Shown: positions 1 through 64,000 of the stretch, one piece after another
Layout: the number at the start of each line of letters is the position of its first letter
How positions within the stretch are numbered: the first letter of the stretch is position 1
NCBI GenBank assembly: GCA_017500825.1
Contig: JAFVYB010000080.1
Location: forward strand, 1 to 64,000
DNA: 64,000 nucleotides
Origin: Myxococcaceae bacterium
Lineage (GTDB): Bacteria > Myxococcota > Myxococcia > Myxococcales > UBA5297
Direction: 5' to 3'
Program-made: the position numbers and the translations under genes
Notes under the pieces: generated by a model
Told to the model about the DNA's origin: nothing
What the model saw: the letters and a program-made list of their open reading frames with translations, nothing else
Databases searched by the model: none

Positions 1-114
1 GCAAATAAAACAGGCCATTGAGGCGCTTAGGGCGGGCCTTTGTCCGGCGGCCCGCAGCCGGCCCCACCAAAGGTGGGAGCGAGGACCGACGGCTGCGGAA
101 GGAAAAAGAGGAGC

Positions 115-152
115 CACGAGGGGGAAACAACCATTGGTTTTTCCCCCTCGTG
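115..152. repeat. Long near-perfect hairpin
   Basis: Thirteen bases at 115-127 are the exact complement of 140-152. Inside them a further AACC/GGTT pair closes an ATT loop, leaving one bulged C. On the minus strand the hairpin is followed after about eight bases by a CTCTTTTTCC tract, so it could end transcription arriving from tgt. No T run follows on the plus strand. A terminator is the simplest reading; a dispersed palindromic repeat is the alternative. Confidence 0.5.
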
Positions 153-245
153 AATGGAGGGCAGATGAGTGCGGCCGAATGCGCTCACGGTCCGCGCTTT
201 CCGAGCGGTTTCTTGGAATAATGTTATTAATTATACAAATATGAT

Positions 246-261
246 TTGGCACGAAAATTGC
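246..261 (+). promoter_or_regulatory. Sigma-54 (RpoN) -24/-12 promoter
   Basis: The sequence TTGGCACG, four A residues, then TTGC matches the RpoN consensus at every core position, with GG (248-249) and GC (260-261) twelve bases apart. Transcription would start near 273 and run right. No coding frame lies between there and the oppositely oriented tgt gene. A short hairpin followed by TTTT at 340-355 could end a transcript of about 80 nt. Confidence 0.6.
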
Positions 262-501
262 GGGTACCCGCTACCTCCCCGCCAGCTCCTCCCGCCCCGT
301 TAAAATAGACGATTTTGTCATAAAAATCAGCCAATCATTCGGGGAAGCCCGTTTTGGGGAGAAAGCGCGTTTTTGAATAAATTAAATCGAGCTTATGTAG
401 TTCCAATTCAAAAAACTGCCCCGCGCTGAAGCGGATTTGAATTGTCGCGCGCTGAAGCGCAAAAAAATAATCAAGGTCGCAGGTCTTGGAGAATTAATCC
501 A

Positions 502-1674
<1,173 letters not shown>

Positions 1675-2811
1675 TCAGTTGGTGGCCTGGTCCCTGGCGA
1701 TGCCCTGGGCGGCGAGCTGGCCACAGGCGGCGAGGATGTCGCGGCCGCGGTTTTTGCGGATGACGGCGACGAGTCCCGCGCGCAGCAGGTGGTCGCGGAA
1801 GGCCTCGGCGCGCTCCATGGGCACGCTCCTGAAGGGAAGGTCCGGGCTCTCGTTGTAGGGGATGAGGTTGACCTTGGCCTCGATGCCTCTGAGCAGGGCG
1901 ATCACGCGGCGCGCGTCGTCGAGCGTGTCGTTGAGGCCGTCGAGCAGCACGTATTCGAAGGTGATGCGGCGGCCCTGGCGCAGGGGGAAGCGGCGGCAGG
2001 CGGCGACGAGGTCGGCGAGCGGGTAGCGGCGGTTGACGGGCATGAGCGCGTCGCGCTGCGCGTCGGTGGAGGCGTTGAGCGAGATGGCCAGCTTGTTGTC
2101 GGTTTCGGCGCCAAAGCGGTCGATCATCGGCACGATGCCGGAGGTCGAGACGGTGATGTGGCGGCGCGAGAAGTTGAGTCCGGCGTCGTCCTGAAGCAGC
2201 GCGAGGGCGTTGGTGAGGTTGTCGAAGTTGAGGAAGGGCTCGCCCATGCCCATGAAGACGAGGTTGGTGAGCGCTCGTTTGTCGCTCTCGTCGATCGCGG
2301 CCACGGCGCGGTTCACCTCGTAGATTTGGGCCAGGATTTCGCCGGCGGTGAGGTTGCGCGTCAGGCCGAGGCGCGCGGTGCGGCAGAAGGCGCAGCCCAT
2401 GGGACAGCCGATTTGCGTCGAGACGCAGAGGGTGCGGCGGTCGGTCTCGGGCATGAACACGGCTTCGACGAAGTGGTCGTCCACGGTTCGGAAACGGAAT
2501 TTGCGCGTGCCGTCGCTGGAGATTTGAACCTCGTCCACGTCCATGGCGCTCAGGCGGGCGGTGGCGGCGAGGCGCTGGCGCAGCTCAAGGCTGAGGTCGG
2601 TCATCTCGTCGAACGATCGGGCGCCGCGTCGGTGCAGCCAGGCGAAAATCTGGCGCGCGCGAAAGGGCTTTTGACCAAGGCGCGAGATGAAGTCGGCGAG
2701 CGCGTCACGGCTCATGCCGCGCAGGTCGGGCGTGGCGTTGGTGTCTGAGGGCTGGTCCAAGAGCGGGTCCTGAAGGTCTGTGGGCGAAAGGGGCGGGTCT
2801 GAAGACGACAA
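1675..2811 (-). CDS. rlmN: Dual-specificity 23S rRNA/tRNA adenine-C2 methyltransferase RlmN
   Basis: Radical SAM enzyme that methylates A2503 of 23S rRNA (and A37 of some tRNAs in other bacteria). The cluster motif CPMGCAFC gives Cys136, Cys140 and Cys143. The resolving Cys129 lies seven residues before it, as in E. coli, and the methyl-carrying Cys363 sits in the C-terminal AACGQL motif. GMGEP follows at about 188. The start is TTG at 2811, with AGAGAGG just upstream; an internal ATG at residue 33 would remove part of the N-terminal domain. Length (378) is normal. It is followed closely by tgt on the same strand. Confidence 0.97.
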   Translation of the reverse strand: MSSSDPPLSPTDLQDPLLDQPSDTNATPDLRGMSRDALADFISRLGQKPFRARQIFAWLHRRGARSFDEMTDLSLELRQRLAATARLSAMDVDEVQISSDGTRKFRFRTVDDHFVEAVFMPETDRRTLCVSTQIGCPMGCAFCRTARLGLTRNLTAGEILAQIYEVNRAVAAIDESDKRALTNLVFMGMGEPFLNFDNLTNALALLQDDAGLNFSRRHITVSTSGIVPMIDRFGAETDNKLAISLNASTDAQRDALMPVNRRYPLADLVAACRRFPLRQGRRITFEYVLLDGLNDTLDDARRVIALLRGIEAKVNLIPYNESPDLPFRSVPMERAEAFRDHLLRAGLVAVIRKNRGRDILAACGQLAAQGIARDQATN

Positions 2812-2895
2812 GAGGCCTCTCTCGCGGCGTGGAGAGAGACCTCGAAGATGGTGACGGCCTATCGGGCCTGAGTGCTGGGGCGGTCCGCGGCGCGT

Positions 2896-3321
2896 TTATT
2901 TGGCGGCGGCCTGATCGACGAACGTGTGATCGAAGGTGAGCGGCAACAGGTCGCCGAGGCGGTGGATCGAGCGCTTCTGGCCAGCGACGAGCGCGATCGG
3001 CATGTCGGCGGCGCACATTTCGGCGAGGACCTGACGGCAGGCGCCACAGGGCGGGCAGAGGGCGCCTCCACTCGACTCACCGGCGACGAGCACCAGGGCG
3101 ATGAACTCGCGCTCCCCGGCGGCCACTGCCTGGAACACGGCGTTTCGCTCGGCGCACATGGTCAGGCCAAAGGAGGAATTCTCGACGTTGCAACCGATGT
3201 AGACGCGGCCCGATTTGCCCTTGAGCGCGGCGCCCACGGTGAAGCGCGAGTAGGGCGCGTAGGCGTTTTGACGCACGCCTTCGGCGGCCTGAATCAATTC
3301 GTTCCAGTCGATCTTGTTCAT
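2896..3321 (-). CDS. cdd: Cytidine deaminase
   Basis: Zinc enzyme that hydrolyses cytidine and deoxycytidine to uridine and deoxyuridine for pyrimidine salvage. The homotetrameric-type motifs are intact: CAE at residues 56-58 (Cys zinc ligand, Glu proton shuttle) and PCGAC with Cys92 and Cys95. The length of 141 residues from ATG 3321 is typical; a GTG nine bases upstream is in frame and cannot be excluded. It lies between the etf genes and rlmN on the same strand, 84 bp before the rlmN start codon. Confidence 0.95.
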   Translation of the reverse strand: MNKIDWNELIQAAEGVRQNAYAPYSRFTVGAALKGKSGRVYIGCNVENSSFGLTMCAERNAVFQAVAAGEREFIALVLVAGESSGGALCPPCGACRQVLAEMCAADMPIALVAGQKRSIHRLGDLLPLTFDHTFVDQAAAK

Positions 3322-3423
3322 GTTCGGCACCCGGGGGGTTGAGAGGGGCGCGGCTCATACTCTCGCCGCGAGTCGAGGGACAAGGCCTTGTCCAGGGCTT
3401 TTGGGCACAGGGCGAGAAGGGGT

Positions 3424-4431
3424 TCAGCCGTTTTGCCGGGCCTCGCCGATGCCCGCGATCAGCGCTGGGACGATCTGGTTGAGGTCGCCGACGATGCCCA
3501 GGTCGGCGATGGCGAAGATGGGGGCGGTCTCGTCGCGATTGATGGCGACGATGAAGTCGGACTCCTCCATGCCCGCGAGGTGCTGGATGGCGCCGGAGAT
3601 GCCGATGGCCAGATAGAGGCTGGGGCGCACTGTCCGCCCGGTCTGGCCGACCTGCCTGTCCTTGGCGACCCAGCCGGCCTCGACACAGGGGCGCGACGCG
3701 GCGACGGAACCTCCGAGGGCGGCGGCCAGCGATTCGATCAGGGCGAAGTTGTCGCGGCTGCCCACGCCTCGCCCGCCAGCGACGATGATCCTGGCGTCGG
3801 CGAGCTCTGCCTCATGGGCCACGCGGCGGACGACGTCGACGAGCTGGCAGGTCTCGGGCGGGGGGATGGCGGGCTGGAACGATTCGACGCGCGGCTGGGC
3901 GACGGGGGCGCGTTCGATGGCGCGCATCACGCCGGGGCGCACGGTGGCCATTTGGGGCCGGTGATCAGGGCAGACGATGGTGGCCATGAGGTTGCCGCCA
4001 AAGGCCGGGCGCGTCATGCACAGCCCCCGCGTCTGTGGGTCGATGGCGAGCTCGGTGCAGTCGGCGGTCAGTCCTGTCCTGACGCGGGCAGAGACGCGCG
4101 GCGCCAGGTCACGGCCAATGGCGGTGGCCCCAAAGAGCAGGATGGCTGGCCGGTAGCGCTCGATCGCGGCGCTCAGTGCCTGGGCGTAGGGGAGGGTGGC
4201 GTAATGCCGGAGCGCCGGATCGTCGATGACGACAACGCGGTCGGCGCCGCCCTCGCAGAGCGATGGGGCGAGCGGGGCGATGTCGTGCCCCAGAAGGAGA
4301 GCGGTGACCTCGCCTTCGAGATCGGCGGCCAGCTCGCGCGCCTTGCCGAGGAGTTCGAAGGTGACGCGGGCGATTTGTCCGTCGACCTGCTGGGCAAAGA
4401 CGAAGACGCCGCTGAAATCCTGTGTGTTCAT
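3424..4431 (-). CDS. etfA: Electron transfer flavoprotein subunit alpha
   Basis: FAD-binding alpha subunit of the heterodimer that accepts electrons from acyl-CoA dehydrogenases and passes them towards the quinone pool. The C-terminal half has the ETF-alpha FAD signature: GGRGVGS, then QVGQTGRTV, then GISGAIQH. Its 335 residues match the family. The start is ATG 4431, preceded by GGGAG; the frame stays open upstream, but that part reads as out-of-frame etfB. It follows etfB by 65 bp in the usual B-A order. A 16-bp perfect palindrome lies at 3378-3393 just beyond the stop. Confidence 0.96.
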   Translation of the reverse strand: MNTQDFSGVFVFAQQVDGQIARVTFELLGKARELAADLEGEVTALLLGHDIAPLAPSLCEGGADRVVVIDDPALRHYATLPYAQALSAAIERYRPAILLFGATAIGRDLAPRVSARVRTGLTADCTELAIDPQTRGLCMTRPAFGGNLMATIVCPDHRPQMATVRPGVMRAIERAPVAQPRVESFQPAIPPPETCQLVDVVRRVAHEAELADARIIVAGGRGVGSRDNFALIESLAAALGGSVAASRPCVEAGWVAKDRQVGQTGRTVRPSLYLAIGISGAIQHLAGMEESDFIVAINRDETAPIFAIADLGIVGDLNQIVPALIAGIGEARQNG

Positions 4432-4496
4432 GCGTTGCTGCTCCCACTTGGGCCGCGCGGGGCCGGGGCGTTGGAGGAAGGGGCGAACTTTCGCTG

Positions 4497-5282
4497 TCAG
4501 AGGACGCGCTGCGCCTTGAGCGCCTCGACGATGGCCTGGGCCGCTTCGTCGGCTGTGAGATGGCGCCGCGTGACGCCGGCTGGCTTGAGCGCCTTGGGAA
4601 ACGATTTTTTCACCCGGGTCGGCGAGCCCTTGAGCCCGATGTCGCCCTCGTCGAGCGCGAGATCGGCGCGCGTGAGAACGCGGATTTGTTTCTCTCGCCA
4701 GGCCTCGAAGACGCCGCCGGGCGTCATGTAGCGCGGCTGGTTGAGCTCTCCGATGGCCGTGACGAGGCAAGGGAGGCTCAGGCGCGTCAGGTGCGTCGCC
4801 TCGTCGAATTGCTGGCGCACGTTGAGAGCGTCGCCGTCGAGCTCGATGTGTTCGGCGTAGGAGGCGTTGGGGATGCCGAGGTGCTCGGCGATTTGCGGTC
4901 CGACCTGGGCTGTGTCGCCGTCGATGGCCTGTCGACCGGTGATGACGAGGTCGGGCGCCATGGTTCGGATAGCGGCGGCCAGTGTCGTCGAGGTTGCCAG
5001 CGTGTCGGCGCCGCCAAAGGCGCGATCAGTGACGAGACAGGCTTCGTCCGCGCCCATCGCCATCGCCTCGCGCAAGACAGCTTCGGCCTGCGGCGGCCCC
5101 ATGCTCAGGGCTGTGACGCGCGCGCCCACCTCGTCCTTGAGACGCAGCGCGGCCTCCAGACCGGCCTTGTCGTCGGGATTCATGATGCTCGGGACGCCTT
5201 CGCGAATCAGCGTGCCGGTGGCGGGATCGATGCGGACCTCGTGGGTGTCCGGGACTTGTTTGACGCAGACGACGATCTTCAA
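4497..5282 (-). CDS. etfB: Electron transfer flavoprotein subunit beta
   Basis: AMP-binding beta subunit of ETF. The N-terminus MKIVVCVKQVPDT and the following NPDD and ALRL elements are characteristic, and the ITGRQAIDGDTAQVGP segment is the ETF-beta signature near the middle. The start is TTG 5282 with GAGG about nine bases upstream; no better ATG exists. 261 residues is normal. It sits between an acyl-CoA dehydrogenase (117 bp upstream) and etfA, so the three form a compact fatty-acyl oxidation electron-transfer unit. Confidence 0.96.
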   Translation of the reverse strand: MKIVVCVKQVPDTHEVRIDPATGTLIREGVPSIMNPDDKAGLEAALRLKDEVGARVTALSMGPPQAEAVLREAMAMGADEACLVTDRAFGGADTLATSTTLAAAIRTMAPDLVITGRQAIDGDTAQVGPQIAEHLGIPNASYAEHIELDGDALNVRQQFDEATHLTRLSLPCLVTAIGELNQPRYMTPGGVFEAWREKQIRVLTRADLALDEGDIGLKGSPTRVKKSFPKALKPAGVTRRHLTADEAAQAIVEALKAQRVL

Positions 5283-5399
5283 GGTGGCCTCACGGGCGGC
5301 CTGTCCCGCCGCAGTCCAGAGGGGCGGACACGGGCGGAAAGACAGGGCGCGGGAAGGGGAGGGAAGGAGGACGCCAAGGCGGCGTGGCGACGCGGTCGT

Positions 5400-6536
<1,137 letters not shown>

Positions 6537-6560
6537 GGGGCGTGTTTCCTCAAAACAAAT

Positions 6561-6596
6561 CGCGTCGATTTGATTTTTATTAATTTGTTCGACGCG
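6561..6596. promoter_or_regulatory. Inverted repeat in the acyl-CoA dehydrogenase promoter region
   Basis: CGCGTCGA at 6561-6568 and its exact complement at 6589-6596 flank a 20-bp AT-rich core. The repeat lies 25-60 bp upstream of the acyl-CoA dehydrogenase start codon, in the only AT-rich stretch between that gene and the next. The arrangement suits a dimeric repressor such as a TetR-family fatty-acid regulator, but no regulator gene is adjacent. Confidence 0.4.
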
Positions 6597-6656
6597 ACGA
6601 TAAACCGCTCGATTTAATTTATTGATCAGGGCGGATGATTGATCTCGGGGCGGATT

Positions 6657-7397
6657 TTATGGTTGTTCCGCCGTCATTTGATCCGTCGGCATTTGATCCG
6701 CCGGAATGGCCTGTTCAGCGCTCGTCGTCGCTTCTTCTGATGGCTGTTCATTTTGCTGTGAATTGTCCTGAAGCTGCTGGTCGACATATTGCTGATAATC
6801 CTGCGTTTGCTGCTGATAATCCTGAGCTGGCTGGGCCACCGGCTGCTGATAGACAGGCTGCTGCGGCAGGTTTTGCATGATTTGCTGGACGCGTTTGGTG
6901 ATATTGACGTTCAGCTTTTTGACGATTTTTCCCCAGGTCATTGTCGAATAATCGCTTTCGCGCCACGAATCGATCAATTGCTCGCCGCTGTAGAGATAGG
7001 CGCTGACATCCAGGGCGCAGGCGCCGGCGCCATAACCGACAAAGGCGCGCGCCGCCGCGTTACCCGGATCATAATTGTCGATATTGACCATGAGCAAAAG
7101 CGCGCCTGGATAATTATAATACTCCTCGGCGGTGTTGAGGCTGGCGGTGGTGAAACCGGCTTTGTTCATCCGCGCGGCCAGATTTTTTTGCATGTGGTCT
7201 TTGACCTGTGTGCGCTGTTTGAATTGGGCGGGCGTCAGCGCGGCCGGATCGCCTTCGCTGACAATAATGGCGATTTGTTGTCAGAGAGCGCTCGCGTCGC
7301 CCGAACCCTGCGGCGTCGAGGCGCAATTGACGAATAAAAACGCCGAAGCGACGGACAAAACAAAAACCGAAAAGATGCACGAGAATTGTCGGGGCAT
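6657..7397 (-). pseudogene. Lipoprotein gene interrupted by an in-frame TGA
   Basis: ATG 7397 has a strong AAGGAG site and opens a lipoprotein signal with the lipobox LFVNC (Cys25). After 39 codons the frame meets TGA at 7283-7281, then continues in the same frame for 208 codons to 6657. The downstream part has a globular domain with the segment VGYGAGACAL, resembling DUF4410-type lipoproteins, and a Gln-rich tail. The first ATG after the TGA (7193) would lack any export signal. The options are a nonsense mutation, a sequencing error, or readthrough. Base composition is more AT-rich than in neighbouring genes. Confidence 0.65.
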
Positions 7398-7430
7398 TGT
7401 TTGGGCTCCTTGGTGAAGGCGTCCTTTGAA

Positions 7431-7468
7431 CAAAAAGAAAGAGCCATTCGGTGGGGTGAATGGCTCTT
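7431..7468 (-). terminator. Intrinsic terminator after xdhB
   Basis: GAGCCATTC at 7441-7449 pairs perfectly with GAATGGCTC at 7458-7466 around an 8-base loop. On the minus strand the stem is followed by TTTCTTTTTG. It begins 16 bp past the xdhB stop and ends 33 bp before the interrupted lipoprotein gene, separating the two transcripts. Confidence 0.9.
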
Positions 7469-7483
7469 CGGTGAGGGAAAAAT

Positions 7484-9823
7484 TCAATCTCGGGCGGCCT
7501 TGAGCGCCTTGAGCACCTTTTCGGGTGTGGCTGGCAGCGTGAGATCGACGGGGTATTCGCCCGTGGCGGCCTGGATGGCCTCGGCGATGGCGAAGAAGAC
7601 TGCCTCTCCGTAGACGAGCGGCGGCTCGCCATTGGCCTTGGACTGATGGACGCCGACCTCGTTGACGCTGCCCTCGTAGAGCCTGACGCGGAAGTCGGCC
7701 GGCACGTCGCCATAGGTCGGGACCTTGTAGGTGGCCGGCGAGTTGCTCAGGAGTCTGCCGTCCTCGGCGTAGACGAGCTCTTCGGTCGTGGCCCAGCCCA
7801 TGCCCTGGACAAAGCCGCCTTCGATTTGGCCGATGTCGACCGCCGGGTTCAGGCTCTGGCCGCTGTCGTGGAGGATGTCGACGCGATCGGTGGTGGCGCG
7901 CCCGGTGAGGAGGTCGACCGTGACTTCGGCCACGGCGGCTCCGAACACGTAATAGAGGAAGGGGTGGCCCTGGCCCGCCTCGCGGTCAAAGCCGACGCGC
8001 GGTGTCGCGTAATGGCCATGCGCGCAGAGATCCACGCGGCCCTGGAAGCACTTGAGCGCGAAATCCTTGAACGACGAGAGGGGGCGGTCGCGGTCGATTT
8101 GGCCCTCGGCCGTTGGCGCGTAGAGCACGCCGTCCTCGAAGAAGACGGGACAGACCCCAAAGAGCTCCTGAGCCTTGGCCTGCAGGCGCGGCACGAGCTG
8201 ATCGGTGGCGTTGTCCACGGCGTGGCAGTTGAGGTCGCAGCCCGAGGAGGCGGCGGTCGGCGGCGCGTTGCCCACGCGCTTGGTGTTGTTCGTCTCGATG
8301 CGAATGGCGCTGAGCGGCAGGCCGAGGTTGGTGGCGGCGATTTGCGCGATCTTGGTGTTGACCTCCTGGCCCATCTCGATGGCGCCGTGGTTCACCGACA
8401 CAGAGCCGTCCGGATAAATCTGAACGAGTGCCACTCCTTGATTGAGGAAGGCGGCGGTGAACGAGATGCCGAACTTCACCGGGACCATGGCCAGGCCCTT
8501 TTTCTGCCAGCGGCTTTGGGCGTTGAAGTCGGCGATGGCCTTCTGGCGGGCGTCCCACTCTGAGGAGCGGCGCAATTCGGCGAGCAGCGGCTTGAGGTGC
8601 TCGGCGCCGTAGATCAGCTCGCCGTAGGGAGCGGTGTCGCCCTCGCTGTAGGCGTTGAGCTCGCGGACGGAGTAGGCGTCTTTTCCGAGGGCGTGGGCGA
8701 TGCGCTGGATGACCGTCTCGATCATGAAGATGCCCTGCGGCGCGCCAAAACCGCGGAAAGCGGTCGCGGGCGGCAGGTTGGTGCGGCAGGGGCGTCCGAT
8801 CACGCGGTGGTTGGCGATCATGTAGGCGTTTTCGGAGTGGAGCATGCCGCGTTCGAGGATCGACGAGGTCGCGTCGGCCACCGCGCCGCCATTGGCGTTG
8901 AGCTCGGTGTGCAGCGCCAGGATGCGCCCGTCGTCGTCAAAGGCGACCTTGTAGGCGCTGACGAATTGATGGCGCTTGCCGGTCCAGCACATGTCCTCTT
9001 CGCGTTCGAGCTTGAGCATGGCCGGTCGGCCGGTCAGGTGCGCGGCGAGCGCGGTGCAGGCGGCCCAGATCGTCGCCTGCGATTCCTTGCCGCCAAAGCC
9101 GCCGCCGAGGCGCTTGATGTCGATCGTCACGCTGTGCTGCGGCAGGCCGAGGACGCCGGAGACCATGCGGTGAACCTCGGTCGGATGCTGGGTCGACGAG
9201 TAGATGGTGATGGCGCCGTTGTCCTCGGGCACGGCCAGGGAGCGCTGCGTCTCCATGTAGAAGTGCTCCTGGCCCTCGTTGACCACCACGCCTTCGAGGA
9301 TGTGCGGCGCGTGGGCCATGGCCGCGTCCACCTCGCCGCGTTCGATTTTGCGCACGGGCGAGAGGAAATTTTCGGCCGCGATCGCCTCTGCGACGGTGAG
9401 GCACGGCTTGAGAGGCTCGATGTCGATCTCGATGGCCTGAACGCCCGCCCGCGCCGCTTCGTCGCTTTCGGCGGCGACGAGCGCGATGGGCTCGCCGACA
9501 AAGGCCACGTGGTCCTCGGCCAGGCAGACCTCGTCGGGGATGATGCCGCCGACCTGGTTCACGCCCGGGATGTCCCTGGCCGTGATCACGCGCACGACGC
9601 CCGGGATGGCCTCTGCCCGCGAGGTGTCGAGCCGCCGGATCTCGCCGTGCGCCACAGGACTCGCCAGCACCTTGACCGTCAGGAGATGGCGCGGCTTGGG
9701 CATGTCGTCGATGAACTCGGAGCGCCCTGTCACGTGATCGCGGCCGCTCAGGTGGAGCGGCGAGGTGCCGACCATTCCCAGTCTGGTCTCGGCCTTTTCT
9801 TCGGTAGCCTTGCGGGTAGCCAT
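7484..9823 (-). CDS. xdhB: Xanthine dehydrogenase, molybdopterin-binding subunit
   Basis: Large subunit that carries the molybdenum cofactor and oxidises hypoxanthine and xanthine to urate. 779 residues, close to the Rhodobacter XdhB size. Substrate and cofactor residues of true xanthine dehydrogenases are present: GGGFGGKES with Glu247, AFRGFGAPQ with Arg357, and the catalytic glutamate Glu733 in GEPP near the C-terminus. ATG 9823 is preceded by GGAGAGG; the frame stays open further upstream without protein-like sequence. It follows xdhA by 29 bp. No xdhC maturation gene is visible nearby. Confidence 0.95.
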   Translation of the reverse strand: MATRKATEEKAETRLGMVGTSPLHLSGRDHVTGRSEFIDDMPKPRHLLTVKVLASPVAHGEIRRLDTSRAEAIPGVVRVITARDIPGVNQVGGIIPDEVCLAEDHVAFVGEPIALVAAESDEAARAGVQAIEIDIEPLKPCLTVAEAIAAENFLSPVRKIERGEVDAAMAHAPHILEGVVVNEGQEHFYMETQRSLAVPEDNGAITIYSSTQHPTEVHRMVSGVLGLPQHSVTIDIKRLGGGFGGKESQATIWAACTALAAHLTGRPAMLKLEREEDMCWTGKRHQFVSAYKVAFDDDGRILALHTELNANGGAVADATSSILERGMLHSENAYMIANHRVIGRPCRTNLPPATAFRGFGAPQGIFMIETVIQRIAHALGKDAYSVRELNAYSEGDTAPYGELIYGAEHLKPLLAELRRSSEWDARQKAIADFNAQSRWQKKGLAMVPVKFGISFTAAFLNQGVALVQIYPDGSVSVNHGAIEMGQEVNTKIAQIAATNLGLPLSAIRIETNNTKRVGNAPPTAASSGCDLNCHAVDNATDQLVPRLQAKAQELFGVCPVFFEDGVLYAPTAEGQIDRDRPLSSFKDFALKCFQGRVDLCAHGHYATPRVGFDREAGQGHPFLYYVFGAAVAEVTVDLLTGRATTDRVDILHDSGQSLNPAVDIGQIEGGFVQGMGWATTEELVYAEDGRLLSNSPATYKVPTYGDVPADFRVRLYEGSVNEVGVHQSKANGEPPLVYGEAVFFAIAEAIQAATGEYPVDLTLPATPEKVLKALKAARD

Positions 9824-9852
9824 GCGGTGCCTCTCCTCGATGCGGGTCGCTC

Positions 9853-11307
9853 TCAGCGCGCGGCGTTGGCGCTCAGCGAGACGAAGTGTTTGACGAGCAG
9901 GTTTTTCATCACGTCGCGGCGGTAGTCGGCGCTGCCGCGCACGTCGGACATGGGCGTGGCCTCGGTCGCCAGGATTTCGGCCGCCTCGACGAAGGTCGCC
10001 TCGGCAAAGGGCCTTCCGGCGAGGAACGCCGAGGTCTTTTTCATCAGGAGGGTGGTCGGGCCGACGCCGCCGCAGCACAGGCGCGCCTTTCGGATCGCCT
10101 TGCCGCCATTGTCGAGCTCAAGGGCGAGGGCCGAGTTGACCGACGAGATGTCGAGCTCCTGGCGTTTGCTGGCCTTCTGGAAGTCGACGGCATCGAAGCG
10201 GCCCTTGTCGATGGAGATGGCGCAGATCCACTCGCCTGCCGTGAGCGCCAGCCGCTTGTAGCCGAGGAAGAGCTCGTCGAGCTTGAGGTCGCGCGCGCCG
10301 TCCGGGCCGTCGAGGTGGAGCGTCGCGTCGAGGGCCATCAGCAGGACCACCGCGTCGGCGACGGGCGAGGCGTTGGCGATGTTGCCCGCGGCTGTGGCCA
10401 TGGTGCGCACCTGGTGGGAGGCCATCTGCGCAATCGTCGCGCCGAGGATGGGCAGGCTCGCGCGGGTGGCCTCCGCGAGATCGACGAGCGTGACACCGGC
10501 GCCAAAGGTGAGGCGGTCGCCTGTGTCGCGGATTTCCTTCATCGAGGCGAGGCGCGTGAGGTCGACGAGGCAGGGCGGACGCGCGCGGCGCTTTTTGACG
10601 CCGATCATCACGTCCGAACCGCCGCTGACGAACTGGATGGGCTGGCCTTTTCGCTCGGCGACAAAGGTGCGCAGGCTGTCCACGCTCGCCGGGGCAAAGA
10701 AGATCTGGCCCTCCCGCTCGATGAGGATGTCGTCCCGGGCGGACGCGTCGCCAAGCGCGCGCAGCTTGTCTTCGGTCGCGTCGAGATAGGCCGGGCGCAT
10801 GGCCTCGGGCGCGTCAGGCTGGCGGGAGATGAACTCGGGGATACGACGGATCGAGGCGTAACCGGTGCAGCGGCAGATGTTGCCGGCGAGCGCGGTGTGG
10901 ACCTCCTGTCCGCTGGGCGCGGCCTTCGTCAGGTAGAGCCCGAGGAGCGAGGTGGCGATGCCGGGGGTGCAGAAGCCGCACTGCGTGGCGTGGGCGTCGA
11001 CGATCGCCCGCTGGATGGGGTGGAGCTCTTGTCCCTGCGCCATGCCCTCGACGGTGATCACATGCTTGCCGTCGATCTGGATGGCCGGTGTGAGGCAGGC
11101 GACGACGGACTTGTAGCGGACAGAACCGCCCACCAGCTCGCCGAGCACCACGGTGCAGGCGCCGCAGTCGCCCTCGCCGCAACCCTCCTTGGTGCCGGTC
11201 AGTTCAAGGTCTTCGCGGATGAGTTCGAGCAGCGTCGTCTCAGGGGCGATGGCGCGCTCCTCGTCGCGGCCATTGAGAAAGAAGCGGACGGTCTTTTTCA
11301 CGGTCAT
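9853..11307 (-). CDS. xdhA: Xanthine dehydrogenase, [2Fe-2S]/FAD subunit
   Basis: Small subunit combining an N-terminal plant-type [2Fe-2S] domain (Cys43, Cys48, Cys51, Cys71), a helical second [2Fe-2S] domain (Cys110, Cys113, Cys145, Cys147) and a FAD-binding domain with a CO-dehydrogenase-like C-terminal region. It carries electrons from the molybdenum site to NAD. 484 residues, the Rhodobacter-type fused arrangement. The start is ATG 11307 with AGAGG upstream. It is first in an xdhA-xdhB operon whose promoter must lie in the 223 bp shared with the divergent small membrane-protein genes. Confidence 0.95.
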   Translation of the reverse strand: MTVKKTVRFFLNGRDEERAIAPETTLLELIREDLELTGTKEGCGEGDCGACTVVLGELVGGSVRYKSVVACLTPAIQIDGKHVITVEGMAQGQELHPIQRAIVDAHATQCGFCTPGIATSLLGLYLTKAAPSGQEVHTALAGNICRCTGYASIRRIPEFISRQPDAPEAMRPAYLDATEDKLRALGDASARDDILIEREGQIFFAPASVDSLRTFVAERKGQPIQFVSGGSDVMIGVKKRRARPPCLVDLTRLASMKEIRDTGDRLTFGAGVTLVDLAEATRASLPILGATIAQMASHQVRTMATAAGNIANASPVADAVVLLMALDATLHLDGPDGARDLKLDELFLGYKRLALTAGEWICAISIDKGRFDAVDFQKASKRQELDISSVNSALALELDNGGKAIRKARLCCGGVGPTTLLMKKTSAFLAGRPFAEATFVEAAEILATEATPMSDVRGSADYRRDVMKNLLVKHFVSLSANAAR

Positions 11308-11530
11308 GACGGCTGACCTCTTCTCGAAAAAAGGGATGGCGTCGCGCGACCGTCGAGGCGTCGGCTGGGCCTCGTCTCCCAAGGGGGGCGGGCGCGGCGG
11401 CGGAGCGCTCTGGACCACTCGAAAAAGCCTGTCAAGGGAGCATCCCGGACGCTTTTTTCATTCGGGAGGTGGCGCGGTGGCAGCCGCGTGCGCAGCTTTG
11501 CGGTCGAGCGAAATTTCGAGGGGGCACGGC

Positions 11531-11770
11531 ATGGCAGGCGAACGGGAGCAGTCGTATCGGGGCGTTCGGCGCGACGACAGGGCGGACGAGTTGCGCGTCA
11601 TTCAGGAGGAGATCGCGCGGGCCCGGGACGAGGTGGCGCGCTCGGTGATGGCGCTGAAGGATCGCGTGGTCGATTCCGTCGACTGGCGCGGCTTTGTGCG
11701 GTCGCGGCCGCGCGTGGCGTTCTTCGTCTCGTTTGGCCTGGGGCTTTGGCTGGGGCTGCGCCGGCGCTGA
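11531..11770 (+). CDS. Small tail-anchored membrane protein (DUF3618-like)
   Basis: 79 residues. A charged helical region (DELRVIQEEIARARDEVARS and following) resembles DUF3618, and is followed by one C-terminal membrane segment rich in Gly and Phe that ends in three arginines. Function unknown. It starts at ATG 11531. It is the first of three short plus-strand genes, each with amphipathic N-terminal helices and a single glycine-containing membrane helix. The family is found in bacterial inner membranes, sometimes linked to envelope stress, but no specific role is shown here. Confidence 0.7.
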   Translation: MAGEREQSYRGVRRDDRADELRVIQEEIARARDEVARSVMALKDRVVDSVDWRGFVRSRPRVAFFVSFGLGLWLGLRRR

Positions 11771-11868
11771 GGCGCTGAGACTTGGGCGCGTCGCGGCGTC
11801 CGGGAAGGGCGAAAGCAGGAAGGCGTGAGAGGCGCCGCCGTGGCGCGGCGTTTGCGGAGGGCGGAGTC

Positions 11869-12162
11869 ATGGACAGAGAGACGTGGGAGTCGGGGCGCGT
11901 GGATCGGCAGTCGCCTCAGGCGCGCGCGGGTGTCGCCGAGGCAGAGGTCGAGGCAGAAGTCGAAGCCATGGAAGCGATGGAGGCCTTGGAGGCCGCCGAG
12001 AGCATCGAAGAGCGCGTTCAGGCGGGCGTCGACGTGGCGCGGGTGCGTCTGACGGCGATCAACGAGCGGGCGGTGGCCGCGATGCGGGCGCACCCCGGGA
12101 CCACGATCCTCGTCGCGCTGGGGCTGGGCTACCTCGTCGGGCGGATGGCCTCGCGCCGATGA
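11869..12162 (+). CDS. Small membrane protein with glycine-zipper anchor (ElaB/YqjD-like)
   Basis: 97 residues from ATG 11869, which has GGAGG nine bases upstream. A very acidic, Glu- and Ala-rich helical stretch with repeated EVEAEVEAMEAMEALEA character is followed by a C-terminal anchor containing LGLGYLVGRMASRR. That ending matches the glycine-zipper anchors of the DUF883/ElaB/YqjD group, which bind ribosomes at the inner membrane in E. coli. Its stop overlaps the next gene as ATGA, implying translational coupling. Confidence 0.7.
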   Translation: MDRETWESGRVDRQSPQARAGVAEAEVEAEVEAMEAMEALEAAESIEERVQAGVDVARVRLTAINERAVAAMRAHPGTTILVALGLGYLVGRMASRR

Positions 12163-12500
12163 GCGGCGGCGGGCGCGAAGGGGAGGGCGAGATGGGGATC
12201 GACAGGCGTCTCGCGTCGTCGGCCGGACACGTCCGCAGGATGGCGGCGCACTCGAAGGCCATTCAGGGCGAGTCGCAGGCGCTTCTCGCCGAGGCGCGGG
12301 CGGCGGTCGACGATGTGCGCGGCGCGGTCGTGGAGAATCCCTGGGGCGCGGCCCTGGCGGCGATGGGGCTGGGCTACGTCCTGGGCGGCGGCCTCTTCAC
12401 GCGGACGACGGCGCGCCTGTTGTGTCTGGGCGCCCGGGCGGTCCTCCTGCCGGCGATGGAGGATCGGCTGTCGCGCGCGCTGAGTGAAACGATGGAATGA
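12159..12500 (+). CDS. Small membrane protein paralogue with glycine-zipper helix
   Basis: 113 residues from ATG 12159, which overlaps the previous stop; a second ATG at 12192 has a better GGGGAGGG site and may be the true start. An amphipathic helix with conserved AAVDDVRGAVVENPW is followed by a glycine-rich membrane segment (AMGLGYVLGGGLF) and, unlike its neighbour, about 35 further residues. The shared GLGY-LVG/VLG motif suggests that this gene and the one before it are duplicated copies. Function unknown. Confidence 0.65.
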   Translation: MSGGGREGEGEMGIDRRLASSAGHVRRMAAHSKAIQGESQALLAEARAAVDDVRGAVVENPWGAALAAMGLGYVLGGGLFTRTTARLLCLGARAVLLPAMEDRLSRALSETME

Positions 12501-12682
12501 CGCGTGTCGGACTGAGTGGTTCGGACCTCTGGCGCTGGACCGCCGCGGTTGGGGATGGCGCGGTCGCGGGGGAGGGGGCGCCGGGCGGTGGCTGACGCGT
12601 CGCTTGTCGTCGCGCATGACGCACCCGTGTTGTCGCGCTGCGTCTTGACCCCCGGAGGTGGGCGGCCAAGAAGCGCCGGACC

Positions 12683-14242
12683 ATGTCCTCCGCGCCTCAA
12701 CGCCACCCCGGCCTTTGTCTCGCCCTGCCTCTCGTCGCTCTCGCCCTGGCGTTCTCCTCCCTCGCCCTGGGGTGTGGCGCGCAAAATCGCGTGGACGACT
12801 ACGCGGAGCCGGTGGCCGCGCGCTGCCCCTCCATCACCTCGATCGCGCCGGTCCTCGCCGACGCCCTCAATACGAGCAGCCCCGATCGCCTGCTCGACAT
12901 CGTCGAGCGCTACGGCCTGACAGAGCAGCGCGCCGATGGCCTGCCCAGTCCGCTGCAATCCGTCTTCTGGATGATCCTGCGCACGCTCAACGACATGGGC
13001 GCCGACATCCCCGAACCGGGCGCGCCCGAGGGCCAGCGCTGCAACGACCTGACGCCCCCGCCGGCGACCGACTCCAACCGCCTCTGCGAGGCGCGGCGAC
13101 TGCTCAAACTCTTCATCCACGAGGGCGCGGCGCTCGATTCGCTCGAACTCATCAGCAGCGTGATGCGCGACCTGCTCGACGAGGGCAAAGGCGACTGCGG
13201 GGAAGAGGACGGCGAGGCGTGCCAAGAATCGTTTGGCGGGCTGCGCGTCGGCGTCGCGGATGTGCTGGCGATCATCGGCGATGGCTGTGGCCGCCGGGAT
13301 GTCTGCGACCCCTACGATCTCTTCGATCTGATCATCGGCTTTCTCGGCTTCCTCGAACCGACGGTCGACGAGCCCGACCGCCCGCACCGCCTGCTCGACG
13401 CGATCCGCGCCCCCATCACCCATCCGTGGACCGAGGCGGGCCTGTTGCTGCTCAAGGACCTGATGACCACCGACGCCTGGATCGCCTTCGTCAACCTGAT
13501 CATCGACAACATCATGATCCTGCCGACCGAGGGCGAGGCCTTCGCGGCGCGCTACCACGAGGGCATCGAGGTGCCGCTCAACGCTGTCCTGACCAGCGCC
13601 GGCGTGACGCGTGAGAGCGAAAAATACGGCGATCTGCGGCAGGCGCTCGACGTCCTGATCGGCGGCCACGAGGATCCGCTGCGGCCCCATGGCGCCGCGC
13701 GCCCGATCATCTACGACCTGCTCGATCCTGCCGGCCCGTGGAAGGTCCTCGGCCCCTTGCAGGGCTTCCTCTACTGCTGGCGCAACATCGACCCCGACTC
13801 GGACATCGCGCGCTTTGTCCTCGAACTCGACGCGGGCGAGGGCGTCAGCAACCTGGGCTGGCTCGTCGACATCCTGGAGGCGCTGATCGCGGTCGACGAT
13901 CGCATCGCCATGATCACCTTCACGCGGCGGACGCTGCAGATGATGCGCGCCGACGCAGAGGGCACGTTCGCGATTCAGCGCATCTGCGCCGCCTTTCTCG
14001 ACGACACGCCCGATCCGCGCACCTTCGAGACGAGCATCGAGGTTCTCCTGCCCGGCGTGCGCGAGTTCTTCGCCACCGACACGCTGCGCGAGCTCTTCTG
14101 CCTGCTCGACGCCTTTCTCTACGGCTGTTCGGGTGGCCCATTGCCCGCCTGCGAGGTGCCTTTTGAGACGGGGGCGAGCCTTTGGGAGGCAGAGGAGGGC
14201 GCGCGCGCTTCTTCTTCGGTTTGGCTGGAAGAGGCCTTTTGA
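12683..14242 (+). CDS. Large secreted lipoprotein of unknown function
   Basis: 519 residues. The N-terminal signal ends at a lipobox-like ALGC (Cys31). The mature protein is acidic, mostly helical in character, and has about fifteen cysteines spread along it, suggesting disulfides in the periplasm or at the cell surface. No catalytic motif or known domain was recognised. The start is ATG 12683 with only a weak ribosome site. It converges with the aldehyde dehydrogenase gene, 21 bp apart, with no clear terminator between them. Confidence 0.75.
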   Translation: MSSAPQRHPGLCLALPLVALALAFSSLALGCGAQNRVDDYAEPVAARCPSITSIAPVLADALNTSSPDRLLDIVERYGLTEQRADGLPSPLQSVFWMILRTLNDMGADIPEPGAPEGQRCNDLTPPPATDSNRLCEARRLLKLFIHEGAALDSLELISSVMRDLLDEGKGDCGEEDGEACQESFGGLRVGVADVLAIIGDGCGRRDVCDPYDLFDLIIGFLGFLEPTVDEPDRPHRLLDAIRAPITHPWTEAGLLLLKDLMTTDAWIAFVNLIIDNIMILPTEGEAFAARYHEGIEVPLNAVLTSAGVTRESEKYGDLRQALDVLIGGHEDPLRPHGAARPIIYDLLDPAGPWKVLGPLQGFLYCWRNIDPDSDIARFVLELDAGEGVSNLGWLVDILEALIAVDDRIAMITFTRRTLQMMRADAEGTFAIQRICAAFLDDTPDPRTFETSIEVLLPGVREFFATDTLRELFCLLDAFLYGCSGGPLPACEVPFETGASLWEAEEGARASSSVWLEEAF

Positions 14243-14263
14243 GACGCTTTTGGACGCGTCGCC

Positions 14264-15829
14264 TCAGTCGATGCCCGGCAGCCATTTGAGAAGGGCGATC
14301 GCCCGGCTCATCCAGCGGCGGTAGCGCCCTCCGTCACCGCCCACGAGCTGCGAGACGGGCATGATCCGCTGCACGGCCACGGTCTGCGCCTGCGCATATT
14401 TCAAAAATCCCTCGCGCCCGTGCCGCCGCCCGAGTCCCGAGGCCTTGAAGCCACCCATCGGCGCGTCCACCGAGGCCCAGGCTGCGGCGTAGGGCTCGTT
14501 GATGTTGACCGTTCCAGCCTCGATGCGCCGCGCCATGTCGAGCGCCCGACGCGTGTCGCGCGTCCAGAGGCTGGCGTTGAGCCCGTAGCGGGTGTCGTTC
14601 GCGCGCTCGATGGCCTCCTCGTCCGAGTCGAAGCGGTAGAGCGACGCCAGCGGCCCGAACGTCTCCTCGGCAAAGACTTCCATCGAGCTGTCGACGCCCT
14701 CCAGCACGGTCGGCTCATGGAACCAGGGGCCGAGGTCGGGTCTGGCGTGCCCCCCGGCGATCAGGCGCGCGCCCTTGTCCAGCGCGTCGCGCACGTGTCG
14801 CGTCACCTTGTCGAGCTGGGCGGCGCTGACGAGCGACCCCATGTCGGCCTCGTCGTCAAAGCCGGCGCCAAGCCGCATCGCGTTCACGCCCTGAGCCAGC
14901 CGCCGGGTGAATTCGTCGGCGATGGCCGCGTGGACGAAGATCCGCTCGATCGAGATGCACAGCTGACCGGCGTTGGCAAAGCAGCCGACGAGCGCGCCCT
15001 GCACCGCCCTGTCGAGATCGGCGTCGCGGCGGACGATCATCGCGTTTTTGCCGCCCAGTTCGAGCGAGGCGCCGATGAGCCGTTCGCCCGCCTGCCTGGC
15101 GATGATGGCGCCGGTCTGGCTGCTGCCGGTGAAGGTGACGCCGTCGACCGCGTCGAGGAGGGGGGTGCCGAGCTCGCGTCCTTCGCCGGTGACGACCTGA
15201 AAGAGATCTGCTGGCAGTCCCGCCTCTTCAAGCAGCGCGGCGACAAAGAGGGCGGTGAGGGGTGTCTGCTGGTCGGGCTTGAGCAGGGCCGCGTTGCCCA
15301 TCAGGAGCGCCGGGATGGCGTCGGTGACGGCGAGCGAGAGCGGGTAGTTCCAGGGCGCGATGAAGCCGACGAGGCCGAGCGGCAGGTGGTTGACGCGCGT
15401 CCGGGTGAGGAAGGGCAGGGCGCCCTGGCGCGATTCGGAGCGCAGATGACGCCTGGCGGCGCGGGCCGAGTAGCGGCTGCAGATGGCCGTATCGAGCACC
15501 TCCTCGAAGGCGTGGCGGCGCGCTTTGCCGCTTTCGAGCTGGATGAGGTCGAGCAGCTGTTCCTGGCGATCGAGGACGAGGTCGTGCAGGCGCATGAAGA
15601 CGCGCCCCCGCTCGGCGATCGAGGTCTTGCGCCATGATTTTTGGGCGCGGCGGGCGCGGCGGGCGGCCCACGCCACGTCGTCCGGATCGCAGCGCGGCAC
15701 CTCGGCGATGGTGGCGCCGGTGAAGGGCGCGGTCAGGGGGGTGGCGCGGTGTTCGCGCGCGCTGTCGAGGCTGACGCGTTTCAGAAGGCTGTCGATGAGG
15801 TCGCGCGAGAGGTGTCGGGGCAGGTTCAT
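14264..15829 (-). CDS. Succinate-semialdehyde dehydrogenase (GabD2-like aldehyde dehydrogenase)
   Basis: NAD(P)-dependent oxidation of an aldehyde to its acid; the closest family by sequence character is mycobacterial-type GabD2, which oxidises succinic semialdehyde. 521 residues. The motif APWNYP at about 158 is followed by the cofactor segment FTGSSQTG, the general base Glu257 in LELGGK and the nucleophile Cys291 in NAGQLCIS. ATG 15829 overlaps the stop of the upstream M23 peptidase gene by ATGA, so translation is likely coupled. The true aldehyde substrate is not certain. Confidence 0.88.
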   Translation of the reverse strand: MNLPRHLSRDLIDSLLKRVSLDSAREHRATPLTAPFTGATIAEVPRCDPDDVAWAARRARRAQKSWRKTSIAERGRVFMRLHDLVLDRQEQLLDLIQLESGKARRHAFEEVLDTAICSRYSARAARRHLRSESRQGALPFLTRTRVNHLPLGLVGFIAPWNYPLSLAVTDAIPALLMGNAALLKPDQQTPLTALFVAALLEEAGLPADLFQVVTGEGRELGTPLLDAVDGVTFTGSSQTGAIIARQAGERLIGASLELGGKNAMIVRRDADLDRAVQGALVGCFANAGQLCISIERIFVHAAIADEFTRRLAQGVNAMRLGAGFDDEADMGSLVSAAQLDKVTRHVRDALDKGARLIAGGHARPDLGPWFHEPTVLEGVDSSMEVFAEETFGPLASLYRFDSDEEAIERANDTRYGLNASLWTRDTRRALDMARRIEAGTVNINEPYAAAWASVDAPMGGFKASGLGRRHGREGFLKYAQAQTVAVQRIMPVSQLVGGDGGRYRRWMSRAIALLKWLPGID

Positions 15830-17013
15830 GGGGTGTGGTCGCGTCGGTCAGAGGCGGTGATGGCGCTTGGGGGCGCGGGGGTGGATGCAGGCGCGGTTGG
15901 ACCGCTCGTCGCCTTGTCGCTGGCGTCGTCTTGAGCGGCGACGTGCGCTGTCGGCGCGGCGCTTTGGACCTTGGCCAGGGAGGGGGAAGGGCCCTCGGGA
16001 AAGAAGTCGAAGGCGAGCAGGCTGGCCGGGTCAAAGCTCGTCTCGCCCGCCTTGGCCTCCATGTGCAGGTGCGGCCCGGTGACGCGTCCGGTCATGCCCA
16101 TCTTGCCGATGAGCTGCCCCCGCCTGACGCGCTCTCCCTCTTCGACGGCGAACTCGCTCAGGTGGAAGTAGGCGGTGAAGAGGTCGGCGCCGTGGCTGAG
16201 GATGACGGCGTTGCCCGCGTAGAAGCAGCCGCGACGCATGCGCACCACGCCGTCGGCCGCGGCGAAGATGGGGGTGCCGGTGTCGCCGTCGAGGTCGAGG
16301 CCCATGTGGCGCGATTTGGTCTTGCCGTTGAAGACGCGGCGCACGCCAAAGACCGAGGTGACGCGGGCGCTGTCCGAGACCGGATTCTGGAAGTTTTGCG
16401 TGAACAGGGGCGGCTCAAAGGCGGCGCTGTAGGCCTCGGCAAAGGCCTTTTTGTCGGCGCGTCCGCGCGCTTTTTGCTCGGGCGAGGGGCTGGTGAACTG
16501 GCGCGCCACGGTCAGCCGCCGCTGAGGGAATTTTTTGGGCGCGATAGCCACCTGGACGCCCGCCTTGTGGCGTTGGCCCGCGCTTTGCCACTCGATGGTG
16601 ACCGGTGATTGGCCCGGCGGAGTGGTGACGCGCACGGCGCCGTAGCCGCGAAAGAGGCCGTCTGCGACGCGAAAGGCGCGGAAGGTGGATTTGCCGAGAC
16701 GGAGGGTGGGCGATTGGGCGCCTGACAGGGCGATGTCGAATTCGAAGATGCCGCCGGGAGACAGTCGCGCCGGTCGAAGCGTGAGCAGGCCTTCGCCAGG
16801 GAGCGGGTGGCGCGCGGTGTCGGGGCGCGATGTGTCGACGGTCGCGGCGTCGGCGTGTCCTGGCGCCTGTGCCTCGCGCGCGGTCGGGGCGCTTGCGGCG
16901 GCTTTGGCGTCGGCGTGTCGATTCGGTCTCTGAGCGCGCGCGATGGACGGCAACGCCAGCGTCGCCAGGGCTGCGAGGCAGAGAAGTCGGGCGGCTCGTT
17001 GAGTCGTTCGCAA
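15826..17013 (-). CDS. Exported M23-family metallopeptidase
   Basis: Periplasmic zinc endopeptidase of the LytM/lysostaphin type that would cut peptidoglycan cross-links. The zinc motif is complete: HMGLD (His236, Asp240) and GPHLHME (His315, His317). The N-terminal domain resembles the beta-sandwich often found before M23 domains, and a Pro/Ala-rich tail follows. I chose TTG 17013 because GGGAGGGA sits just before it and the product then begins with a compact signal peptide ending PSIARA; ATG 17076 or 17214 would add 21 or 67 unlikely residues. It is coupled to the aldehyde dehydrogenase by a 4-base overlap. Confidence 0.88.
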   Translation of the reverse strand: MRTTQRAARLLCLAALATLALPSIARAQRPNRHADAKAAASAPTAREAQAPGHADAATVDTSRPDTARHPLPGEGLLTLRPARLSPGGIFEFDIALSGAQSPTLRLGKSTFRAFRVADGLFRGYGAVRVTTPPGQSPVTIEWQSAGQRHKAGVQVAIAPKKFPQRRLTVARQFTSPSPEQKARGRADKKAFAEAYSAAFEPPLFTQNFQNPVSDSARVTSVFGVRRVFNGKTKSRHMGLDLDGDTGTPIFAAADGVVRMRRGCFYAGNAVILSHGADLFTAYFHLSEFAVEEGERVRRGQLIGKMGMTGRVTGPHLHMEAKAGETSFDPASLLAFDFFPEGPSPSLAKVQSAAPTAHVAAQDDASDKATSGPTAPASTPAPPSAITASDRRDHTP

Positions 17014-17024
17014 GGGTCCCTCCC
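17011..17024 (-). promoter_or_regulatory. Ribosome site deciding a TTG start
   Basis: On the minus strand GGGAGGGA (17024-17017) is followed by CCC and TTG. The TTG lies directly in front of a short arginine-containing n-region and a hydrophobic signal core, which supports it as the start of the M23 peptidase. Confidence 0.6.
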
Positions 17025-17181
17025 AGGGAAAGAGCGCCTTTTGAGCAGGGCGCGGCGCCGCAACAACGCTCGGCATGGGGGCTTCCCCAAAAAGACGTTT
17101 TCGGCGCTCGAAGTCGCGTTTCGGATCGTCCAGAGTGCCGCGCCTTTTCTTCACCCCGCCCATGTCGCCGCCGAAAGACGC

Positions 17182-17201
17182 GCCCCCCTCGGGGCTTTTT
17201 T
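17182..17201 (+). terminator. Terminator-like hairpin in a lipoprotein leader
   Basis: GCCCC and GGGGC pair around a CCTC loop and are followed by six T residues. The hairpin ends 34 bases before ATG 17236. No plus-strand gene lies upstream, so it would act in the leader of that gene or end an unseen short transcript. Confidence 0.55.
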
Positions 17202-17235
17202 CGCGCGCGGCCACGGGCCCTCTCCAGAGGTCTTC

Positions 17236-19209
17236 ATGTCACGCCGCATCCCGCCCGCCCTCTTCTTCCTCCTCATCCTCTGCCTCGCTGCCGCGCCCGC
17301 CTGCTCGGAAGGCGAATCCGGCGATCCCGTCGAGAGCGACGCCTCGGTCGCGCCGCCGAACGAAGACGCCCAGGTCGCGCCCGAGCCCGACGCCAGCGAA
17401 CCCGAGCCCGACAGCGGCGAGATCACGCCCGAGCCGGACAGTGGCGAGCCCGATCCCGAGCCGGACAGCGGCGAAATCGACGAGCCGGGCGACGAGGTCG
17501 TCTACGACGTGGAAGTTGTCTCGACCTGGCCGACCGACGGCGCCACCGACGTGCCGCTCACCGCCTCGATCGCCGTCACTTTCAACCAGGCGATGTTCCC
17601 CAACAGCCTCACCGCAGCGTCCTCGAACAGCGACGAACGCGATCACAACGTCGCCCTCAGAGCTCAAGGGTCGGGCGCGGCCGTCGCCGTCACCAAGAAG
17701 GACGGCGCGGACAAGATCACCTTCGTCTACACGCCCAACGCGCCGCTTCTCGCCGAGACCACCTACACGCTGACCATCCGCGGCGGCGGCGACGAGACCG
17801 AAGAGAACGACGCGGCCCGCTCCCAGCGCCGCACGCGCATGGCCGAGGACTTCAGCTTCTCGTTCACCACCGCTTCGGCGGACGCGGCGACCGAGGCGCT
17901 CGAAGTGACCTCGATCACGCCGGCTGACGGCAGCGAAGACGTGCCCAACACCACGCGGGTCACCGTCACCTTCAACCAGCCGATCCAGGCCGCCACGCTC
18001 TACCTCGTGCCCGATGGCCAGGGTGCGAGCCCCAAGACGCAGGGGACATTCTGGGTGAGCGACAGCGCGTCGTTCCTCTTCCCCGAGCCGGGCACGCTCA
18101 CCGTCGCCGAGGACATGACGAGCGCCACCTTCGCGCTCAATCCCGGCGCCGCCCTCGCCAGCGGCCGCGCCTACCACGTCGGCATCAAGGGCTGCGCCGA
18201 CACCGTCAACCCGGCCAACAGCCCCTGCCTCAGGGCCCTCTCCGGCGCCCGGCTCGAAGACGACTTCACCGCCTCCTTCACCACCGCCGGCGCGCGCCAG
18301 GGGACGATCGGCGAGCTCTACGAGTTGGCCCAGGGCCTGGCGGACGACAGCGAATCGGTCGCGACCAACCTGCGCATCGAGGGGGCGACCATGACCTACT
18401 ACCGGGATGTCTCGAACAACGAGGGCTTCTTCATTCAGCGCGAGGAAGAGGTCGACGGCGAGACGCGGCTGGTCGGCATCTACGTCAACACGCTCGGCCG
18501 CTACCCCTCGATCCCGGTCTGGCCGATGTTTGAGACCGCCTCTGGCGCCTGGATGGGCGACGAGAATCCGATCGTCGCCGAGGACGAGCGCGCCGCCTTC
18601 GCCGGCTACCCCGTCATCGACCTTGCGGTGACTTCAGTCGGCACGAGCGACGGCATGGCCTTTGTCAAGACGGATGGCTTCCCGACCATGAGCAAGACAG
18701 GCGAGCGCGCGATCGGCGAGATCATCGCGGCAGGCGAAGTGACGATCGTCAACCAGGCGAACAAGCTCGTCCTCGCAGACGACCTCCTCGGCACGCTCGT
18801 CATGGTCGAGGGCAAGGCGCGCTACACGGGCAAGCAGAACAGCAACAGCCGCGTCTGGTTCGATCTGCGTTGGGGCGAGCCGATTGGCGGCACCATCTAT
18901 GACCAGGTGCGCAAGGTCCGGCTGCTGCTCTCGACCGACCAGATGGACCTGCTCGGCCTAACGAAGACCACCGAGGTTGATCAGGCGACGCTGCGCGTGC
19001 TCGCGCCCCTGCAGAAGGGCAAGTTCAACGACGAGCAGCTGCTCTACGTGCAGCCGACGAAGATCTCCTCGATCGAGTGCGTCCCCAGCCAGAGTGGCGC
19101 GACCGAGACGTGTGGCGCGGTGGCGCGTTCGGCCGCCGAGCTCGACGCCGACCCCGAGCTGATGCGCGATGTCGTGCGCGTCGAAGAGGCGGTTTCCGAA
19201 GAAGAGTGA
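17236..19209 (+). CDS. Lipoprotein with two bacterial Ig-like (Big_5) domains
   Basis: 657 residues. The signal peptide ends at the lipobox AAPAC (Cys21). An acidic linker with three to four copies of PEPDSGE-type repeats follows (about residues 50-85). Two Big_5-like domains then begin at STWPTDGATDVPLTASIAVTF and SITPADGSEDVPNTTRVTVTF. The remaining C-terminal half, about 300 residues, was not recognised; it contains few cysteines and could be a beta-rich binding module. ATG 17236 has AGAGG upstream. Probably displayed on the outer membrane; function unknown. Confidence 0.82.
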   Translation: MSRRIPPALFFLLILCLAAAPACSEGESGDPVESDASVAPPNEDAQVAPEPDASEPEPDSGEITPEPDSGEPDPEPDSGEIDEPGDEVVYDVEVVSTWPTDGATDVPLTASIAVTFNQAMFPNSLTAASSNSDERDHNVALRAQGSGAAVAVTKKDGADKITFVYTPNAPLLAETTYTLTIRGGGDETEENDAARSQRRTRMAEDFSFSFTTASADAATEALEVTSITPADGSEDVPNTTRVTVTFNQPIQAATLYLVPDGQGASPKTQGTFWVSDSASFLFPEPGTLTVAEDMTSATFALNPGAALASGRAYHVGIKGCADTVNPANSPCLRALSGARLEDDFTASFTTAGARQGTIGELYELAQGLADDSESVATNLRIEGATMTYYRDVSNNEGFFIQREEEVDGETRLVGIYVNTLGRYPSIPVWPMFETASGAWMGDENPIVAEDERAAFAGYPVIDLAVTSVGTSDGMAFVKTDGFPTMSKTGERAIGEIIAAGEVTIVNQANKLVLADDLLGTLVMVEGKARYTGKQNSNSRVWFDLRWGEPIGGTIYDQVRKVRLLLSTDQMDLLGLTKTTEVDQATLRVLAPLQKGKFNDEQLLYVQPTKISSIECVPSQSGATETCGAVARSAAELDADPELMRDVVRVEEAVSEEE

Positions 19210-19237
19210 GCGGGCTTATGCCCTGGCTAAACGCCTG

Positions 19238-19282
19238 AACGCGGCTGGTGGCCTGTCGATGGGTCGCCCGCCGCGTTTTTTT
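19238..19282 (+). terminator. Intrinsic terminator after the Big_5 lipoprotein gene
   Basis: AACGCGGC at 19238-19245 pairs with GCCGCGTT at 19270-19277 and runs into seven T residues. It lies 29 bp beyond the stop, in the convergent gap with the radical SAM gene. Confidence 0.8.
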
Positions 19283-19314
19283 GCGCGCGCGTCGCGGTTT
19301 TTCAGTCGGGCGAC

Positions 19315-20763
19315 TCAGACCCCGCGCGATTCAAACGCCCGCTTCCAGGCCGCGAAGTCGCCGCCGTCTTTCCAGGCGTCCCAGGCCGCCAGTCCCGCCG
19401 CAGCGCCGCCCTGCGCCAGCTTGTATTCGACCCAGGCCCAGCGCGTGGATGTCGAGCGGATGTCGACCCGCCCCTTGACCGCGCGCCTGAGCCGTTTGAG
19501 CCGCGCTTCGAGCACGGGCATGGCCTCGAAGGGGGCGCCGTCGAGCGGTGTGTTGCGCTTGGCGACGAAGGGGGCGATGCCGAGCGAGAGGGGCAACACC
19601 TTGGAGAGCTCCGTGGTCAGGCGGCCCAGTTCGTCGATGTCTGCCTCGCTTTCGCCGGGCAGTCCGATCATCTCGTAGAGCTTGACGCGCGTGAGGCCCG
19701 CTTCCCGCGCGTGGCGCGCCGCCCTCAGGAGGTGCTCTTCGCTCGTGTTGCGCTGCACGCTGTCGCGCAGTCGCTGTGAGCTGCCGTCGGCGGCGATGGT
19801 CAGGGTGCGGTAGCCGCCGCGGGCGAGGAGATCGGCGATGGGCTGGCTGATGCGGCAGGCGCGCAGGCTGGAGATGCCGAGCGTTCGCCCCGAGTCGACA
19901 ACGCGGCGCAGCAATTCTTCGATCTGCGGGTGATCGGTCACCGCCGCGCCCACCAGGCCGACGCGTCGGGCCTCGGGCGGGATTTTGTCGAGGACGCGCT
20001 CGACGGGCACCGGTCGCATGCCGCCGTTCGTGGTGCGGCGCATCACGCAGTAGTGACAGACGCGCGAGCAGCCGCGCTCGGCCTCGACGAGAAACATCGA
20101 GCGCAACTCGGTGTTGGGGGTGACGATCTGCGAGTGGGCGGGCAGGCGGTCGTCGGGCGCTTTGGCCACGGCTGGCCAGTCGAGTCCGCGGCCGGTGACG
20201 TGAATGCCGTTCAGGCCACAGAGCGCGTCGAGGGCGGCTTCTTTGCTGTCGGATGCGGCGACGCGTTCGAGGAGCGCGTGGATCGTCTCCTCGCCTTCGC
20301 CCATGAGCACCACGTCGACGAAGGGTTCGAGCGTGCGCGGGTTGGAGAAGGTGAGCGGGCCACCGGCCACGACGATGGGATGGCGCGGCGAACGCTCGCT
20401 GGCCAGAACTGGCAGCCCCGACAGGCCGAGGACCTCGAAGAGCCCGGTGATCTCCAGCTCGTAGGCGATGGAGAAGGCGACGACGCGGTGTTCCGAGACA
20501 GGCCTGACCGACTCGTAGGTGAACAGCGGCGTTCCCCTGGGCCAGCGCGCGGGGTCGTCGGGCAGAAAGGCGCGTTCGGCCACGGCGCCGGGGTGGCGGC
20601 AGATCTCGCGATAGATGGTTTGAAACCCGAGCGAGCTCATCGCCACCGCGTAGGGGCTCGGGTAGCAGAGCGCGACGCCGAGCGGCGCCTCCTGAAAGAT
20701 GGTCCCGCGCTCATCCGCCAGTCGCGCGCGCGCCTCTTCGACGTGATCCCAACCTGCTGCCAT
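19315..20763 (-). CDS. B12-binding-type radical SAM protein
   Basis: 482 residues. An N-terminal Rossmann-like region typical of the B12-binding domain in Elp3/MiaB-like radical SAM proteins (CYPSPYAVAMSSLGFQT, then VVAGGPL and LMGEGEE) precedes the SAM cluster motif CSRVCHYC (Cys232, Cys236, Cys239). A C-terminal TIM-barrel half has KLYEMIGLPGE, the usual substrate-side motif. ATG 20763 has GAGGA upstream. Related proteins modify RNA, lipids or peptides; the substrate here cannot be named. It is divergent from a small cysteine-rich lipoprotein gene and is not in an operon. Confidence 0.88.
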   Translation of the reverse strand: MAAGWDHVEEARARLADERGTIFQEAPLGVALCYPSPYAVAMSSLGFQTIYREICRHPGAVAERAFLPDDPARWPRGTPLFTYESVRPVSEHRVVAFSIAYELEITGLFEVLGLSGLPVLASERSPRHPIVVAGGPLTFSNPRTLEPFVDVVLMGEGEETIHALLERVAASDSKEAALDALCGLNGIHVTGRGLDWPAVAKAPDDRLPAHSQIVTPNTELRSMFLVEAERGCSRVCHYCVMRRTTNGGMRPVPVERVLDKIPPEARRVGLVGAAVTDHPQIEELLRRVVDSGRTLGISSLRACRISQPIADLLARGGYRTLTIAADGSSQRLRDSVQRNTSEEHLLRAARHAREAGLTRVKLYEMIGLPGESEADIDELGRLTTELSKVLPLSLGIAPFVAKRNTPLDGAPFEAMPVLEARLKRLRRAVKGRVDIRSTSTRWAWVEYKLAQGGAAAGLAAWDAWKDGGDFAAWKRAFESRGV

Positions 20764-21002
20764 GCGTTTTGTGTCCTCGCGTTGTGTGGCGCGCTGTCGC
20801 GCCGGTTTGGCTGGCCTTGGGCGCCAGTTCACCTGGGTGGAACGACCTTGAATGCCCCCTGGATGGGGCGTTGACTGCCAGCGCCGGATGTGTAGAGCGC
20901 GCCCGCTTTTTGGCTCCCCTCGCGCCCGCGTCCCGCTCTCAAAGGCGCTGTCCACGAGGCGTCCGCCAGGCGCCCCCACCACCCGATTCAACGGAGACCC
21001 CC

Positions 21003-21308
21003 ATGAAACGCCATCTCGTCGCCCTGACATTCGCCCTCTGCTCCACCCTCGCCCTGATCGGCTGCGGCAAGACCTGCAAGGATTACTGCGGCCAGTGCGG
21101 CGAGTCTGAGGAGGTCACCGAGTCATGCCTGCGCGCCTGCGACGCCTGCGAGAACGAGGGCGACACGCTCGCCGCCTGCATTGAGGACAATGTCGGCAAC
21201 TACTGCGCGGCCGGCAGCTCGTTGACGATCCTCGACGAGTGCGCGCCCGAGATGGCGGCCTACACCGTGTGCCAGGGCGAGGCCGGGCTCGACTCCCTGC
21301 TCAACTAA
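21003..21308 (+). CDS. Small cysteine-rich lipoprotein
   Basis: 101 residues. The signal peptide has the lipobox ALIGC (Cys21). The mature part has ten further cysteines, including two copies of a CX3CX2C motif (Cys25/29/32 and Cys42/46/49) ten residues apart, and an acidic surface. Because the protein is exported, disulfides are more likely than iron-sulfur clusters. ATG 21003 is preceded by GGAGACCCCC. No known family was recognised. It stands alone between the divergent radical SAM gene and the convergent kinase gene. Confidence 0.75.
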   Translation: MKRHLVALTFALCSTLALIGCGKTCKDYCGQCGESEEVTESCLRACDACENEGDTLAACIEDNVGNYCAAGSSLTILDECAPEMAAYTVCQGEAGLDSLLN

Positions 21309-21408
21309 AGCCCGCTGTGGCCACCGTCGCGCGTCTGCTTTTGGCGTCACAGGGCAAAGCGCGGCGGGCGGTGAACTCTGAGCGTGGGGCCACCACCGGC
21401 TGGCGCGA

Positions 21409-22677
21409 TCAGCCTCCTTTGGGCTTGCGCCAGAAGAGGAAGCGGCTCGCCGAAGGGGAGGGGGGCTCTGGTCGCTCAAACGCGGGACCAACGCCGCGGA
21501 TGTGATCGACGCGGCGCGCCATCTCCTCGGCCGTCTGCATCCTCGTCTCGCGGTCAGAGACAAGGGCCTCGCGCACCAGCTGATCGAGGCGCGGGTCGAG
21601 CCCCGGCATGCGGTCGGTCAGCGGCTTGAAGTGGCCCACCGGCAGGGTGCCGGACATCAGCTCGTAGAGAATGATGCCAAGCGACCAGACATCGCCGCGC
21701 GCGTCGACGGAACGGGCGTCGGTGCGCTGCTCGGGTGGCATGTAGTCGACCGTCCCCATCGTCATCGCGGTCTGCGTCAGCTGGTAGCGCGGGTCGCCGT
21801 TGACGAGGGTGGCCAAGCCGAAATCGATGAGTTTGAGGTGGCCGGCGGCGTCGAAGAGGACGTTGTCCGGCTTGAGGTCGCGGTGGATGACGCCCCGCTC
21901 GTGGGCGTGCGCCAGCACGTGGCAGAGCTCGGAGAAGACGGCCAGGCGCTGGGCAACGTTGAAGCTCGGATTTGACATGCGCTCGCGCAGGGTCTCGCCG
22001 TCGCACAGCTCCATGGCGAAGAAGGGCGGGCAGCGCTGAAAGTCGTGGCCGACCAGCTTGACGATGCCCGGATGATCGAGGGCGGCCAGGGCCGCGACTT
22101 CTTTTTCGAAGCGGAAGAGCAGGCTCTGATCTTTGGCGAGCTCGGCGGAGAGGACCTTGATCGCGACCACCAGGCCGTCGCTGCGGCGTCGCGCCTTCCA
22201 CACCTCGCCCATGCCGCCCTGACCCAGTCGCTCGACGAGGTCGTAACCCTGAAAGACGGGCGTCGGCGCGGCGGGACCAGTCACCTCGGGGATCGGCGGC
22301 CTCACCTCTTGTGGCGATCCGGGCAGGGGCGGCGGACAGGGCGCGCGCTCGGGCTCGGTCACCGGTTCACAGGCTGTTTCGGGCAGCGTCTTTGGCTCGG
22401 GGCGCGCCTTGGGCGTGGGCTGCGCTCTGAACTCGAACCGCTCGTCGCGCGCGACACACTTGGGACGGGGCGCCGGCTGCGGACGGGGGGCGTCGAGGCG
22501 AACGCGGGAGATGGGCTGCCGGACATCGTCGCGCTGAACCATGAAGTGGATGCCGCAGCGGCAACGCACGCGCTGGCCCGTGACGTAGACCGACACATCT
22601 ACCCATTGGCGACAGATGGGACATTGCTGTTGCGGGCGCAGTGGCTCTGGCACGGGAAGCTCCGGGAGGGGCGCCAT
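21409..22677 (-). CDS. Serine/threonine protein kinase with N-terminal zinc ribbon
   Basis: 422 residues. A zinc ribbon (Cys19, Cys22, Cys39, Cys41) is followed by a Pro-rich linker of about 90 residues and a complete Hanks-type kinase domain: glycine loop GQGGMGEV at 152-159, Lys174, catalytic HRD at 265-267, DFG at 285-287 and MPPEQ in place of APE. There is no transmembrane segment or extracellular sensor, so the enzyme should be cytosolic. The start at ATG 22677 is chosen to precede the zinc ribbon; the frame stays open upstream and the ribosome site is weak. Confidence 0.92.
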   Translation of the reverse strand: MAPLPELPVPEPLRPQQQCPICRQWVDVSVYVTGQRVRCRCGIHFMVQRDDVRQPISRVRLDAPRPQPAPRPKCVARDERFEFRAQPTPKARPEPKTLPETACEPVTEPERAPCPPPLPGSPQEVRPPIPEVTGPAAPTPVFQGYDLVERLGQGGMGEVWKARRRSDGLVVAIKVLSAELAKDQSLLFRFEKEVAALAALDHPGIVKLVGHDFQRCPPFFAMELCDGETLRERMSNPSFNVAQRLAVFSELCHVLAHAHERGVIHRDLKPDNVLFDAAGHLKLIDFGLATLVNGDPRYQLTQTAMTMGTVDYMPPEQRTDARSVDARGDVWSLGIILYELMSGTLPVGHFKPLTDRMPGLDPRLDQLVREALVSDRETRMQTAEEMARRVDHIRGVGPAFERPEPPSPSASRFLFWRKPKGG

Positions 22678-22926
22678 AGGCGGCGAAAAAAGGGCGCGAC
22701 AAATGCCGCAAACGGTGCGCCGCGCCACAGGAAATTCCGCCTCAAACCGGGGAATTTTCCGCAGCGTCCACGCGCGGTCCAAAGACTGTGGTTTGGCCGC
22801 GTTCCGAGCGCGCTCCGGCGATTGACGCTCGCCTCTGCCGTGGCTATCTGCCCCCGCTTTTTTGGGGGCCCCAGGGGCCTGCCGCGCGGCCCATCGGCCG
22901 CCGTTTTCCACAAGGATCAGAGCGAC

Positions 22927-23250
22927 ATGATTACCGACTCCACTTTCGTCAAACGCGTCTTCGAGATGGGCGAAGATCAGCTCAACAAGGTCGTCCAGGC
23001 GCTCCTCGCCAACGAGAAGTTCGTCGGGGCCGTGCAGGCCATCGTCAACAACTCACTCAAGGCCAAGGGCGTGCTCGACAAGAACCTGCGCATCGCGCTG
23101 TCGGCCATGAGCCTGCCCACCGTCTCGGACGTGGACAACCTGCGCGGCAAGCTCGACGAGCTCGATCAGGCCATCCAGCGCATCGAGAAAGCGGTGAGTC
23201 AGATCGCCGCTGAGGAAGCGAGGCGGGGGACGGGCGACAAGCGCGCCTGA
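22927..23250 (+). CDS. Small helical phasin-like protein
   Basis: 107 residues, all predicted helical, with a C-terminal coiled coil. The segment LPTVSDVDNLRGKLDELDQA resembles the C-terminal motif of polyhydroxyalkanoate granule-associated proteins and related small myxobacterial proteins. A role at granules or as an oligomeric helper is possible, but no polymer synthase gene is in the window. ATG 22927 has AAGGA about 12 bases upstream. A terminator follows, so it is transcribed alone. Confidence 0.7.
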   Translation: MITDSTFVKRVFEMGEDQLNKVVQALLANEKFVGAVQAIVNNSLKAKGVLDKNLRIALSAMSLPTVSDVDNLRGKLDELDQAIQRIEKAVSQIAAEEARRGTGDKRA

Positions 23251-23314
23251 AGTTGATTGTCCGGCCATCGAGGACCGCGCGCCAATCGCGTCGGGCGAGA
23301 GACCCGGACCCAAA

Positions 23315-23344
23315 GGGCGACCGCGAGAGGCAGTCGCCTTTTTT
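23315..23344 (+). terminator. Intrinsic terminator after the phasin-like gene
   Basis: GGCGAC at 23316-23321 pairs with GTCGCC at 23333-23338, followed by six T residues, 65 bp beyond the stop. Confidence 0.85.
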
Positions 23345-23481
23345 ATTGGTCGGCCAACGATACTGATCAGAGGCCTTGGACCATCGCTGCCGAGCCCCCT
23401 CACTTGCGGCGTTCCACCCCCATTTGCAGATTGTCACGAGCAGGCTTCCCAACCGTTTTCCCGCGAAGAGAGGACGCTCAC

Positions 23482-24621
23482 TTGGCCAGCGAGTCATTCG
23501 ATCCAGCCCGTCTGTTGTCCGGCGAGGCGCCGCCCTTTTTGTCGATGGATGAGCTCGGCCTGCGGGAGCTGGAGCAGCTGCGGCTCGTGCTTCGCGGCGA
23601 TTCGGTGGTCGACTGGCGCCATCTCAATTTCGCCACGCGCGCCCAGGTCGACGATTTCCTCCGGCTGCATCTGCTCGACCACGAAGACGCCAACGATCGC
23701 GCGCTCATGCGCCGCCTGCTCAAGGAGGCGGTCGACTACCTGCGCTCGACCTACCACTACCGGCTGGCCGACGCGGTGGCCGAGCCCTACGAGGTTCAGG
23801 ATCTCTTCCTCTACGCCTCTGGCCGCCATCCACGGCGCGCGGGCCTCTACCAGAAGATCGCCTGCATCATTCTCAAGGTGATCCACGTGATCCACCACAT
23901 GGAGGGGCGCGAGCTGCTCTTCCGAACGCCCATCGCGCCCTCGGTCCTGGCGCGGATGGTCGACGAGCGGATCATGAAGACCTTCGCCGAGATGAAGCGG
24001 ATGGGCCTGCCGATCGTCGAGGTGAGCGGCAGCATCAAGACGCAGCACTCGCTGATCACCAAGCTCATCGCCAAGCGGGACACGGTCGCCGCGCAGGTCT
24101 ACGACAAGGTGCGCTACCGCATCATCACGCGCGAGCGGAACGACGTGGTCCTCGTCCTCGACTACCTGATGCGGACGCTCTTCCCCTTCACGCTCGTCGT
24201 CCCCAGCCAGACGGAAAACTCGCTCATCGACTTCGAAAAACTCGTCGCCCAGAGCGAGCACCTGCGCGAACTCGGCCCCAAGCTGCACCTGCCGATCAGG
24301 GCGGGGCGCGATGTCTCGCAGACGATGAATCCCTTCTCGGGCAAGAGCTACCGCGTGCTCAATTTCGTCGTCGACATGCCGGCGCGCATCGACGCCTTCC
24401 TCTCGCCCGACGATCCGCGTCCCGGGCGCCCGCGCACGGTCTTCAGCTGGGTCGAGTTTCAGATGATGGACCTGGAGACGGCCATCGAGAACGAGCGCGG
24501 CGAGAACAGCCACGAGTGCTACAAGGCGCGGCAGCGCGAAAAGGTCCTGCGCCGGCTGTCCAAAGGCCTGGTCGTTCCCAAGGGCACCTTGGTGGCGAGT
24601 CCCTGGGAGGAAGGCGACTGA
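23482..24621 (+). CDS. Conserved hypothetical protein (TIGR04552-like)
   Basis: About 379 residues from TTG 23482, which has GAGAGGA nine bases upstream; no ATG lies close, the next in frame being 23547. The frame stays open further left, but that part overlaps a terminator and lacks protein character. The product is soluble, helical at the N-terminus, with many charged residues and a C-terminal segment rich in Arg and Lys. It recalls a family known mainly from myxobacteria (TIGR04552), an assignment made from memory. No catalytic motif was recognised. A strong terminator follows. Confidence 0.7.
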   Translation: MASESFDPARLLSGEAPPFLSMDELGLRELEQLRLVLRGDSVVDWRHLNFATRAQVDDFLRLHLLDHEDANDRALMRRLLKEAVDYLRSTYHYRLADAVAEPYEVQDLFLYASGRHPRRAGLYQKIACIILKVIHVIHHMEGRELLFRTPIAPSVLARMVDERIMKTFAEMKRMGLPIVEVSGSIKTQHSLITKLIAKRDTVAAQVYDKVRYRIITRERNDVVLVLDYLMRTLFPFTLVVPSQTENSLIDFEKLVAQSEHLRELGPKLHLPIRAGRDVSQTMNPFSGKSYRVLNFVVDMPARIDAFLSPDDPRPGRPRTVFSWVEFQMMDLETAIENERGENSHECYKARQREKVLRRLSKGLVVPKGTLVASPWEEGD

Positions 24622-24674
24622 CGCGAACGCCCCGCGAGTAAGCCCGCGCTGAAGTTCCCGTTCAAAACGAGCAA

Positions 24675-24708
24675 CCCCCGACGCCGCTGGTGCGCCGGGG
24701 GCTTTTTT
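24675..24708 (+). terminator. Intrinsic terminator after the TIGR04552-like gene
   Basis: CCCCCG at 24675-24680 pairs with CGGGGG at 24696-24701, followed by CTTTTTT. It lies in the convergent gap with the POT transporter gene. Confidence 0.88.
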
Positions 24709-24745
24709 GTGCCTGGGCTTGGAGAACAGGCGGCGAGCGCGCCGA

Positions 24746-26473
24746 TCAGGCCGCGCCGGAAGACTTTTCGCCGCTTTCTGTGGAATCCGCGGAAGAGCCC
24801 TCTGTCAAAGCGGGCAGCTCCGCGACCGATGCCGCATGCGCCGCGCCAGTCTCCACCGTTGTCAGGGCCCCGGCGGGCGCGCTGTCGCCATTCGCTGCGG
24901 GAACGATCGCTGTCGCCGCGCCTTCGCCCTGCGCTGCTGTTGGCGCCGCCTCTTCCTCCGCGCCTTTCTTGCCCGCGTGGAGCATGACCATGCCGATGAG
25001 CGAGAAGAGGCCGACCGCGCCGAGCATCGGCCAGATGATCCAGGGGTGGTAGCCGTTCCAGAGCGCCTCGTTGACCTCTGCCATGCCCGCGCCCTCGCCC
25101 AGCGCCGCCATCACCTGGGCGTAGAGCGCCTCGCCCTTGAGCTCGGCCAGCGCCGCCGCGTCGCCCGCGTGGTGTTCGACGAGGAAACGCCGCGCCAGCA
25201 TCTGTTTGCTGCTGAAGCCGTCGTAGAGGAACCCGGACAGCCCGTTGCCCGCGGCCCAGCCGATGGCGAAGGGGATGTTCACGAAGCCCATGTAGATGGC
25301 CTTCTTGTCGGGCGGCGCGGTCATGCCGATGTATTCGTTGAACTTGGGGCTGCAGATGATCTCGCCGATGGCGAAGACGAAGATCGCCAGCGCGGCGATG
25401 GTGCCGGAAGTGGTCATGCCCGAGAGCACGAAGCCGACGAGCGCGATGCACATGCCGAGCACGAGCGAAGTCATCATCTTGTAGCGGCCGAAGAACCAGG
25501 AGAGCGGCAGCACGAGCAGGATGATGGCCGCCGAGTCGATGTTGATGAGGATCTCGGGCTTGGCCGCGCCGCTGGGGGTGAGGAAGCTGGCCGCGCCGTC
25601 GCCGAGGAGGCTGGTGAGGAAGGCGCCGACCGAGCGCGTGTCGACCCACTCGTCGAGGAAGTTCGGCAGCAGGTCCCACAGCTGCATGAACATGAGCCAG
25701 AAGCCGGAGACGACGAGGAGGAAGCGCAGCAGGCCTTTGTCGTCGAAGAGCACGCGCATCGTGTCGACGAGCACCTGCAGTGGGCTCTTCTTGGCCGCCT
25801 CGGCGTTGCGCTCGGGCTCGCGGAAGAGGAGCAGCGTGGGCAGGAAGTTGATCGCCGTGACGATGGCCGCGCCGTAGAAGACGTAATGCCAGGTGGGGGT
25901 AGCGTCGTCGCCGCGCGCCCAGGCGGCGGCCATGGGGGCGATGAAGCCGCCGATGTTGACCACCCAGTAGAAGATGCCGAAGCCGAGCGAGGAGTTGCCC
26001 GCGTCGAGCGACTTGGCGACCGCGCCCTGCACCGGTGGCTTGAAGAGGGCCGTGCCCGTGCCGATGAGGAGCGCCGCGCCGAGCATGGCGCCAAAGGCGA
26101 TGGCGTGCGGGATGGGGCCGCTGAGCGAGGCCAGGACGCCGAGCACGACGTAGCCGGCAATGTTGAAGCTGAAGGCGACGTAGAGGCTCTTTTTGTAGCC
26201 GTAGGCGTCGGTGAAGCCGCCGGAGACCATCGGCAACAGGCACTGCACGAGGGCCCAGAGCATGTAGATGAGGCCCTTCTCGCTGAAGGAGAGGCCCAGG
26301 CCGCCGCCGTCGGTCGCCACCATGTAGAGCGGCAGCACGGCGCGCACGCCGAAGTAGGCGAGCCTCTCCAACGCCTCCATGACGTTGGCGATCCAGAAGT
26401 TCCAGCCCATGCTCTTGACCTGCTGGGCGACGGAGGGGACGGCGGTGGCGTTGTCTTTGGGCGTGTCGGTCAT
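24746..26473 (-). CDS. POT/MFS-family transporter (proton-dependent oligopeptide type)
   Basis: 575 residues with about twelve membrane helices and a Pro/Ala-rich cytoplasmic tail of about 80 residues. The N-terminal helix holds the EALERLAYFGVRAVLPLY element characteristic of POT proteins (the ExxERFxYYG motif in variant form), and FKPPVQGAVAKSLD fits the family loop. It would import di- or tripeptides or related solutes with protons; the variant first motif leaves the substrate open. The start is ATG 26473 because AAGGAG lies 12 bases upstream; a TTG further up would place that site inside the gene. Confidence 0.88.
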   Translation of the reverse strand: MTDTPKDNATAVPSVAQQVKSMGWNFWIANVMEALERLAYFGVRAVLPLYMVATDGGGLGLSFSEKGLIYMLWALVQCLLPMVSGGFTDAYGYKKSLYVAFSFNIAGYVVLGVLASLSGPIPHAIAFGAMLGAALLIGTGTALFKPPVQGAVAKSLDAGNSSLGFGIFYWVVNIGGFIAPMAAAWARGDDATPTWHYVFYGAAIVTAINFLPTLLLFREPERNAEAAKKSPLQVLVDTMRVLFDDKGLLRFLLVVSGFWLMFMQLWDLLPNFLDEWVDTRSVGAFLTSLLGDGAASFLTPSGAAKPEILINIDSAAIILLVLPLSWFFGRYKMMTSLVLGMCIALVGFVLSGMTTSGTIAALAIFVFAIGEIICSPKFNEYIGMTAPPDKKAIYMGFVNIPFAIGWAAGNGLSGFLYDGFSSKQMLARRFLVEHHAGDAAALAELKGEALYAQVMAALGEGAGMAEVNEALWNGYHPWIIWPMLGAVGLFSLIGMVMLHAGKKGAEEEAAPTAAQGEGAATAIVPAANGDSAPAGALTTVETGAAHAASVAELPALTEGSSADSTESGEKSSGAA

Positions 26474-26523
26474 CGGCTGCTTGGGCTCCTTCAAGGGGAC
26501 GCTCGCGCCCTGGGGCGCGGCGC

Positions 26524-26555
26524 AAAAAAAGCGCGCGGGATACAGACGGGCGCGC
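26524..26555 (-). terminator. Intrinsic terminator after the outer-membrane protein gene
   Basis: GCGCGC at 26531-26536 and 26550-26555 pair around a 13-base loop, with seven T residues following on the minus strand. Confidence 0.8.
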
Positions 26556-26695
26556 GGAATTCAAGGGACACAGGGGAAGGGCGGACGAGGGGGGCGGGCG
26601 TGCTGTTGAACGCGTGGCGCGGCCAAACGCCTGAGTGGACCATTCATTTCTGCGCGCGGTCGCGTGGCGGGCGGTTGCCGTCTGAGGCTCGGGCG

Positions 26696-27982
26696 CTAGC
26701 GGTTTGGCTCGGGCGGCGGGTTGAGGAGGAAGGCGACGCCGACGCCGGTGGACCAGGTGAAGAGCGCTGAAGCGCGGCCGCTCTCGTCGAGGCGGTAGAG
26801 CTGGCCGGCCGAGAGCCACGTGTAGAAGTAGTCGAGGAAGCGGTAGCGGGCCTCGGCGAGGCCCAGCGCGCGGTCCGGGTTGTGGCCAAATTCGAAGTGA
26901 CGCAGGGCGCCGAACACGGAGAGCTCGAAGTCGCCGGCCACGGCGTTGACGACGACGCTGGCGTTGAAGAGGTCCTGCCCCATCGCCGCGAGGACCGCTG
27001 TCGCGCTCAAGGGGCCCGATTCCGCGCGCAGCTCGACTTTGCCGGAGTGCGCCCAGTCGATCGCCGCCACTGCCTCAGCCTGTGAGATCGGCAGTTCGCC
27101 CGCCGCCCAGAAATCGCGCCGCTCGATGGCGTAGGCGAGGTCGAAGTAGTCGGGCGCGTAGGGGGCTTGGGCCCAGCGCCATTCGGCCCGGAGCGAGAGC
27201 TTCAGTGGGCGGAAGACGACATCGGCGAGGAGCCCCGCGTGGAACCCGTAGCCGCGGCCGTTGAAGTTGGCGTCGAAATAGGGGGCGATTTGCCAGCGCT
27301 CGGTGCGGACCACGGCCCAGTCGAGGCCGACGCCATAGAGGATGACCCACGAAGAATCGCCGCGCGTGCCGTCTTCGCGCGCATCGCCCGGCGCGGTGGG
27401 GTCGGCGACAAAGGTGCCAGTCAGGTGCAGGCGGTCGTAGGTGGGGCCGAAGAGCGAGACTGGCTCCAGCGAGAGGTTGCCGCCGAAGATCTCGGGGCCG
27501 AAGACATCGCTGACCATGGCTTCGAGGGCGACGGGGCCGAGCTGCAGACGGGCGTTGGCGCCGAGCGGCATGGCGTCAGGATCGAGCGAGGCGATAAACC
27601 CCTGGACGAGGGTGCCGTGGCCAAAGGTTGTGTGCGTGAGGTTGCCCAAAAAGAGTCGAAAGGCGCCGTCGTGGACTCGCAGGGAAAGCTCGCGCAGCAC
27701 GCGACCGGCGTCAGAGAGGGCGTCCCAGTCGCGCGACCAGAGGTGGAACCGATCCTCCATGTCGAAGCGCAGCGGCGCGGCCAGTCTCAACGCGAAGGGG
27801 CGCGTCTGAATCGACAGCCCTGGCTCCACCAGAAAGAGCCAACTCGTCTTCTGCTGTTCGACGCCGAGATCCACGTAGAGGCTGTGTTCGGCGGCGCGTG
27901 CGGTCGGCAGGAGGACAAGGGCGATGAGCCACAGCCACAGGGCAAGGCGCGGCGTCGTCGGGGCTTTGGGGGAGCGGATCAT
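26696..27982 (-). CDS. Outer-membrane beta-barrel protein of unknown function
   Basis: 428 residues with a cleavable signal peptide ending PTARA. The mature chain shows alternating hydrophobic and polar residues with many Phe, Tyr and Trp, typical of a barrel of perhaps sixteen or more strands (for example FRLFLGNLTHTTFGHGTLV and FGALRHFEFGHN). No plug domain or known channel signature was recognised. ATG 27982. A terminator lies 140 bp downstream, before the POT gene, so it is transcribed separately. Confidence 0.75.
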   Translation of the reverse strand: MIRSPKAPTTPRLALWLWLIALVLLPTARAAEHSLYVDLGVEQQKTSWLFLVEPGLSIQTRPFALRLAAPLRFDMEDRFHLWSRDWDALSDAGRVLRELSLRVHDGAFRLFLGNLTHTTFGHGTLVQGFIASLDPDAMPLGANARLQLGPVALEAMVSDVFGPEIFGGNLSLEPVSLFGPTYDRLHLTGTFVADPTAPGDAREDGTRGDSSWVILYGVGLDWAVVRTERWQIAPYFDANFNGRGYGFHAGLLADVVFRPLKLSLRAEWRWAQAPYAPDYFDLAYAIERRDFWAAGELPISQAEAVAAIDWAHSGKVELRAESGPLSATAVLAAMGQDLFNASVVVNAVAGDFELSVFGALRHFEFGHNPDRALGLAEARYRFLDYFYTWLSAGQLYRLDESGRASALFTWSTGVGVAFLLNPPPEPNR

Positions 27983-28203
27983 CGGGGAAGGGCCTCGCGA
28001 GGGCTGGCGTCGGTGGCGTGCGTCTCAGGGGGCAAATCTTCGGAAGGGACAGAGCCTTTGGCGCGCGCCGGGGAAGGGCCGTGTCGCTCGGCGTTGTCGT
28101 TTTGGGCGCGTTGAGAGGGCTTTTTTGGCTTTCGCCGGCCTCGCGTCCGCTCAATTCGCTGCCCCGTTTCGCCGCGTCGGAGCGTTGTCCCGCCTTTGGC
28201 CTG

Positions 28204-28241
28204 AAACAAAAGCGCGCCGCCGAGGAGATTCGGGGCGCGCC
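28204..28241 (-). terminator. Intrinsic terminator after serC
   Basis: GCGCGCC at 28212-28218 pairs with GGCGCGC at 28234-28240, with an inner CCGA/TCGG pair. On the minus strand it is followed by TTTTGTTT, 35 bp past the serC stop. Confidence 0.85.
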
Positions 28242-28275
28242 TGTTGTGTCGCGTGAACTGATCGCACCGCGTCGA

Positions 28276-29373
28276 TCAGCCGTTGGCCTTCTTGAACTTC
28301 TCCATGAACGCGACGAGCGCTTCGATGTTCTCGACGCTGACCGCGTTGTAGGTCGAGGCGCGGATGCCGCCCACGGCGCGATGGCCCTTGAGGCCGACCA
28401 TGCCGTTTTCCTTGGCCTCAGCCACAAACTTCGCCTCCAACTCCTCGCTCGGCAGGCGGAAGACGACGTTCATGTAGGAGCGGCTCTCCTTCTCCACCGG
28501 CGACTTGTAGAAGTCGCTCATCGCGTCGAGCGCGCCGTAGAGGATTTCGCCCTTCTTGAGGTTGCGGGCGTGGATCGCGTCGAGGCCGCCCATCTCCTTC
28601 ACCCAGGCGAGGACGTTGCGCACCATGTAGATGGCGAACGTCGGCGGCGTGTTGAAGAGCGAGTTGGCCTTTGCGTAGGTCGAATACTTGAGCGTCTTGG
28701 AGAGGTCGGCACGCCCACTTTCGATGAAGTCCTTGCGGGCGATGATCACGACCACGCCAGAGGGGCCGATGTTCTTCTGCGCGCCTGCGTAGGCCATCGC
28801 GTATTTGGAGACGTCGAACTTCTTCCAGATGAAGTCGGAGCTCATGTCGGCGATGAGCGGGACGTTGCCCACATCGGGCGTGTAGTGCCACTGCGTGCCG
28901 TAGATGGTGTTGTTGGTCGTGTAGTGGGCGTAGGCCGCGCCCGCGTCGATTTCGATTTCCGACTGCTTGGGAACGCGCGTGAACTTGCCGTCGACCTCGG
29001 TGTTCACCGCCTCGCGCACACTGCCGACCATGCCGCCGAGGGCCTTGACTTCGCTGAGGGCCATCTTCGACCAGTGACCGGTGGTCAGGTAGTCGGCGCT
29101 CTTACCCTGGGGCAGGAAGTTGAGCGGGATGAGGCTGAACTGGAGGTGCGCGCCGCCCTGCATGAAGAGGACATCGTGCGTCGCGGGCACGTCGAGGAGC
29201 TCGCGCATCAGGGCGATGGCCTCATTGTGGACCGCGTCGTAGTCCTTGCCGCGGTGGCTGTGCTCCATGATCGACATCCCGGAGTTGCCCAACTCGGTGA
29301 ACTCCTTCTGGGCGCGTTCGAGGGCGGGGAGGGGAAGGCCGGCGGGACCGGCGTTGAAGTTGATGACGCGCAT
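28276..29373 (-). CDS. serC: Phosphoserine aminotransferase
   Basis: PLP enzyme that converts 3-phosphohydroxypyruvate and glutamate to phosphoserine (serine synthesis; also serves pyridoxal phosphate synthesis in some bacteria). The N-terminal [10 protein letters not shown] motif is characteristic. The cofactor lysine is Lys200 in [10 protein letters not shown], and Asp176 in ADMSSD pairs with the pyridine nitrogen. 365 residues. Two ATGs six bases apart exist; the downstream one (29373) is spaced correctly from GAGGAG, so it is preferred. No serA or serB is adjacent. Confidence 0.96.
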
Positions 29374-29383
29374 GGACATGTCT

Positions 29384-29421
29384 CCTCAAAGAAGAGCCGC
29401 CCAAAGAAGACTCGGGGCGGC
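29384..29421 (-). terminator. Hairpin with T-rich tail between two minus-strand genes
   Basis: GCCGCCC at 29396-29402 pairs with GGGCGGC at 29415-29421, followed on the minus strand by TCTTCTTTG. It lies downstream of the helical-repeat gene and reaches into the serC leader, so it may be a terminator or an attenuator of serC. Confidence 0.45.
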
Positions 29422-29554
29422 GGGTTGGTAGGGAGGTGTTGGGGGCCAAAAGCGCGGCGCGGTTTGCCCCGAATCGGCACTGCCCGCAAGCGATATTCAG
29501 GCGTGGTTCAGAGTGGAGTCTGGCGTCGATTTGGCGCTTTGACTCGGGCGGCTG

Positions 29555-30376
29555 TCAGGCGCGGCGAGTGGTTGATTCGGGTTCGTGTGACGGTGACCGC
29601 TCGGCTTCAGGCGCACGCGAAAGCTCTCGTTGCCGGATGATGTGTCGCGCCGTGGCGCACAGGGAGGCCTTCAGCTGGCCGTCTCCGGCGATGGCGCGCA
29701 GATCCTCAGTCGCCAGATGGGGCAAAAGGCGGGCGGCGAGCTCGGCGGGCGCGCACGGATTCAACGCGATGGCCCTGCGGACCGCCATGCGGACGCCCCA
29801 GCGCGGCGAGGCGAAGATCTCGACGAGGACCTCGGGACGCACTGGCCGACGGGCCGCGACGCGCACGACGAGCGCCTCTGTCAGGCGGGGGTTGAGGAGG
29901 AGTTCGCGAATGACGCGCACATCTCCCTGCGCCGCGAGGCGGGCCATGCGTTCGGGGTCGGCGCGCCTGGCCAGGGCTTTTTGGTGTCCGAGCGAGAGCG
30001 CGCCAATCTCGGGATCGTGCGGCGGCACAAACTCGCAGGGTGTCTTCTCCGCTTCGGGCGTCTCGGCGAGAAGTCCCGCCGCCAGGGGGAGGCGCAGGTC
30101 GCTCGCGGTCTGCCTGAGCGCGTCACGGCTCTTTTGTGAAAGCGCCCTGGCATCGCCGAACTGCAGGGCACGGCTCATGGCGGTGAGCGCGCGATCCGCC
30201 GCGGGAGAGAGGCTGGCTCGCGTGGCGATCTCCTCCAGCACCTGAACCGCCAGAGGCGCGGAGAGGCTTTGGAGAGCGTTGGCCGCCACGCGATCGGCCA
30301 TGGGTCCAAGTTCCAGGGACGCGAGCGCGGCGATCAGCGCGTCGGCCGTCTGCCGCGCCCCATCCTCCGGATTCAT
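29555..30376 (-). CDS. Helical-repeat protein of unknown function (DUF2336/ARM-like)
   Basis: 273 residues, almost entirely helical, built from Ala/Leu/Arg-rich helix pairs reminiscent of HEAT, ARM or leucine-rich-variant repeats (for example ALVVRVAARRPVRPEVLVEIF and LNPCAPAELAARLLPHLA). No signal peptide, so cytosolic. No catalytic motif. Its ATG at 30376 overlaps the stop of the zinc-finger membrane protein gene as ATGA, so the two are translationally coupled and probably act together. Confidence 0.65.
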   Translation of the reverse strand: MNPEDGARQTADALIAALASLELGPMADRVAANALQSLSAPLAVQVLEEIATRASLSPAADRALTAMSRALQFGDARALSQKSRDALRQTASDLRLPLAAGLLAETPEAEKTPCEFVPPHDPEIGALSLGHQKALARRADPERMARLAAQGDVRVIRELLLNPRLTEALVVRVAARRPVRPEVLVEIFASPRWGVRMAVRRAIALNPCAPAELAARLLPHLATEDLRAIAGDGQLKASLCATARHIIRQRELSRAPEAERSPSHEPESTTRRA

Positions 30377-32103
30377 CGCTGCGCTTCCTTGCCCTCGTCC
30401 CAGTGGAAGTTGAGCGTGAGCCCGTCCAGCTTCTCCGGGTGGTCGCGGAAGATGGCGACGACTTCCCGCGTCTGGCCCGGCGCGATGTCCTGCCCGCGCT
30501 TTTGCTGATCCTGGAGCAACAGTTCGAGCGCGCGTTCGTCGGCGATCTCGTAGAGCTCTTCGGGCGTGGCCGATGCCCCGAGGATGACCGAGGTCTGGGC
30601 CACGACAGCGCCTGCCTGACCGACGAGATCGACGCGCACCCGACGGCTCTTTTCGGCCTCGGTGCCGCGGTTGCGGACCTGACAGGTGATGACGAGCAGC
30701 TTTTTGCCTGCCCGCGTCTCGGCCAGCTGGAAGTTTGAGCTGTCGATGAGGAGCTTCGCGCCCTTGTCGCCCCCGTTGATCAGGTGTCCCAGGTTTCGAT
30801 CGAAGAAGCGCTGCACCGGGGCGCGGACCGGCTCATGGAGCGCGACGAGGGCCACGGTCACCAGCACGATTAGGATGCCCAGGACCAGGAAGAACGTGCC
30901 AGCGGCGTTGCCCCTTCTGGGTCCAGGCTCGGCGTTGATCGGCGCGTCTGCGCCTTGCCACTCGGCGGGGCGGCTGGCGTCGCGCGCGGCTTCTGTCTCG
31001 GTCGCGGCGCTGTCCTGGGTGGCGGGTGCCTGCGCTTCCGGCTGGCCTTCGGGCTTGTCACTGGCCTCTGCGGCAGCGGCGGGCGGGGCGATTGTCGTCG
31101 CGATGATGGGCTCAACGTCGATCGACTCAACCGTTTCAACCACGTCAGCGCTGTCGTCTCCCTGGGCCATGGCGCCCTGTTGAGCGTTATCCCCAGCGGC
31201 TGCGTTCGCGGCTTGAGCGCGCTCAGGCGTCGCGTCATCGCTTTCCGGCGCGGGCGTCTCTTTTGCCGCGTCGGCCGCCATGTCGCCCGCGGCGCTGTCG
31301 ACAGCCACCTCTTCAAACATCTCCTCGACGCCATTCATCGCGTCGGGCGCTTCCTCCGCGCTCGCCGGTGACTCGGGAACCGGCAGGCTCGGGGGCGTGG
31401 GCGACTCGCTCGCTGCCATTTCAATTTCAGACGAGCTCGGCATGGTCTGTGGCGCGCTGTCCGACATCGAGAGCGCTGGCCCTGACGATACCGGAGAGAC
31501 CGATTCTGGCGCGGTTGGCGCGGCGGGCGCTTCCACTGTCGGCAGCGAAGAGGCGGGCAGGGGCGGGATGGACGGCGCTGGCATCGGCGCGGGCGGAACA
31601 GCATTCGCGCGCATCTGCGCCTCAAACAGCGAGGCGGCCATGGCGTCGTTGGCGGTCGCGCTTTCCTCCGGTTGGCTGCCCTGGCCAAAGAGCTGCGTCG
31701 AGTTGGCGGCCGGCGATGGCGTGTGGAGCTCGGCGGCGTGAGGCTCCTCGGTCCGAGGGTCGCCAAACAGCGCGGTGCCTCCCACACCCACCGGCGCGTT
31801 GACCGGTGCGCCCATCGCGCTGTCGAGAGAGGACGCTGCGACCTGTTGTTCCTCGAACGCGGTCACCCGACGCATGGCCTCGGCGGCACGCAAATCGTCG
31901 GCGCCGGGCATGGGCTGGGGCGGAACCGACGACACAGCCACGGGCGGGACAGGAAGGGGCGGCGTTGCGGGCGCCGGGGCGGCGGGACGGCGCACGCGCA
32001 GAACGGTTTTGCATTTGGAGCAGCGCAGCTTGAGCCCATCTTCGGGGATTTGTTCGTCTGCCACGCGCAGGCGGGATTTACAGGTCACGCATTGAACGAT
32101 CAT
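30373..32103 (-). CDS. Zinc-finger (MJ0042-type) membrane protein with DUF3426-like C-terminus
   Basis: 576 residues in three parts. An N-terminal MJ0042-type zinc ribbon (Cys5, Cys8, Cys28, Cys31) is followed by a low-complexity Pro/Ala/Glu-rich linker of about 350 residues. A single membrane helix at about 404-426 leads to a C-terminal beta-rich domain like DUF3426, with LLVITCQVRNRGTEAE as its core. The linker and zinc ribbon should face the cytosol and the C-terminus the periplasm. ATG 32103 has GGGAGGAG. Overlaps the next gene by ATGA. Function unknown; the architecture is common in myxobacteria. Confidence 0.8.
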   Translation of the reverse strand: MIVQCVTCKSRLRVADEQIPEDGLKLRCSKCKTVLRVRRPAAPAPATPPLPVPPVAVSSVPPQPMPGADDLRAAEAMRRVTAFEEQQVAASSLDSAMGAPVNAPVGVGGTALFGDPRTEEPHAAELHTPSPAANSTQLFGQGSQPEESATANDAMAASLFEAQMRANAVPPAPMPAPSIPPLPASSLPTVEAPAAPTAPESVSPVSSGPALSMSDSAPQTMPSSSEIEMAASESPTPPSLPVPESPASAEEAPDAMNGVEEMFEEVAVDSAAGDMAADAAKETPAPESDDATPERAQAANAAAGDNAQQGAMAQGDDSADVVETVESIDVEPIIATTIAPPAAAAEASDKPEGQPEAQAPATQDSAATETEAARDASRPAEWQGADAPINAEPGPRRGNAAGTFFLVLGILIVLVTVALVALHEPVRAPVQRFFDRNLGHLINGGDKGAKLLIDSSNFQLAETRAGKKLLVITCQVRNRGTEAEKSRRVRVDLVGQAGAVVAQTSVILGASATPEELYEIADERALELLLQDQQKRGQDIAPGQTREVVAIFRDHPEKLDGLTLNFHWDEGKEAQR

Positions 32104-32156
32104 TTGGAGCTCCTCCCGGCTCGTTGGTCTCGATGTCTCGGCAATGCCGAAATGAT

Positions 32157-32185
32157 AAAAAAACGGGCGCCTTATAGAGAGGCGC
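32157..32185 (-). terminator. Terminator-like hairpin in the zinc-finger gene leader
   Basis: GCGCC at 32067+100 offset, that is 32167-32171, pairs with GGCGC at 32181-32185. On the minus strand the stem is followed by CG and seven T residues. No gene ends just upstream (the tRNA has its own terminator), so this is a candidate leader attenuator. Confidence 0.55.
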
Positions 32186-32473
32186 TTCTTTTGCGCAAAC
32201 ACTTTCAGGCCATTTTTAAGCCTTTGATTTTGCAGGCGCGTCCTCAGGAACACGCGCATGGCCGTTGAGACGTTGCGGGCCTGCCAGACAGCTGTCGAGC
32301 GCTCGATGTATTTGTTTTCGACAGACGGAAAATAATTGTTTCGCGGCATTGTCGAGTTTTGGTGATGGTTAATCTTTTTTTGAATAAATTTTTTAATCCT
32401 GATTTGTTTTAAAAATCGCGTGTTTTGTTGTCGCGTTATTTGTGTGGAGTGTTTTTGGGGTGTTTAAAGCTAT

Positions 32474-32509
32474 AAAAAAGCCCCTCGATAGTTGGCGTTT
32501 ATCGAGGGG
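32474..32509 (-). terminator. Intrinsic terminator after tRNA-Gln
   Basis: CCCCTCGATA at 32481-32490 pairs perfectly with TATCGAGGGG at 32500-32509. On the minus strand a C and six T residues follow. It lies 23 bp beyond the tRNA 3' end. Confidence 0.93.
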
Positions 32510-32531
32510 CGCGTTGGAATGAATGAATTGT

Positions 32532-32602
32532 CTGGGGCACTAGGATTCGAACCTAGATAAGAGGATTCAAAGTCCTCGGTCCTGCCATTAGACGATGCCC
32601 CA
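32532..32602 (-). tRNA. trnQ: tRNA-Gln (anticodon TTG)
   Basis: 71-nt cloverleaf on the minus strand. The 7-bp acceptor stem TGGGGCA/TGCCCCA (32602-32596 with 32539-32533) is perfect. The anticodon stem GAGGA/TCCTC encloses loop CTTTGAA with anticodon TTG, and the T arm contains GGTTCGAATCC. The discriminator base is G, usual for tRNA-Gln. CCA is not encoded. It has its own promoter-like sequence upstream and a strong terminator downstream, so it is transcribed as a single gene. Confidence 0.96.
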
Positions 32603-32659
32603 AGAGGTGTTGCTGCCGCGCTTTGGCGAGCCTGGCAGGCGGTCCCAAAGCGGCGCGCG

Positions 32660-32688
32660 CTCTTAGTGCAGCGATGGGCGGAATGCAA
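32660..32688 (-). promoter_or_regulatory. Probable sigma-70-type promoter of tRNA-Gln
   Basis: On the minus strand TTGCAT (32688-32683) and TAAGAG (32665-32660) are separated by 17 bp. Transcription would start about 50 bp before the tRNA. Confidence 0.4.
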
Positions 32689-32712
32689 GACTCAATGCGG
32701 GGACTTTTGGGG

Positions 32713-34128
32713 TCAGCAGGCCTGTCGCGGCACGAGCAGATCTGCGAGCGCCTCCAAGTCGGCGAGGCAGGCGACGGTGGCCACGCGGGTGCAGCGTTTT
32801 TCGTAGCGCCAAAGCTCGCAGTCACTCTCGGCCCAGCGCGATTTGGGTTCGGGCGTGATCCACAAAAGCCTGCCTGTGCGGCGCGCGATGTCGTCCAGGG
32901 CGTCCAGGCCAGGATCGCTGTAGTTGCCGCGGCCGTCGCCGATGACGAGCAGGGTGGTTCGGCGTCCCAGGGCGGCTGATTCACGCGCGGCGAGTTCGGC
33001 GAAGACGCGGCCGTAATGAGAGTTGCCGCCAAAATCGATGGCTTCGCTCAGTCGCCTGAGGTCGCCGCCGCGCCGCGGATCGACATCCTTGATGAGGTGG
33101 GTGACCTCGCGCAGCTCGTTGACGAAGACAAAGGTTCGGGTGCGGGCAAAGAGCGACTGGATGGTGGTGGCGAAGAGCAACATCGTGCGCGCCGTTGGCC
33201 GGACTGAGTCGGACAGGTCGCAGAGAATGACGAGCTCGGGTCTGCTGGCGCGCCGCCGTCGAAAAGCGAGCCTGGGCCAGCCATCGCAGAGGCCCGCGTT
33301 GCGGCGCAGGGTTGTTCGCACGTCGAGTCGTCCGCGCCTCGCCTGTCGCCTGCGGCAGGTCAGGCGTGTTTTCAGCCGTTCGGCCAATCGGCGCACCGCT
33401 CGGGTGACGATGGCGAACTCCTCGGCGTCGAGCGCCATGAAGGGTTGTTCGGCGAGGTCGGGCGATTCGCCGTGGCGCGCTCGCAGTCGGACCTCTTGCG
33501 AAACCCACTCGGCGGCGGCCCTCTCGACGCGTTTGAGAACGTCTTTGAGCGCGCGGTTGGTCAGGTCGATCGCCTCGTCGGACAGTCCCCTGGCGGTGAG
33601 GTGGTGGGCGATCTCGGCGAGTTCCTGGCGCGTCGCGTCCATGCCTGCGCGTTTCAGGAGGCGTCGGGCGAAAAATCCCTGCTGCGCGGGCCCGTCCAGC
33701 TTGGAGAAGTCGAGGTGAAGGGCCGCCTGACGCAGACACGCGAGGAGCGCCGCCCCATCGCCATCCAGCGCCGCGCGCGACAGTTCGCTGAGGGCAAGGG
33801 CGTGTTTTTGCAGGGCAGTGGCCAGGCGTTCGAGTTCGCCGCGTTCGAGCCACCCGGCGCGCTCAATGGCTTTGGCCGCCGACTCTCCCAGGGCGTCCAG
33901 CAGTCGCGCCGCGCCATCGAAATAGAGATCGAAAATCCGCTCGAAGCGGGCCTGATGGCGCTGCCGTTTGATCAGCGTCGCGGCGAGGGTGGCGCGCAGG
34001 CGTTCGCGATCGTCGAGGCCGACAAGGGCGATGGCCTGGGCCGCGTCGATGAGTTCGGCTGTCGAGACGGGTATGCCGTTTTGCCTCAGGAGCGCGGCCA
34101 GATGGACGAGGTGAGCGTCGAGGGTCAT
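32713..34128 (-). CDS. CoxE-like VWA-domain protein
   Basis: 471 residues. The helical N-terminal half (about 1-290) is followed by a von Willebrand factor A domain whose metal site DLSDS (Asp304, Ser306, Ser308) is intact. The arrangement matches the CoxE/PF05762 group, which normally works beside a MoxR-type AAA ATPase to insert metals or remodel complexes. No such ATPase gene is in the window. ATG 34128. It follows the RlmD gene by 23 bp, so the two may be co-transcribed, although no functional link is known. Confidence 0.85.
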   Translation of the reverse strand: MTLDAHLVHLAALLRQNGIPVSTAELIDAAQAIALVGLDDRERLRATLAATLIKRQRHQARFERIFDLYFDGAARLLDALGESAAKAIERAGWLERGELERLATALQKHALALSELSRAALDGDGAALLACLRQAALHLDFSKLDGPAQQGFFARRLLKRAGMDATRQELAEIAHHLTARGLSDEAIDLTNRALKDVLKRVERAAAEWVSQEVRLRARHGESPDLAEQPFMALDAEEFAIVTRAVRRLAERLKTRLTCRRRQARRGRLDVRTTLRRNAGLCDGWPRLAFRRRRASRPELVILCDLSDSVRPTARTMLLFATTIQSLFARTRTFVFVNELREVTHLIKDVDPRRGGDLRRLSEAIDFGGNSHYGRVFAELAARESAALGRRTTLLVIGDGRGNYSDPGLDALDDIARRTGRLLWITPEPKSRWAESDCELWRYEKRCTRVATVACLADLEALADLLVPRQAC

Positions 34129-34151
34129 GGCGGCTTGGCCTCGGGCGGACC

Positions 34152-35498
34152 TCAGGGGGCGCTCGGGCGCGGATGCGGGGGGCGTCTTTCGCGCTCAAAG
34201 ACCATCACGCCTTCGAGGTGGACGGTCTGCGGAAACATGTCGAAGGGCCGGGCGAAGGTCGGCTGGTAGCCGGTGGCGACGAGCGACTGGGCGTCGCGTG
34301 CCAGCGTGACCGGATTGCACGAGACATAGACGACGCGATGGACGTCGAGCGCCTCTGCCACCGCTGCGATGCCGGGGGCGCCACCGCGCGGTGGATCGAG
34401 CAGGAGCGCGTCAAAGCGCATGCCGGATCGGGCCAGGTCACGGGCTTGCCGGATGGCATCGCCGACGATGAACCGCACATGGCCGAAGGACGCCTCGCGC
34501 GCCGACTGTCGGGCGAGTTCCAGCGCGCCCGCGCACATCTCGATGGAGACGAGCGCCTTCACGCGTTCGGCCAGGGCCAGGGTGAAGTTGCCGCTGCCGC
34601 CGTGAAGCTCCAACACGCGTTCGGCGCCTGCCAGTCGCTCGACGACCTCCGAGACGAGCAGCGCGTTGGCCTGGGGGTGGGCCTGGGCAAAGAGATCCGG
34701 GCGCGTGCGCAGGATCGCGCTTGTCGAGGAGGGGGCGCGCCGCTGGAGCACTGGTTTGCCAAAGAGGGGGGTGACTCGGCCATTGACCACGGCCAGGGCG
34801 CCATCGAGCGCGGCGTGTCGGGCGAGTCGGGAGAGGCGGCGTTCGGCGTCGTCGCTCAGCCGTTCGAGAAAAAAAGCGGCGCTCACGCGCGACGCGTCAC
34901 AGGCCAGGGCCACATCGACGCAGCCGCGCGGCAGACGCCAAGACTCGGACTTCTCCGCGAGGAGGGTCTGGAGGGTTGTCAGGGCTGCGCTGAGCTTGTC
35001 GTCGAGGAGCGGACAGGTGTTCACGGCCACGACGGCGTGAGAGCGCTTTTGCGAGAAACCGAGGCGTCCGCCGCTGACATGGAGCGTGGCGCGCGCGCGG
35101 TAGCGGAGGTCCTGGCTGGCGTGGGCCAACGGGCGCGTTTCGACGCCGTCGAGCAGCTGCCCGAGCGCCTGGGCAAACATCGCGGCCTTGGTCGTTCGTT
35201 GGCGGCGCGGCGCGACGTGCAACCACTGACAACCGCCACAGACGCCGGCGTGTGGGCAGGCTGGCGGGAGGCGATCGGGCGCTCGCGAGAGAATGTCGAG
35301 CAGTCGTCCCTGCGTCGGAGCGCGGACAGGTCCTGCGGGAATCGCCACGCGCACGCGTTCGCCTTCAATCGCGCCCGGAACAAAGACCGCAGCGCCCTGA
35401 ATGTGGCCCACGCCATCGCCGGCGGGCGCAAACCCCTCGATGTCGAGGTCGACGACGCGCTCGTCGGACGCGGCTGATTCAGAAAGGACGGCGCTCAT
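34152..35498 (-). CDS. rlmD: 23S rRNA (uracil-C5)-methyltransferase, RlmD/RumA family
   Basis: SAM-dependent methylation of a uridine in 23S rRNA (U1939 in E. coli). The N-terminal TRAM domain (about 15-72) is followed by four cysteines for a [4Fe-4S] cluster (Cys81, Cys87, Cys90, Cys162) and a Rossmann methyltransferase domain with LELHGGSGNFTLAL. The catalytic cysteine is Cys394 in SCNPVTLARD. 448 residues, ATG 35498. The family also contains RlmC and TrmA relatives; the iron-sulfur cysteines favour RlmD, but the exact uridine is inferred. Confidence 0.9.
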   Translation of the reverse strand: MSAVLSESAASDERVVDLDIEGFAPAGDGVGHIQGAAVFVPGAIEGERVRVAIPAGPVRAPTQGRLLDILSRAPDRLPPACPHAGVCGGCQWLHVAPRRQRTTKAAMFAQALGQLLDGVETRPLAHASQDLRYRARATLHVSGGRLGFSQKRSHAVVAVNTCPLLDDKLSAALTTLQTLLAEKSESWRLPRGCVDVALACDASRVSAAFFLERLSDDAERRLSRLARHAALDGALAVVNGRVTPLFGKPVLQRRAPSSTSAILRTRPDLFAQAHPQANALLVSEVVERLAGAERVLELHGGSGNFTLALAERVKALVSIEMCAGALELARQSAREASFGHVRFIVGDAIRQARDLARSGMRFDALLLDPPRGGAPGIAAVAEALDVHRVVYVSCNPVTLARDAQSLVATGYQPTFARPFDMFPQTVHLEGVMVFERERRPPHPRPSAP

Positions 35499-35530
35499 CG
35501 CTGGCAGCCTCGCAGGCGTCGAACGACGAC

Positions 35531-35929
35531 TCAGGCGTTCGTCTTGGTGCCCAACGTCTCGTTGAGCGCGGGCAGGGTCGGGATCAGCGCCTGGACAATT
35601 TGCTCGATGCGCGCGGCGGTCGCCTCATCCACGTCGAGAAATTCAATGCCCATGCCGGGCGCGGCGCCGCTGACCTGACTTACCGCCTTATCCAACGCGC
35701 GCGTCACGCGACCTGCGACCTCAAAGGGATCTCCCAGGCCGGGCAGCGAAACGATGAGCCTCAGTTCCGTGCCGACCGGCAGCACTTCCGCCGTGTTCAC
35801 AAAGAGGCCGACGCGGGAAAAGTTGAGGGCGCAGCTTGATGTGAAGTCGCGGCCATCGGCCCGGTAGGCGACCAGGATCTCGTGGTGAAGGCGATCGGCC
35901 CTGCGCTTGTTCGGCTGTTCATCTGCCAT
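35531..35929 (-). CDS. PilZ-domain protein (TIGR02266-like)
   Basis: 132 residues, a single PilZ-type domain. The segment NFSRVGLFVNTAEVLPVGTELRL and the ending MGIEFLDVDEATAARIEQIV fit the Myxococcus paralogous TIGR02266 group. The c-di-GMP RxxxR motif is only partly evident (RRADR near the N-terminus), so nucleotide binding is possible but not assured. ATG 35929 has GAGG upstream. It lies between RlmD and the mglBA genes, with about 340 bp of AT-rich DNA before it that must hold its promoter. Confidence 0.82.
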   Translation of the reverse strand: MADEQPNKRRADRLHHEILVAYRADGRDFTSSCALNFSRVGLFVNTAEVLPVGTELRLIVSLPGLGDPFEVAGRVTRALDKAVSQVSGAAPGMGIEFLDVDEATAARIEQIVQALIPTLPALNETLGTKTNA

Positions 35930-36271
35930 GGTCTGGACCTCGGAGTGTGAGGGGAGGCGGCGCGCCCTGAAAGGGAGTGCTCTGTCAATGGAACGCCAGA
36001 AGAGGGCGGAACGTTCGATCTGGCGCATGTGGAAAATAGGCGGAGATTTAATCGGAGAATGAATTGTTTATTCAAAAACAGATGGGGGAGTGTTTTGTTT
36101 TTTGAGATTGATGAATGGAATGGAGGTTTGATTATAAAAGACCGATAAAAGAGAATATTGAAGAATAGTGCGCCATGTCGCGCGTCTGGAGAATCGATGC
36201 TTTCTCAAAACGACAAAGGCACCCCCTGCGGAGTGCCTTGTCGAAAAAATAATCGACGTAAAGAGCTGTCG
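35930..36271. other. AT-rich intergenic region upstream of the PilZ gene
   Basis: No gene recognised. It contains the mglA terminator at 36207-36243 and an AT-rich block at about 36040-36190 with a TATAAT hexamer on the minus strand at 36136-36131, though no good -35 element is seen at standard spacing. Confidence 0.5.
36207..36243 (-). terminator. Intrinsic terminator after mglA
   Basis: CGACAAAGGCAC at 36211-36222 pairs with GTGCCTTGTCG at 36233-36243, with one bulged A. On the minus strand TTTTGAG follows. It lies 29 bp past the mglA stop. Confidence 0.75.
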
Positions 36272-36859
36272 TCAGCTGCCTTTACGCAATTCGGTCAGGA
36301 CGAGTTTGGCGACCGCCTTTAACGTCTCGAAAACACCCTCGCCCGTCGGCGCGACCGCATTAAATTCCGGCACCTTATTGGGATTGAGAAGCTCTTGCAG
36401 CTCTTCGAGGGGCGTCACGTTGGGCAAGTCCCGCTTGTTGTATTGAATAACGTAGGGGAGCTTATCGAGGTCGTAACCCTGCTCGGCCAGATTGGAACGC
36501 AGGTTGTCGAGCGATTCGATATTCGCTTCGAGGCGGTCAATCTGGCTGTCGGCGACAAAGACGACGCCGTCGACGCCCTTGAGGATCAGCTTACGCGAGG
36601 CGTCGTAAAAGACCTGGCCCGGCACCGTATAAAGGTGAAAGCGCGTTTTGAATCCACGGATGGTTCCGAGCGCCAGCGGCAGGAAGTCGAAGAAAAGCGT
36701 CCGATCGGTTTCGGTCGCCAGGGAAATCATCTTCCCTTTCGCGTCGGGATTAGTCTTTGCGTAAATATACTGCAGATTTGTCGTCTTTCCGCAGAGGCCG
36801 GGGCCGTAATAGACGATTTTGCAGTTAATCTCGCGGGATGCGTAATTGATGAACGACAT
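36272..36859 (-). CDS. mglA: MglA Ras-like GTPase (polarity and gliding switch)
   Basis: 195 residues, very close to Myxococcus MglA across its whole length. The P-loop GPGLCGKTT (about 19-27), the switch region, and NKRD for guanine recognition are all present, and the C-terminus [11 protein letters not shown] is conserved. MglA-GTP marks the leading cell pole and drives gliding and type IV pilus motility. The gene follows mglB by 64 bp in the usual BA order and ends at a terminator. Its codon use is more AT-rich than its neighbours. Confidence 0.97.
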
Positions 36860-36923
36860 GCGGCGGACTCGCTCGGAGGTGTTGGCTTCGGTGGTGGACG
36901 GGGTGGCGGGACGTCGTCATTCC

Positions 36924-37400
36924 CTAGCTGAACAGGATGTCGAGGTCGTCGTCGGAGATTTCGGCAAAGGGTGAGTTGGCTCCCGGGTTTTGCGTCTTGT
37001 CGAGGAGCGACTGGACGATCTTCACCAATTCATCGGTCGCCTTGCGGACGCGCAGGCGAACAAGGCCCACGCTGGTCTCGTCTCCGAACATGACGACCAG
37101 GATGATCTGGGAGGCGACGAGCGAGATGTGCAGGCTGTCGCGCTCACCCTCGTGAAAGAGGATGGAGAACTCGCGTTCGCCAATCAGTTTGGCGAGGCCG
37201 TCGGTCGCGGCGATGTTGCCGGCGGTCAGCGAAGCCAGCGCTGTCGTGTCCAAGTGCTCGTGCTTGCCTGTAGTCAGGATGAGCTGGCCGTTTTTGTCGA
37301 TCAGAAAGACGGCCTTGGCATTGGCGTCCATTCTCAGACGTTCGCAGACGTCAGCCATCTGCTTGAACTCGTCTTCATAGATCACCATCGGGGAATTCAT
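36924..37400 (-). CDS. mglB: MglB, GTPase-activating protein for MglA (Roadblock/LC7)
   Basis: 158 residues of the Roadblock/LC7 fold. Hallmarks shared with Myxococcus MglB include FLIDKNGQLI, DTTALASLTAGNIAA and the C-terminal SPFAEISDDD. MglB dimers activate MglA GTP hydrolysis at the lagging pole. Starts at ATG 37400; an ATG at residue 5 is also in frame. It heads the mglBA operon. A stable hairpin with a TTCG loop (37444-37466) lies in its leader, 44 bp before the start codon. Confidence 0.96.
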   Translation of the reverse strand: MNSPMVIYEDEFKQMADVCERLRMDANAKAVFLIDKNGQLILTTGKHEHLDTTALASLTAGNIAATDGLAKLIGEREFSILFHEGERDSLHISLVASQIILVVMFGDETSVGLVRLRVRKATDELVKIVQSLLDKTQNPGANSPFAEISDDDLDILFS

Positions 37401-37433
37401 CGGCGAGGGCCTCGTCTCGAATCGCTGGGACTC

Positions 37434-37466
37434 TCAAAACAACGGGGACTCTCCGAAGAGAGCCCC
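37434..37466 (-). terminator. Hairpin with T-rich tail in the mglB leader
   Basis: On the minus strand GGGG and CTCTC pair with GAGAG and CCCC around a TTCG tetraloop (37466-37444), followed by GTTGTTTT. No minus-strand gene ends upstream, because nth is divergent. It may act as an attenuator or as a stabilising leader structure. Confidence 0.4.
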
Positions 37467-37683
37467 CTGACCATGACGGTTGACCGTGTCAAAAAGCGGC
37501 GGCCCTCTAGCAGAGAGTTTTGGGCGGTGCAAGGCGTCGAATGTGTCTTGAATGAGAGGGAAGGACGCTCACGCGGTGGCGAAAATTCCCCTCGGCAGGC
37601 GCGTTGTTTAGGGCGAATCGCCCCGGCCTTTTGTGAATCAGAGACGGCGATTTTCCGCCGCAGCTGAACAGAAGGAAGCAGCG

Positions 37684-38409
37684 ATGAATACGCGCGCCAG
37701 GTCTCCCCAAGCCGACAAACCCTCAGCCTCGCCTCGCGGCGCTCCGAAGCCGGTGGCGGTCCAGGCGCTCTTCGACCAGCTGGAGGCGCTCTATCCGACG
37801 GCGGGAACCGCTCTGAACCACACCTCGCCCTATGAGCTTCTGGTGGCGGTCGTCCTCTCGGCCCAGTGCACGGACGCGCGCGTTAACTTGGTCACCCCGG
37901 CACTCTTTGCGCGCTACCCGACGCCGCAGGCTCTGGCCGAAGCATCGCAGGACGATGTGGAACAGCTCATTCGCTCCTGTGGCCTGTTTCGAAGCAAAGC
38001 CAAAAACCTCATCGCGCTGGCCCAGCGGATCGCCAACGAACACGGCGGAGAAGTCCCCATTGAACGCGCGCGTCTGGAGCGACTGCCCGGGGTGGGGGCC
38101 AAGACGGCGGGCGTGGTGTCGATGCAGATTTCCGATGAGCCGGCGTTCCCCGTCGACACGCACGTGCAGCGCCTCGCCTTTCGTCTGGGATTAAGCCAGC
38201 GCCGCGTTCCGGCTCAGATTGAACGCGACCTGACGCTGCTGTTGCCACCGTCGCGCTGGGTCAGGGCGCATCACCTGCTCATCTGGCATGGCCGTGGCCC
38301 CTGTGACGCGCGGTGTCCGGACTGTGAGGCCTGCGGTGTGCGCGCTCTGTGTCCGCGCAATGGCCTGGTGGCTGGCGTGAAGCGCTTTCGCTGGCTGACG
38401 GGGGCGTGA
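37684..38409 (+). CDS. nth: Endonuclease III
   Basis: Base-excision repair glycosylase/AP lyase acting on oxidised pyrimidines. 241 residues with a short disordered N-terminal extension. The helix-hairpin-helix LPGVGAKTA contains catalytic Lys140, and Asp158 lies in PVDTH. The [4Fe-4S] cysteines follow the exact Nth spacing CX6CX2CX5C (Cys207, Cys214, Cys217, Cys223). ATG 37684 has GAAGGAAG upstream; an upstream start in frame would add unconserved residues. Divergent from mglBA. Confidence 0.96.
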   Translation: MNTRARSPQADKPSASPRGAPKPVAVQALFDQLEALYPTAGTALNHTSPYELLVAVVLSAQCTDARVNLVTPALFARYPTPQALAEASQDDVEQLIRSCGLFRSKAKNLIALAQRIANEHGGEVPIERARLERLPGVGAKTAGVVSMQISDEPAFPVDTHVQRLAFRLGLSQRRVPAQIERDLTLLLPPSRWVRAHHLLIWHGRGPCDARCPDCEACGVRALCPRNGLVAGVKRFRWLTGA

Positions 38410-38495
38410 GGCGCGTTGGCGCCCTCGGTGTCATCTGTCGCCGGGTGTCAGGTCCACGGGCCAAAGCATGGGGCAGGCACTGAGGGGAGATGCCG

Positions 38496-39026
38496 TCACG
38501 CCTTGGGGTTGGCGGTGCGCCGCGCGGCCTCCTTGAGGCGGGTCATGCGACGCTTGATGAGGCCGCGTTTGAGCGAGGAGAGGTGATCGACGAAGAGGCC
38601 GCCCTCCAGGTGCTCCAGCTCGTGTTGCAGGGCCAGCGCGAGCAGGGTTCCGTCGGCTTCCAGTGAGAATTCGCGCCCTTCCTCGTCAAGGGCCGTGACG
38701 GCGACCTTTTCAGCGCGCTCGACCTTTTCCTGCTCGTCGGGGACTGAGAGGCAGCCCTCGCTCCACAGGCGCTTGCCTTCTTTGCGCGTGATGCGCGGAT
38801 TGATGAGGACGAGCGGGCGCGCGCCTTCGTCCTGAGGGGAGGTGTCGATGACGACGACGCGTTTGAGGATGCCGATTTGCGGCGCGGCGAGACCGACACC
38901 CTTGGCCGCATACATCGTCTCGAACATGTCCTTGATGAGTGTCTTGAGCGACTCGTCGAACTCGGTGACCGGAGCGGAGACTTCGCGCAGTCGCGGATCG
39001 GGCCAGATGAGGATGTCGTGAACCAT
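38496..39026 (-). CDS. def: Peptide deformylase
   Basis: Iron or zinc enzyme that removes the formyl group from new proteins. Three family motifs are intact: GVGLAAPQIG at 43-52, EGCLSVP with ligand Cys92, and QHELEHL with ligands His135 and His139 and base Glu136. 176 residues from ATG 39026; a TTG 39 bp upstream would add an unconserved tail. The C-terminal Lys/Arg-rich helix is somewhat long. It is not next to fmt, its frequent partner. Confidence 0.96.
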   Translation of the reverse strand: MVHDILIWPDPRLREVSAPVTEFDESLKTLIKDMFETMYAAKGVGLAAPQIGILKRVVVIDTSPQDEGARPLVLINPRITRKEGKRLWSEGCLSVPDEQEKVERAEKVAVTALDEEGREFSLEADGTLLALALQHELEHLEGGLFVDHLSSLKRGLIKRRMTRLKEAARRTANPKA

Positions 39027-39126
39027 GGTGCTCGTCCCTTTGTGAGGAGGTGTTTCTCCGTTCAACAGCCAGCGCGGGTCAGACGCTTCCCCGCGACGCG
39101 CTGTCCATCGGACTCTGAACGACAGA

Positions 39127-39159
39127 AGAGCGGCCCCTCCGCCTGGGAAGGACCGCTCT
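39127..39159 (-). terminator. Hairpin after the cysteine-rich lipoprotein gene
   Basis: Fourteen-base arms at 39127-39140 and 39146-39159 pair with two mismatches. The minus-strand tail TCTGTCG is T-poor, so termination is likely but not certain. Confidence 0.5.
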
Positions 39160-39192
39160 CGTTGTCGGGGGTGCGCGCTTTATGCGCGCGAT

Positions 39193-41388
39193 TTACTGAG
39201 CGCCTCCCTCGGCGCCGCTTTCACCTTCGCCCTGGCCGTTTTCGCTGCCGGACTCACCGCTGTCTTCACCCTCTGCCGAGCCGAAAACATGGCGGAAGAG
39301 GCGATACTGGTGGCCGATCTTGGGCTTGCCGCGGAGCGTCTTCAGCTTGAGGTCGGTCGAGCCCAGGTAGAGAGCGCCGCCGTAGATGTCCATGTCCGCG
39401 TAGAAACCAAGCGCCCCTTCGCTCCAGCGTCCGAGATCCTTCCAGCTGCCGTCGGCCTGGCGTCCGCGCAGGATGAGGTCGGAGGAGGTCGCGTCCTGGT
39501 AGGCGGCATAGAGCCCCTCTGCGGTCGACAGGAGGACCGCGTCGGCGCCAACCCGGGCGGGCGGCGTGTAAGTGGTGCCGTCGCCAAGGCCGCGATCGAT
39601 GAAGTCGGCGTTGCCGGGCGTCTGCTGATTGGCAGGGGCCAGCTGGGTGCTGATGGTGGCGGTCAGGTAGCGCAGGCCGCGCCGCGTGGCGTCGTAGTAG
39701 GCCACCACAGCCGCGCCGCTGTTCTGACGATCGAAGGTCAGGGACGGGTAGAGGCCGACATCGCCGGTGTCCTTGCCGGAGGCGTCCTGGCCGTCGACGA
39801 TCTTCGAGGTCCACGTGCCGCCCTCGATGGTCGAGATCATGAGGTTGCCCTGCTGCTCGTCATACCAGGCGATGTGCGGGACATCCTCGCCCTCGCGGAA
39901 AGCCAGCGAGGGGAAGAGGCCGACGCCTTCGGGGAGCGCCTTGACCGTCGCGGTCGCTGAACCCTTGTCGCGGCAGACGCCGTCCAGGCACAGCTGAGAG
40001 GACGAGCAGGCGTTGTTGCAGTCGTTCGTGGCGGTGATGCAGCTCGTGCCGTTTTCGGAGGTCTCGTCGACGATGCAGCTGAGCGGGCAGCCGTCGCACG
40101 GGGGCTTGGGCAGCACGTGGCAGGCGACCGTCTCGATGTCCCAGTCGGCGGCAGAGGCTGGAACGCTCGTCTTGGCGCGGGCGAATTTGAGCGCGGTCAG
40201 GCGCTTGGTGCCCACCTCGGTCGCCGTGGCCTCGCCGCAGGTGGTCTCGGTGCCGCCGGTCTTCTGGAAGTAGGCGATGGCGGGCCGCTGTTCGCCATTG
40301 GTCGTCGCCAGAGCCAGGGAGGCGTATCGGCCCACGTCGCCGCTCGTCGCGCCGCCATCGATCACATAGGGCGCCGCGTAGTTGCCCGCGTTGTCGCGCG
40401 CGATGAAGTGCAGCGATTTGTCGGTCGCTCCGTAATAGGCCACGAAGACTCGCCCTTCGCCCTCGCCGGAGCGGATGGTGGCGATGCTGCTGTATTGGCC
40501 GACATCAGGGCCGGGCTCAGCGACGCCACCGCGCGGGCCGTTGACCGAACCGATGACTGGCGCGTCCTGGGGGACACCGTCGACCCACTCGGTCGATTTG
40601 ACCTTGCCGTCGACGTCAAAGGTGCGGACCACCAAGTCGCCGTGCGTGCCGTCATACATTGAGACAAGGATGTCGCCGTTTGCCGGAGCGATGGCGAGCG
40701 AGGCGTGGCGGCCCAGATCAGCGGGCTCGATGGGCGGCAGCTCGACAGCGGCGCACTGAAGCTCGGCGGGCACGCAGGCGTCGTAGACGTTGTCGAGATC
40801 GGTGAAGACGACGAGCGAGCCGCGGGGGACGTTGGCCAGGACCGCGGGATCGCAGTGGGTGGCGGGGTGGCAGGTGTTGTTGGCGAGCACGCAGGCTTCG
40901 CCTTCGCCGCAGGCGCCGCCACAGGGAGGCGCGGCCACGCAGACGCCCGCGAAGCAGGACTGGCCTTCTTCGGAGCAGGAACCATCCGCGTTGCAGGGCT
41001 TGTAGTTGCAGCGCTTGGTGACGCCGAAGGTGGGATCGTTCCAGTCGAGGCAATAGCGATCGCCGGCGCTGCCGCATTCAGCGTCGGAGTTGCACTCAAG
41101 GTAGTCGTCGGTGCAGCGGCCCACGCTGGTGCACTTCTGGCCGGGGCAACAGGCGGCGTCTGATTCGCACTCGCGCGTCGTCACCTCGCAGCAGCCGTTC
41201 TGGCAGACCGAGTGGCCTGGATCGGCGCAGTCCTCCGCAGTGGTGCAAGCCTGCTTGCCATCGGCGCATTGCCCCTCGACTGGCGGATCGTCGGGACCGG
41301 GCTTGGGCTTTGAGTTCTCCGAGGAGCACGCGCTCAAGGCCAAGAGCGCACACGGCAAAAGAATGGCGAACAACCTGCGATGACTCAT
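39193..41388 (-). CDS. Large cysteine-rich lipoprotein with repeated beta-propeller-like motif
   Basis: 731 residues. The lipobox ALSAC places the lipid on Cys21. Residues about 40-210 form a cysteine-rich region (over 25 Cys) of small disulfide knots, and a second short cluster lies at 430-475. Between and after them a motif of the form D-V/L-G-x-Y/H-x-S-L-A recurs at about 224, 295, 351, 488 and 543, with a weaker copy near 658, suggesting a propeller of about six blades. The tail is rich in Gly, Glu and Ser. ATG 41388 with GGAGGAAG. Probably on the cell surface; function unknown. Confidence 0.8.
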   Translation of the reverse strand: MSHRRLFAILLPCALLALSACSSENSKPKPGPDDPPVEGQCADGKQACTTAEDCADPGHSVCQNGCCEVTTRECESDAACCPGQKCTSVGRCTDDYLECNSDAECGSAGDRYCLDWNDPTFGVTKRCNYKPCNADGSCSEEGQSCFAGVCVAAPPCGGACGEGEACVLANNTCHPATHCDPAVLANVPRGSLVVFTDLDNVYDACVPAELQCAAVELPPIEPADLGRHASLAIAPANGDILVSMYDGTHGDLVVRTFDVDGKVKSTEWVDGVPQDAPVIGSVNGPRGGVAEPGPDVGQYSSIATIRSGEGEGRVFVAYYGATDKSLHFIARDNAGNYAAPYVIDGGATSGDVGRYASLALATTNGEQRPAIAYFQKTGGTETTCGEATATEVGTKRLTALKFARAKTSVPASAADWDIETVACHVLPKPPCDGCPLSCIVDETSENGTSCITATNDCNNACSSSQLCLDGVCRDKGSATATVKALPEGVGLFPSLAFREGEDVPHIAWYDEQQGNLMISTIEGGTWTSKIVDGQDASGKDTGDVGLYPSLTFDRQNSGAAVVAYYDATRRGLRYLTATISTQLAPANQQTPGNADFIDRGLGDGTTYTPPARVGADAVLLSTAEGLYAAYQDATSSDLILRGRQADGSWKDLGRWSEGALGFYADMDIYGGALYLGSTDLKLKTLRGKPKIGHQYRLFRHVFGSAEGEDSGESGSENGQGEGESGAEGGAQ

Positions 41389-41572
41389 GCTTCCTCCAAA
41401 GGGCGAATCCGGCCCGATCCCCCCGAAAAAAGGGGCGGCCTCCTAAGGCATCCGCGCGGCGAGGGCAAGACGCACAGTGCTTCCGTCTGGACGCCACGCG
41501 TGGCCGCGCCAGAGAGGTGGCCGCGACGCGTTTTGGCGGTGTCTGCGGGCGCGCGATCCAGGTCGCGCCACG

Positions 41573-43354
41573 TCAGTCGGAAAGCCAGTCGCCGAAGCGC
41601 CGCGACATTTCCTCGCGGACAAAGCGATCCCGCTCCGCGTCGCCGTCACAGGCCTTGAGCCGTTCGATGAAGTCGCGCGCGTCATCGGCCCGGGTGGCGC
41701 GAATGAGGCGTTTGACGATCGGGATCTGCGGGCCGACCATCGACAACTCGTCGAGGCCCAGGCCCAGAAGCAGGAGGGTGCAGAGCGGATCGCCGGCCAT
41801 TTCGCCGCACATCGACACGGGAATCCCGGCCGTGTGTCCGGCGTCGACGGCGAATTGAAGCGCTCGGACGATGGCCACGTGCAGCGGCAGGTAGAGGTAG
41901 GAGACCTCGCGGTTCTGTCGGTCGAAGGCCAGCGTGTATTGGACGAGGTCGTTGGTGCCGATGGAGAGGAAGTCGCACTCGCGCGCCAGCTGGTCCGCGC
42001 TCCAGGCCGCGGAAGGTGTCTCGATCATGGCGCCCAGCGGGACCTCGCCGCGAAACTCGACGCCCTCTTTGGTGAGCCTTGCCCGCGCTTCCTCCAGGCA
42101 GGCCTTGGCTTCGCGCAGTTCGTCGAGCGAGCTGATCATCGGCAGGAGGATGCGCATCGGCCCGTGGACCGCCGCGCGCAAGAGGGCCTTGAGCTGGGTG
42201 ACGAAGATGTCGCGGTGGCGCAGGCAGTAGCGCAGGCCACGCAGGCCGAGCGCCGGGTTGGGCTCGCGTTCGGTGATGGCCGCGGCCGAGTGCGGCATCT
42301 TGTCGGCGCCCAGATCGAGCGTGCGGAAGGTGATGTCGCGTCCGTCGAGCGCGCGCAGCGCCGCGCGGTAAATCTCGTAGTGTTCCTCTTCGTCGGGCAG
42401 CGCCTCGCGGTCGAGGAAGACGAGCTCGGTGCGAAAGAGGCCGACGCCCTCGGCGCCCTGGGCCAGCAGGGAGGGCAATTGGGCGATGTGATCGATGTTG
42501 CCCATCAGCCGCACGCGGACGCCGTCCTGCGATTGGGCGGGAAGTTCGCGCAGGGCGTGCAGCGCCTGTTCCGAGGCCAGGCGACGGCGCAGCTTTGTCT
42601 GAAACTGCTCGATGTCCTCTGGTGACGGGTGGACGGTGACGGTGCCGCGCTGGCCGTCGAGCGCCATGAGATCGCCGCGGCGGATCTCGTCGCTGATGTG
42701 ATCGGCGCCGACGACGCACGGCATGCCCTGGGCGCGCGCCAGAATCGCCACGTGCGAGGTCTTGGCCCCCCTGTCCGTCACGATGCCCTTGATTTCGCGC
42801 CGCCGCAGGAGCGTGGCGAGGTCAGCCGGACTCAGGTCGCGGGCGACGGCGATGCTGCCCTCGGGAATCTCCTCACCCTCGACATCGAGCGCGTCCGAGC
42901 CGCCGAGCAGGTTGCGCAGCACGCGTTCGCCGATGAACTCGATGTCGGAAAAGCGCTCGCGGAAGTAGTCGTTCTCCATGTCGAAGAAGATGCCCTTGAA
43001 GCGCGCCACCTGCCGCCGCACCGCCCACTCGGCGTTGATGCTCTCCTGCTCGATGAGGCGCAGCGCCTCGCCGACAAACATCGGATCTTTGAGGATGAGC
43101 AGGTGCGTTTCGAGGATTTGCGCCTGATCGCTCTGCGGATCGAGGCGGGCGTGGACTTTGCCGATCTGCTCGCTCGACTGCGCGAAGGCGGCCCGCAGCC
43201 TGTCCTTCTCGTCCCTGATCTCTGCCGCGCCGCCCTGCAGATGGCGCGTCGGGCAACTCACGCGCGCCCGGTCGAGGGTGTAGGCGCGCCCCAGCACCAT
43301 GCCTGGCGAGGCGCCGACGCCTTGAAAGGTGAGCGTTTTCCTCGTCCCACTCAT
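41573..43354 (-). CDS. ptsI: Phosphoenolpyruvate-protein phosphotransferase (PTS enzyme I)
   Basis: Takes phosphate from PEP and passes it to HPr. 593 residues, normal for enzyme I. The phosphorylated histidine is His201 in GAKTSHVAILAR, and the PEP-binding barrel contains LGADKMPH, LRGLRYCLRH and the catalytic cysteine in MCGEMAGD. ATG 43354 lies 83 bp past the HPr stop. Together with HPr and mannose-type EIIC and EIID genes it forms a PTS cluster from which EIIA and EIIB are missing in this window. Confidence 0.96.
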   Translation of the reverse strand: MSGTRKTLTFQGVGASPGMVLGRAYTLDRARVSCPTRHLQGGAAEIRDEKDRLRAAFAQSSEQIGKVHARLDPQSDQAQILETHLLILKDPMFVGEALRLIEQESINAEWAVRRQVARFKGIFFDMENDYFRERFSDIEFIGERVLRNLLGGSDALDVEGEEIPEGSIAVARDLSPADLATLLRRREIKGIVTDRGAKTSHVAILARAQGMPCVVGADHISDEIRRGDLMALDGQRGTVTVHPSPEDIEQFQTKLRRRLASEQALHALRELPAQSQDGVRVRLMGNIDHIAQLPSLLAQGAEGVGLFRTELVFLDREALPDEEEHYEIYRAALRALDGRDITFRTLDLGADKMPHSAAAITEREPNPALGLRGLRYCLRHRDIFVTQLKALLRAAVHGPMRILLPMISSLDELREAKACLEEARARLTKEGVEFRGEVPLGAMIETPSAAWSADQLARECDFLSIGTNDLVQYTLAFDRQNREVSYLYLPLHVAIVRALQFAVDAGHTAGIPVSMCGEMAGDPLCTLLLLGLGLDELSMVGPQIPIVKRLIRATRADDARDFIERLKACDGDAERDRFVREEMSRRFGDWLSD

Positions 43355-43437
43355 CCGCTCTGTCTCCTGAAAATCGTCCCGCCGTCGCCTTGGGCGCCCC
43401 GTCGACAGCCAGAGCGCGCCGCGGCTTCATCGCGGTC

Positions 43438-43716
43438 TCAGTGATCCTCGCCAAATCCGTCGCGAAAGATGTCGCCGATGGCTGTCAGCGCCTCTTCGGC
43501 GTCGTCGCCCTCGGTGCGGACATTGACCGTCGAGCCCTTGGTCGCGGCCAGCATGAGCACGCCCATGATGCTCTTGCCGTTCACCTCCTGCTCGTCCTTC
43601 TCCAGGTAGACGTCGCAGCGGAAGCGGGCGGCGAGTTTGACGAGTTGCGCCGCGGCCCGGGCGTGGAGGCCGAGTGTGTTGACGATGACGAAACTTCCCT
43701 GCGCGCTGACTGACAC
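43438..43716 (-). CDS. ptsH: Phosphocarrier protein HPr
   Basis: 92 residues. Active-site histidine His18 in NTLGLHARAA receives phosphate from enzyme I. The regulatory serine Ser49 is present in NGKSIMGVLML, so control by an HPr kinase is possible. The start is GTG 43716, with AAGGAG nine bases upstream; no ATG is available. It precedes ptsI and follows the EIID gene after a 150-bp gap that holds a GC-rich hairpin (43754-43775). Confidence 0.95.
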   Translation of the reverse strand: MSVSAQGSFVIVNTLGLHARAAAQLVKLAARFRCDVYLEKDEQEVNGKSIMGVLMLAATKGSTVNVRTEGDDAEEALTAIGDIFRDGFGEDH

Positions 43717-43866
43717 GACGTGCTCCTTGGTGGCGTGGTGTGGCGGTGGCGTTGCCCGGCGGTGAAAAGCCGGGCGGCTGAAAGGCGGGCGTCCTTATCC
43801 CAGCTTGAGAAGTGGGCGCGGAGAATGTCGAGAGGCCGCGAAAAAAGAGCGACGCGCGCGTCCCGC

Positions 43867-44697
43867 TCAGAGGAGGAGGCCGACGTAGAAGGCGATCGCC
43901 CCGGCGCTGACGAGGATGGCGGTGGCGCTCGGCGCTTTTGGGGAGGCGTTGGCGCGCGCGGCGGTGAGGGCCAGAAGGCCGACGAGCCAGGCCAGCGCGG
44001 TCGAGACGACGGGTGACGGCGACGATTCAGGGACGGGAAGGCCTTTGCCTGGCGCGCAGAAAAACGCGGGCGGTGCCAGGGAGACGAGGGCGGCAAAGGC
44101 GCCGACAAAAGCGGCGCTCAGGCGTCGCGTGGCGTCACGTCGCTTGTCGAACCGCCAGCGCGCGATGATGTCGAGCACGCCCTCGCCATGTCGATAGCCG
44201 GCATCAAAGAGGCGGAGGCGCAGGCTCAGGTGCACGGCGTTGTAGAGCGCGAGCGCGATCAGGACGCCGACGATTCCCAGTCCGAACGCGAGGAGGATTG
44301 CGAGCGCGCCAAAGGCAGGTCGCAGCGAACGCCAGAAAAAGCCGTCTCCCAGCGCCGCCAGAGGGCCCATCAGGAGCGATTTGAAGGTGTCGACGCGGCT
44401 GGCTGGCATCTCGCCGCGCGCCACGCGTTCTTCGAGATGGAGCACGCCGCCGACGATGGCCGCCGCGAGATAGGGGTGGGTGTTGAAGGGCGTCAGATGG
44501 CGCCTGAGCGCTTCTCGTCGCGCCGCCGCGTCCGGATAGAGCGCCTCGAACGCGGGCCACAGGGCGTGGGCCAGGCCGAGGTTCTGCATGCCAGCCGGAT
44601 TCCAGGCTGTCTGGATGGCCAGGCTGCGCCAGAAGACGCGCGCCAGACAGGCGAGGCCCAGCGTGGCGGGGCGTGTCGGGGGCGTCGTCTGGTTCAC
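43867..44697 (-). CDS. PTS mannose-family EIID component
   Basis: 276 residues. Matches the mannose/fructose/sorbose EIID family through WNPAGMQNLG near the N-terminus, RRHLTPFNTHPYLAA, and LLMGPLAALGDGFFW, followed by hydrophobic segments. EIID forms the membrane complex with EIIC. The start is GTG 44697, overlapping the EIIC stop as GTGA, so the pair is translationally coupled. A C-terminal hydrophobic extension with Pro/Ser linker is longer than usual. The cytosolic EIIA and EIIB partners are not seen nearby. Confidence 0.88.
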   Translation of the reverse strand: MNQTTPPTRPATLGLACLARVFWRSLAIQTAWNPAGMQNLGLAHALWPAFEALYPDAAARREALRRHLTPFNTHPYLAAAIVGGVLHLEERVARGEMPASRVDTFKSLLMGPLAALGDGFFWRSLRPAFGALAILLAFGLGIVGVLIALALYNAVHLSLRLRLFDAGYRHGEGVLDIIARWRFDKRRDATRRLSAAFVGAFAALVSLAPPAFFCAPGKGLPVPESSPSPVVSTALAWLVGLLALTAARANASPKAPSATAILVSAGAIAFYVGLLL

Positions 44698-45524
44698 GTC
44701 GCGCTCCAGATGAAGAGGCCGCGCGTGGCGACAAAAATCGCGGTGGCGAGGAGGGCGGCGATGGCGGCGGTCAGCCTCGCGCGGGCGACATCGAGGGCGG
44801 ACAGGGCGATGGCGGCGGCGGCGAGCGTCATGGCGAGGGCGGTCAGATCGCTGGCGCGCGCGAGACGGGGGACGAGGTCGGCGGAAAATCGCGGCAGCGC
44901 GTGCGTCCAGAAGTGTCCGCCGAGGTGTCCCGCGCCCAGGCCGAGGCCAAAGGTCAGCGCCACAACCGCCATCGACATGAGCGCGGGCGGGGCGCAGCCA
45001 GCGAGGAAGAGTCGCGCGGTTGGAACGCGACATGCCGCGTCCATCGACTGCTTACAGAGGCGGACGCAGCGTCTTTCTTGCAGGCTGTCGGCGCGTCGAC
45101 CAAGGCGGGCGAAGAGGACGCCGAGCGTGACGGCGAGCGCGAAGAGGGCGCTCGGACGCCAGGTTTCGGGCGCGGCGGCGTTCAGGCCTGAGGCGAATGT
45201 CAGCGCGGCGAGGCTGGCCCAGAGATCGTTTCCCGGCAGCGCGGCGCCGATGTTGACCTCGCCGAGGAAGAAGAGTTCGAGCGCGCAGCCGATGGCGATC
45301 CCCAGGCACGGCGTTCCCCAGACGAGGCCGAGGCAGGCGCCGACCACCACCGGGCGCGAGAGCATGGCCTGCAAAAAGGCTTTGCGCTCGATGGCCCAGA
45401 AGCCAGCCAACAGGGCGGTGCAGAGAAGGGCGACGGCGGGCGGCATGGCGTTGGCGGGTGGCGACGGGCGTCGGCAAAGGCGCGACAGGGACGGGACGCG
45501 GGCACTGGGCCAGGAGGCGATCAC
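44694..45524 (-). CDS. PTS mannose-family EIIC component
   Basis: 276 residues from GTG 45524, or 250 from an internal ATG at 45446 that has no ribosome site. Multiple membrane helices; the segment GIAIGCALELFFLGEVNIGAA matches the mannose-type EIIC core. The GTG overlaps the stop of the AgmX-domain gene (GTGA), which argues for the longer start and for coupled translation. The protein would form the sugar channel with EIID. Sugar specificity cannot be read off, and EIIA/EIIB genes are not visible. Confidence 0.85.
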   Translation of the reverse strand: MIASWPSARVPSLSRLCRRPSPPANAMPPAVALLCTALLAGFWAIERKAFLQAMLSRPVVVGACLGLVWGTPCLGIAIGCALELFFLGEVNIGAALPGNDLWASLAALTFASGLNAAAPETWRPSALFALAVTLGVLFARLGRRADSLQERRCVRLCKQSMDAACRVPTARLFLAGCAPPALMSMAVVALTFGLGLGAGHLGGHFWTHALPRFSADLVPRLARASDLTALAMTLAAAAIALSALDVARARLTAAIAALLATAIFVATRGLFIWSAT

Positions 45525-46726
45525 ATCGGCGCGGCAGAGTTCGTCTGAGGCGCGGGAGCGGGCGCGTCGGGCTGCGCGGTGGCGGCGGGGGCTGTCGTCG
45601 GGACTGTCTCAGGCTGGGGCGCTGGCGCCGGCTCGCTCGCGGCGGGTGGGGCTGTCGGCGCCGGAGGCTGGGCGGGCTCGCCGGATGGATGGGGCGCCGG
45701 GGCGTCCGCGACTGGCGCCGGAATGGCCGCGGAACTGGTCGCCGGCGTCGGGTCGGTCGCGGGGGTTGGGGAGGTCGCTGGCGTCGGGGTTTGCGCGTTC
45801 GCCCGCAGCGAAAAGTCGAGGACGAGCGTGCCGCTCTGGTTGGGCGCGACGGTGGCCGATTTGAGAACAGCGCTGACGCAGCTTTCGAGCATGGGCGAGA
45901 GCAGGCTGTCGGCCACGGCAACGGCGTTTTCCAGGCGTCCCTCGGCGTTCGACGCGAGCTCGTAGACGAGCAGCCCCTCCAATCCGGGCGTGGCCGTGAG
46001 GCTTTGCGCGTAGCAGCGTTCGAGCGCCTCTCGCTGTGGGGCGAGCCCCTCGATGATCGCCGGCAGCTGTCCAGGATCGGCCTGCCGCACGGGGCGCAGC
46101 GTCAGCGTTGGCGTGCCTGCGCGCGCTGGGTTGGCGCCGCCAAGGTCGATGGCATGGGCCACGACGCGGTTTTCCGCCACGAGATCGGCCGCGACGAGGT
46201 CGATGCTGAGCGCGAGCGCGAGGAGCTTGCTCTTGGAACACGGCGCGAGGTCGTCCGACGCCACGCGGAAGTGGACGACGAGGCGGATCGAGCCCTTTTT
46301 CAGGCCCTCGCCGAGAGCGTCGATCTCGCTGGCGACGGGGACAAAGCGCAGCCGATCCCGATCCAGGTCGAAGAGCGTCACCCCGCCGTCGAAGAGGGCG
46401 AAGGGGCGCTCCATCAACAGGACGAGTTCGCTGTCCGGGGTCAAAGGCGAGTCCGCGCCGCTCAGGAGAAAATCGGGCCAGGCGATCTCGACGCTGAAGG
46501 TTTCGGCCAGGCGATCTCGACGCCGCTCGCTGAAGGCCTCTCGCTCGGCCGCCGCCCGCTCGAGATTGTCTAAGTCAACGCGCAGGCGCTCGATGGGGAC
46601 GAGGTCGGCGCACAGCGACTCGAAATCAGCGCGCTCGACAAGGCGCGTCCTGTCGCCACGGGCCTGAGAGTGGGCGGGACACAGCGCCAGCGCGAACGCG
46701 GCGACGAGGCTTGGGACGAGACGCAT
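45521..46726 (-). CDS. Exported protein with AgmX/PglI-like C-terminal domain
   Basis: 401 residues. A signal peptide (MRLVPSLVAAFALALCPAHS) is followed by a soluble region with ELVLLMERPF and many charged residues. Next comes an AgmX/PglI-type domain (REALERCYAQSLTATPGLEG, with its paired cysteines) and a Pro/Ala/Thr-rich tail with TPAT repeats. ATG 46726 has AAAGGAG. The domain is found in myxobacterial gliding and TonB-like proteins. It is translationally coupled to the PTS EIIC gene, an unexpected partner. Confidence 0.78.
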   Translation of the reverse strand: MRLVPSLVAAFALALCPAHSQARGDRTRLVERADFESLCADLVPIERLRVDLDNLERAAAEREAFSERRRDRLAETFSVEIAWPDFLLSGADSPLTPDSELVLLMERPFALFDGGVTLFDLDRDRLRFVPVASEIDALGEGLKKGSIRLVVHFRVASDDLAPCSKSKLLALALSIDLVAADLVAENRVVAHAIDLGGANPARAGTPTLTLRPVRQADPGQLPAIIEGLAPQREALERCYAQSLTATPGLEGLLVYELASNAEGRLENAVAVADSLLSPMLESCVSAVLKSATVAPNQSGTLVLDFSLRANAQTPTPATSPTPATDPTPATSSAAIPAPVADAPAPHPSGEPAQPPAPTAPPAASEPAPAPQPETVPTTAPAATAQPDAPAPAPQTNSAAPM

Positions 46727-46928
46727 CGACAGGCTCCTTTGCTCCATCCGCGGGCCCTTCGGCGTCGCGCGATGGCGGGCCCGGGCGACCATGCGGCACG
46801 ACTCGAAAGGGCGCGTCCCATACGCGATCCGGGACGCTTGTGAAGCGTGCGGGCGATCGTTCGAACAGCGGCTGCAGACACGCCTGAACGCGGCCGAGGG
46901 GGGGCGGCCAAAACGTCGGCGTCAACCG

Positions 46929-48074
46929 TCACGGACAGAGGGGAAACGTCGGCGGCGGTCGCGTGGCGCCCTGAACATCCACGTCCCAGCCAAGGCGCGA
47001 CAGATCGCGGTCGAGCGTGGCCAGAACATCGCGGGCCAGAGCCGGGACGAGGAAGAAGAGCGCGTGACCGCTGTCATAACCGCGCAGCCGCCGCCGGGCG
47101 ATTCCCCAGCGCGAGGCCAGCTCGAAGATGGCCAGTTTGGGCGCGACGCGATCGTGCTCGCCATAGAAGATGGCGACGTGCCGCGTCGGGACGCGGGCGC
47201 GATCCGCGGTTGGATCCATGGCGCGGTAGGCCTTCAGGACCTGGCGGACGTCGAGGCCGCCCCGATCGAGTTCTTCGCGCACGGGCGCCATCTCTGGCTG
47301 AAAGACGAGGAGCTCCCAGCGGACGACCGGGGCGATCAGCGTGAGGAAGTCGAATCCCTCGTCCCAGGTGGAGAGGCGGGCGAGCAGTGATCCGCCGAGC
47401 GAGCTGCCAATGGCGCCGATCCGCCGAGCGCCCTGATCGCGCAGCCAGGCGATGAGTGTGCGCGCGTCGCTCAAGGCCTGGCCAAAGGCGGCGATGTGGT
47501 CGGGAAAGTCGGTGGCGAGAAAGGCGTCGCCGGAGGCGAATCCCCGGGGCGTTCGGTCGAGGTGGTAGGGCGGCACGAAGAAGACGATGTCGAGCCGCCG
47601 CGCCACGAGGGCGTTCAGGTAGGGGACAAGGCCCTGGAAGATGAAGTCGTCCGTCGACTGGCCCGGCATCCAGAGGATCACGGGGCGTTCGCCGAGCTGG
47701 CCCTGGCGATAGACGTAAGCCGTGGCCCGGTCTGATTCGGCGTAACGCAGCGGCCAGGCACTCTCGAAGGTGACGAGTTCCTGGGTGAGGCCGGTGGCGT
47801 TGGGCAGACGGTGTTGGACGAGTGGCGAGATCGTCACCTGGACGGCGCGGTTGGGACGCGTCCGCGCTTCGAGCTCCGTGGCGGTGAGGAAGGGCAGCGG
47901 CGACTTGGTCCGTTCGGAAGCGGCGTCGCGCTCGATGAGGCCCGCCTTGCGGCTCAGCGCCCAGCCGTCGACGCGCTCGTGAAAATGCCCGCAGCCGGTG
48001 AAGGCGAAGATCGCCGCCCCCAAGGCGATTGCGCGGCGCGCCTGACTGCCCCGTGCCCCCGAAAACCCGCCCAT
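46929..48074 (-). CDS. Alpha/beta-hydrolase lipoprotein
   Basis: 381 residues. The signal peptide has a lipobox-like AFTGC (Cys28). An alpha/beta-hydrolase fold follows, with nucleophile elbow GSSLGGS, the acid in YGEHDRV and the catalytic histidine in DSGHALFF. The oxyanion-side sequence LWMPGQS is also present. It resembles exported carboxylesterases or peptidase-like hydrolases; the substrate is unknown. The ribosome site before ATG 48074 is weak (GGGGGCAGGGAC). Separated from pheT by a terminator. Confidence 0.82.
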   Translation of the reverse strand: MGGFSGARGSQARRAIALGAAIFAFTGCGHFHERVDGWALSRKAGLIERDAASERTKSPLPFLTATELEARTRPNRAVQVTISPLVQHRLPNATGLTQELVTFESAWPLRYAESDRATAYVYRQGQLGERPVILWMPGQSTDDFIFQGLVPYLNALVARRLDIVFFVPPYHLDRTPRGFASGDAFLATDFPDHIAAFGQALSDARTLIAWLRDQGARRIGAIGSSLGGSLLARLSTWDEGFDFLTLIAPVVRWELLVFQPEMAPVREELDRGGLDVRQVLKAYRAMDPTADRARVPTRHVAIFYGEHDRVAPKLAIFELASRWGIARRRLRGYDSGHALFFLVPALARDVLATLDRDLSRLGWDVDVQGATRPPPTFPLCP

Positions 48075-48258
48075 GTCCCTGCCCCCTGATCATTCTTTGC
48101 GGCGCCGGGGAGGCGAAGGGTAGCGCCCGTTTGAGGCGTGCGCTGGCGGAGCGATGTCTGGCGCGGCGTGTGCGGTCGGACCGCGTGGCGAAGTGCAGGC
48201 GGCGTCGCGGGCGAATGGCGTTGGCGGGGCGCGGAAGTGGTCGCGGGCGGAGTGCATT

Positions 48259-48290
48259 AAAAAAGGCACCGGGGCTGGCCCGATGCCTTG
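48259..48290 (-). terminator. Intrinsic terminator after pheT
   Basis: On the minus strand CAAGGCA, CGGG, a short loop, CCCG and TGCC form a stem with one mismatch, followed by TTTTTT. It lies 33 bp beyond the pheT stop. Confidence 0.88.
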
Positions 48291-48323
48291 TGGGGGACGC
48301 GTTGGCCGCGGCGCTGATGGGCT

Positions 48324-50771
48324 TCAGCGCAGTTCGGCGCCGAAGCGGTTTTTGAGCGCGTCGAGGATGGCCTGGTGGGCGGTGTTGACGGCGGCGTCGT
48401 TGAGCGTCTGCGCGCGGTCGCGGTAGCGGATGGCGAAGGCCAGGCTCTTTTTGCCTTCGGGGACGCTTTGTCCGCGGAAGAGATCGAAGAGCGTGACCGA
48501 CTCGACGAGCGCGGAGGCCTGGCGAATGGCGGCTTCGATGTCGGCGGCCTGGGTGGATTCGTCGACGACGAGCGCGAGGTCGCGCAGCATGGCCGGATAG
48601 CGGGGGATGGGATGGGCGCGCGGGATCAGGCGCGAGGCGGCGAGCAGGGCGTCGAGGTCGAGGTCGAAGACAAAGACGCCGCGCGGCACATCGAGCGCCT
48701 CGGCCACGGTCGGGTGCAGTTCGCCCATGACGCCCAGCGCCACCTGTTGGCCGTCCGCTCCTCTGGCCAGAATGGCCGCGGCTGAGCGCGGGTGGAGGAA
48801 GCTTTTGTCGGCGTTCTGGAAGTGGACGCCGTCGATGTTGAGCGCGCCGATCGCCTGCTCCACAGCGCCTTTGAGGTCGAAGAAGTCGACGGGCTCGGAG
48901 GCGGCGCCCCACTGCATGGGCACGCGCGGACCAAAGAGGATGCCCGCGAGGACCTGCCGCTCGTCCGAGACCTTGAAGCCGTCGGCGAGCGCGGCGTTTT
49001 GGAGATTGGCGGACAGGGCGGGGCGGTAGACGCGGCCGATCTCGTAGAGGCGAACGGCGTCGACCTGGCGGTTGAGGCTGTGCCTGAGGTTCGTCAGCAG
49101 GCCGGGCAGGCGGCTCGTGCACATGGCCGACATGTCGGCGGCGATGGCGTTGCGCAGGCGAATGGGCGCGACAGAGGGCGTGAAGTGGGTGAGCGCCTCG
49201 GCCTCGACAAACGAGTAGTTGACGACTTCGTCCAGACCGGCGGCTGAGAGCGCGGAACGAAGGCGCGCCATGGCGTCCAGCGCGGCACCGGAAGCGCTTT
49301 TGGGCAGCGAGCGAACGCCGCGCGGCAGCTCTGAGGGGATGTGGTCGTAACCCAGGGTGCGGGCGACCTCTTCGACGCAGTCGGCTTCGCCCTCGACATC
49401 GGGCCGCCAGCTGGGCACCGCGACTTCGACGCTCGATTCACCGTTGGGCGTGAGGCCAAAGCCGAGGCCGGTCAGCGTCTTGTCGACGAACGCGCGTTCG
49501 AGGGGCATGCCCAACAGGCGCGAGGGCGTGTCGAGGTGGAGCGTGAAGCGGCGGGTGACATGGGGGCGCGGGCAGCAGTCGACGCGGCCGGGCAGGATGG
49601 TGGCGCCGGCGTATCTGGCGAGCAGTTGCGCCGTCCGGTCCTGGGCAAAGACGAGCTTGTCCGGATCGATGCCGCGCTCGAAGCGGTGGGACGATTCGCT
49701 GTGCAGGGCGTGGCGTCGCGCGGTGCGGCGGATGGCGCCGGGTTCAAACCAGGCCGACTCGATGAGGACGCGCGCGGTCGAATCGGAAATCTCGCTGACG
49801 CCGCCACCCATCACACCGGCCAGCGCCGAGGGGGCGACTGCGTCGCAGATGCACAGGTCATCGCCGCCCACAAGCCGCCGTTCCTTGCCGTCCAGCGTGA
49901 CCATGCGCTCGCCTTCGCGCGCCAGGCGGACGACGATTTGACCACCTTCGACCTTGTCGAAATCAAAGGCGTGCAGCGGCTGGCCGCACTCGAACATCAC
50001 GTAATTGGTGATGTCGACGGCGTTGGAGAGGGCGCGCACGCCGACGGCGCGCAGGCGGTTTTGCATCCACAGCGGCGAGGGACCGATCTTCACGCCTTCG
50101 ACGACGCGCGCGGCGTAACGGCGGCAGCGCTCGGGCGCCTCGATGCGGACCTGGAGGAGCGCGTCGACGGTCGGACCAGAGGCTTCGTCGAGGTCGATCG
50201 CGGGCAGGCGCAGCGGACGGCCGGTGAGCGCGGCGACTTCGCGGGCCACGCCAATGTGCGAGAGGCAGTCACCGCGGTTGGGCGTCACGTTGATCTCGAA
50301 GACCGTGTCCTTGAGTCCCAGTGCCTCGGCGATGGGCTGGCCGACGGGGAGCGCCGGGTCGAGGATCAGCAGGCCCGCGTGATCTTCCGAGATGCCCAGT
50401 TCGCGCGCCGAGCAGAGCATGCCGAACGACTCAATGCCGCGAAGGCGGGCGCGTTCGATCTTCACGCCGCCGGGCAAACAGGCGCCGATCTTGGCGAGCG
50501 GGACCTTGTCGCCGACTCGGTAGTTGTGCGCGCCGCAGACGATTTGCAGGAGCGCGCCTTCGCCCGCGTCCACCTTGTTGACCGAGAGCTTGGCGGCGTC
50601 CGGGTGCGGCGTGCTCTCGACGATTTGCGCCACCACCACGCCGTCGAGCCCTTCGCCGAGCCGCTCTGTGCCCTCGACCTCCAATCCGGCCAGGGTGATG
50701 CGCCGGGCGAGCTCTTCTGTCGTCTCGGGCAGGTCCACGTAGTCGGCGAGCCAGTTCAAGCTGATCTTCAT
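48324..50771 (-). CDS. pheT: Phenylalanine-tRNA ligase subunit beta
   Basis: 815 residues, the usual bacterial size. The N-terminal tRNA-binding (OB) domain around residues 40-150 contains VVVAQIVESTPHPDA and LRGIESFGMLCS. The B3/B4 editing region, B5 domain and C-terminal anticodon-binding FDX-ACB domain (ending in RYRDRAQTLND) follow. With PheS it makes the alpha2-beta2 enzyme that charges tRNA-Phe. ATG 50771 has AGAGGAC. It follows pheS by 87 bp. Confidence 0.97.
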   Translation of the reverse strand: MKISLNWLADYVDLPETTEELARRITLAGLEVEGTERLGEGLDGVVVAQIVESTPHPDAAKLSVNKVDAGEGALLQIVCGAHNYRVGDKVPLAKIGACLPGGVKIERARLRGIESFGMLCSARELGISEDHAGLLILDPALPVGQPIAEALGLKDTVFEINVTPNRGDCLSHIGVAREVAALTGRPLRLPAIDLDEASGPTVDALLQVRIEAPERCRRYAARVVEGVKIGPSPLWMQNRLRAVGVRALSNAVDITNYVMFECGQPLHAFDFDKVEGGQIVVRLAREGERMVTLDGKERRLVGGDDLCICDAVAPSALAGVMGGGVSEISDSTARVLIESAWFEPGAIRRTARRHALHSESSHRFERGIDPDKLVFAQDRTAQLLARYAGATILPGRVDCCPRPHVTRRFTLHLDTPSRLLGMPLERAFVDKTLTGLGFGLTPNGESSVEVAVPSWRPDVEGEADCVEEVARTLGYDHIPSELPRGVRSLPKSASGAALDAMARLRSALSAAGLDEVVNYSFVEAEALTHFTPSVAPIRLRNAIAADMSAMCTSRLPGLLTNLRHSLNRQVDAVRLYEIGRVYRPALSANLQNAALADGFKVSDERQVLAGILFGPRVPMQWGAASEPVDFFDLKGAVEQAIGALNIDGVHFQNADKSFLHPRSAAAILARGADGQQVALGVMGELHPTVAEALDVPRGVFVFDLDLDALLAASRLIPRAHPIPRYPAMLRDLALVVDESTQAADIEAAIRQASALVESVTLFDLFRGQSVPEGKKSLAFAIRYRDRAQTLNDAAVNTAHQAILDALKNRFGAELR

Positions 50772-50858
50772 CGTTCGTCCTCTGGTGTGTTTTCGAATCG
50801 GCGCCGGGCGCGGCCGAACGCCAAAGTGTGTCTCAGGGGGCCTCTTGCCGTCGTCCGC

Positions 50859-51956
50859 CTAGAACTGTTCGAGGAAGCGCGCGTCGTTCTCGAAGAAGCT
50901 GCGCAGGTCGTCGACGCCGTAACGCAGCATGGCGATGCGCTCGACGCCGAGGCCAAAGGCGAAACCGCTCACCTCGCCCGGGTCGTAATTCACGGCGCGG
51001 AACACGTTGGGGTGGACCATGCCGGCGCCCAGGATTTCGAGCCATCCGGTCTGCTTGCAGATGCGGCAACCGGCGCCGCCGCAATGGACGCAGGAGATGT
51101 CGATCTCGGCCGACGGCTCGGTGAAGGGAAAATAGCTGGGGCGAAACCGCGTCCTAGTGGCGCTGCCAAAGAGCGCCTGGACAAAGGCGTCGAGCGTCCC
51201 CTTGAGCTCGGCGAAGGTGACGCCGCGATCCACGAGCAGCCCTTCGACCTGGTGGAACATCGGCGTGTGCGTCACGTCGCTGTCGCAGCGGTAGACCTTG
51301 CCCGGCGCGATGATGCGGACAGGCGGGGGCTGGCTGAGCATGGTGCGGATCTGCACGGGAGAGGTGTGCGTGCGCAGGATGGCGGTCTTGCCGGCGAGCG
51401 CGGCCTCGTCGGCGCCCAGGCTCTGTGGCGCGATCCAGAAGGTGTCCTGCATGTCGCGGGCAGGGTGGTCGGCCGGGATGTTGAGCGCCTCGAAGTTGTA
51501 GTCGTCGAGCTCGACCTCGGGCCCCTCGGCGATGTCGAAGCCCAGCTTGAGGAAGATGGCCGCGATGTCGTCGAGCGTGCGGCTCACCGGGTGGCGATGT
51601 CCAAGGGCCGCGCGTCGCCCGGGCAGTGTCACGTCGATTTTTGGACCGCTCAGCTCGCGTTCCAGCGCCTCGCGTTCGAGCGCCGATTTGCGCGCCGCGT
51701 GGTGCGCCTCGATTTGTGCGCGCAGGGCGTTGGCGCGTTGGCCAAAGGCGCGTCGGAGCGACTTGTCCAGGGTGGGGATGCGCTCGAAAAGCCTCGTCAC
51801 GCTGCCCTTCATGCCCAGCGTGAGCACGCGGGCCGCCTCAAGGGCGCTGGCGTCTTGCGCCTCGTCGATGGCGTGTGTGGCGGATTGAGCGATCGCGTCG
51901 AGCTCCTGAACGACCTCGTCGGGGAGCGCTGCCGGGGAATTTTCCTGTTTGGACAT
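50859..51956 (-). CDS. pheS: Phenylalanine-tRNA ligase subunit alpha
   Basis: 365 residues. A coiled-coil N-terminal arm (about 1-85) is followed by the class II catalytic domain: motif 2 around [10 protein letters not shown], the GGxGC-type segment near [16 protein letters not shown], and motif 3 [19 protein letters not shown] 51956. It starts 30 bp after a strong terminator that follows rplT, so pheST expression is separable from infC-rpmI-rplT and could be controlled by attenuation. Confidence 0.97.
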
Positions 51957-51986
51957 GGGAATTCTCGATGGGGGAGGGGATGCGCC

Positions 51987-52028
51987 AAAAAAAAGCCGCC
52001 CGACTCTCTTGCGTGAGCGTCAGGCGGC
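51987..52028 (-). terminator. Strong intrinsic terminator between rplT and pheS
   Basis: GCCGCC at 51995-52000 pairs with GGCGGC at 52023-52028, and the loop carries a second paired segment (GAC and CTC with GAG and GTC). Eight T residues follow on the minus strand. It ends the infC-rpmI-rplT transcript or acts as a pheST attenuator. Confidence 0.92.
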
Positions 52029-52053
52029 CTTGTCGAGGAGTTCGATGGACGAC

Positions 52054-52395
52054 TTACTTCGAGGCCGCGACGACGGCGCTAAAGCCCTCGGGGTCGAAGA
52101 TGGCCAGGTCGGCCATGATCTTGCGGTCGATGGCCACGCCATTCTTCGTCAGACCCGCGATCAGCTTGGAGTAGGTCGTGCCGTTGAGGCGCGCGGCGGC
52201 GTTGATGCGGACGATCCACAGGCGACGGAAATCGCGGCGGCGCTGGCGGCGGTCGCGCGTCGAGAACTTGAGGGCGCGCTCCACAGCCTGGTTGGCACGG
52301 CGGTAACAATTCTTGCGGCGGCCGCGGAAACCCTTGGCCAGCTTGAGCACTGCGTTGCGGCGCCTGCGCGCCTTGAAACCTTTTTTGACTCTCAT
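52054..52395 (-). CDS. rplT: 50S ribosomal protein L20
   Basis: 113 residues, highly basic, with the family sequence throughout: [13 protein letters not shown] at the start, [16 protein letters not shown], then [20 protein letters not shown]. Early-assembly protein of the large subunit, and a translational repressor of its operon in other bacteria. ATG 52395. Third gene of infC-rpmI-rplT, 96 bp after rpmI and followed by a strong terminator. Confidence 0.98.
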
Positions 52396-52491
52396 TCACT
52401 TCTCCATGCGTGTGCCGCGTGTCTCGAAAACATCAATGATTTCGGGAACTTAGGGACACGGCCAGCGCGTTGATTCCTCCCCGGGAGGCAC

Positions 52492-52695
52492 TCAGGCGTA
52501 GGGGAAGAGTTCCTTCTTCACTTTTTTGGCGTCCATTGGCTCCAGGTGGCCGTTGCCGCGCAGGCGCCGATTCACTTTACCGCTCTTGGAAAGGAAGCAG
52601 TGCCTGGCGTAGGCGCGGGCGAATTTGACCTTCCCGCTCTTCTTGACCTGGAAACGCTTGGCCGCGCCGCTCTTGGTCTTCAGCTTGTAGCCCAT
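52492..52695 (-). CDS. rpmI: 50S ribosomal protein L35
   Basis: 67 residues, basic, with the L35 core KTKSGAAKRFQVKKSGKVK. Two ATGs are possible. The one at 52695 is six bases after GAGGA, whereas 52707 would add four residues not seen in the family; I prefer 52695. It lies between infC and rplT, in the conserved order. Confidence 0.96.
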   Translation of the reverse strand: MGYKLKTKSGAAKRFQVKKSGKVKFARAYARHCFLSKSGKVNRRLRGNGHLEPMDAKKVKKELFPYA

Positions 52696-52948
52696 CGTTG
52701 TCCTCATCGTTCTCTCGCCGGGACCTGTGCGCCCGGCGCTTCTGTTGATGCACCCCCGAACGCGCCGCCACGCCATCAAGGCGCCGCTGCCCGCCCGGTC
52801 CTGCCGGCGATTTCGACTGTTGCCGCACGTCTCAGGACATGCGCGCCACCCGTCATCGCCCCTGGCGCTTTCCGCTTCACCGAAGTGCCATCGGAAAACG
52901 CGCGACGGCCCGCTCAAGCAACCAGCGGACCGCCTTGAAACTCGTCTT

Positions 52949-53590
52949 TCAGGAAGGATTGGCCGCCTCTGCCTTGCCGTCGGCCGCCGGAGCATCCTTG
53001 GCCTGCTGCGACTTCTGCGCTTTGGCCTGCTCCTTTTCCTTTTCACGCTCCCGCGCCGCCGCGGCGATCTGGGCTTTGAGTTTGGGACTCGGCGCCAGGA
53101 TCATGAACATCTGCCGGCCTTCCATACGCGGCGCCTGCTCGATGACAGCCGCGTCCTTGAGGTCGCCGACGACATCGCTGAGCAGGTTCTGGCCGATCTC
53201 CTTGTGCGTGATCTCTCGGCCACGGAACATGATCGTCACGCGCGCCTTGTCGCCGTCTTCGAGGAACCGCCGAATGTTGTTCACCTTGAACTCGTAGTCG
53301 TGATCCTCGGTCTTGGGGCGCATCTTGACCTCCTTGATGCGCACGACGACCTGCTTCTTGCGCGCCTCGTTGGCGCGTTTCTTCTCGTCGTATTTGAACT
53401 TGCCGTAGTCCATCACCTTGCAGACTGGCGGCTTGCTCATCGGGCTCACTTCGACGAGGTCGAGCCCCTGCTGCTGAGCGTAGGAGAGGGCCTGATCGAT
53501 CGGCATCACGCCGAGCTGCTCTCCTCCAGGTCCGATGACTCTGACCTCACGCGCGCGGATGCGGCGGTTTGTTCTGGCGTCTCTGGCGAT
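52949..53590 (-). CDS. infC: Translation initiation factor IF-3, probable ATC start
   Basis: 213 residues from ATC 53590. The IF-3 N-domain (TNRRIRAREVRVIG, LGVMPIDQAL, LDLVEVSPMSKPPVCKVMDYGKFKY) and C-domain (EFKVNNIRRFLEDGDKARVTI) are complete, followed by a long Lys/Glu/Ala tail as in Myxococcus. No ATG near the N-terminus has a ribosome site. GGAGG lies eight bases before an ATC that begins the expected N-terminus. IF-3 genes use such starts so that the factor represses its own translation. An ATG at 53620 would add ten residues. Confidence 0.93.
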   Translation of the reverse strand: MARDARTNRRIRAREVRVIGPGGEQLGVMPIDQALSYAQQQGLDLVEVSPMSKPPVCKVMDYGKFKYDEKKRANEARKKQVVVRIKEVKMRPKTEDHDYEFKVNNIRRFLEDGDKARVTIMFRGREITHKEIGQNLLSDVVGDLKDAAVIEQAPRMEGRQMFMILAPSPKLKAQIAAAAREREKEKEQAKAQKSQQAKDAPAADGKAEAANPS

Positions 53591-53603
53591 GTTCCTAACC
53601 TCC
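53588..53603 (-). promoter_or_regulatory. Ribosome site with ATC start codon of infC
   Basis: GGAGG at 53603-53599 is followed by eight bases and ATC at 53590-53588. Rare start codons at infC let IF-3 reject its own message, giving autoregulation. Confidence 0.8.
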
Positions 53604-53651
53604 AGTTGGGCGCGGTTCATCGAAACGCGCGCGGTCTGTCTCCCTGCATGA

Positions 53652-53681
53652 GAAAAGGTCACTCGACTGCTTGAGTGACCT
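53652..53681 (-). terminator. Hairpin with TTTT tail upstream of infC
   Basis: AGGTCACTC at 53656-53664 pairs perfectly with GAGTGACCT at 53673-53681 around an 8-base loop. TTTTCTC follows on the minus strand. It lies 82 bp beyond the DUF481-like gene and 62 bp before infC, so it is either the terminator of the first or a leader structure of the second. Confidence 0.6.
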
Positions 53682-53762
53682 CTCTCGACGCTCGGTTGCT
53701 CAAAAAAACGGCGGCGGCCCCTACTCGATTTTCATCGGGGTGTCAACGCGCCCCCACGCGAA

Positions 53763-54824
53763 TCAGAAAGCGAGTTCCAGACCGACTGTCAGCGCCGTGT
53801 CCGTCTTTTCCTTGCCATCGGCTGGCGCCGTGTCGTGGGTGACGAGGAACGAGGTGTTGAAGCTCAGTGCCTTGATCAGCTTGACCGAGATTTTGGTCAG
53901 CGAGGAGAGCCAGACGCGACTGTCGCCGACGACGTTGGGCAACACCTCGAAATCCTCGGTGAGGATGAGCCCCTCGGTCAGCGCGTAGCGGAAGGCGAGC
54001 GCGAAGCGCGGCGCGGCGATGACCTGGTCCTCAAGGTTTGTCGGCTCCGGGTAATACTGGAAGCGCAGCTCTTTGCCGCCGCGGAAGGCGAAGTCGGTCT
54101 GCAGGCGCAGGGTGCTCACATCGCCCTTCTTCTGATCGAGCCAGATGACGCTCAAACCCGCTTCGCCCACCGGCTTGGTCTCGACGCTTTTGACGTGGTC
54201 GGTCAGGACACCGGCGAGCAGATAGACGGAAATCTTTGAGGTAAAGCGCAGGTCGGCGCGCAGATCGACGTTGGCGTTGAGGGCGACGATTTCGGGCTCG
54301 GCCTCGATGATCTCGCCGGTCGCCTCATCGATGCTGTCGGCCGCGCGCGTCCGTCCGTAGGCGCCGCCGGCCTTGAGCTCGAAGATCCAGCGCTTGCTTT
54401 CGCGTCGCAGCGAGGCGTTGGCGCTCGTGGTGATGGAATTGGAATTGCCCGTCAGCGAGATCAGGCTCAGGCCGACGATGCCGCTCCAGTTTGAGGTGTC
54501 GTCGCTCGCGTCGTCCGCGGGCGTGGCGGGGGGCTCGGCGGACTTGGCCGCTTCAAGCGTGGAGGCCAGTTTGTCGAAGGCGGCGGCGAGTTTGGCGGCG
54601 GACTCGGCGGCTGCCTGGGCGGATTGCGCTGCTTTTTCTGCGGCTTCGGCCGACCGCGCCGCGATCGCAATCGCGTCCTCGGAGGAGGTGGCCTTTTCGG
54701 ACGTGGCGGCGTCATTCGCGCTCGCCTGTGTGTTTGCGCCCGCCACCTGGGCGGTCGCGTCGGGAGTGTTGGTCTCGGCATTGGGCGAGGCCAGCAGGAG
54801 CAAGGCAGTCAACAAGGGCAACAT
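53763..54824 (-). CDS. DUF481-like outer-membrane protein
   Basis: 353 residues. A short signal peptide (MLPLLTALLLLASPNA) is followed by an Ala/Ser/Glu-rich helical stretch that repeats AAxSAxAAAE and resembles a coiled coil (about 35-105). The C-terminal two thirds form a beta-barrel, beginning WSGIVGLSLISLTGNSNSIT, which is the DUF481 pattern, and ending in a Phe (GLELAF), the usual outer-membrane signal. ATG 54824 with GAGGAAAC. Function unknown. Confidence 0.82.
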   Translation of the reverse strand: MLPLLTALLLLASPNAETNTPDATAQVAGANTQASANDAATSEKATSSEDAIAIAARSAEAAEKAAQSAQAAAESAAKLAAAFDKLASTLEAAKSAEPPATPADDASDDTSNWSGIVGLSLISLTGNSNSITTSANASLRRESKRWIFELKAGGAYGRTRAADSIDEATGEIIEAEPEIVALNANVDLRADLRFTSKISVYLLAGVLTDHVKSVETKPVGEAGLSVIWLDQKKGDVSTLRLQTDFAFRGGKELRFQYYPEPTNLEDQVIAAPRFALAFRYALTEGLILTEDFEVLPNVVGDSRVWLSSLTKISVKLIKALSFNTSFLVTHDTAPADGKEKTDTALTVGLELAF

Positions 54825-54897
54825 GATCGTTTCCTCATCGTGATGGAGAAGTGGGAATGGTCCATCTCGCGCCAGCATCCAGCAGACGTGGCTGGGC

Positions 54898-54925
54898 CAA
54901 GAAAACGGCGCGTTGGTTCGCGCCG
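54898..54925 (-). terminator. Intrinsic terminator after rdgB
   Basis: CGGCGCG at 54906-54912 pairs with CGCGCCG at 54919-54925, followed by TTTTCTTGG on the minus strand. Confidence 0.75.
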
Positions 54926-54962
54926 GTGCAACAAAAGAGGCAACAAAGGGCGGCCGTCCCTC

Positions 54963-55583
54963 TCAGCGCCGCGCCCAGTCCAGGAGCGCTGGCTTGAGTT
55001 TGGCGAAGGCCATGGCGCGGTGGGAAAGGCGGTTTTTCTCCTCGCGCGGCAATTCAGCGAGTGTCTTTCCCAACGCCGGGATTTCGAAGAGCGGGTCATA
55101 GCCAAAACCATTGGTCCCGCGCGGCGATTCGAGAATGCGCCCCTCGACTCGGCCCTCGACGTGAAGCGGCGGCTCGCCAGGCAACAGAAAACAGATCGCC
55201 GTTCTGAAATGCGCCCCACGCGACTCTGCGGGCACGCCAGCCAATTCCCTGATCAGGCGATCGTTGTTGGCGCGGTAGCGCGCGGTCGCGTCGTCGAGAA
55301 CGCCCTCGGCCACACCGCCATAGCGCGCGGAATAGACTCCCGGCGCGCCGTCAAGGGCATCGACACACAGTCCGGTGTCGTCGGCCAGAGTGGGCAGGGC
55401 GAATCGCTCGACATAGGCCTGGGCCTTTTTGAGCGCGTTTTCCTCAAAGGTCGGCGCGTCTTCTTCCACATGAATGGCGGGAACGTCGCCGAGCGAGAGG
55501 ATTTTCAGGTCGAGGCCAGCGACCAGCGCTTCGAGCTCGGAGAGTTTTCCCCGGTTGGTCGTGGCGAAAAGGAGCGCCTTCAT
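54963..55583 (-). CDS. rdgB: XTP/dITP diphosphatase (RdgB/HAM1)
   Basis: Hydrolyses non-canonical purine triphosphates (XTP, dITP) to monophosphates and so cleans the nucleotide pool. 206 residues. ATTNRGK near the N-terminus, TFEENALKKA, and DDTGLCVDAL with GVYSARYGG are the family motifs; GTNGFGYDPLFE follows in the C-terminal half. ATG 55583 places the N-terminus as in the family; an ATG at 55631 would add sixteen unusual residues. Downstream of it a terminator separates it from the DUF481-like gene. Confidence 0.96.
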   Translation of the reverse strand: MKALLFATTNRGKLSELEALVAGLDLKILSLGDVPAIHVEEDAPTFEENALKKAQAYVERFALPTLADDTGLCVDALDGAPGVYSARYGGVAEGVLDDATARYRANNDRLIRELAGVPAESRGAHFRTAICFLLPGEPPLHVEGRVEGRILESPRGTNGFGYDPLFEIPALGKTLAELPREEKNRLSHRAMAFAKLKPALLDWARR

Positions 55584-55734
55584 GGCGGCGGCGCTTTGGG
55601 AGCGAATTATTTTTTCGTCAACACTGAACATGTGGCGTTTTAAAGGCGCGAGCGCTGCCCCGGATTCCGCCTTGGCGGGCGCGCTGTCGCCGCCTGAATC
55701 GAATGGTTGTGAATAGTTGGTTGAATGGATTTTT

Positions 55735-55780
55735 ATAACGCGTGGATTAAATTATTATAATTAATTTAAAAACGCGTGTT
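55735..55780. repeat. Direct repeats of AACGCGTG around an AT-rich core
   Basis: AACGCGTG occurs at 55738-55745 and 55771-55778, each containing the palindrome ACGCGT. The 25 bp between them are almost wholly A and T and partly self-complementary, with TATAAT readable on both strands. The site lies between larE and rdgB. It could bind a regulator or be a promoter. Confidence 0.35.
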
Positions 55781-55812
55781 TGGAGTCCAGGTGGTTTTCG
55801 GATTAAATTGTT

Positions 55813-56652
55813 TTATTTGTTTGTGCTTTTTGGGTTGAGGGATCCGCGGCGATAACCGCGAAGATCAATGGCTACAAAGCGATAGCCCGCGTTTTCTCCG
55901 GCATGGGCGATTTGTTCGCGCAATTCAGCTGCCATGGCGCGGCTGATTTCGTCGGCTGGCAATTCGATACGCGCGCTGTCGCGACTGTCGCGCACGCGAA
56001 CATCGGAAAACCCGATGGCGAGGATGGCCTGTTCAAGGCGCTCGATGCGGCTGAGTCGTGCGCGCGTGATGGCTTCGCCGTGGGGGATTCGGGTCGCGAG
56101 GCAGGCGCGCGCAGGCGCGTTCCAGATGTCGAGGCCGCGGCGTCTGGCGAGGGCGCGGATCTGGGCTTTGTCAAGGCCGAGTTCGAGAAAGGGGGAGCGC
56201 GCGCCCATCTCACGCACGGCCTTCAGGCCAGGCCGATAGTCGTCCAAGTCGCCCTGGTTGGAACCTTCGAGCACCGCTTCCAGCTTGTGGCGCCGGGCCA
56301 GTTCGTCGAGTCGGGCGAAGAGGGCCTTTTTGCAGTGGTAGCAGCGTTCGGGCGGATTCTCGCGAAAGAAGGGCTCGTCCAACAGATCGACGCGGAGAAT
56401 GTGGTGGCGCGCGCCGCAGTCGCTGGCCACGCGCGTGGCGCGGTCGAGTTCGAACCGGGGGAGGGCGCCGCTGTCGAACGTCACGGCAAGGACGCGCTGT
56501 CCGAGGACCTCCACCGCGACGCTCAGCATCAGGGCGCTGTCCACACCGCCGGAAAAGGCGACGAGCGCGCCCGTAAGGCCTGACATCCAGTCGCGCAGCG
56601 CTGTTTCGACCACGTTCAAATCCTCAAAATTTTTCTGCGACATGGCCGACAA
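55813..56652 (-). CDS. larE: ATP-dependent sacrificial sulfur transferase LarE
   Basis: About 279 residues. PP-loop SGGVDS at 34-39 adenylates a pyridinium intermediate. RCYHCKK and the ACLATRIPHGE segment contain the cysteines that donate sulfur in LarE proteins. In lactobacilli LarE acts with LarB and LarC to build the nickel-pincer cofactor of lactate racemase. The start is probably TTG 56652, which is correctly spaced from GGGAGG; ATG 56643 is also possible. No larA, larB or larC is visible in the window. Confidence 0.9.
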   Translation of the reverse strand: MSAMSQKNFEDLNVVETALRDWMSGLTGALVAFSGGVDSALMLSVAVEVLGQRVLAVTFDSGALPRFELDRATRVASDCGARHHILRVDLLDEPFFRENPPERCYHCKKALFARLDELARRHKLEAVLEGSNQGDLDDYRPGLKAVREMGARSPFLELGLDKAQIRALARRRGLDIWNAPARACLATRIPHGEAITRARLSRIERLEQAILAIGFSDVRVRDSRDSARIELPADEISRAMAAELREQIAHAGENAGYRFVAIDLRGYRRGSLNPKSTNK

Positions 56653-56676
56653 AAAAAGCCTCCCGGGGGCACCATT

Positions 56677-56686
56677 GTTTGCAAAC
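56677..56686. promoter_or_regulatory. Palindrome GTTTGCAAAC in the larE/ino1 divergent region
   Basis: A perfect 10-bp palindrome 25 bp upstream of the larE start, in the AT-rich region shared with the divergent ino1 gene. It could be an operator for either gene; no regulator is adjacent. Confidence 0.3.
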
Positions 56687-56798
56687 GAGTAAGATTCAAA
56701 AAGAAACAAACAAACCTCAAAAATAACCTTGATGCGTTTCCTCATTTTAGCCTTTGAGGCGCCGCGAAAATTTTGGGCCTCAGCTCAAACCATCCTTG

Positions 56799-56828
56799 CG
56801 GGAGCGGATTCATTCCCTCCCGTTTTTT
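56799..56828 (+). terminator. Terminator-like hairpin in the ino1 leader
   Basis: CGGGAG at 56799-56804 pairs with CTCCCG at 56817-56822 and is followed by six T residues, 43 bp before ATG 56871. A second hairpin (GAGGC/GCCTC, about 56754-56781) lies just upstream. No plus-strand gene precedes it. Confidence 0.65.
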
Positions 56829-56870
56829 CGTCCGACCGTAACAACCGCTAAACGACAGAGGAAATCTCAG

Positions 56871-58223
56871 ATGACTCAGAGCAATGCATCGAACGCAAAG
56901 TCCGCCACCAAGCCCACGGGCAAGCTGGCGGTTCTCATCCCCGGCCTTGGCGCCGTCTCCACGACTTTCATCGCGGGCGTCGAGCTTGTCCGCAAAGGGC
57001 TCGGCAAGCCGATCGGCTCACTGACGCAGATGGGCACCGCGCGCCTGGGCAAGCGCACCGACAACAACACGGTGATGATCAAGGATCTCGTGCCGCTCGC
57101 CGGCCTCGACGATCTCGTCTTCGGCGCCTGGGATGTGGTCGGCGAGGACGCGCTCACGGTGGCCAAGCGCTCGGCGGTGCTCTCGGAGAAGGACATCGAC
57201 GGCGCAGCCGACCTGTTGCGCTCGATCAAGCCGCGTCCCGGCATTCACGATCCCGCCTATGTGCGCGAGCTGCCTGTGGACAACGCGATGAAGGCCGCGA
57301 CCCATGTCGAGCGCGTCGAGCAGATTCGCGCCGACATCCGCGAGTTCAAGAAGACGCTCGGCGCCGACCGCGCGGTCATGCTCTTCACCGCCTCCACCGA
57401 GAAGTTCCACCAGCCCGGCAAGAACCACGAGACGCTCAAGGATTTTGAGGCGGCGATCGAGGCCAACGACCCGTCGATCAGCCCGACCATGATCTACGTC
57501 TACGCCGGCATGAAGGAGGGCTGCCCCTTCATCAATGGAACGCCCAACTACTCGGTCGATCTGCCCGCGATTCAGGAACTGGCCAAAGAGCTCTGCCTGC
57601 CCATCGCCGGCAAGGACCTCAAGAGCGGCCAGACGATGATGAAGACGGTGCTCGCGCCCGCGCTCAAGGCGCGCCTGCTCGGCCTGCGCGGCTGGTTCAG
57701 CACCAACATTCTCGGCAACCGCGACGGCGAGGTGCTCAACGACCCGGAGGCCTTCCACTCCAAGGAGGTCACCAAGACGGGCGTTCTCGACACCATCCTC
57801 GTCGGCGAGGACTACCCGGACCTCTACTCGGACTACACGCACAAGGTTTCGATTCACTATTACAAGCCGCGCGGAGACGAGAAGGAAGGCTGGGACAACA
57901 TCGACCTCACCGGCTGGCTCGACTACCCGATGCAGATCAAGGTCAACTTCCTCTGCCGCGACTCGATCCTCGCCGCGCCGCTCTGCCTCGACCTCGTCCT
58001 CTTTATGGACTTCGCCATGCGCAACCACTGGCGCGGCATTCAGGAGTGGCTGTCGTTCTACTTCAAGTGCCCGATGGCGGCCCCTGGCCTCAGTCCAGAG
58101 CACGACCTCTTCATCCAGCTCACCAAGCTCAAGAACACGCTGCGCGTGGCCGCTGGCGAGGCGCCGATCACCCATCTCGGCCTTGAGTATTACGGCGATG
58201 ATCTGCCCATCTGCGTCCCCTGA
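56871..58223 (+). CDS. ino1: myo-Inositol-1-phosphate synthase
   Basis: NAD-dependent conversion of glucose 6-phosphate to myo-inositol 1-phosphate. 450 residues. The N-terminal Rossmann motif is GLGAVSTT at 25-32, and the catalytic region contains INGTPNYSVDLP, AGKDLKSGQT and NILGNRDG, all MIPS signatures. ATG 56871 has AGAGGAAA. It has its own leader hairpin and terminator, so it is a single-gene transcript, but the next gene downstream is a CDP-alcohol phosphatidyltransferase that could use its product. Confidence 0.96.
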   Translation: MTQSNASNAKSATKPTGKLAVLIPGLGAVSTTFIAGVELVRKGLGKPIGSLTQMGTARLGKRTDNNTVMIKDLVPLAGLDDLVFGAWDVVGEDALTVAKRSAVLSEKDIDGAADLLRSIKPRPGIHDPAYVRELPVDNAMKAATHVERVEQIRADIREFKKTLGADRAVMLFTASTEKFHQPGKNHETLKDFEAAIEANDPSISPTMIYVYAGMKEGCPFINGTPNYSVDLPAIQELAKELCLPIAGKDLKSGQTMMKTVLAPALKARLLGLRGWFSTNILGNRDGEVLNDPEAFHSKEVTKTGVLDTILVGEDYPDLYSDYTHKVSIHYYKPRGDEKEGWDNIDLTGWLDYPMQIKVNFLCRDSILAAPLCLDLVLFMDFAMRNHWRGIQEWLSFYFKCPMAAPGLSPEHDLFIQLTKLKNTLRVAAGEAPITHLGLEYYGDDLPICVP

Positions 58224-58283
58224 CGCCTGTGAGTCGGCCCGGGACTGTCTGAGTTCCGAGCGTGTTTGACCAAGCCGTCGAAG

Positions 58284-58317
58284 TCCGGGCGCGCCCCATG
58301 AGCCGCCCGGATTTTTT
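58284..58317 (+). terminator. Intrinsic terminator after ino1
   Basis: TCCGGGCG at 58284-58291 pairs with CGCCCGGA at 58304-58311, followed by six T residues, 60 bp past the ino1 stop. Confidence 0.92.
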
Positions 58318-58502
58318 GACGCGCCGAGCGAGGCCCCGGTCGGTGGCGCGCTCGATGAAACGTCGGCCGCTGGCGGCGGTTGTTGTCTGCCGCCGGTCGT
58401 TTTGAGGCCGAAAGCAGGAATCTGGCTGCTGGCGCTTGGAAGGCCTGTTCCGGTCTCGCGCCGCGCCTTTCGCCTGACGCGCCCCCGCGCGGGAGTCCCT
58501 CT

Positions 58503-59807
58503 ATGGAAACCCTCCTCAACCTCGTCACTGGCCGCGATCTGTCGCCCGAGCTGCGCGTCTGGTCGGCCCTGATGCCCGCCCTGCTCGTCAGCGCCTATTT
58601 CATCGTCGGGATGATCGTCTGGTCGATCAAATGCGCCCTGTTCGGTGTCGAGAAGGACGAGGAGACGCTCAAGCGCGGCAGCAGCGTGATCATGGGCTTT
58701 TACCTGAGGCACTATTACTTCTGGCTGATGAAACCCCTGTGGGGCTTCCTCTCGTGGGCCAGGGTGCCGCCGACCTGCATCACCACCTTTTCGGCCCTCG
58801 TCGGCCTGGGATCCGGATTCGCCGCGGCCGCCGGTCGCTTCGCGCTGGCCGGCTGGCTCTTCATCTTCTCGGGCATCCTCGACACCCTCGACGGCCGCAT
58901 CGCCCGTTCGCGCGGCCTGAGCACCCCCTGGGGCGCGGCCATCGACTCCACGCTCGACCGCTACGCCGACTTCGCCATCCTCATCGGCATGGCCTGGTAT
59001 TACCGGACCACCTGGGTGCTCATCCCCGCGCTCCTGATGATGATGGGCGTGGCGCTCGTTCCCTACATCCGGGCCCGCGGCGAGGCGCTCGGCGTCAAGG
59101 TCACTGGCGGCCTCATGCAGCGCGCCGAACGCACCATGTATCTGGGCGTGTCGCTGGCGCTCAGCCCTGTTCTGGAGGCGATCTTCTGGCCCGAGGCCGA
59201 GATGCCGATGCACTGGATGACGGTGGTCGCGCTCGTCGTCATTGCCCTGATGACCAACTGGACCGCCCTCACCCGCCTCTACACGCTGGTCGACGCCCTG
59301 AAGCGCGGCAAGAACGCGACGGTCGAGGCGGAGCGCGCGGCCAAGGGCGAGCGGGGCTTTTTCCAGAAGCTCGGACTCAACGCGATGGCCGCCATCCTCG
59401 CCACCGTGGCCGACTTTTTGGTGGTGCTGGCGCTGGTGGAAACGGTTTCGGCCGTCCGCCTTTCGCCCGGCGTGGCCACCGCTCTCGGCTGCGTCGTCGG
59501 CGGCATCCTCAATTTTACCCTCAACCGCGTCGTCACCTTCCGCTCCAGGGACGCGCTGGCGCCACAGATCGGCCGCTACTTCGGCGTCAGCCTTGGCTCC
59601 TTGATCCTCAACGCGTTCGGCGTGGCCCTCGTCACGTCGCTGCCCGAGGTCGACTACCGCGTCTCGTGGTGGCTCGTGCGCGGCCTCGTCTTCCTCCTCT
59701 GGAACTACCCGCTGCACAGCTCCTACGTCTTTGGTGACGAAAAGCCCGCCGAGGCGCCCGCCATGAGCGCCGACAGCGCCCCGACCCCGGACAAGGCGGC
59801 CACCTGA
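58503..59807 (+). CDS. CDP-alcohol phosphatidyltransferase fused to a GtrA-like domain
   Basis: 434 residues. The first two thirds form a CDP-alcohol phosphatidyltransferase with its complete active-site motif: Asp127, Asp130-Gly131, Ala134-Arg135, Gly144, Asp148, Asp152. From about residue 280 a second set of four membrane helices (LNAMAAILATVADFLVVLAL, GGILNFTLNRVVTFRS) matches the GtrA family, whose members help move lipid-linked sugars across membranes. With ino1 next door, the acceptor may be inositol phosphate. ATG 58503. The frame stays open upstream without protein character. Confidence 0.88.
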   Translation: METLLNLVTGRDLSPELRVWSALMPALLVSAYFIVGMIVWSIKCALFGVEKDEETLKRGSSVIMGFYLRHYYFWLMKPLWGFLSWARVPPTCITTFSALVGLGSGFAAAAGRFALAGWLFIFSGILDTLDGRIARSRGLSTPWGAAIDSTLDRYADFAILIGMAWYYRTTWVLIPALLMMMGVALVPYIRARGEALGVKVTGGLMQRAERTMYLGVSLALSPVLEAIFWPEAEMPMHWMTVVALVVIALMTNWTALTRLYTLVDALKRGKNATVEAERAAKGERGFFQKLGLNAMAAILATVADFLVVLALVETVSAVRLSPGVATALGCVVGGILNFTLNRVVTFRSRDALAPQIGRYFGVSLGSLILNAFGVALVTSLPEVDYRVSWWLVRGLVFLLWNYPLHSSYVFGDEKPAEAPAMSADSAPTPDKAAT

Positions 59808-59898
59808 GCCGCTGTCCTGCCGCAGCCTGTTTCTTTCGCAACGCCGCGCCACCTCAACCGCTGCCTCCCACAGCCCGCGCGCCCGACTCCCGAATCCC

Positions 59899-62379
59899 AT
59901 GTCCGAACCAAGATGGATGTCCAAGGTGGACGCGTCCGTTGGCCGTGCCGCCGCCTGGTCCTTTCGCAACGCCGGTCGCGCTCTGGCCGCAGCCCTCCTC
60001 CTCACCCTCGTCGGCTTCGGCCTCTCCACGCGCCTGTCGCTCAACGCCGACATGTCGAGCCTCTTGCCCGAGACGTTCGAGAGCGTGCGCGACCTCTCGG
60101 TGCTGCGCGAGAAGTTCGGCGGCATGGGTTACGTCGTGGTGGTCGGCCAGGGCGCCTCGCCCGAGGATTTGCGCCGCTTCGCCGACGATTTGGCGCCCAG
60201 GCTGGAGGCGCTCGAAGGCATCCGCTTCGTCGAATACCAGCGCGCCAGCGATTTCTTCGAGGACCGCGCCCTCTACTACCTGTCGACCGAAGACCTGTCG
60301 GAGGTGCAGCGCCGCCTCAAGGAACGCGAGCGCTACGAGCGGCGGATGAAAAACCCGATGTTCGTCAGGCTCGACGACGAACCGGCGCCCTCGATCGACT
60401 TTGGCGACATCACGGCCAAATACGCCGGCAGCTCCCACGACCGCCTGGCGGGTGACGGCGAGCGCTACTACCTCGACCCGAGCGCGCGCGTTGTCGCCCT
60501 GCTCGCCAAGCCGGCCGGCACCTCGGTCGACCTCGACTACGCCAAACAGATCGTCGGCCGCGTCGAGGACTTCGTGGCGTCGCAGGACCTCTCGGCCTAC
60601 CCGGGGCTCACAGTCGCCACCACCGGCACCTACAAGAAGAAGATCGACCAGCAGACGCAGATCACCGCCGACGTGGCCTGGGCCAGCTCCATCGCCCTGC
60701 TGCTGATGGTCCTCTATCTGGCGTTCCACTTCCGCAGCCTGATGGGCATCGCGCTCGTGCTCGCGCCGACCACCGCCGGCCTCTTGTGGACCTACGGCTT
60801 CGTGGCCGTCGCCTATGGCCAGGTGAACCTTTTGACAGCCTTCCTCGGCGCCATCCTCGGCGGTCTCGGCACCGAACACGGCATCCACCTCTATGGCCGC
60901 TATTCGAGCCTGCGCGCCGAAGGACGGTCGGGCGAGTCCGCCATGCGCGAGGCCTTCACCCACACCGGCGGCGCCGCGCTCATCTCGTCGATCGTCGCCG
61001 CGCTCACCTTCGCCAGCCTGGCCATCTCCGACTTCAGCGCCTTCCGCGAGTTCGGCGTGATCTCCGCCGTCGGCATGATCGTCCTCGTCTTCGCCTACAT
61101 CCTCATCTACCCGGCGATCATCGGCCTGTGCGCCCGCCTCGGCTGGGACCCCAAACCGCGTCAGGCCGTCACAGGCGCCTCCTCCGCGCTCTCCCGAATC
61201 CTGCCGCGTCGCCCGCGCGCCTTTGGCCTCGTCATCGCCGTGGCGCTCGCGCTCCTGATGGTCCGCGTCCCCCACACGCGCTTCGACTACGACCTGGGGA
61301 CGCTCGAAGACAGCACCCTTCCCTCGTTTCAGCTCGACCGGAAGGTCAATGAGCTGCTCGGCTACTCGCAGACGCCCGTCGTCCTCTTCACCGATTCGAG
61401 CGACGAGGAACGCGCGCTCGTCGAACAGCTCAACGCGCGCAAAGAAGCGCTGGGCACCGCCTCCACCATCGATTTCGCCGCGGCGCTCGACGACCTGGTG
61501 CCGCCCGCGCAGGAAGAAAAGCGGGCCATCCTCGACAAGATCGACAAGACGCTCAGCCGGGTGAAGCGCGAGTCGCTCGACAGCGAGGCTCAGGAGGGAT
61601 TCGACGCGCTCAGGCGCATGAGTCAGGCGCAGCCCTTCACGCGCGTCGACATCCCCGCGTCGATCCGCCGCCAGTTCGAGGGCGTGGCCGGCGACGGCGG
61701 TTTTGTTCTCGCCTTTCCGGGCATCAGCCTGGGCGACGGCGAACGGGTGACCATGCTGGCCCGCGAAGTGCGCGATCTCGAATTGCCCAAAAGAGACTCT
61801 CAGAGCGCCCCGACGCGCGTCTCGGCCGTGGGCGAGGCGCTGATTCTGGCCGACATCATCGACATGGTGACGCGCGAGGCCCTGCCCGTTCTCAGCGCCG
61901 CCATCCTCTTCGTGCTCGTCGCGCTGTGGATCACCCTGGGCAAACTCAGGCTGGCGCTCGTCTGCCTGCTGCCCACCGTCGTCTCCATCCTCGGACTCGT
62001 CGGGCTGATGGATTACGCGGGCATCGAGTTCAATTTCCTCAACATCGTCGCCATCCCGGTCCTCATCGGCACCACCGTCGACGCCGGCGTCCACCTCGTC
62101 ACGCGCCTCGGCGGCACGGGCGGCGGGGAGAATTTCAGCGCCATCTACGCCGAGACCGGACGCGCCATCTGCGGCGGCCTCATCACCAGCGCCGTCGGCT
62201 TTGGCGCCATGATCATCGCCGACCACCCAGGCCTGGCCTCGCTGGGACGCCTGACCATCCTCGGCTTCTCGCTCAACCTGGTGGTGATGCTGCTCGCATT
62301 CCCGACGCTCCTCCTGCTGCGCCGGAAACGCCCCGCGAGCGCCTCGCCCAACACCCCGGAAAACGTTCCAACCTCTTGA
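59899..62379 (+). CDS. RND/MMPL-family exporter (HpnN-like)
   Basis: 826 residues with about twelve membrane helices in two halves, each preceded by a large periplasmic loop. The segment GAILGGLGTEHGIHLYGRY and its counterpart PVLIGTTVDAGVHLVTRLGG in the second half are the paired RND signatures of MMPL/HpnN-like lipid exporters. ATG 59899 has only a weak ribosome site; ATG 59917 is possible. It is followed 45 bp later by an MlaC-like gene, an arrangement like hpnN with hpnM, and it lies 91 bp after the CDP-alcohol phosphatidyltransferase gene. Confidence 0.88.
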   Translation: MSEPRWMSKVDASVGRAAAWSFRNAGRALAAALLLTLVGFGLSTRLSLNADMSSLLPETFESVRDLSVLREKFGGMGYVVVVGQGASPEDLRRFADDLAPRLEALEGIRFVEYQRASDFFEDRALYYLSTEDLSEVQRRLKERERYERRMKNPMFVRLDDEPAPSIDFGDITAKYAGSSHDRLAGDGERYYLDPSARVVALLAKPAGTSVDLDYAKQIVGRVEDFVASQDLSAYPGLTVATTGTYKKKIDQQTQITADVAWASSIALLLMVLYLAFHFRSLMGIALVLAPTTAGLLWTYGFVAVAYGQVNLLTAFLGAILGGLGTEHGIHLYGRYSSLRAEGRSGESAMREAFTHTGGAALISSIVAALTFASLAISDFSAFREFGVISAVGMIVLVFAYILIYPAIIGLCARLGWDPKPRQAVTGASSALSRILPRRPRAFGLVIAVALALLMVRVPHTRFDYDLGTLEDSTLPSFQLDRKVNELLGYSQTPVVLFTDSSDEERALVEQLNARKEALGTASTIDFAAALDDLVPPAQEEKRAILDKIDKTLSRVKRESLDSEAQEGFDALRRMSQAQPFTRVDIPASIRRQFEGVAGDGGFVLAFPGISLGDGERVTMLAREVRDLELPKRDSQSAPTRVSAVGEALILADIIDMVTREALPVLSAAILFVLVALWITLGKLRLALVCLLPTVVSILGLVGLMDYAGIEFNFLNIVAIPVLIGTTVDAGVHLVTRLGGTGGGENFSAIYAETGRAICGGLITSAVGFGAMIIADHPGLASLGRLTILGFSLNLVVMLLAFPTLLLLRRKRPASASPNTPENVPTS

Positions 62380-62424
62380 AATCATTGATGTTTTAGACGC
62401 CGACCGCCTCCAAGGAGACAGCCC

Positions 62425-63120
62425 ATGCTCACCCAGACACTGGCCCTGGCCGCGCTTCTTTCCGCCGCCCCCGCCGCGCCCGCGGCCACGCCTTCCACCC
62501 CGGCCGCCGCGCCCGCCCAGAGCGCGCCCGCGTCAACCCAGGCCCCCGCCGTCGATCCGGCCAAACAGGCGGCCATCGTTCGCGCCCACACCGACCGGCT
62601 GATCGACGCCTTCAAGCGGGTCAAGGAAGACGACGGCAAGCTCGGCGCCGCCGACAAGGCCCAAAACGCCAAGGCCTACGCCGAACTCGACGAGCTGCTC
62701 GCGCGCGAACACTTCACGGCGCTCGCCATCGCCCCGCGTGAGGACAAGTTCAGTGCCGACGAGCTCAAGGCCTTCAAAGCCGAGTTCTGGGATGTGGTGC
62801 AGCGCGTCGCCTACCCGGGTTCGGGCGCCTTCTTCCGCGAGGGCGAGGTCAAGATCGGCGCGCCGACGAACAAGGGCGACGTGTGGACGATCGAGCTGAA
62901 CGCCTACGTTCCCAGCGAGGATTTGGAGACGGTGGTCGGGTTGCAATGGCGGGGCGGCGACTCGATGCGCATCGTCGACGTGCTCTTCGACGGCGACTCG
63001 CTCGTGCGCGACTACCAGAACCAATTCGCGCGCATCGTCGACAAGGACGGCGCCAAAGGCCTGTTGAAACTCCTCGCCGACAAGCGCGCCGAGCTCTCCA
63101 AGACGGCAGAGGCCAAATGA
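62425..63120 (+). CDS. MlaC/HpnM-like periplasmic lipid carrier
   Basis: 231 residues. The signal peptide and a Pro/Ala-rich linker (about 1-50) precede a domain of MlaC (Ttg2D) type, whose ending is typical: IVDVLFDGDSLVRDYQNQFA, then a closing helix. Such proteins shuttle phospholipids through the periplasm; HpnM does so for hopanoids. ATG 62425 has AAGGAGA. It follows the RND exporter by 45 bp, and its stop overlaps the next gene's start as ATGA, so the two are coupled. Confidence 0.82.
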   Translation: MLTQTLALAALLSAAPAAPAATPSTPAAAPAQSAPASTQAPAVDPAKQAAIVRAHTDRLIDAFKRVKEDDGKLGAADKAQNAKAYAELDELLAREHFTALAIAPREDKFSADELKAFKAEFWDVVQRVAYPGSGAFFREGEVKIGAPTNKGDVWTIELNAYVPSEDLETVVGLQWRGGDSMRIVDVLFDGDSLVRDYQNQFARIVDKDGAKGLLKLLADKRAELSKTAEAK

Positions 63121-64000
63121 GCGGCCCGATGTCATCGCGCTTGAGTCTGAAGGCGCTCGCCCTGGCGGCCCTTCTCTCCATGCCGGCCGCCGCCCTGGCC
63201 CAGAGCGAGGCGCAGAAGCTCGACCTCACGACGCCGATGCCGCGGGTGACCCAAGGCGTCGACGCGCCATCGACCACTTCGGGCGACGCGTTGCCGGCAG
63301 GCCCCTACACGGTCGAGCAGTGCGTCGAGATCGCCGTGCGCGCGAGCGGCAAGGTGGCCGAGGCAGAGGGGCTCGTCTCCGAGTGGAAGGCGCGCCTCTA
63401 CGAGGTCGAGGCCAACATCTATCCCAAGCTCCAGGGTCTGGCCCTGGCCGCGCCCATGTTCACCGTCGAGGCCAAAGACGGCGCGGACGTGCTCGGCGGC
63501 GTGAAGCGCAAGTGGAAGTCGATCTCCGACTGGGGGCCCTACTTCCGCCTCGAACTGTTGCTCGTGCAGCCCATCTTCACCTTTGGCCGCCTCTCGGCCG
63601 GCGAGGACGCCGCGCGCGCCCGCCTCCAGGTCGAACAGGCGCGGGTCGAACAGGCGCGCAATGCCGTCGCTCTTGAGACGCGCAAATTCTACTACCTGCA
63701 CCTCTACGCGAAGAGCGTGCTCCCCCTCCTTGAGAACGCCCGCAAGACGCTCGACGGCGTGCTCGAACAGGCCCGGGCCATGCACGCGGAAGCCTCGGGC
63801 AAGGTCTCGACCGCGGATCTGATGAAGCTGGAGGTGGCTTCCATCGAGGTCGACAAGTTCCTCGTCGAGGCCAATACCGGCGCCGGGCTCTCGCTCGCCG
63901 CGCTCAGGCACACGATGGGGCTTCTGCCAGACGCGCCGCTCACCCTCGCCGACACGCGCCTGCCCAAAGAGCCGCCCGCCTCGCCAGCGCTTTCCGAGCT
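63117..64000 (+). CDS. TolC-like outer-membrane efflux protein (partial)
   Basis: At least 294 residues; the gene continues beyond the window, so it is partial at its 3' end. Signal peptide ending AAALAQ. The N-terminal half of an outer-membrane-factor repeat follows: YTVEQCVEIAV, helical coiled-coil segments, and LLVQPIFTFGRLSAGEDAA, which is the characteristic beta-strand-to-helix signature of TolC-type proteins. ATG 63117 overlaps the MlaC-like stop by four bases. It completes an exporter, periplasmic carrier and outer-membrane channel set. Confidence 0.85.
   Translation, partial: MSGPMSSRLSLKALALAALLSMPAAALAQSEAQKLDLTTPMPRVTQGVDAPSTTSGDALPAGPYTVEQCVEIAVRASGKVAEAEGLVSEWKARLYEVEANIYPKLQGLALAAPMFTVEAKDGADVLGGVKRKWKSISDWGPYFRLELLLVQPIFTFGRLSAGEDAARARLQVEQARVEQARNAVALETRKFYYLHLYAKSVLPLLENARKTLDGVLEQARAMHAEASGKVSTADLMKLEVASIEVDKFLVEANTGAGLSLAALRHTMGLLPDAPLTLADTRLPKEPPASPALSE

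Follow-up and report, generated by a model that had tools for sequence, protein, structure and literature searches.

A phosphatidylinositol-phosphate synthase-like enzyme fused to a GtrA domain beside inositol-lipid and lipid-export genes in Myxococcota

To our knowledge, no mechanism has been established for moving phosphatidylinositol (PI) and phosphoinositol-ceramide across the bacterial inner membrane, and within the inositol-lipid cluster of Bacteroides the GtrA gene is an orphan. GtrA and GtcA proteins have been proposed to flip polyprenyl-phosphate sugars (PMC7389260, PMC7775120), and R95 and N132 are essential in Listeria GtcA (PMC7389260). The membrane domain of the dolichyl-phosphate-mannose synthase PfDPMS has the same fold as GtrA; the lipid chain of its product rests on TMH4, and a flippase role was not demonstrated (PMC5526996). 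When the GtrA-motif gene BT_1524 of Bacteroides thetaiotaomicron was deleted, inositol lipids including phosphoinositol dihydroceramide were still visible and normal by TLC (PMC9246714). In the phosphatidylinositol-phosphate (PIP) synthase (PIPS) of M. tuberculosis, R155 and R195 bind inositol phosphate, and K135 is also cited (PMC4634129). Ceramide phosphoinositol has been reported in Myxococcus xanthus (Lorenzen 2014, as cited in PMC9246714).

The window analysed here is a stretch of 64,000 nucleotides from a Myxococcaceae bacterium (contig JAFVYB010000080.1), in which one gene, designated PIPS::GtrA, joins a PIPS-like enzyme half to a GtrA half. Its features and neighbours are as follows.

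56754-58223, + strand: myo-inositol-phosphate synthase (MIPS), 489-aa frame (PF07994, E 1e-88; PF01658, E 1e-31)
58503-59807, + strand: PIPS::GtrA fusion gene, 434 aa, ATG at 58503, stop at 59807
58545-58643, + strand: extra N-terminal membrane helix, aa 15-47 (AlphaFold2 pLDDT ~88-95; hydrophobicity)
58698-59312, + strand: CDP-alcohol phosphatidyltransferase/PIP-synthase domain, aa 66-270 (PF01066; NCBIfam; Foldseek 6h59, 6h5a, 6wmv, 5d92)
59313-59357, + strand: inter-domain linker, aa 271-285 (helix gap; pLDDT dip to 55)
59358-59732, + strand: GtrA domain with four membrane helices, aa 286-410 (PF04138; Foldseek to the dolichyl-phosphate-mannose synthase membrane domain)
59899-62379, + strand: RND/MMPL transporter, HpnN/BstA-like, 826 aa (PF03176, E 2.5e-27)
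62425-63120, + strand: MlaC-type periplasmic lipid carrier, 231 aa (PF05494, E 1.3e-11)
63117-64000, continuing past the window, + strand: outer-membrane efflux protein (OEP, TolC-type; PF02321, E 1.2e-10 for the part in the window)

The MIPS gene lies directly upstream of the fusion, and its true start is probably an ATG ~40 codons inside the frame, near 56871. The OEP gene overlaps the MlaC stop codon (ATGA) and ends at ~64586 in window numbering, as read in L051. HpnN and BstA are the top NCBIfam matches of the RND gene, which scores 283 bits against the HpnN profile TIGR03480, below its curated cut-off of 752. All three genomes of the window's genus keep MIPS, PIPS::GtrA, RND, MlaC and OEP; no homologue of the Aur1-like (phosphoinositol-ceramide-synthase type) or lipocalin genes of related loci was found in them. 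No PIP phosphatase was found beside the fusion operon, and searches of the window's own genome found no lipocalin, Aur1-like or DSP-phosphatase gene. On the minus strand, a frame of 1035 aa (57018-60125) is open opposite the last part of MIPS, the fusion and the first part of the RND gene; it has the appearance of a shadow frame in high-G+C DNA rather than of a gene.

The start codon at 58503 is immediately preceded by a ribosome-binding-like GGGAG. Although the frame is open further upstream, the protein starts close to this Met in every clade-I relative aligned, so that the assigned start is right. PF01066 matches aa 90-243 with 55.7 bits (cut-off 22, E 9.7e-15) and PF04138 matches aa 295-410 with 52.7 bits (cut-off 26.1, E 6.1e-14), and each half gave the same Pfam match when scanned separately. 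All positions of the motif D127-x2-DG-x2-AR-x8-G-x3-D-x3-D152 are present (aa 127-152). A single AlphaFold2 model (pLDDT 85.5, pTM 0.73) contains 11 predicted membrane helices, including the extra N-terminal one; TM6 of the enzyme half ends at ~270, and the GtrA helices span residues 286-314, 322-345, 352-378 and 385-409.

The same fusion, at 45-69% identity, is present in many independent assemblies. Among 146 sampled Myxococcota genomes, 64 carry it (two as contig-end pieces that cross the junction), 6 have adjacent PIPS and GtrA genes, 12 have PIPS alone and 7 have weak or single-domain matches only. The best 80 GTDB loci include fusions from Myxococcus, Corallococcus, Pyxidicoccus, Polyangium and many Myxococcota MAGs; three loci labelled otherwise (L056, L065 and L066) group within the myxobacterial clade and seem to carry a wrong label or to have been misbinned. 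One of these, L056, titled Comamonas sp. KCTC 72670, is a Myxococcus-like locus with a branch length of 0.005 in the PIPS tree and probably comes from a mislabelled genome. PIPS and GtrA are separate and adjacent in Anaeromyxobacteraceae-like genomes and in Bacteroidales (L121, L125 and L127), the latter in the BT_1523/BT_1524 arrangement, and no GtrA was found near the Gemmatimonadota, Chloroflexota and archaeal PIPS genes of the locus set. The protein family is represented in sequenced genomes and common in Myxococcaceae; in the openly licensed literature we found no paper describing the fusion, the only related one being PMC9246714.

An assembly error or frameshift joining two genes, or a chance match to GtrA, was considered as a rival reading, and PIPS and GtrA do stand as two genes in some lineages. 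Nothing else speaks for such an artefact, which we consider extremely improbable. A false join is ruled out by the recurrence of the fusion in those 64 genomes and many independent assemblies and by the third-position G+C, which stays at 0.87-0.98 across the entire frame and therefore gives no hint that the reading frame shifts where the domains meet; a lucky GtrA match is ruled out by the several fusion members that pass the curated cut-offs, and a single confident structure model spans both halves. The preliminary description, made from the sequence alone, had proposed one uninterrupted frame joining a CDP-alcohol phosphatidyltransferase with a full active site to a four-helix GtrA-like segment, with the junction near residues 260-290. 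All of these points are borne out by the domain searches and the model, and the co-occurrence survey adds that the pairing is standard in Myxococcaceae.

The enzyme half is predicted, with good support, to be a PIPS. Its top three NCBIfam families are all inositol-phosphate synthases (E 8e-35 to 2e-27), with scores below the equivalog cut-offs: archaetidylinositol-phosphate synthase (NF040950, 120 versus 180 bits), BT1523-type PIP synthase (NF052561, 99 versus 350) and PIP synthase (NF045883, 96 versus 170). The remaining CDP-alcohol transferase profiles score below 30 bits, except for the Thermococcales inositol-phosphate enzyme; assignment as a PGP or PS synthase was rejected on the much lower scores of those profiles. 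In both sequence and fold, the closest solved proteins are the PIP synthases 6h53, 6h59, 6h5a, 6wm5, 6wmv and 5d92. R155 and R195 of the M. tuberculosis enzyme correspond to identical residues, R210 and R258, and K135 corresponds to R190; none of the three varies among the 26 sequences of alignment A4. S132, counted with them among the inositol-phosphate-binding residues, is replaced by P187 in the fusion and is Ser in family f7. Because this half is PIPS-like in sequence, fold and inositol-phosphate-binding arginines, its lipid can be named as PI or its phosphate, and PIP would be its product.

For the GtrA half, Foldseek returned the membrane domain of dolichyl-phosphate-mannose synthase (9ep0, 5mm1 and 5mlz; prob 0.91-0.92), with E-values that are weak because the match covers a short part of the query. 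By motif spacing, rather than by direct alignment with GtcA, the essential R95 and N132 correspond to R358 and N401, of which R358 is invariant and N401 is conserved in >90% of alignment A4. The fused GtrA is the only one found in the window's genome (assembly 89% complete) and in G002, G004 and G045; these four genomes therefore seem to be without a separate sugar-type GtrA. In a genome of the same family as the window (G003; L033:11585-12805, + strand), the GtrA half has decayed, and the equivalents of N337, N341 and N401 are gone.

The structural match also suits a reading in which the GtrA half is a structural or product-handling module and no flippase, stabilizing PIPS, holding the lipid tail or docking PIPS to a phosphatase, lipocalin or RND protein, as DPM2/DPM3-like membrane parts do in dolichyl-phosphate-mannose synthase. 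In PfDPMS the corresponding domain holds the product's chain on TMH4, with no flippase role demonstrated, and the BT_1524 deletion had no visible synthesis defect. Conservation of the GtcA-essential Arg and Asn argues against such a role, as do the many PIPS relatives that stand without GtrA (55 loci with none nearby). Chiefly because of the BT_1524 result, we regard this reading as a substantial possibility that nonetheless falls short of being probable.

In a tree of 96 PIPS domains, the label 'fused' requires at least two changes on well-supported branches, so that at least two origins of the fusion are forced on this sequence-based tree. Fused clade 1 comprises the window, Myxococcaceae and Polyangiaceae, and fused clade 2, family f7, is nested with loci in which the two genes are separate and adjacent. 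In the f7 proteins, a third part of ~350 aa follows a fifth helix, giving triple fusions (PIPS::GtrA::double-lipocalin, family f7, ~775-820 aa) at four loci.

L039:7320-9653, - strand: triple fusion
L040:6895-9264, - strand: triple fusion
L041:7025-9421, - strand: triple fusion
L050:8610-10928, + strand: triple fusion

In L039, the next genes encode a class-III aminotransferase, an RND transporter and an Aur1-like PAP2_3 protein. A free-standing lipocalin-like gene that adjoins the fusion in Myxococcaceae, G004 and G061 is a homologue of this third part (hhalign 97.8%); the lipocalin search gave f7 matches at E 6.6e-17 and 2.4e-11, and the model is a confident double lipocalin (pLDDT 91) near AttH-type proteins. 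If the GtrA domain is N-in/C-in, the extra helix would place the lipocalin in the periplasm. Filing it as Svf1 was rejected, since the Pfam matches are weak (best 6.4e-06, in 4 of 12 members), the single displayed score is under the cut-off and the solved structures closest in fold are double lipocalins of the AttH type, enzymes among them; a ceramide-carrier role is only a lead. A lipocalin borne by the GtrA domain is also what a scaffold would show. At another locus (L079:5947-7668, + strand), PIPS is fused straight to an Aur1-like PAP2_3 domain without GtrA; as its PSLH motif reads PSLQ, this second domain may be altered or inactive.

The repeated fusion also bears on the reading that the substrate of the GtrA half is an unrelated polyprenyl-phosphate sugar, which it flips, and that the fusion reflects no more than co-expression for the envelope. 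Although this matches the role proposed for GtrA proteins (PMC7389260, PMC7775120), PIPS and GtrA were joined at least twice, the neighbours are inositol-lipid genes in both Myxococcota and Bacteroidales, and three of the five GtrA genes without an adjacent PIPS lie far from the coupled ones in what is a weak GtrA tree. In that tree, 129 columns are too few to resolve a PIPS-coupled subfamily, and two genes that lack a neighbouring PIPS group with the coupled GtrA genes. We judge the sugar reading improbable.

Gene neighbourhoods were compared between 49 GtrA-coupled and 55 uncoupled PIPS loci, a set with varying flank lengths and a few near-duplicate loci. Aur1-like PAP2_3 genes are nearby in 37 of the 49 coupled loci versus 2 of the 55 uncoupled ones, and the same bias holds for RND (33/49 versus 3/55), lipocalin (22/49 versus 0/55) and MlaC genes (12/49 versus 0/55), with Fisher p values of 3e-15 to 5e-5 for the four classes when relatedness of the loci is ignored. 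The sole NCBIfam match of the Aur1-like gene is phosphoinositol dihydroceramide synthase (NF052609; E 1e-41 to 4e-55, under the cut-off). It occurs in 60 of the 146 Myxococcota genomes, all of them with coupled GtrA (60 of 70 coupled and 0 of 12 PIPS-alone genomes, phylogeny ignored). In G008 and G023, the coupled PIPS copy is accompanied by RND and MlaC, which the solitary copy of the same genome lacks. A Myxococcaceae-type operon (L037:5194-10264, + strand) is possibly a complete myxobacterial inositol-ceramide gene set: it contains MIPS, Aur1-like PAP2_3, PIPS::GtrA and lipocalin genes and, as a candidate PIP phosphatase, a phosphatase gene of the DSP type.

Coupling thus follows the export and periplasm-side genes rather than PIPS itself, which is a further argument against a purely structural GtrA half. 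The preliminary description had suggested that the fused protein makes a lipid and flips it, in keeping with the exporter genes downstream. The tie to those genes is upheld by the linkage counts and by the recurrence of the order PIPS::GtrA-RND-MlaC-OEP in another family of the phylum (G071, L159), and both domains stand; the flipping itself is still a conjecture.

In the mechanism that we propose, the N-terminal PIPS of this two-domain inner-membrane protein would combine CDP-diacylglycerol (or an ether analogue) with the inositol phosphate that the upstream MIPS provides, giving PIP on the cytoplasmic face; the GtrA half would take PIP, or PI after dephosphorylation, and aid its passage to the periplasmic leaflet; and the products of the RND-MlaC-OEP genes would then deliver the inositol lipid to the outer membrane. 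Most relatives would also use this lipid to supply the phosphoinositol-ceramide synthase, a step absent in the window's genus. Because the later steps (Aur1-like enzyme, MlaC, lipocalin and exporter) would take place on the periplasmic side, the lipid has to cross the membrane, and GtrA would be the best-placed candidate for this crossing. In favour of the proposal we count MIPS adjacency, the PIPS-type residues, at least two fusions, the triple fusion in four loci, the linkage to RND, Aur1-like and lipocalin genes and the GtcA-essential Arg/Asn. Against it stand the BT_1524 deletion, the PfDPMS domain, the decayed GtrA of L033, L079 without GtrA, the missed NCBIfam cut-offs and the failure to find a PIP phosphatase nearby. 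The strongest counter-evidence to the crossing step is the BT_1524 deletion with its inositol lipids unchanged by TLC, which argues against GtrA being essential for phosphoinositol-ceramide synthesis; TLC of total lipids says nothing on leaflet or outer-membrane distribution, and redundancy is possible. Built on domains, binding residues, convergent fusion and linkage seen in sequence and structure, the whole proposal of PIP synthesis, GtrA-aided crossing and RND-MlaC-OEP export seems to us evenly balanced between right and wrong.

Its most specific form is more tentative. The GtrA half might be a dedicated PI(P) flippase fused to the synthase of its substrate, which would make it the first GtrA with a glycerophospholipid substrate (we found no report of GtrA flippase activity on a glycerophospholipid) and would fill in the inner-to-outer-leaflet step that is missing from bacterial inositol-lipid and inositol-sphingolipid assembly, with the periplasmic lipocalin or RND-MlaC receiving the lipid. 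The repeated, independent PIPS::GtrA fusion, in one lineage with a predicted periplasmic double-lipocalin, names a likely substrate for this GtrA group and means that GtrA domains may handle substrates other than polyprenyl-phosphate sugars. The pairing beside lipid-export genes suggests that inositol lipids reach the outer envelope by a dedicated route, and the fusion makes the crossing question testable in the genetically tractable Myxococcus.

Compared with known systems, the enzyme half shares its fold, motif and inositol-phosphate arginines with the mycobacterial and Renibacterium PgsA1 (6h53, 6h59, 6wm5 and 5d92). At ~25% identity, the actinobacterial enzymes differ in S132 (P187 in the fusion) and P153 (A208), and have neither a GtrA half nor a match to the extra N-terminal helix. 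The fusion has in common with the GtrA/GtcA family (PF04138) the four helices, a PF04138 score above the cut-off and the GtcA-essential Arg and Asn, whereas the known partners of that family are polyprenyl-phosphate glycosyltransferases and the partner here is a phospholipid synthase. The Pyrococcus dolichyl-phosphate-mannose synthase (5mlz, 5mm1 and 9ep0) likewise combines a lipid-product enzyme with a GtrA-type four-helix membrane domain, but its catalytic half is a cytosolic GT-A glycosyltransferase, in contrast to the membrane-embedded CDP-alcohol transferase of the fusion. The HpnN/HpnM hopanoid and BstA sterol transport sets also pair an RND transporter with an MlaC-type carrier; the window's set scores under the HpnN/BstA curated cut-offs and is tied to inositol-lipid genes. 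The closest arrangement is BT_1522-BT_1526 of B. thetaiotaomicron, where MIPS, PIP synthase and a GtrA-motif membrane protein are clustered as in the window (PMC9246714). Its phosphoinositol dihydroceramide synthase has a counterpart in the window's relatives, with none found in the window's genus. PIPS (BT_1523) and GtrA (BT_1524) are separate genes in Bacteroides, and GtrA is upstream of PIPS in the Bacteroidales loci examined, whereas the window encodes one protein. Finally, the Bacteroides cluster has a PgpA-type phosphatase, and in the window an RND-MlaC-OEP set lies downstream of the fusion.
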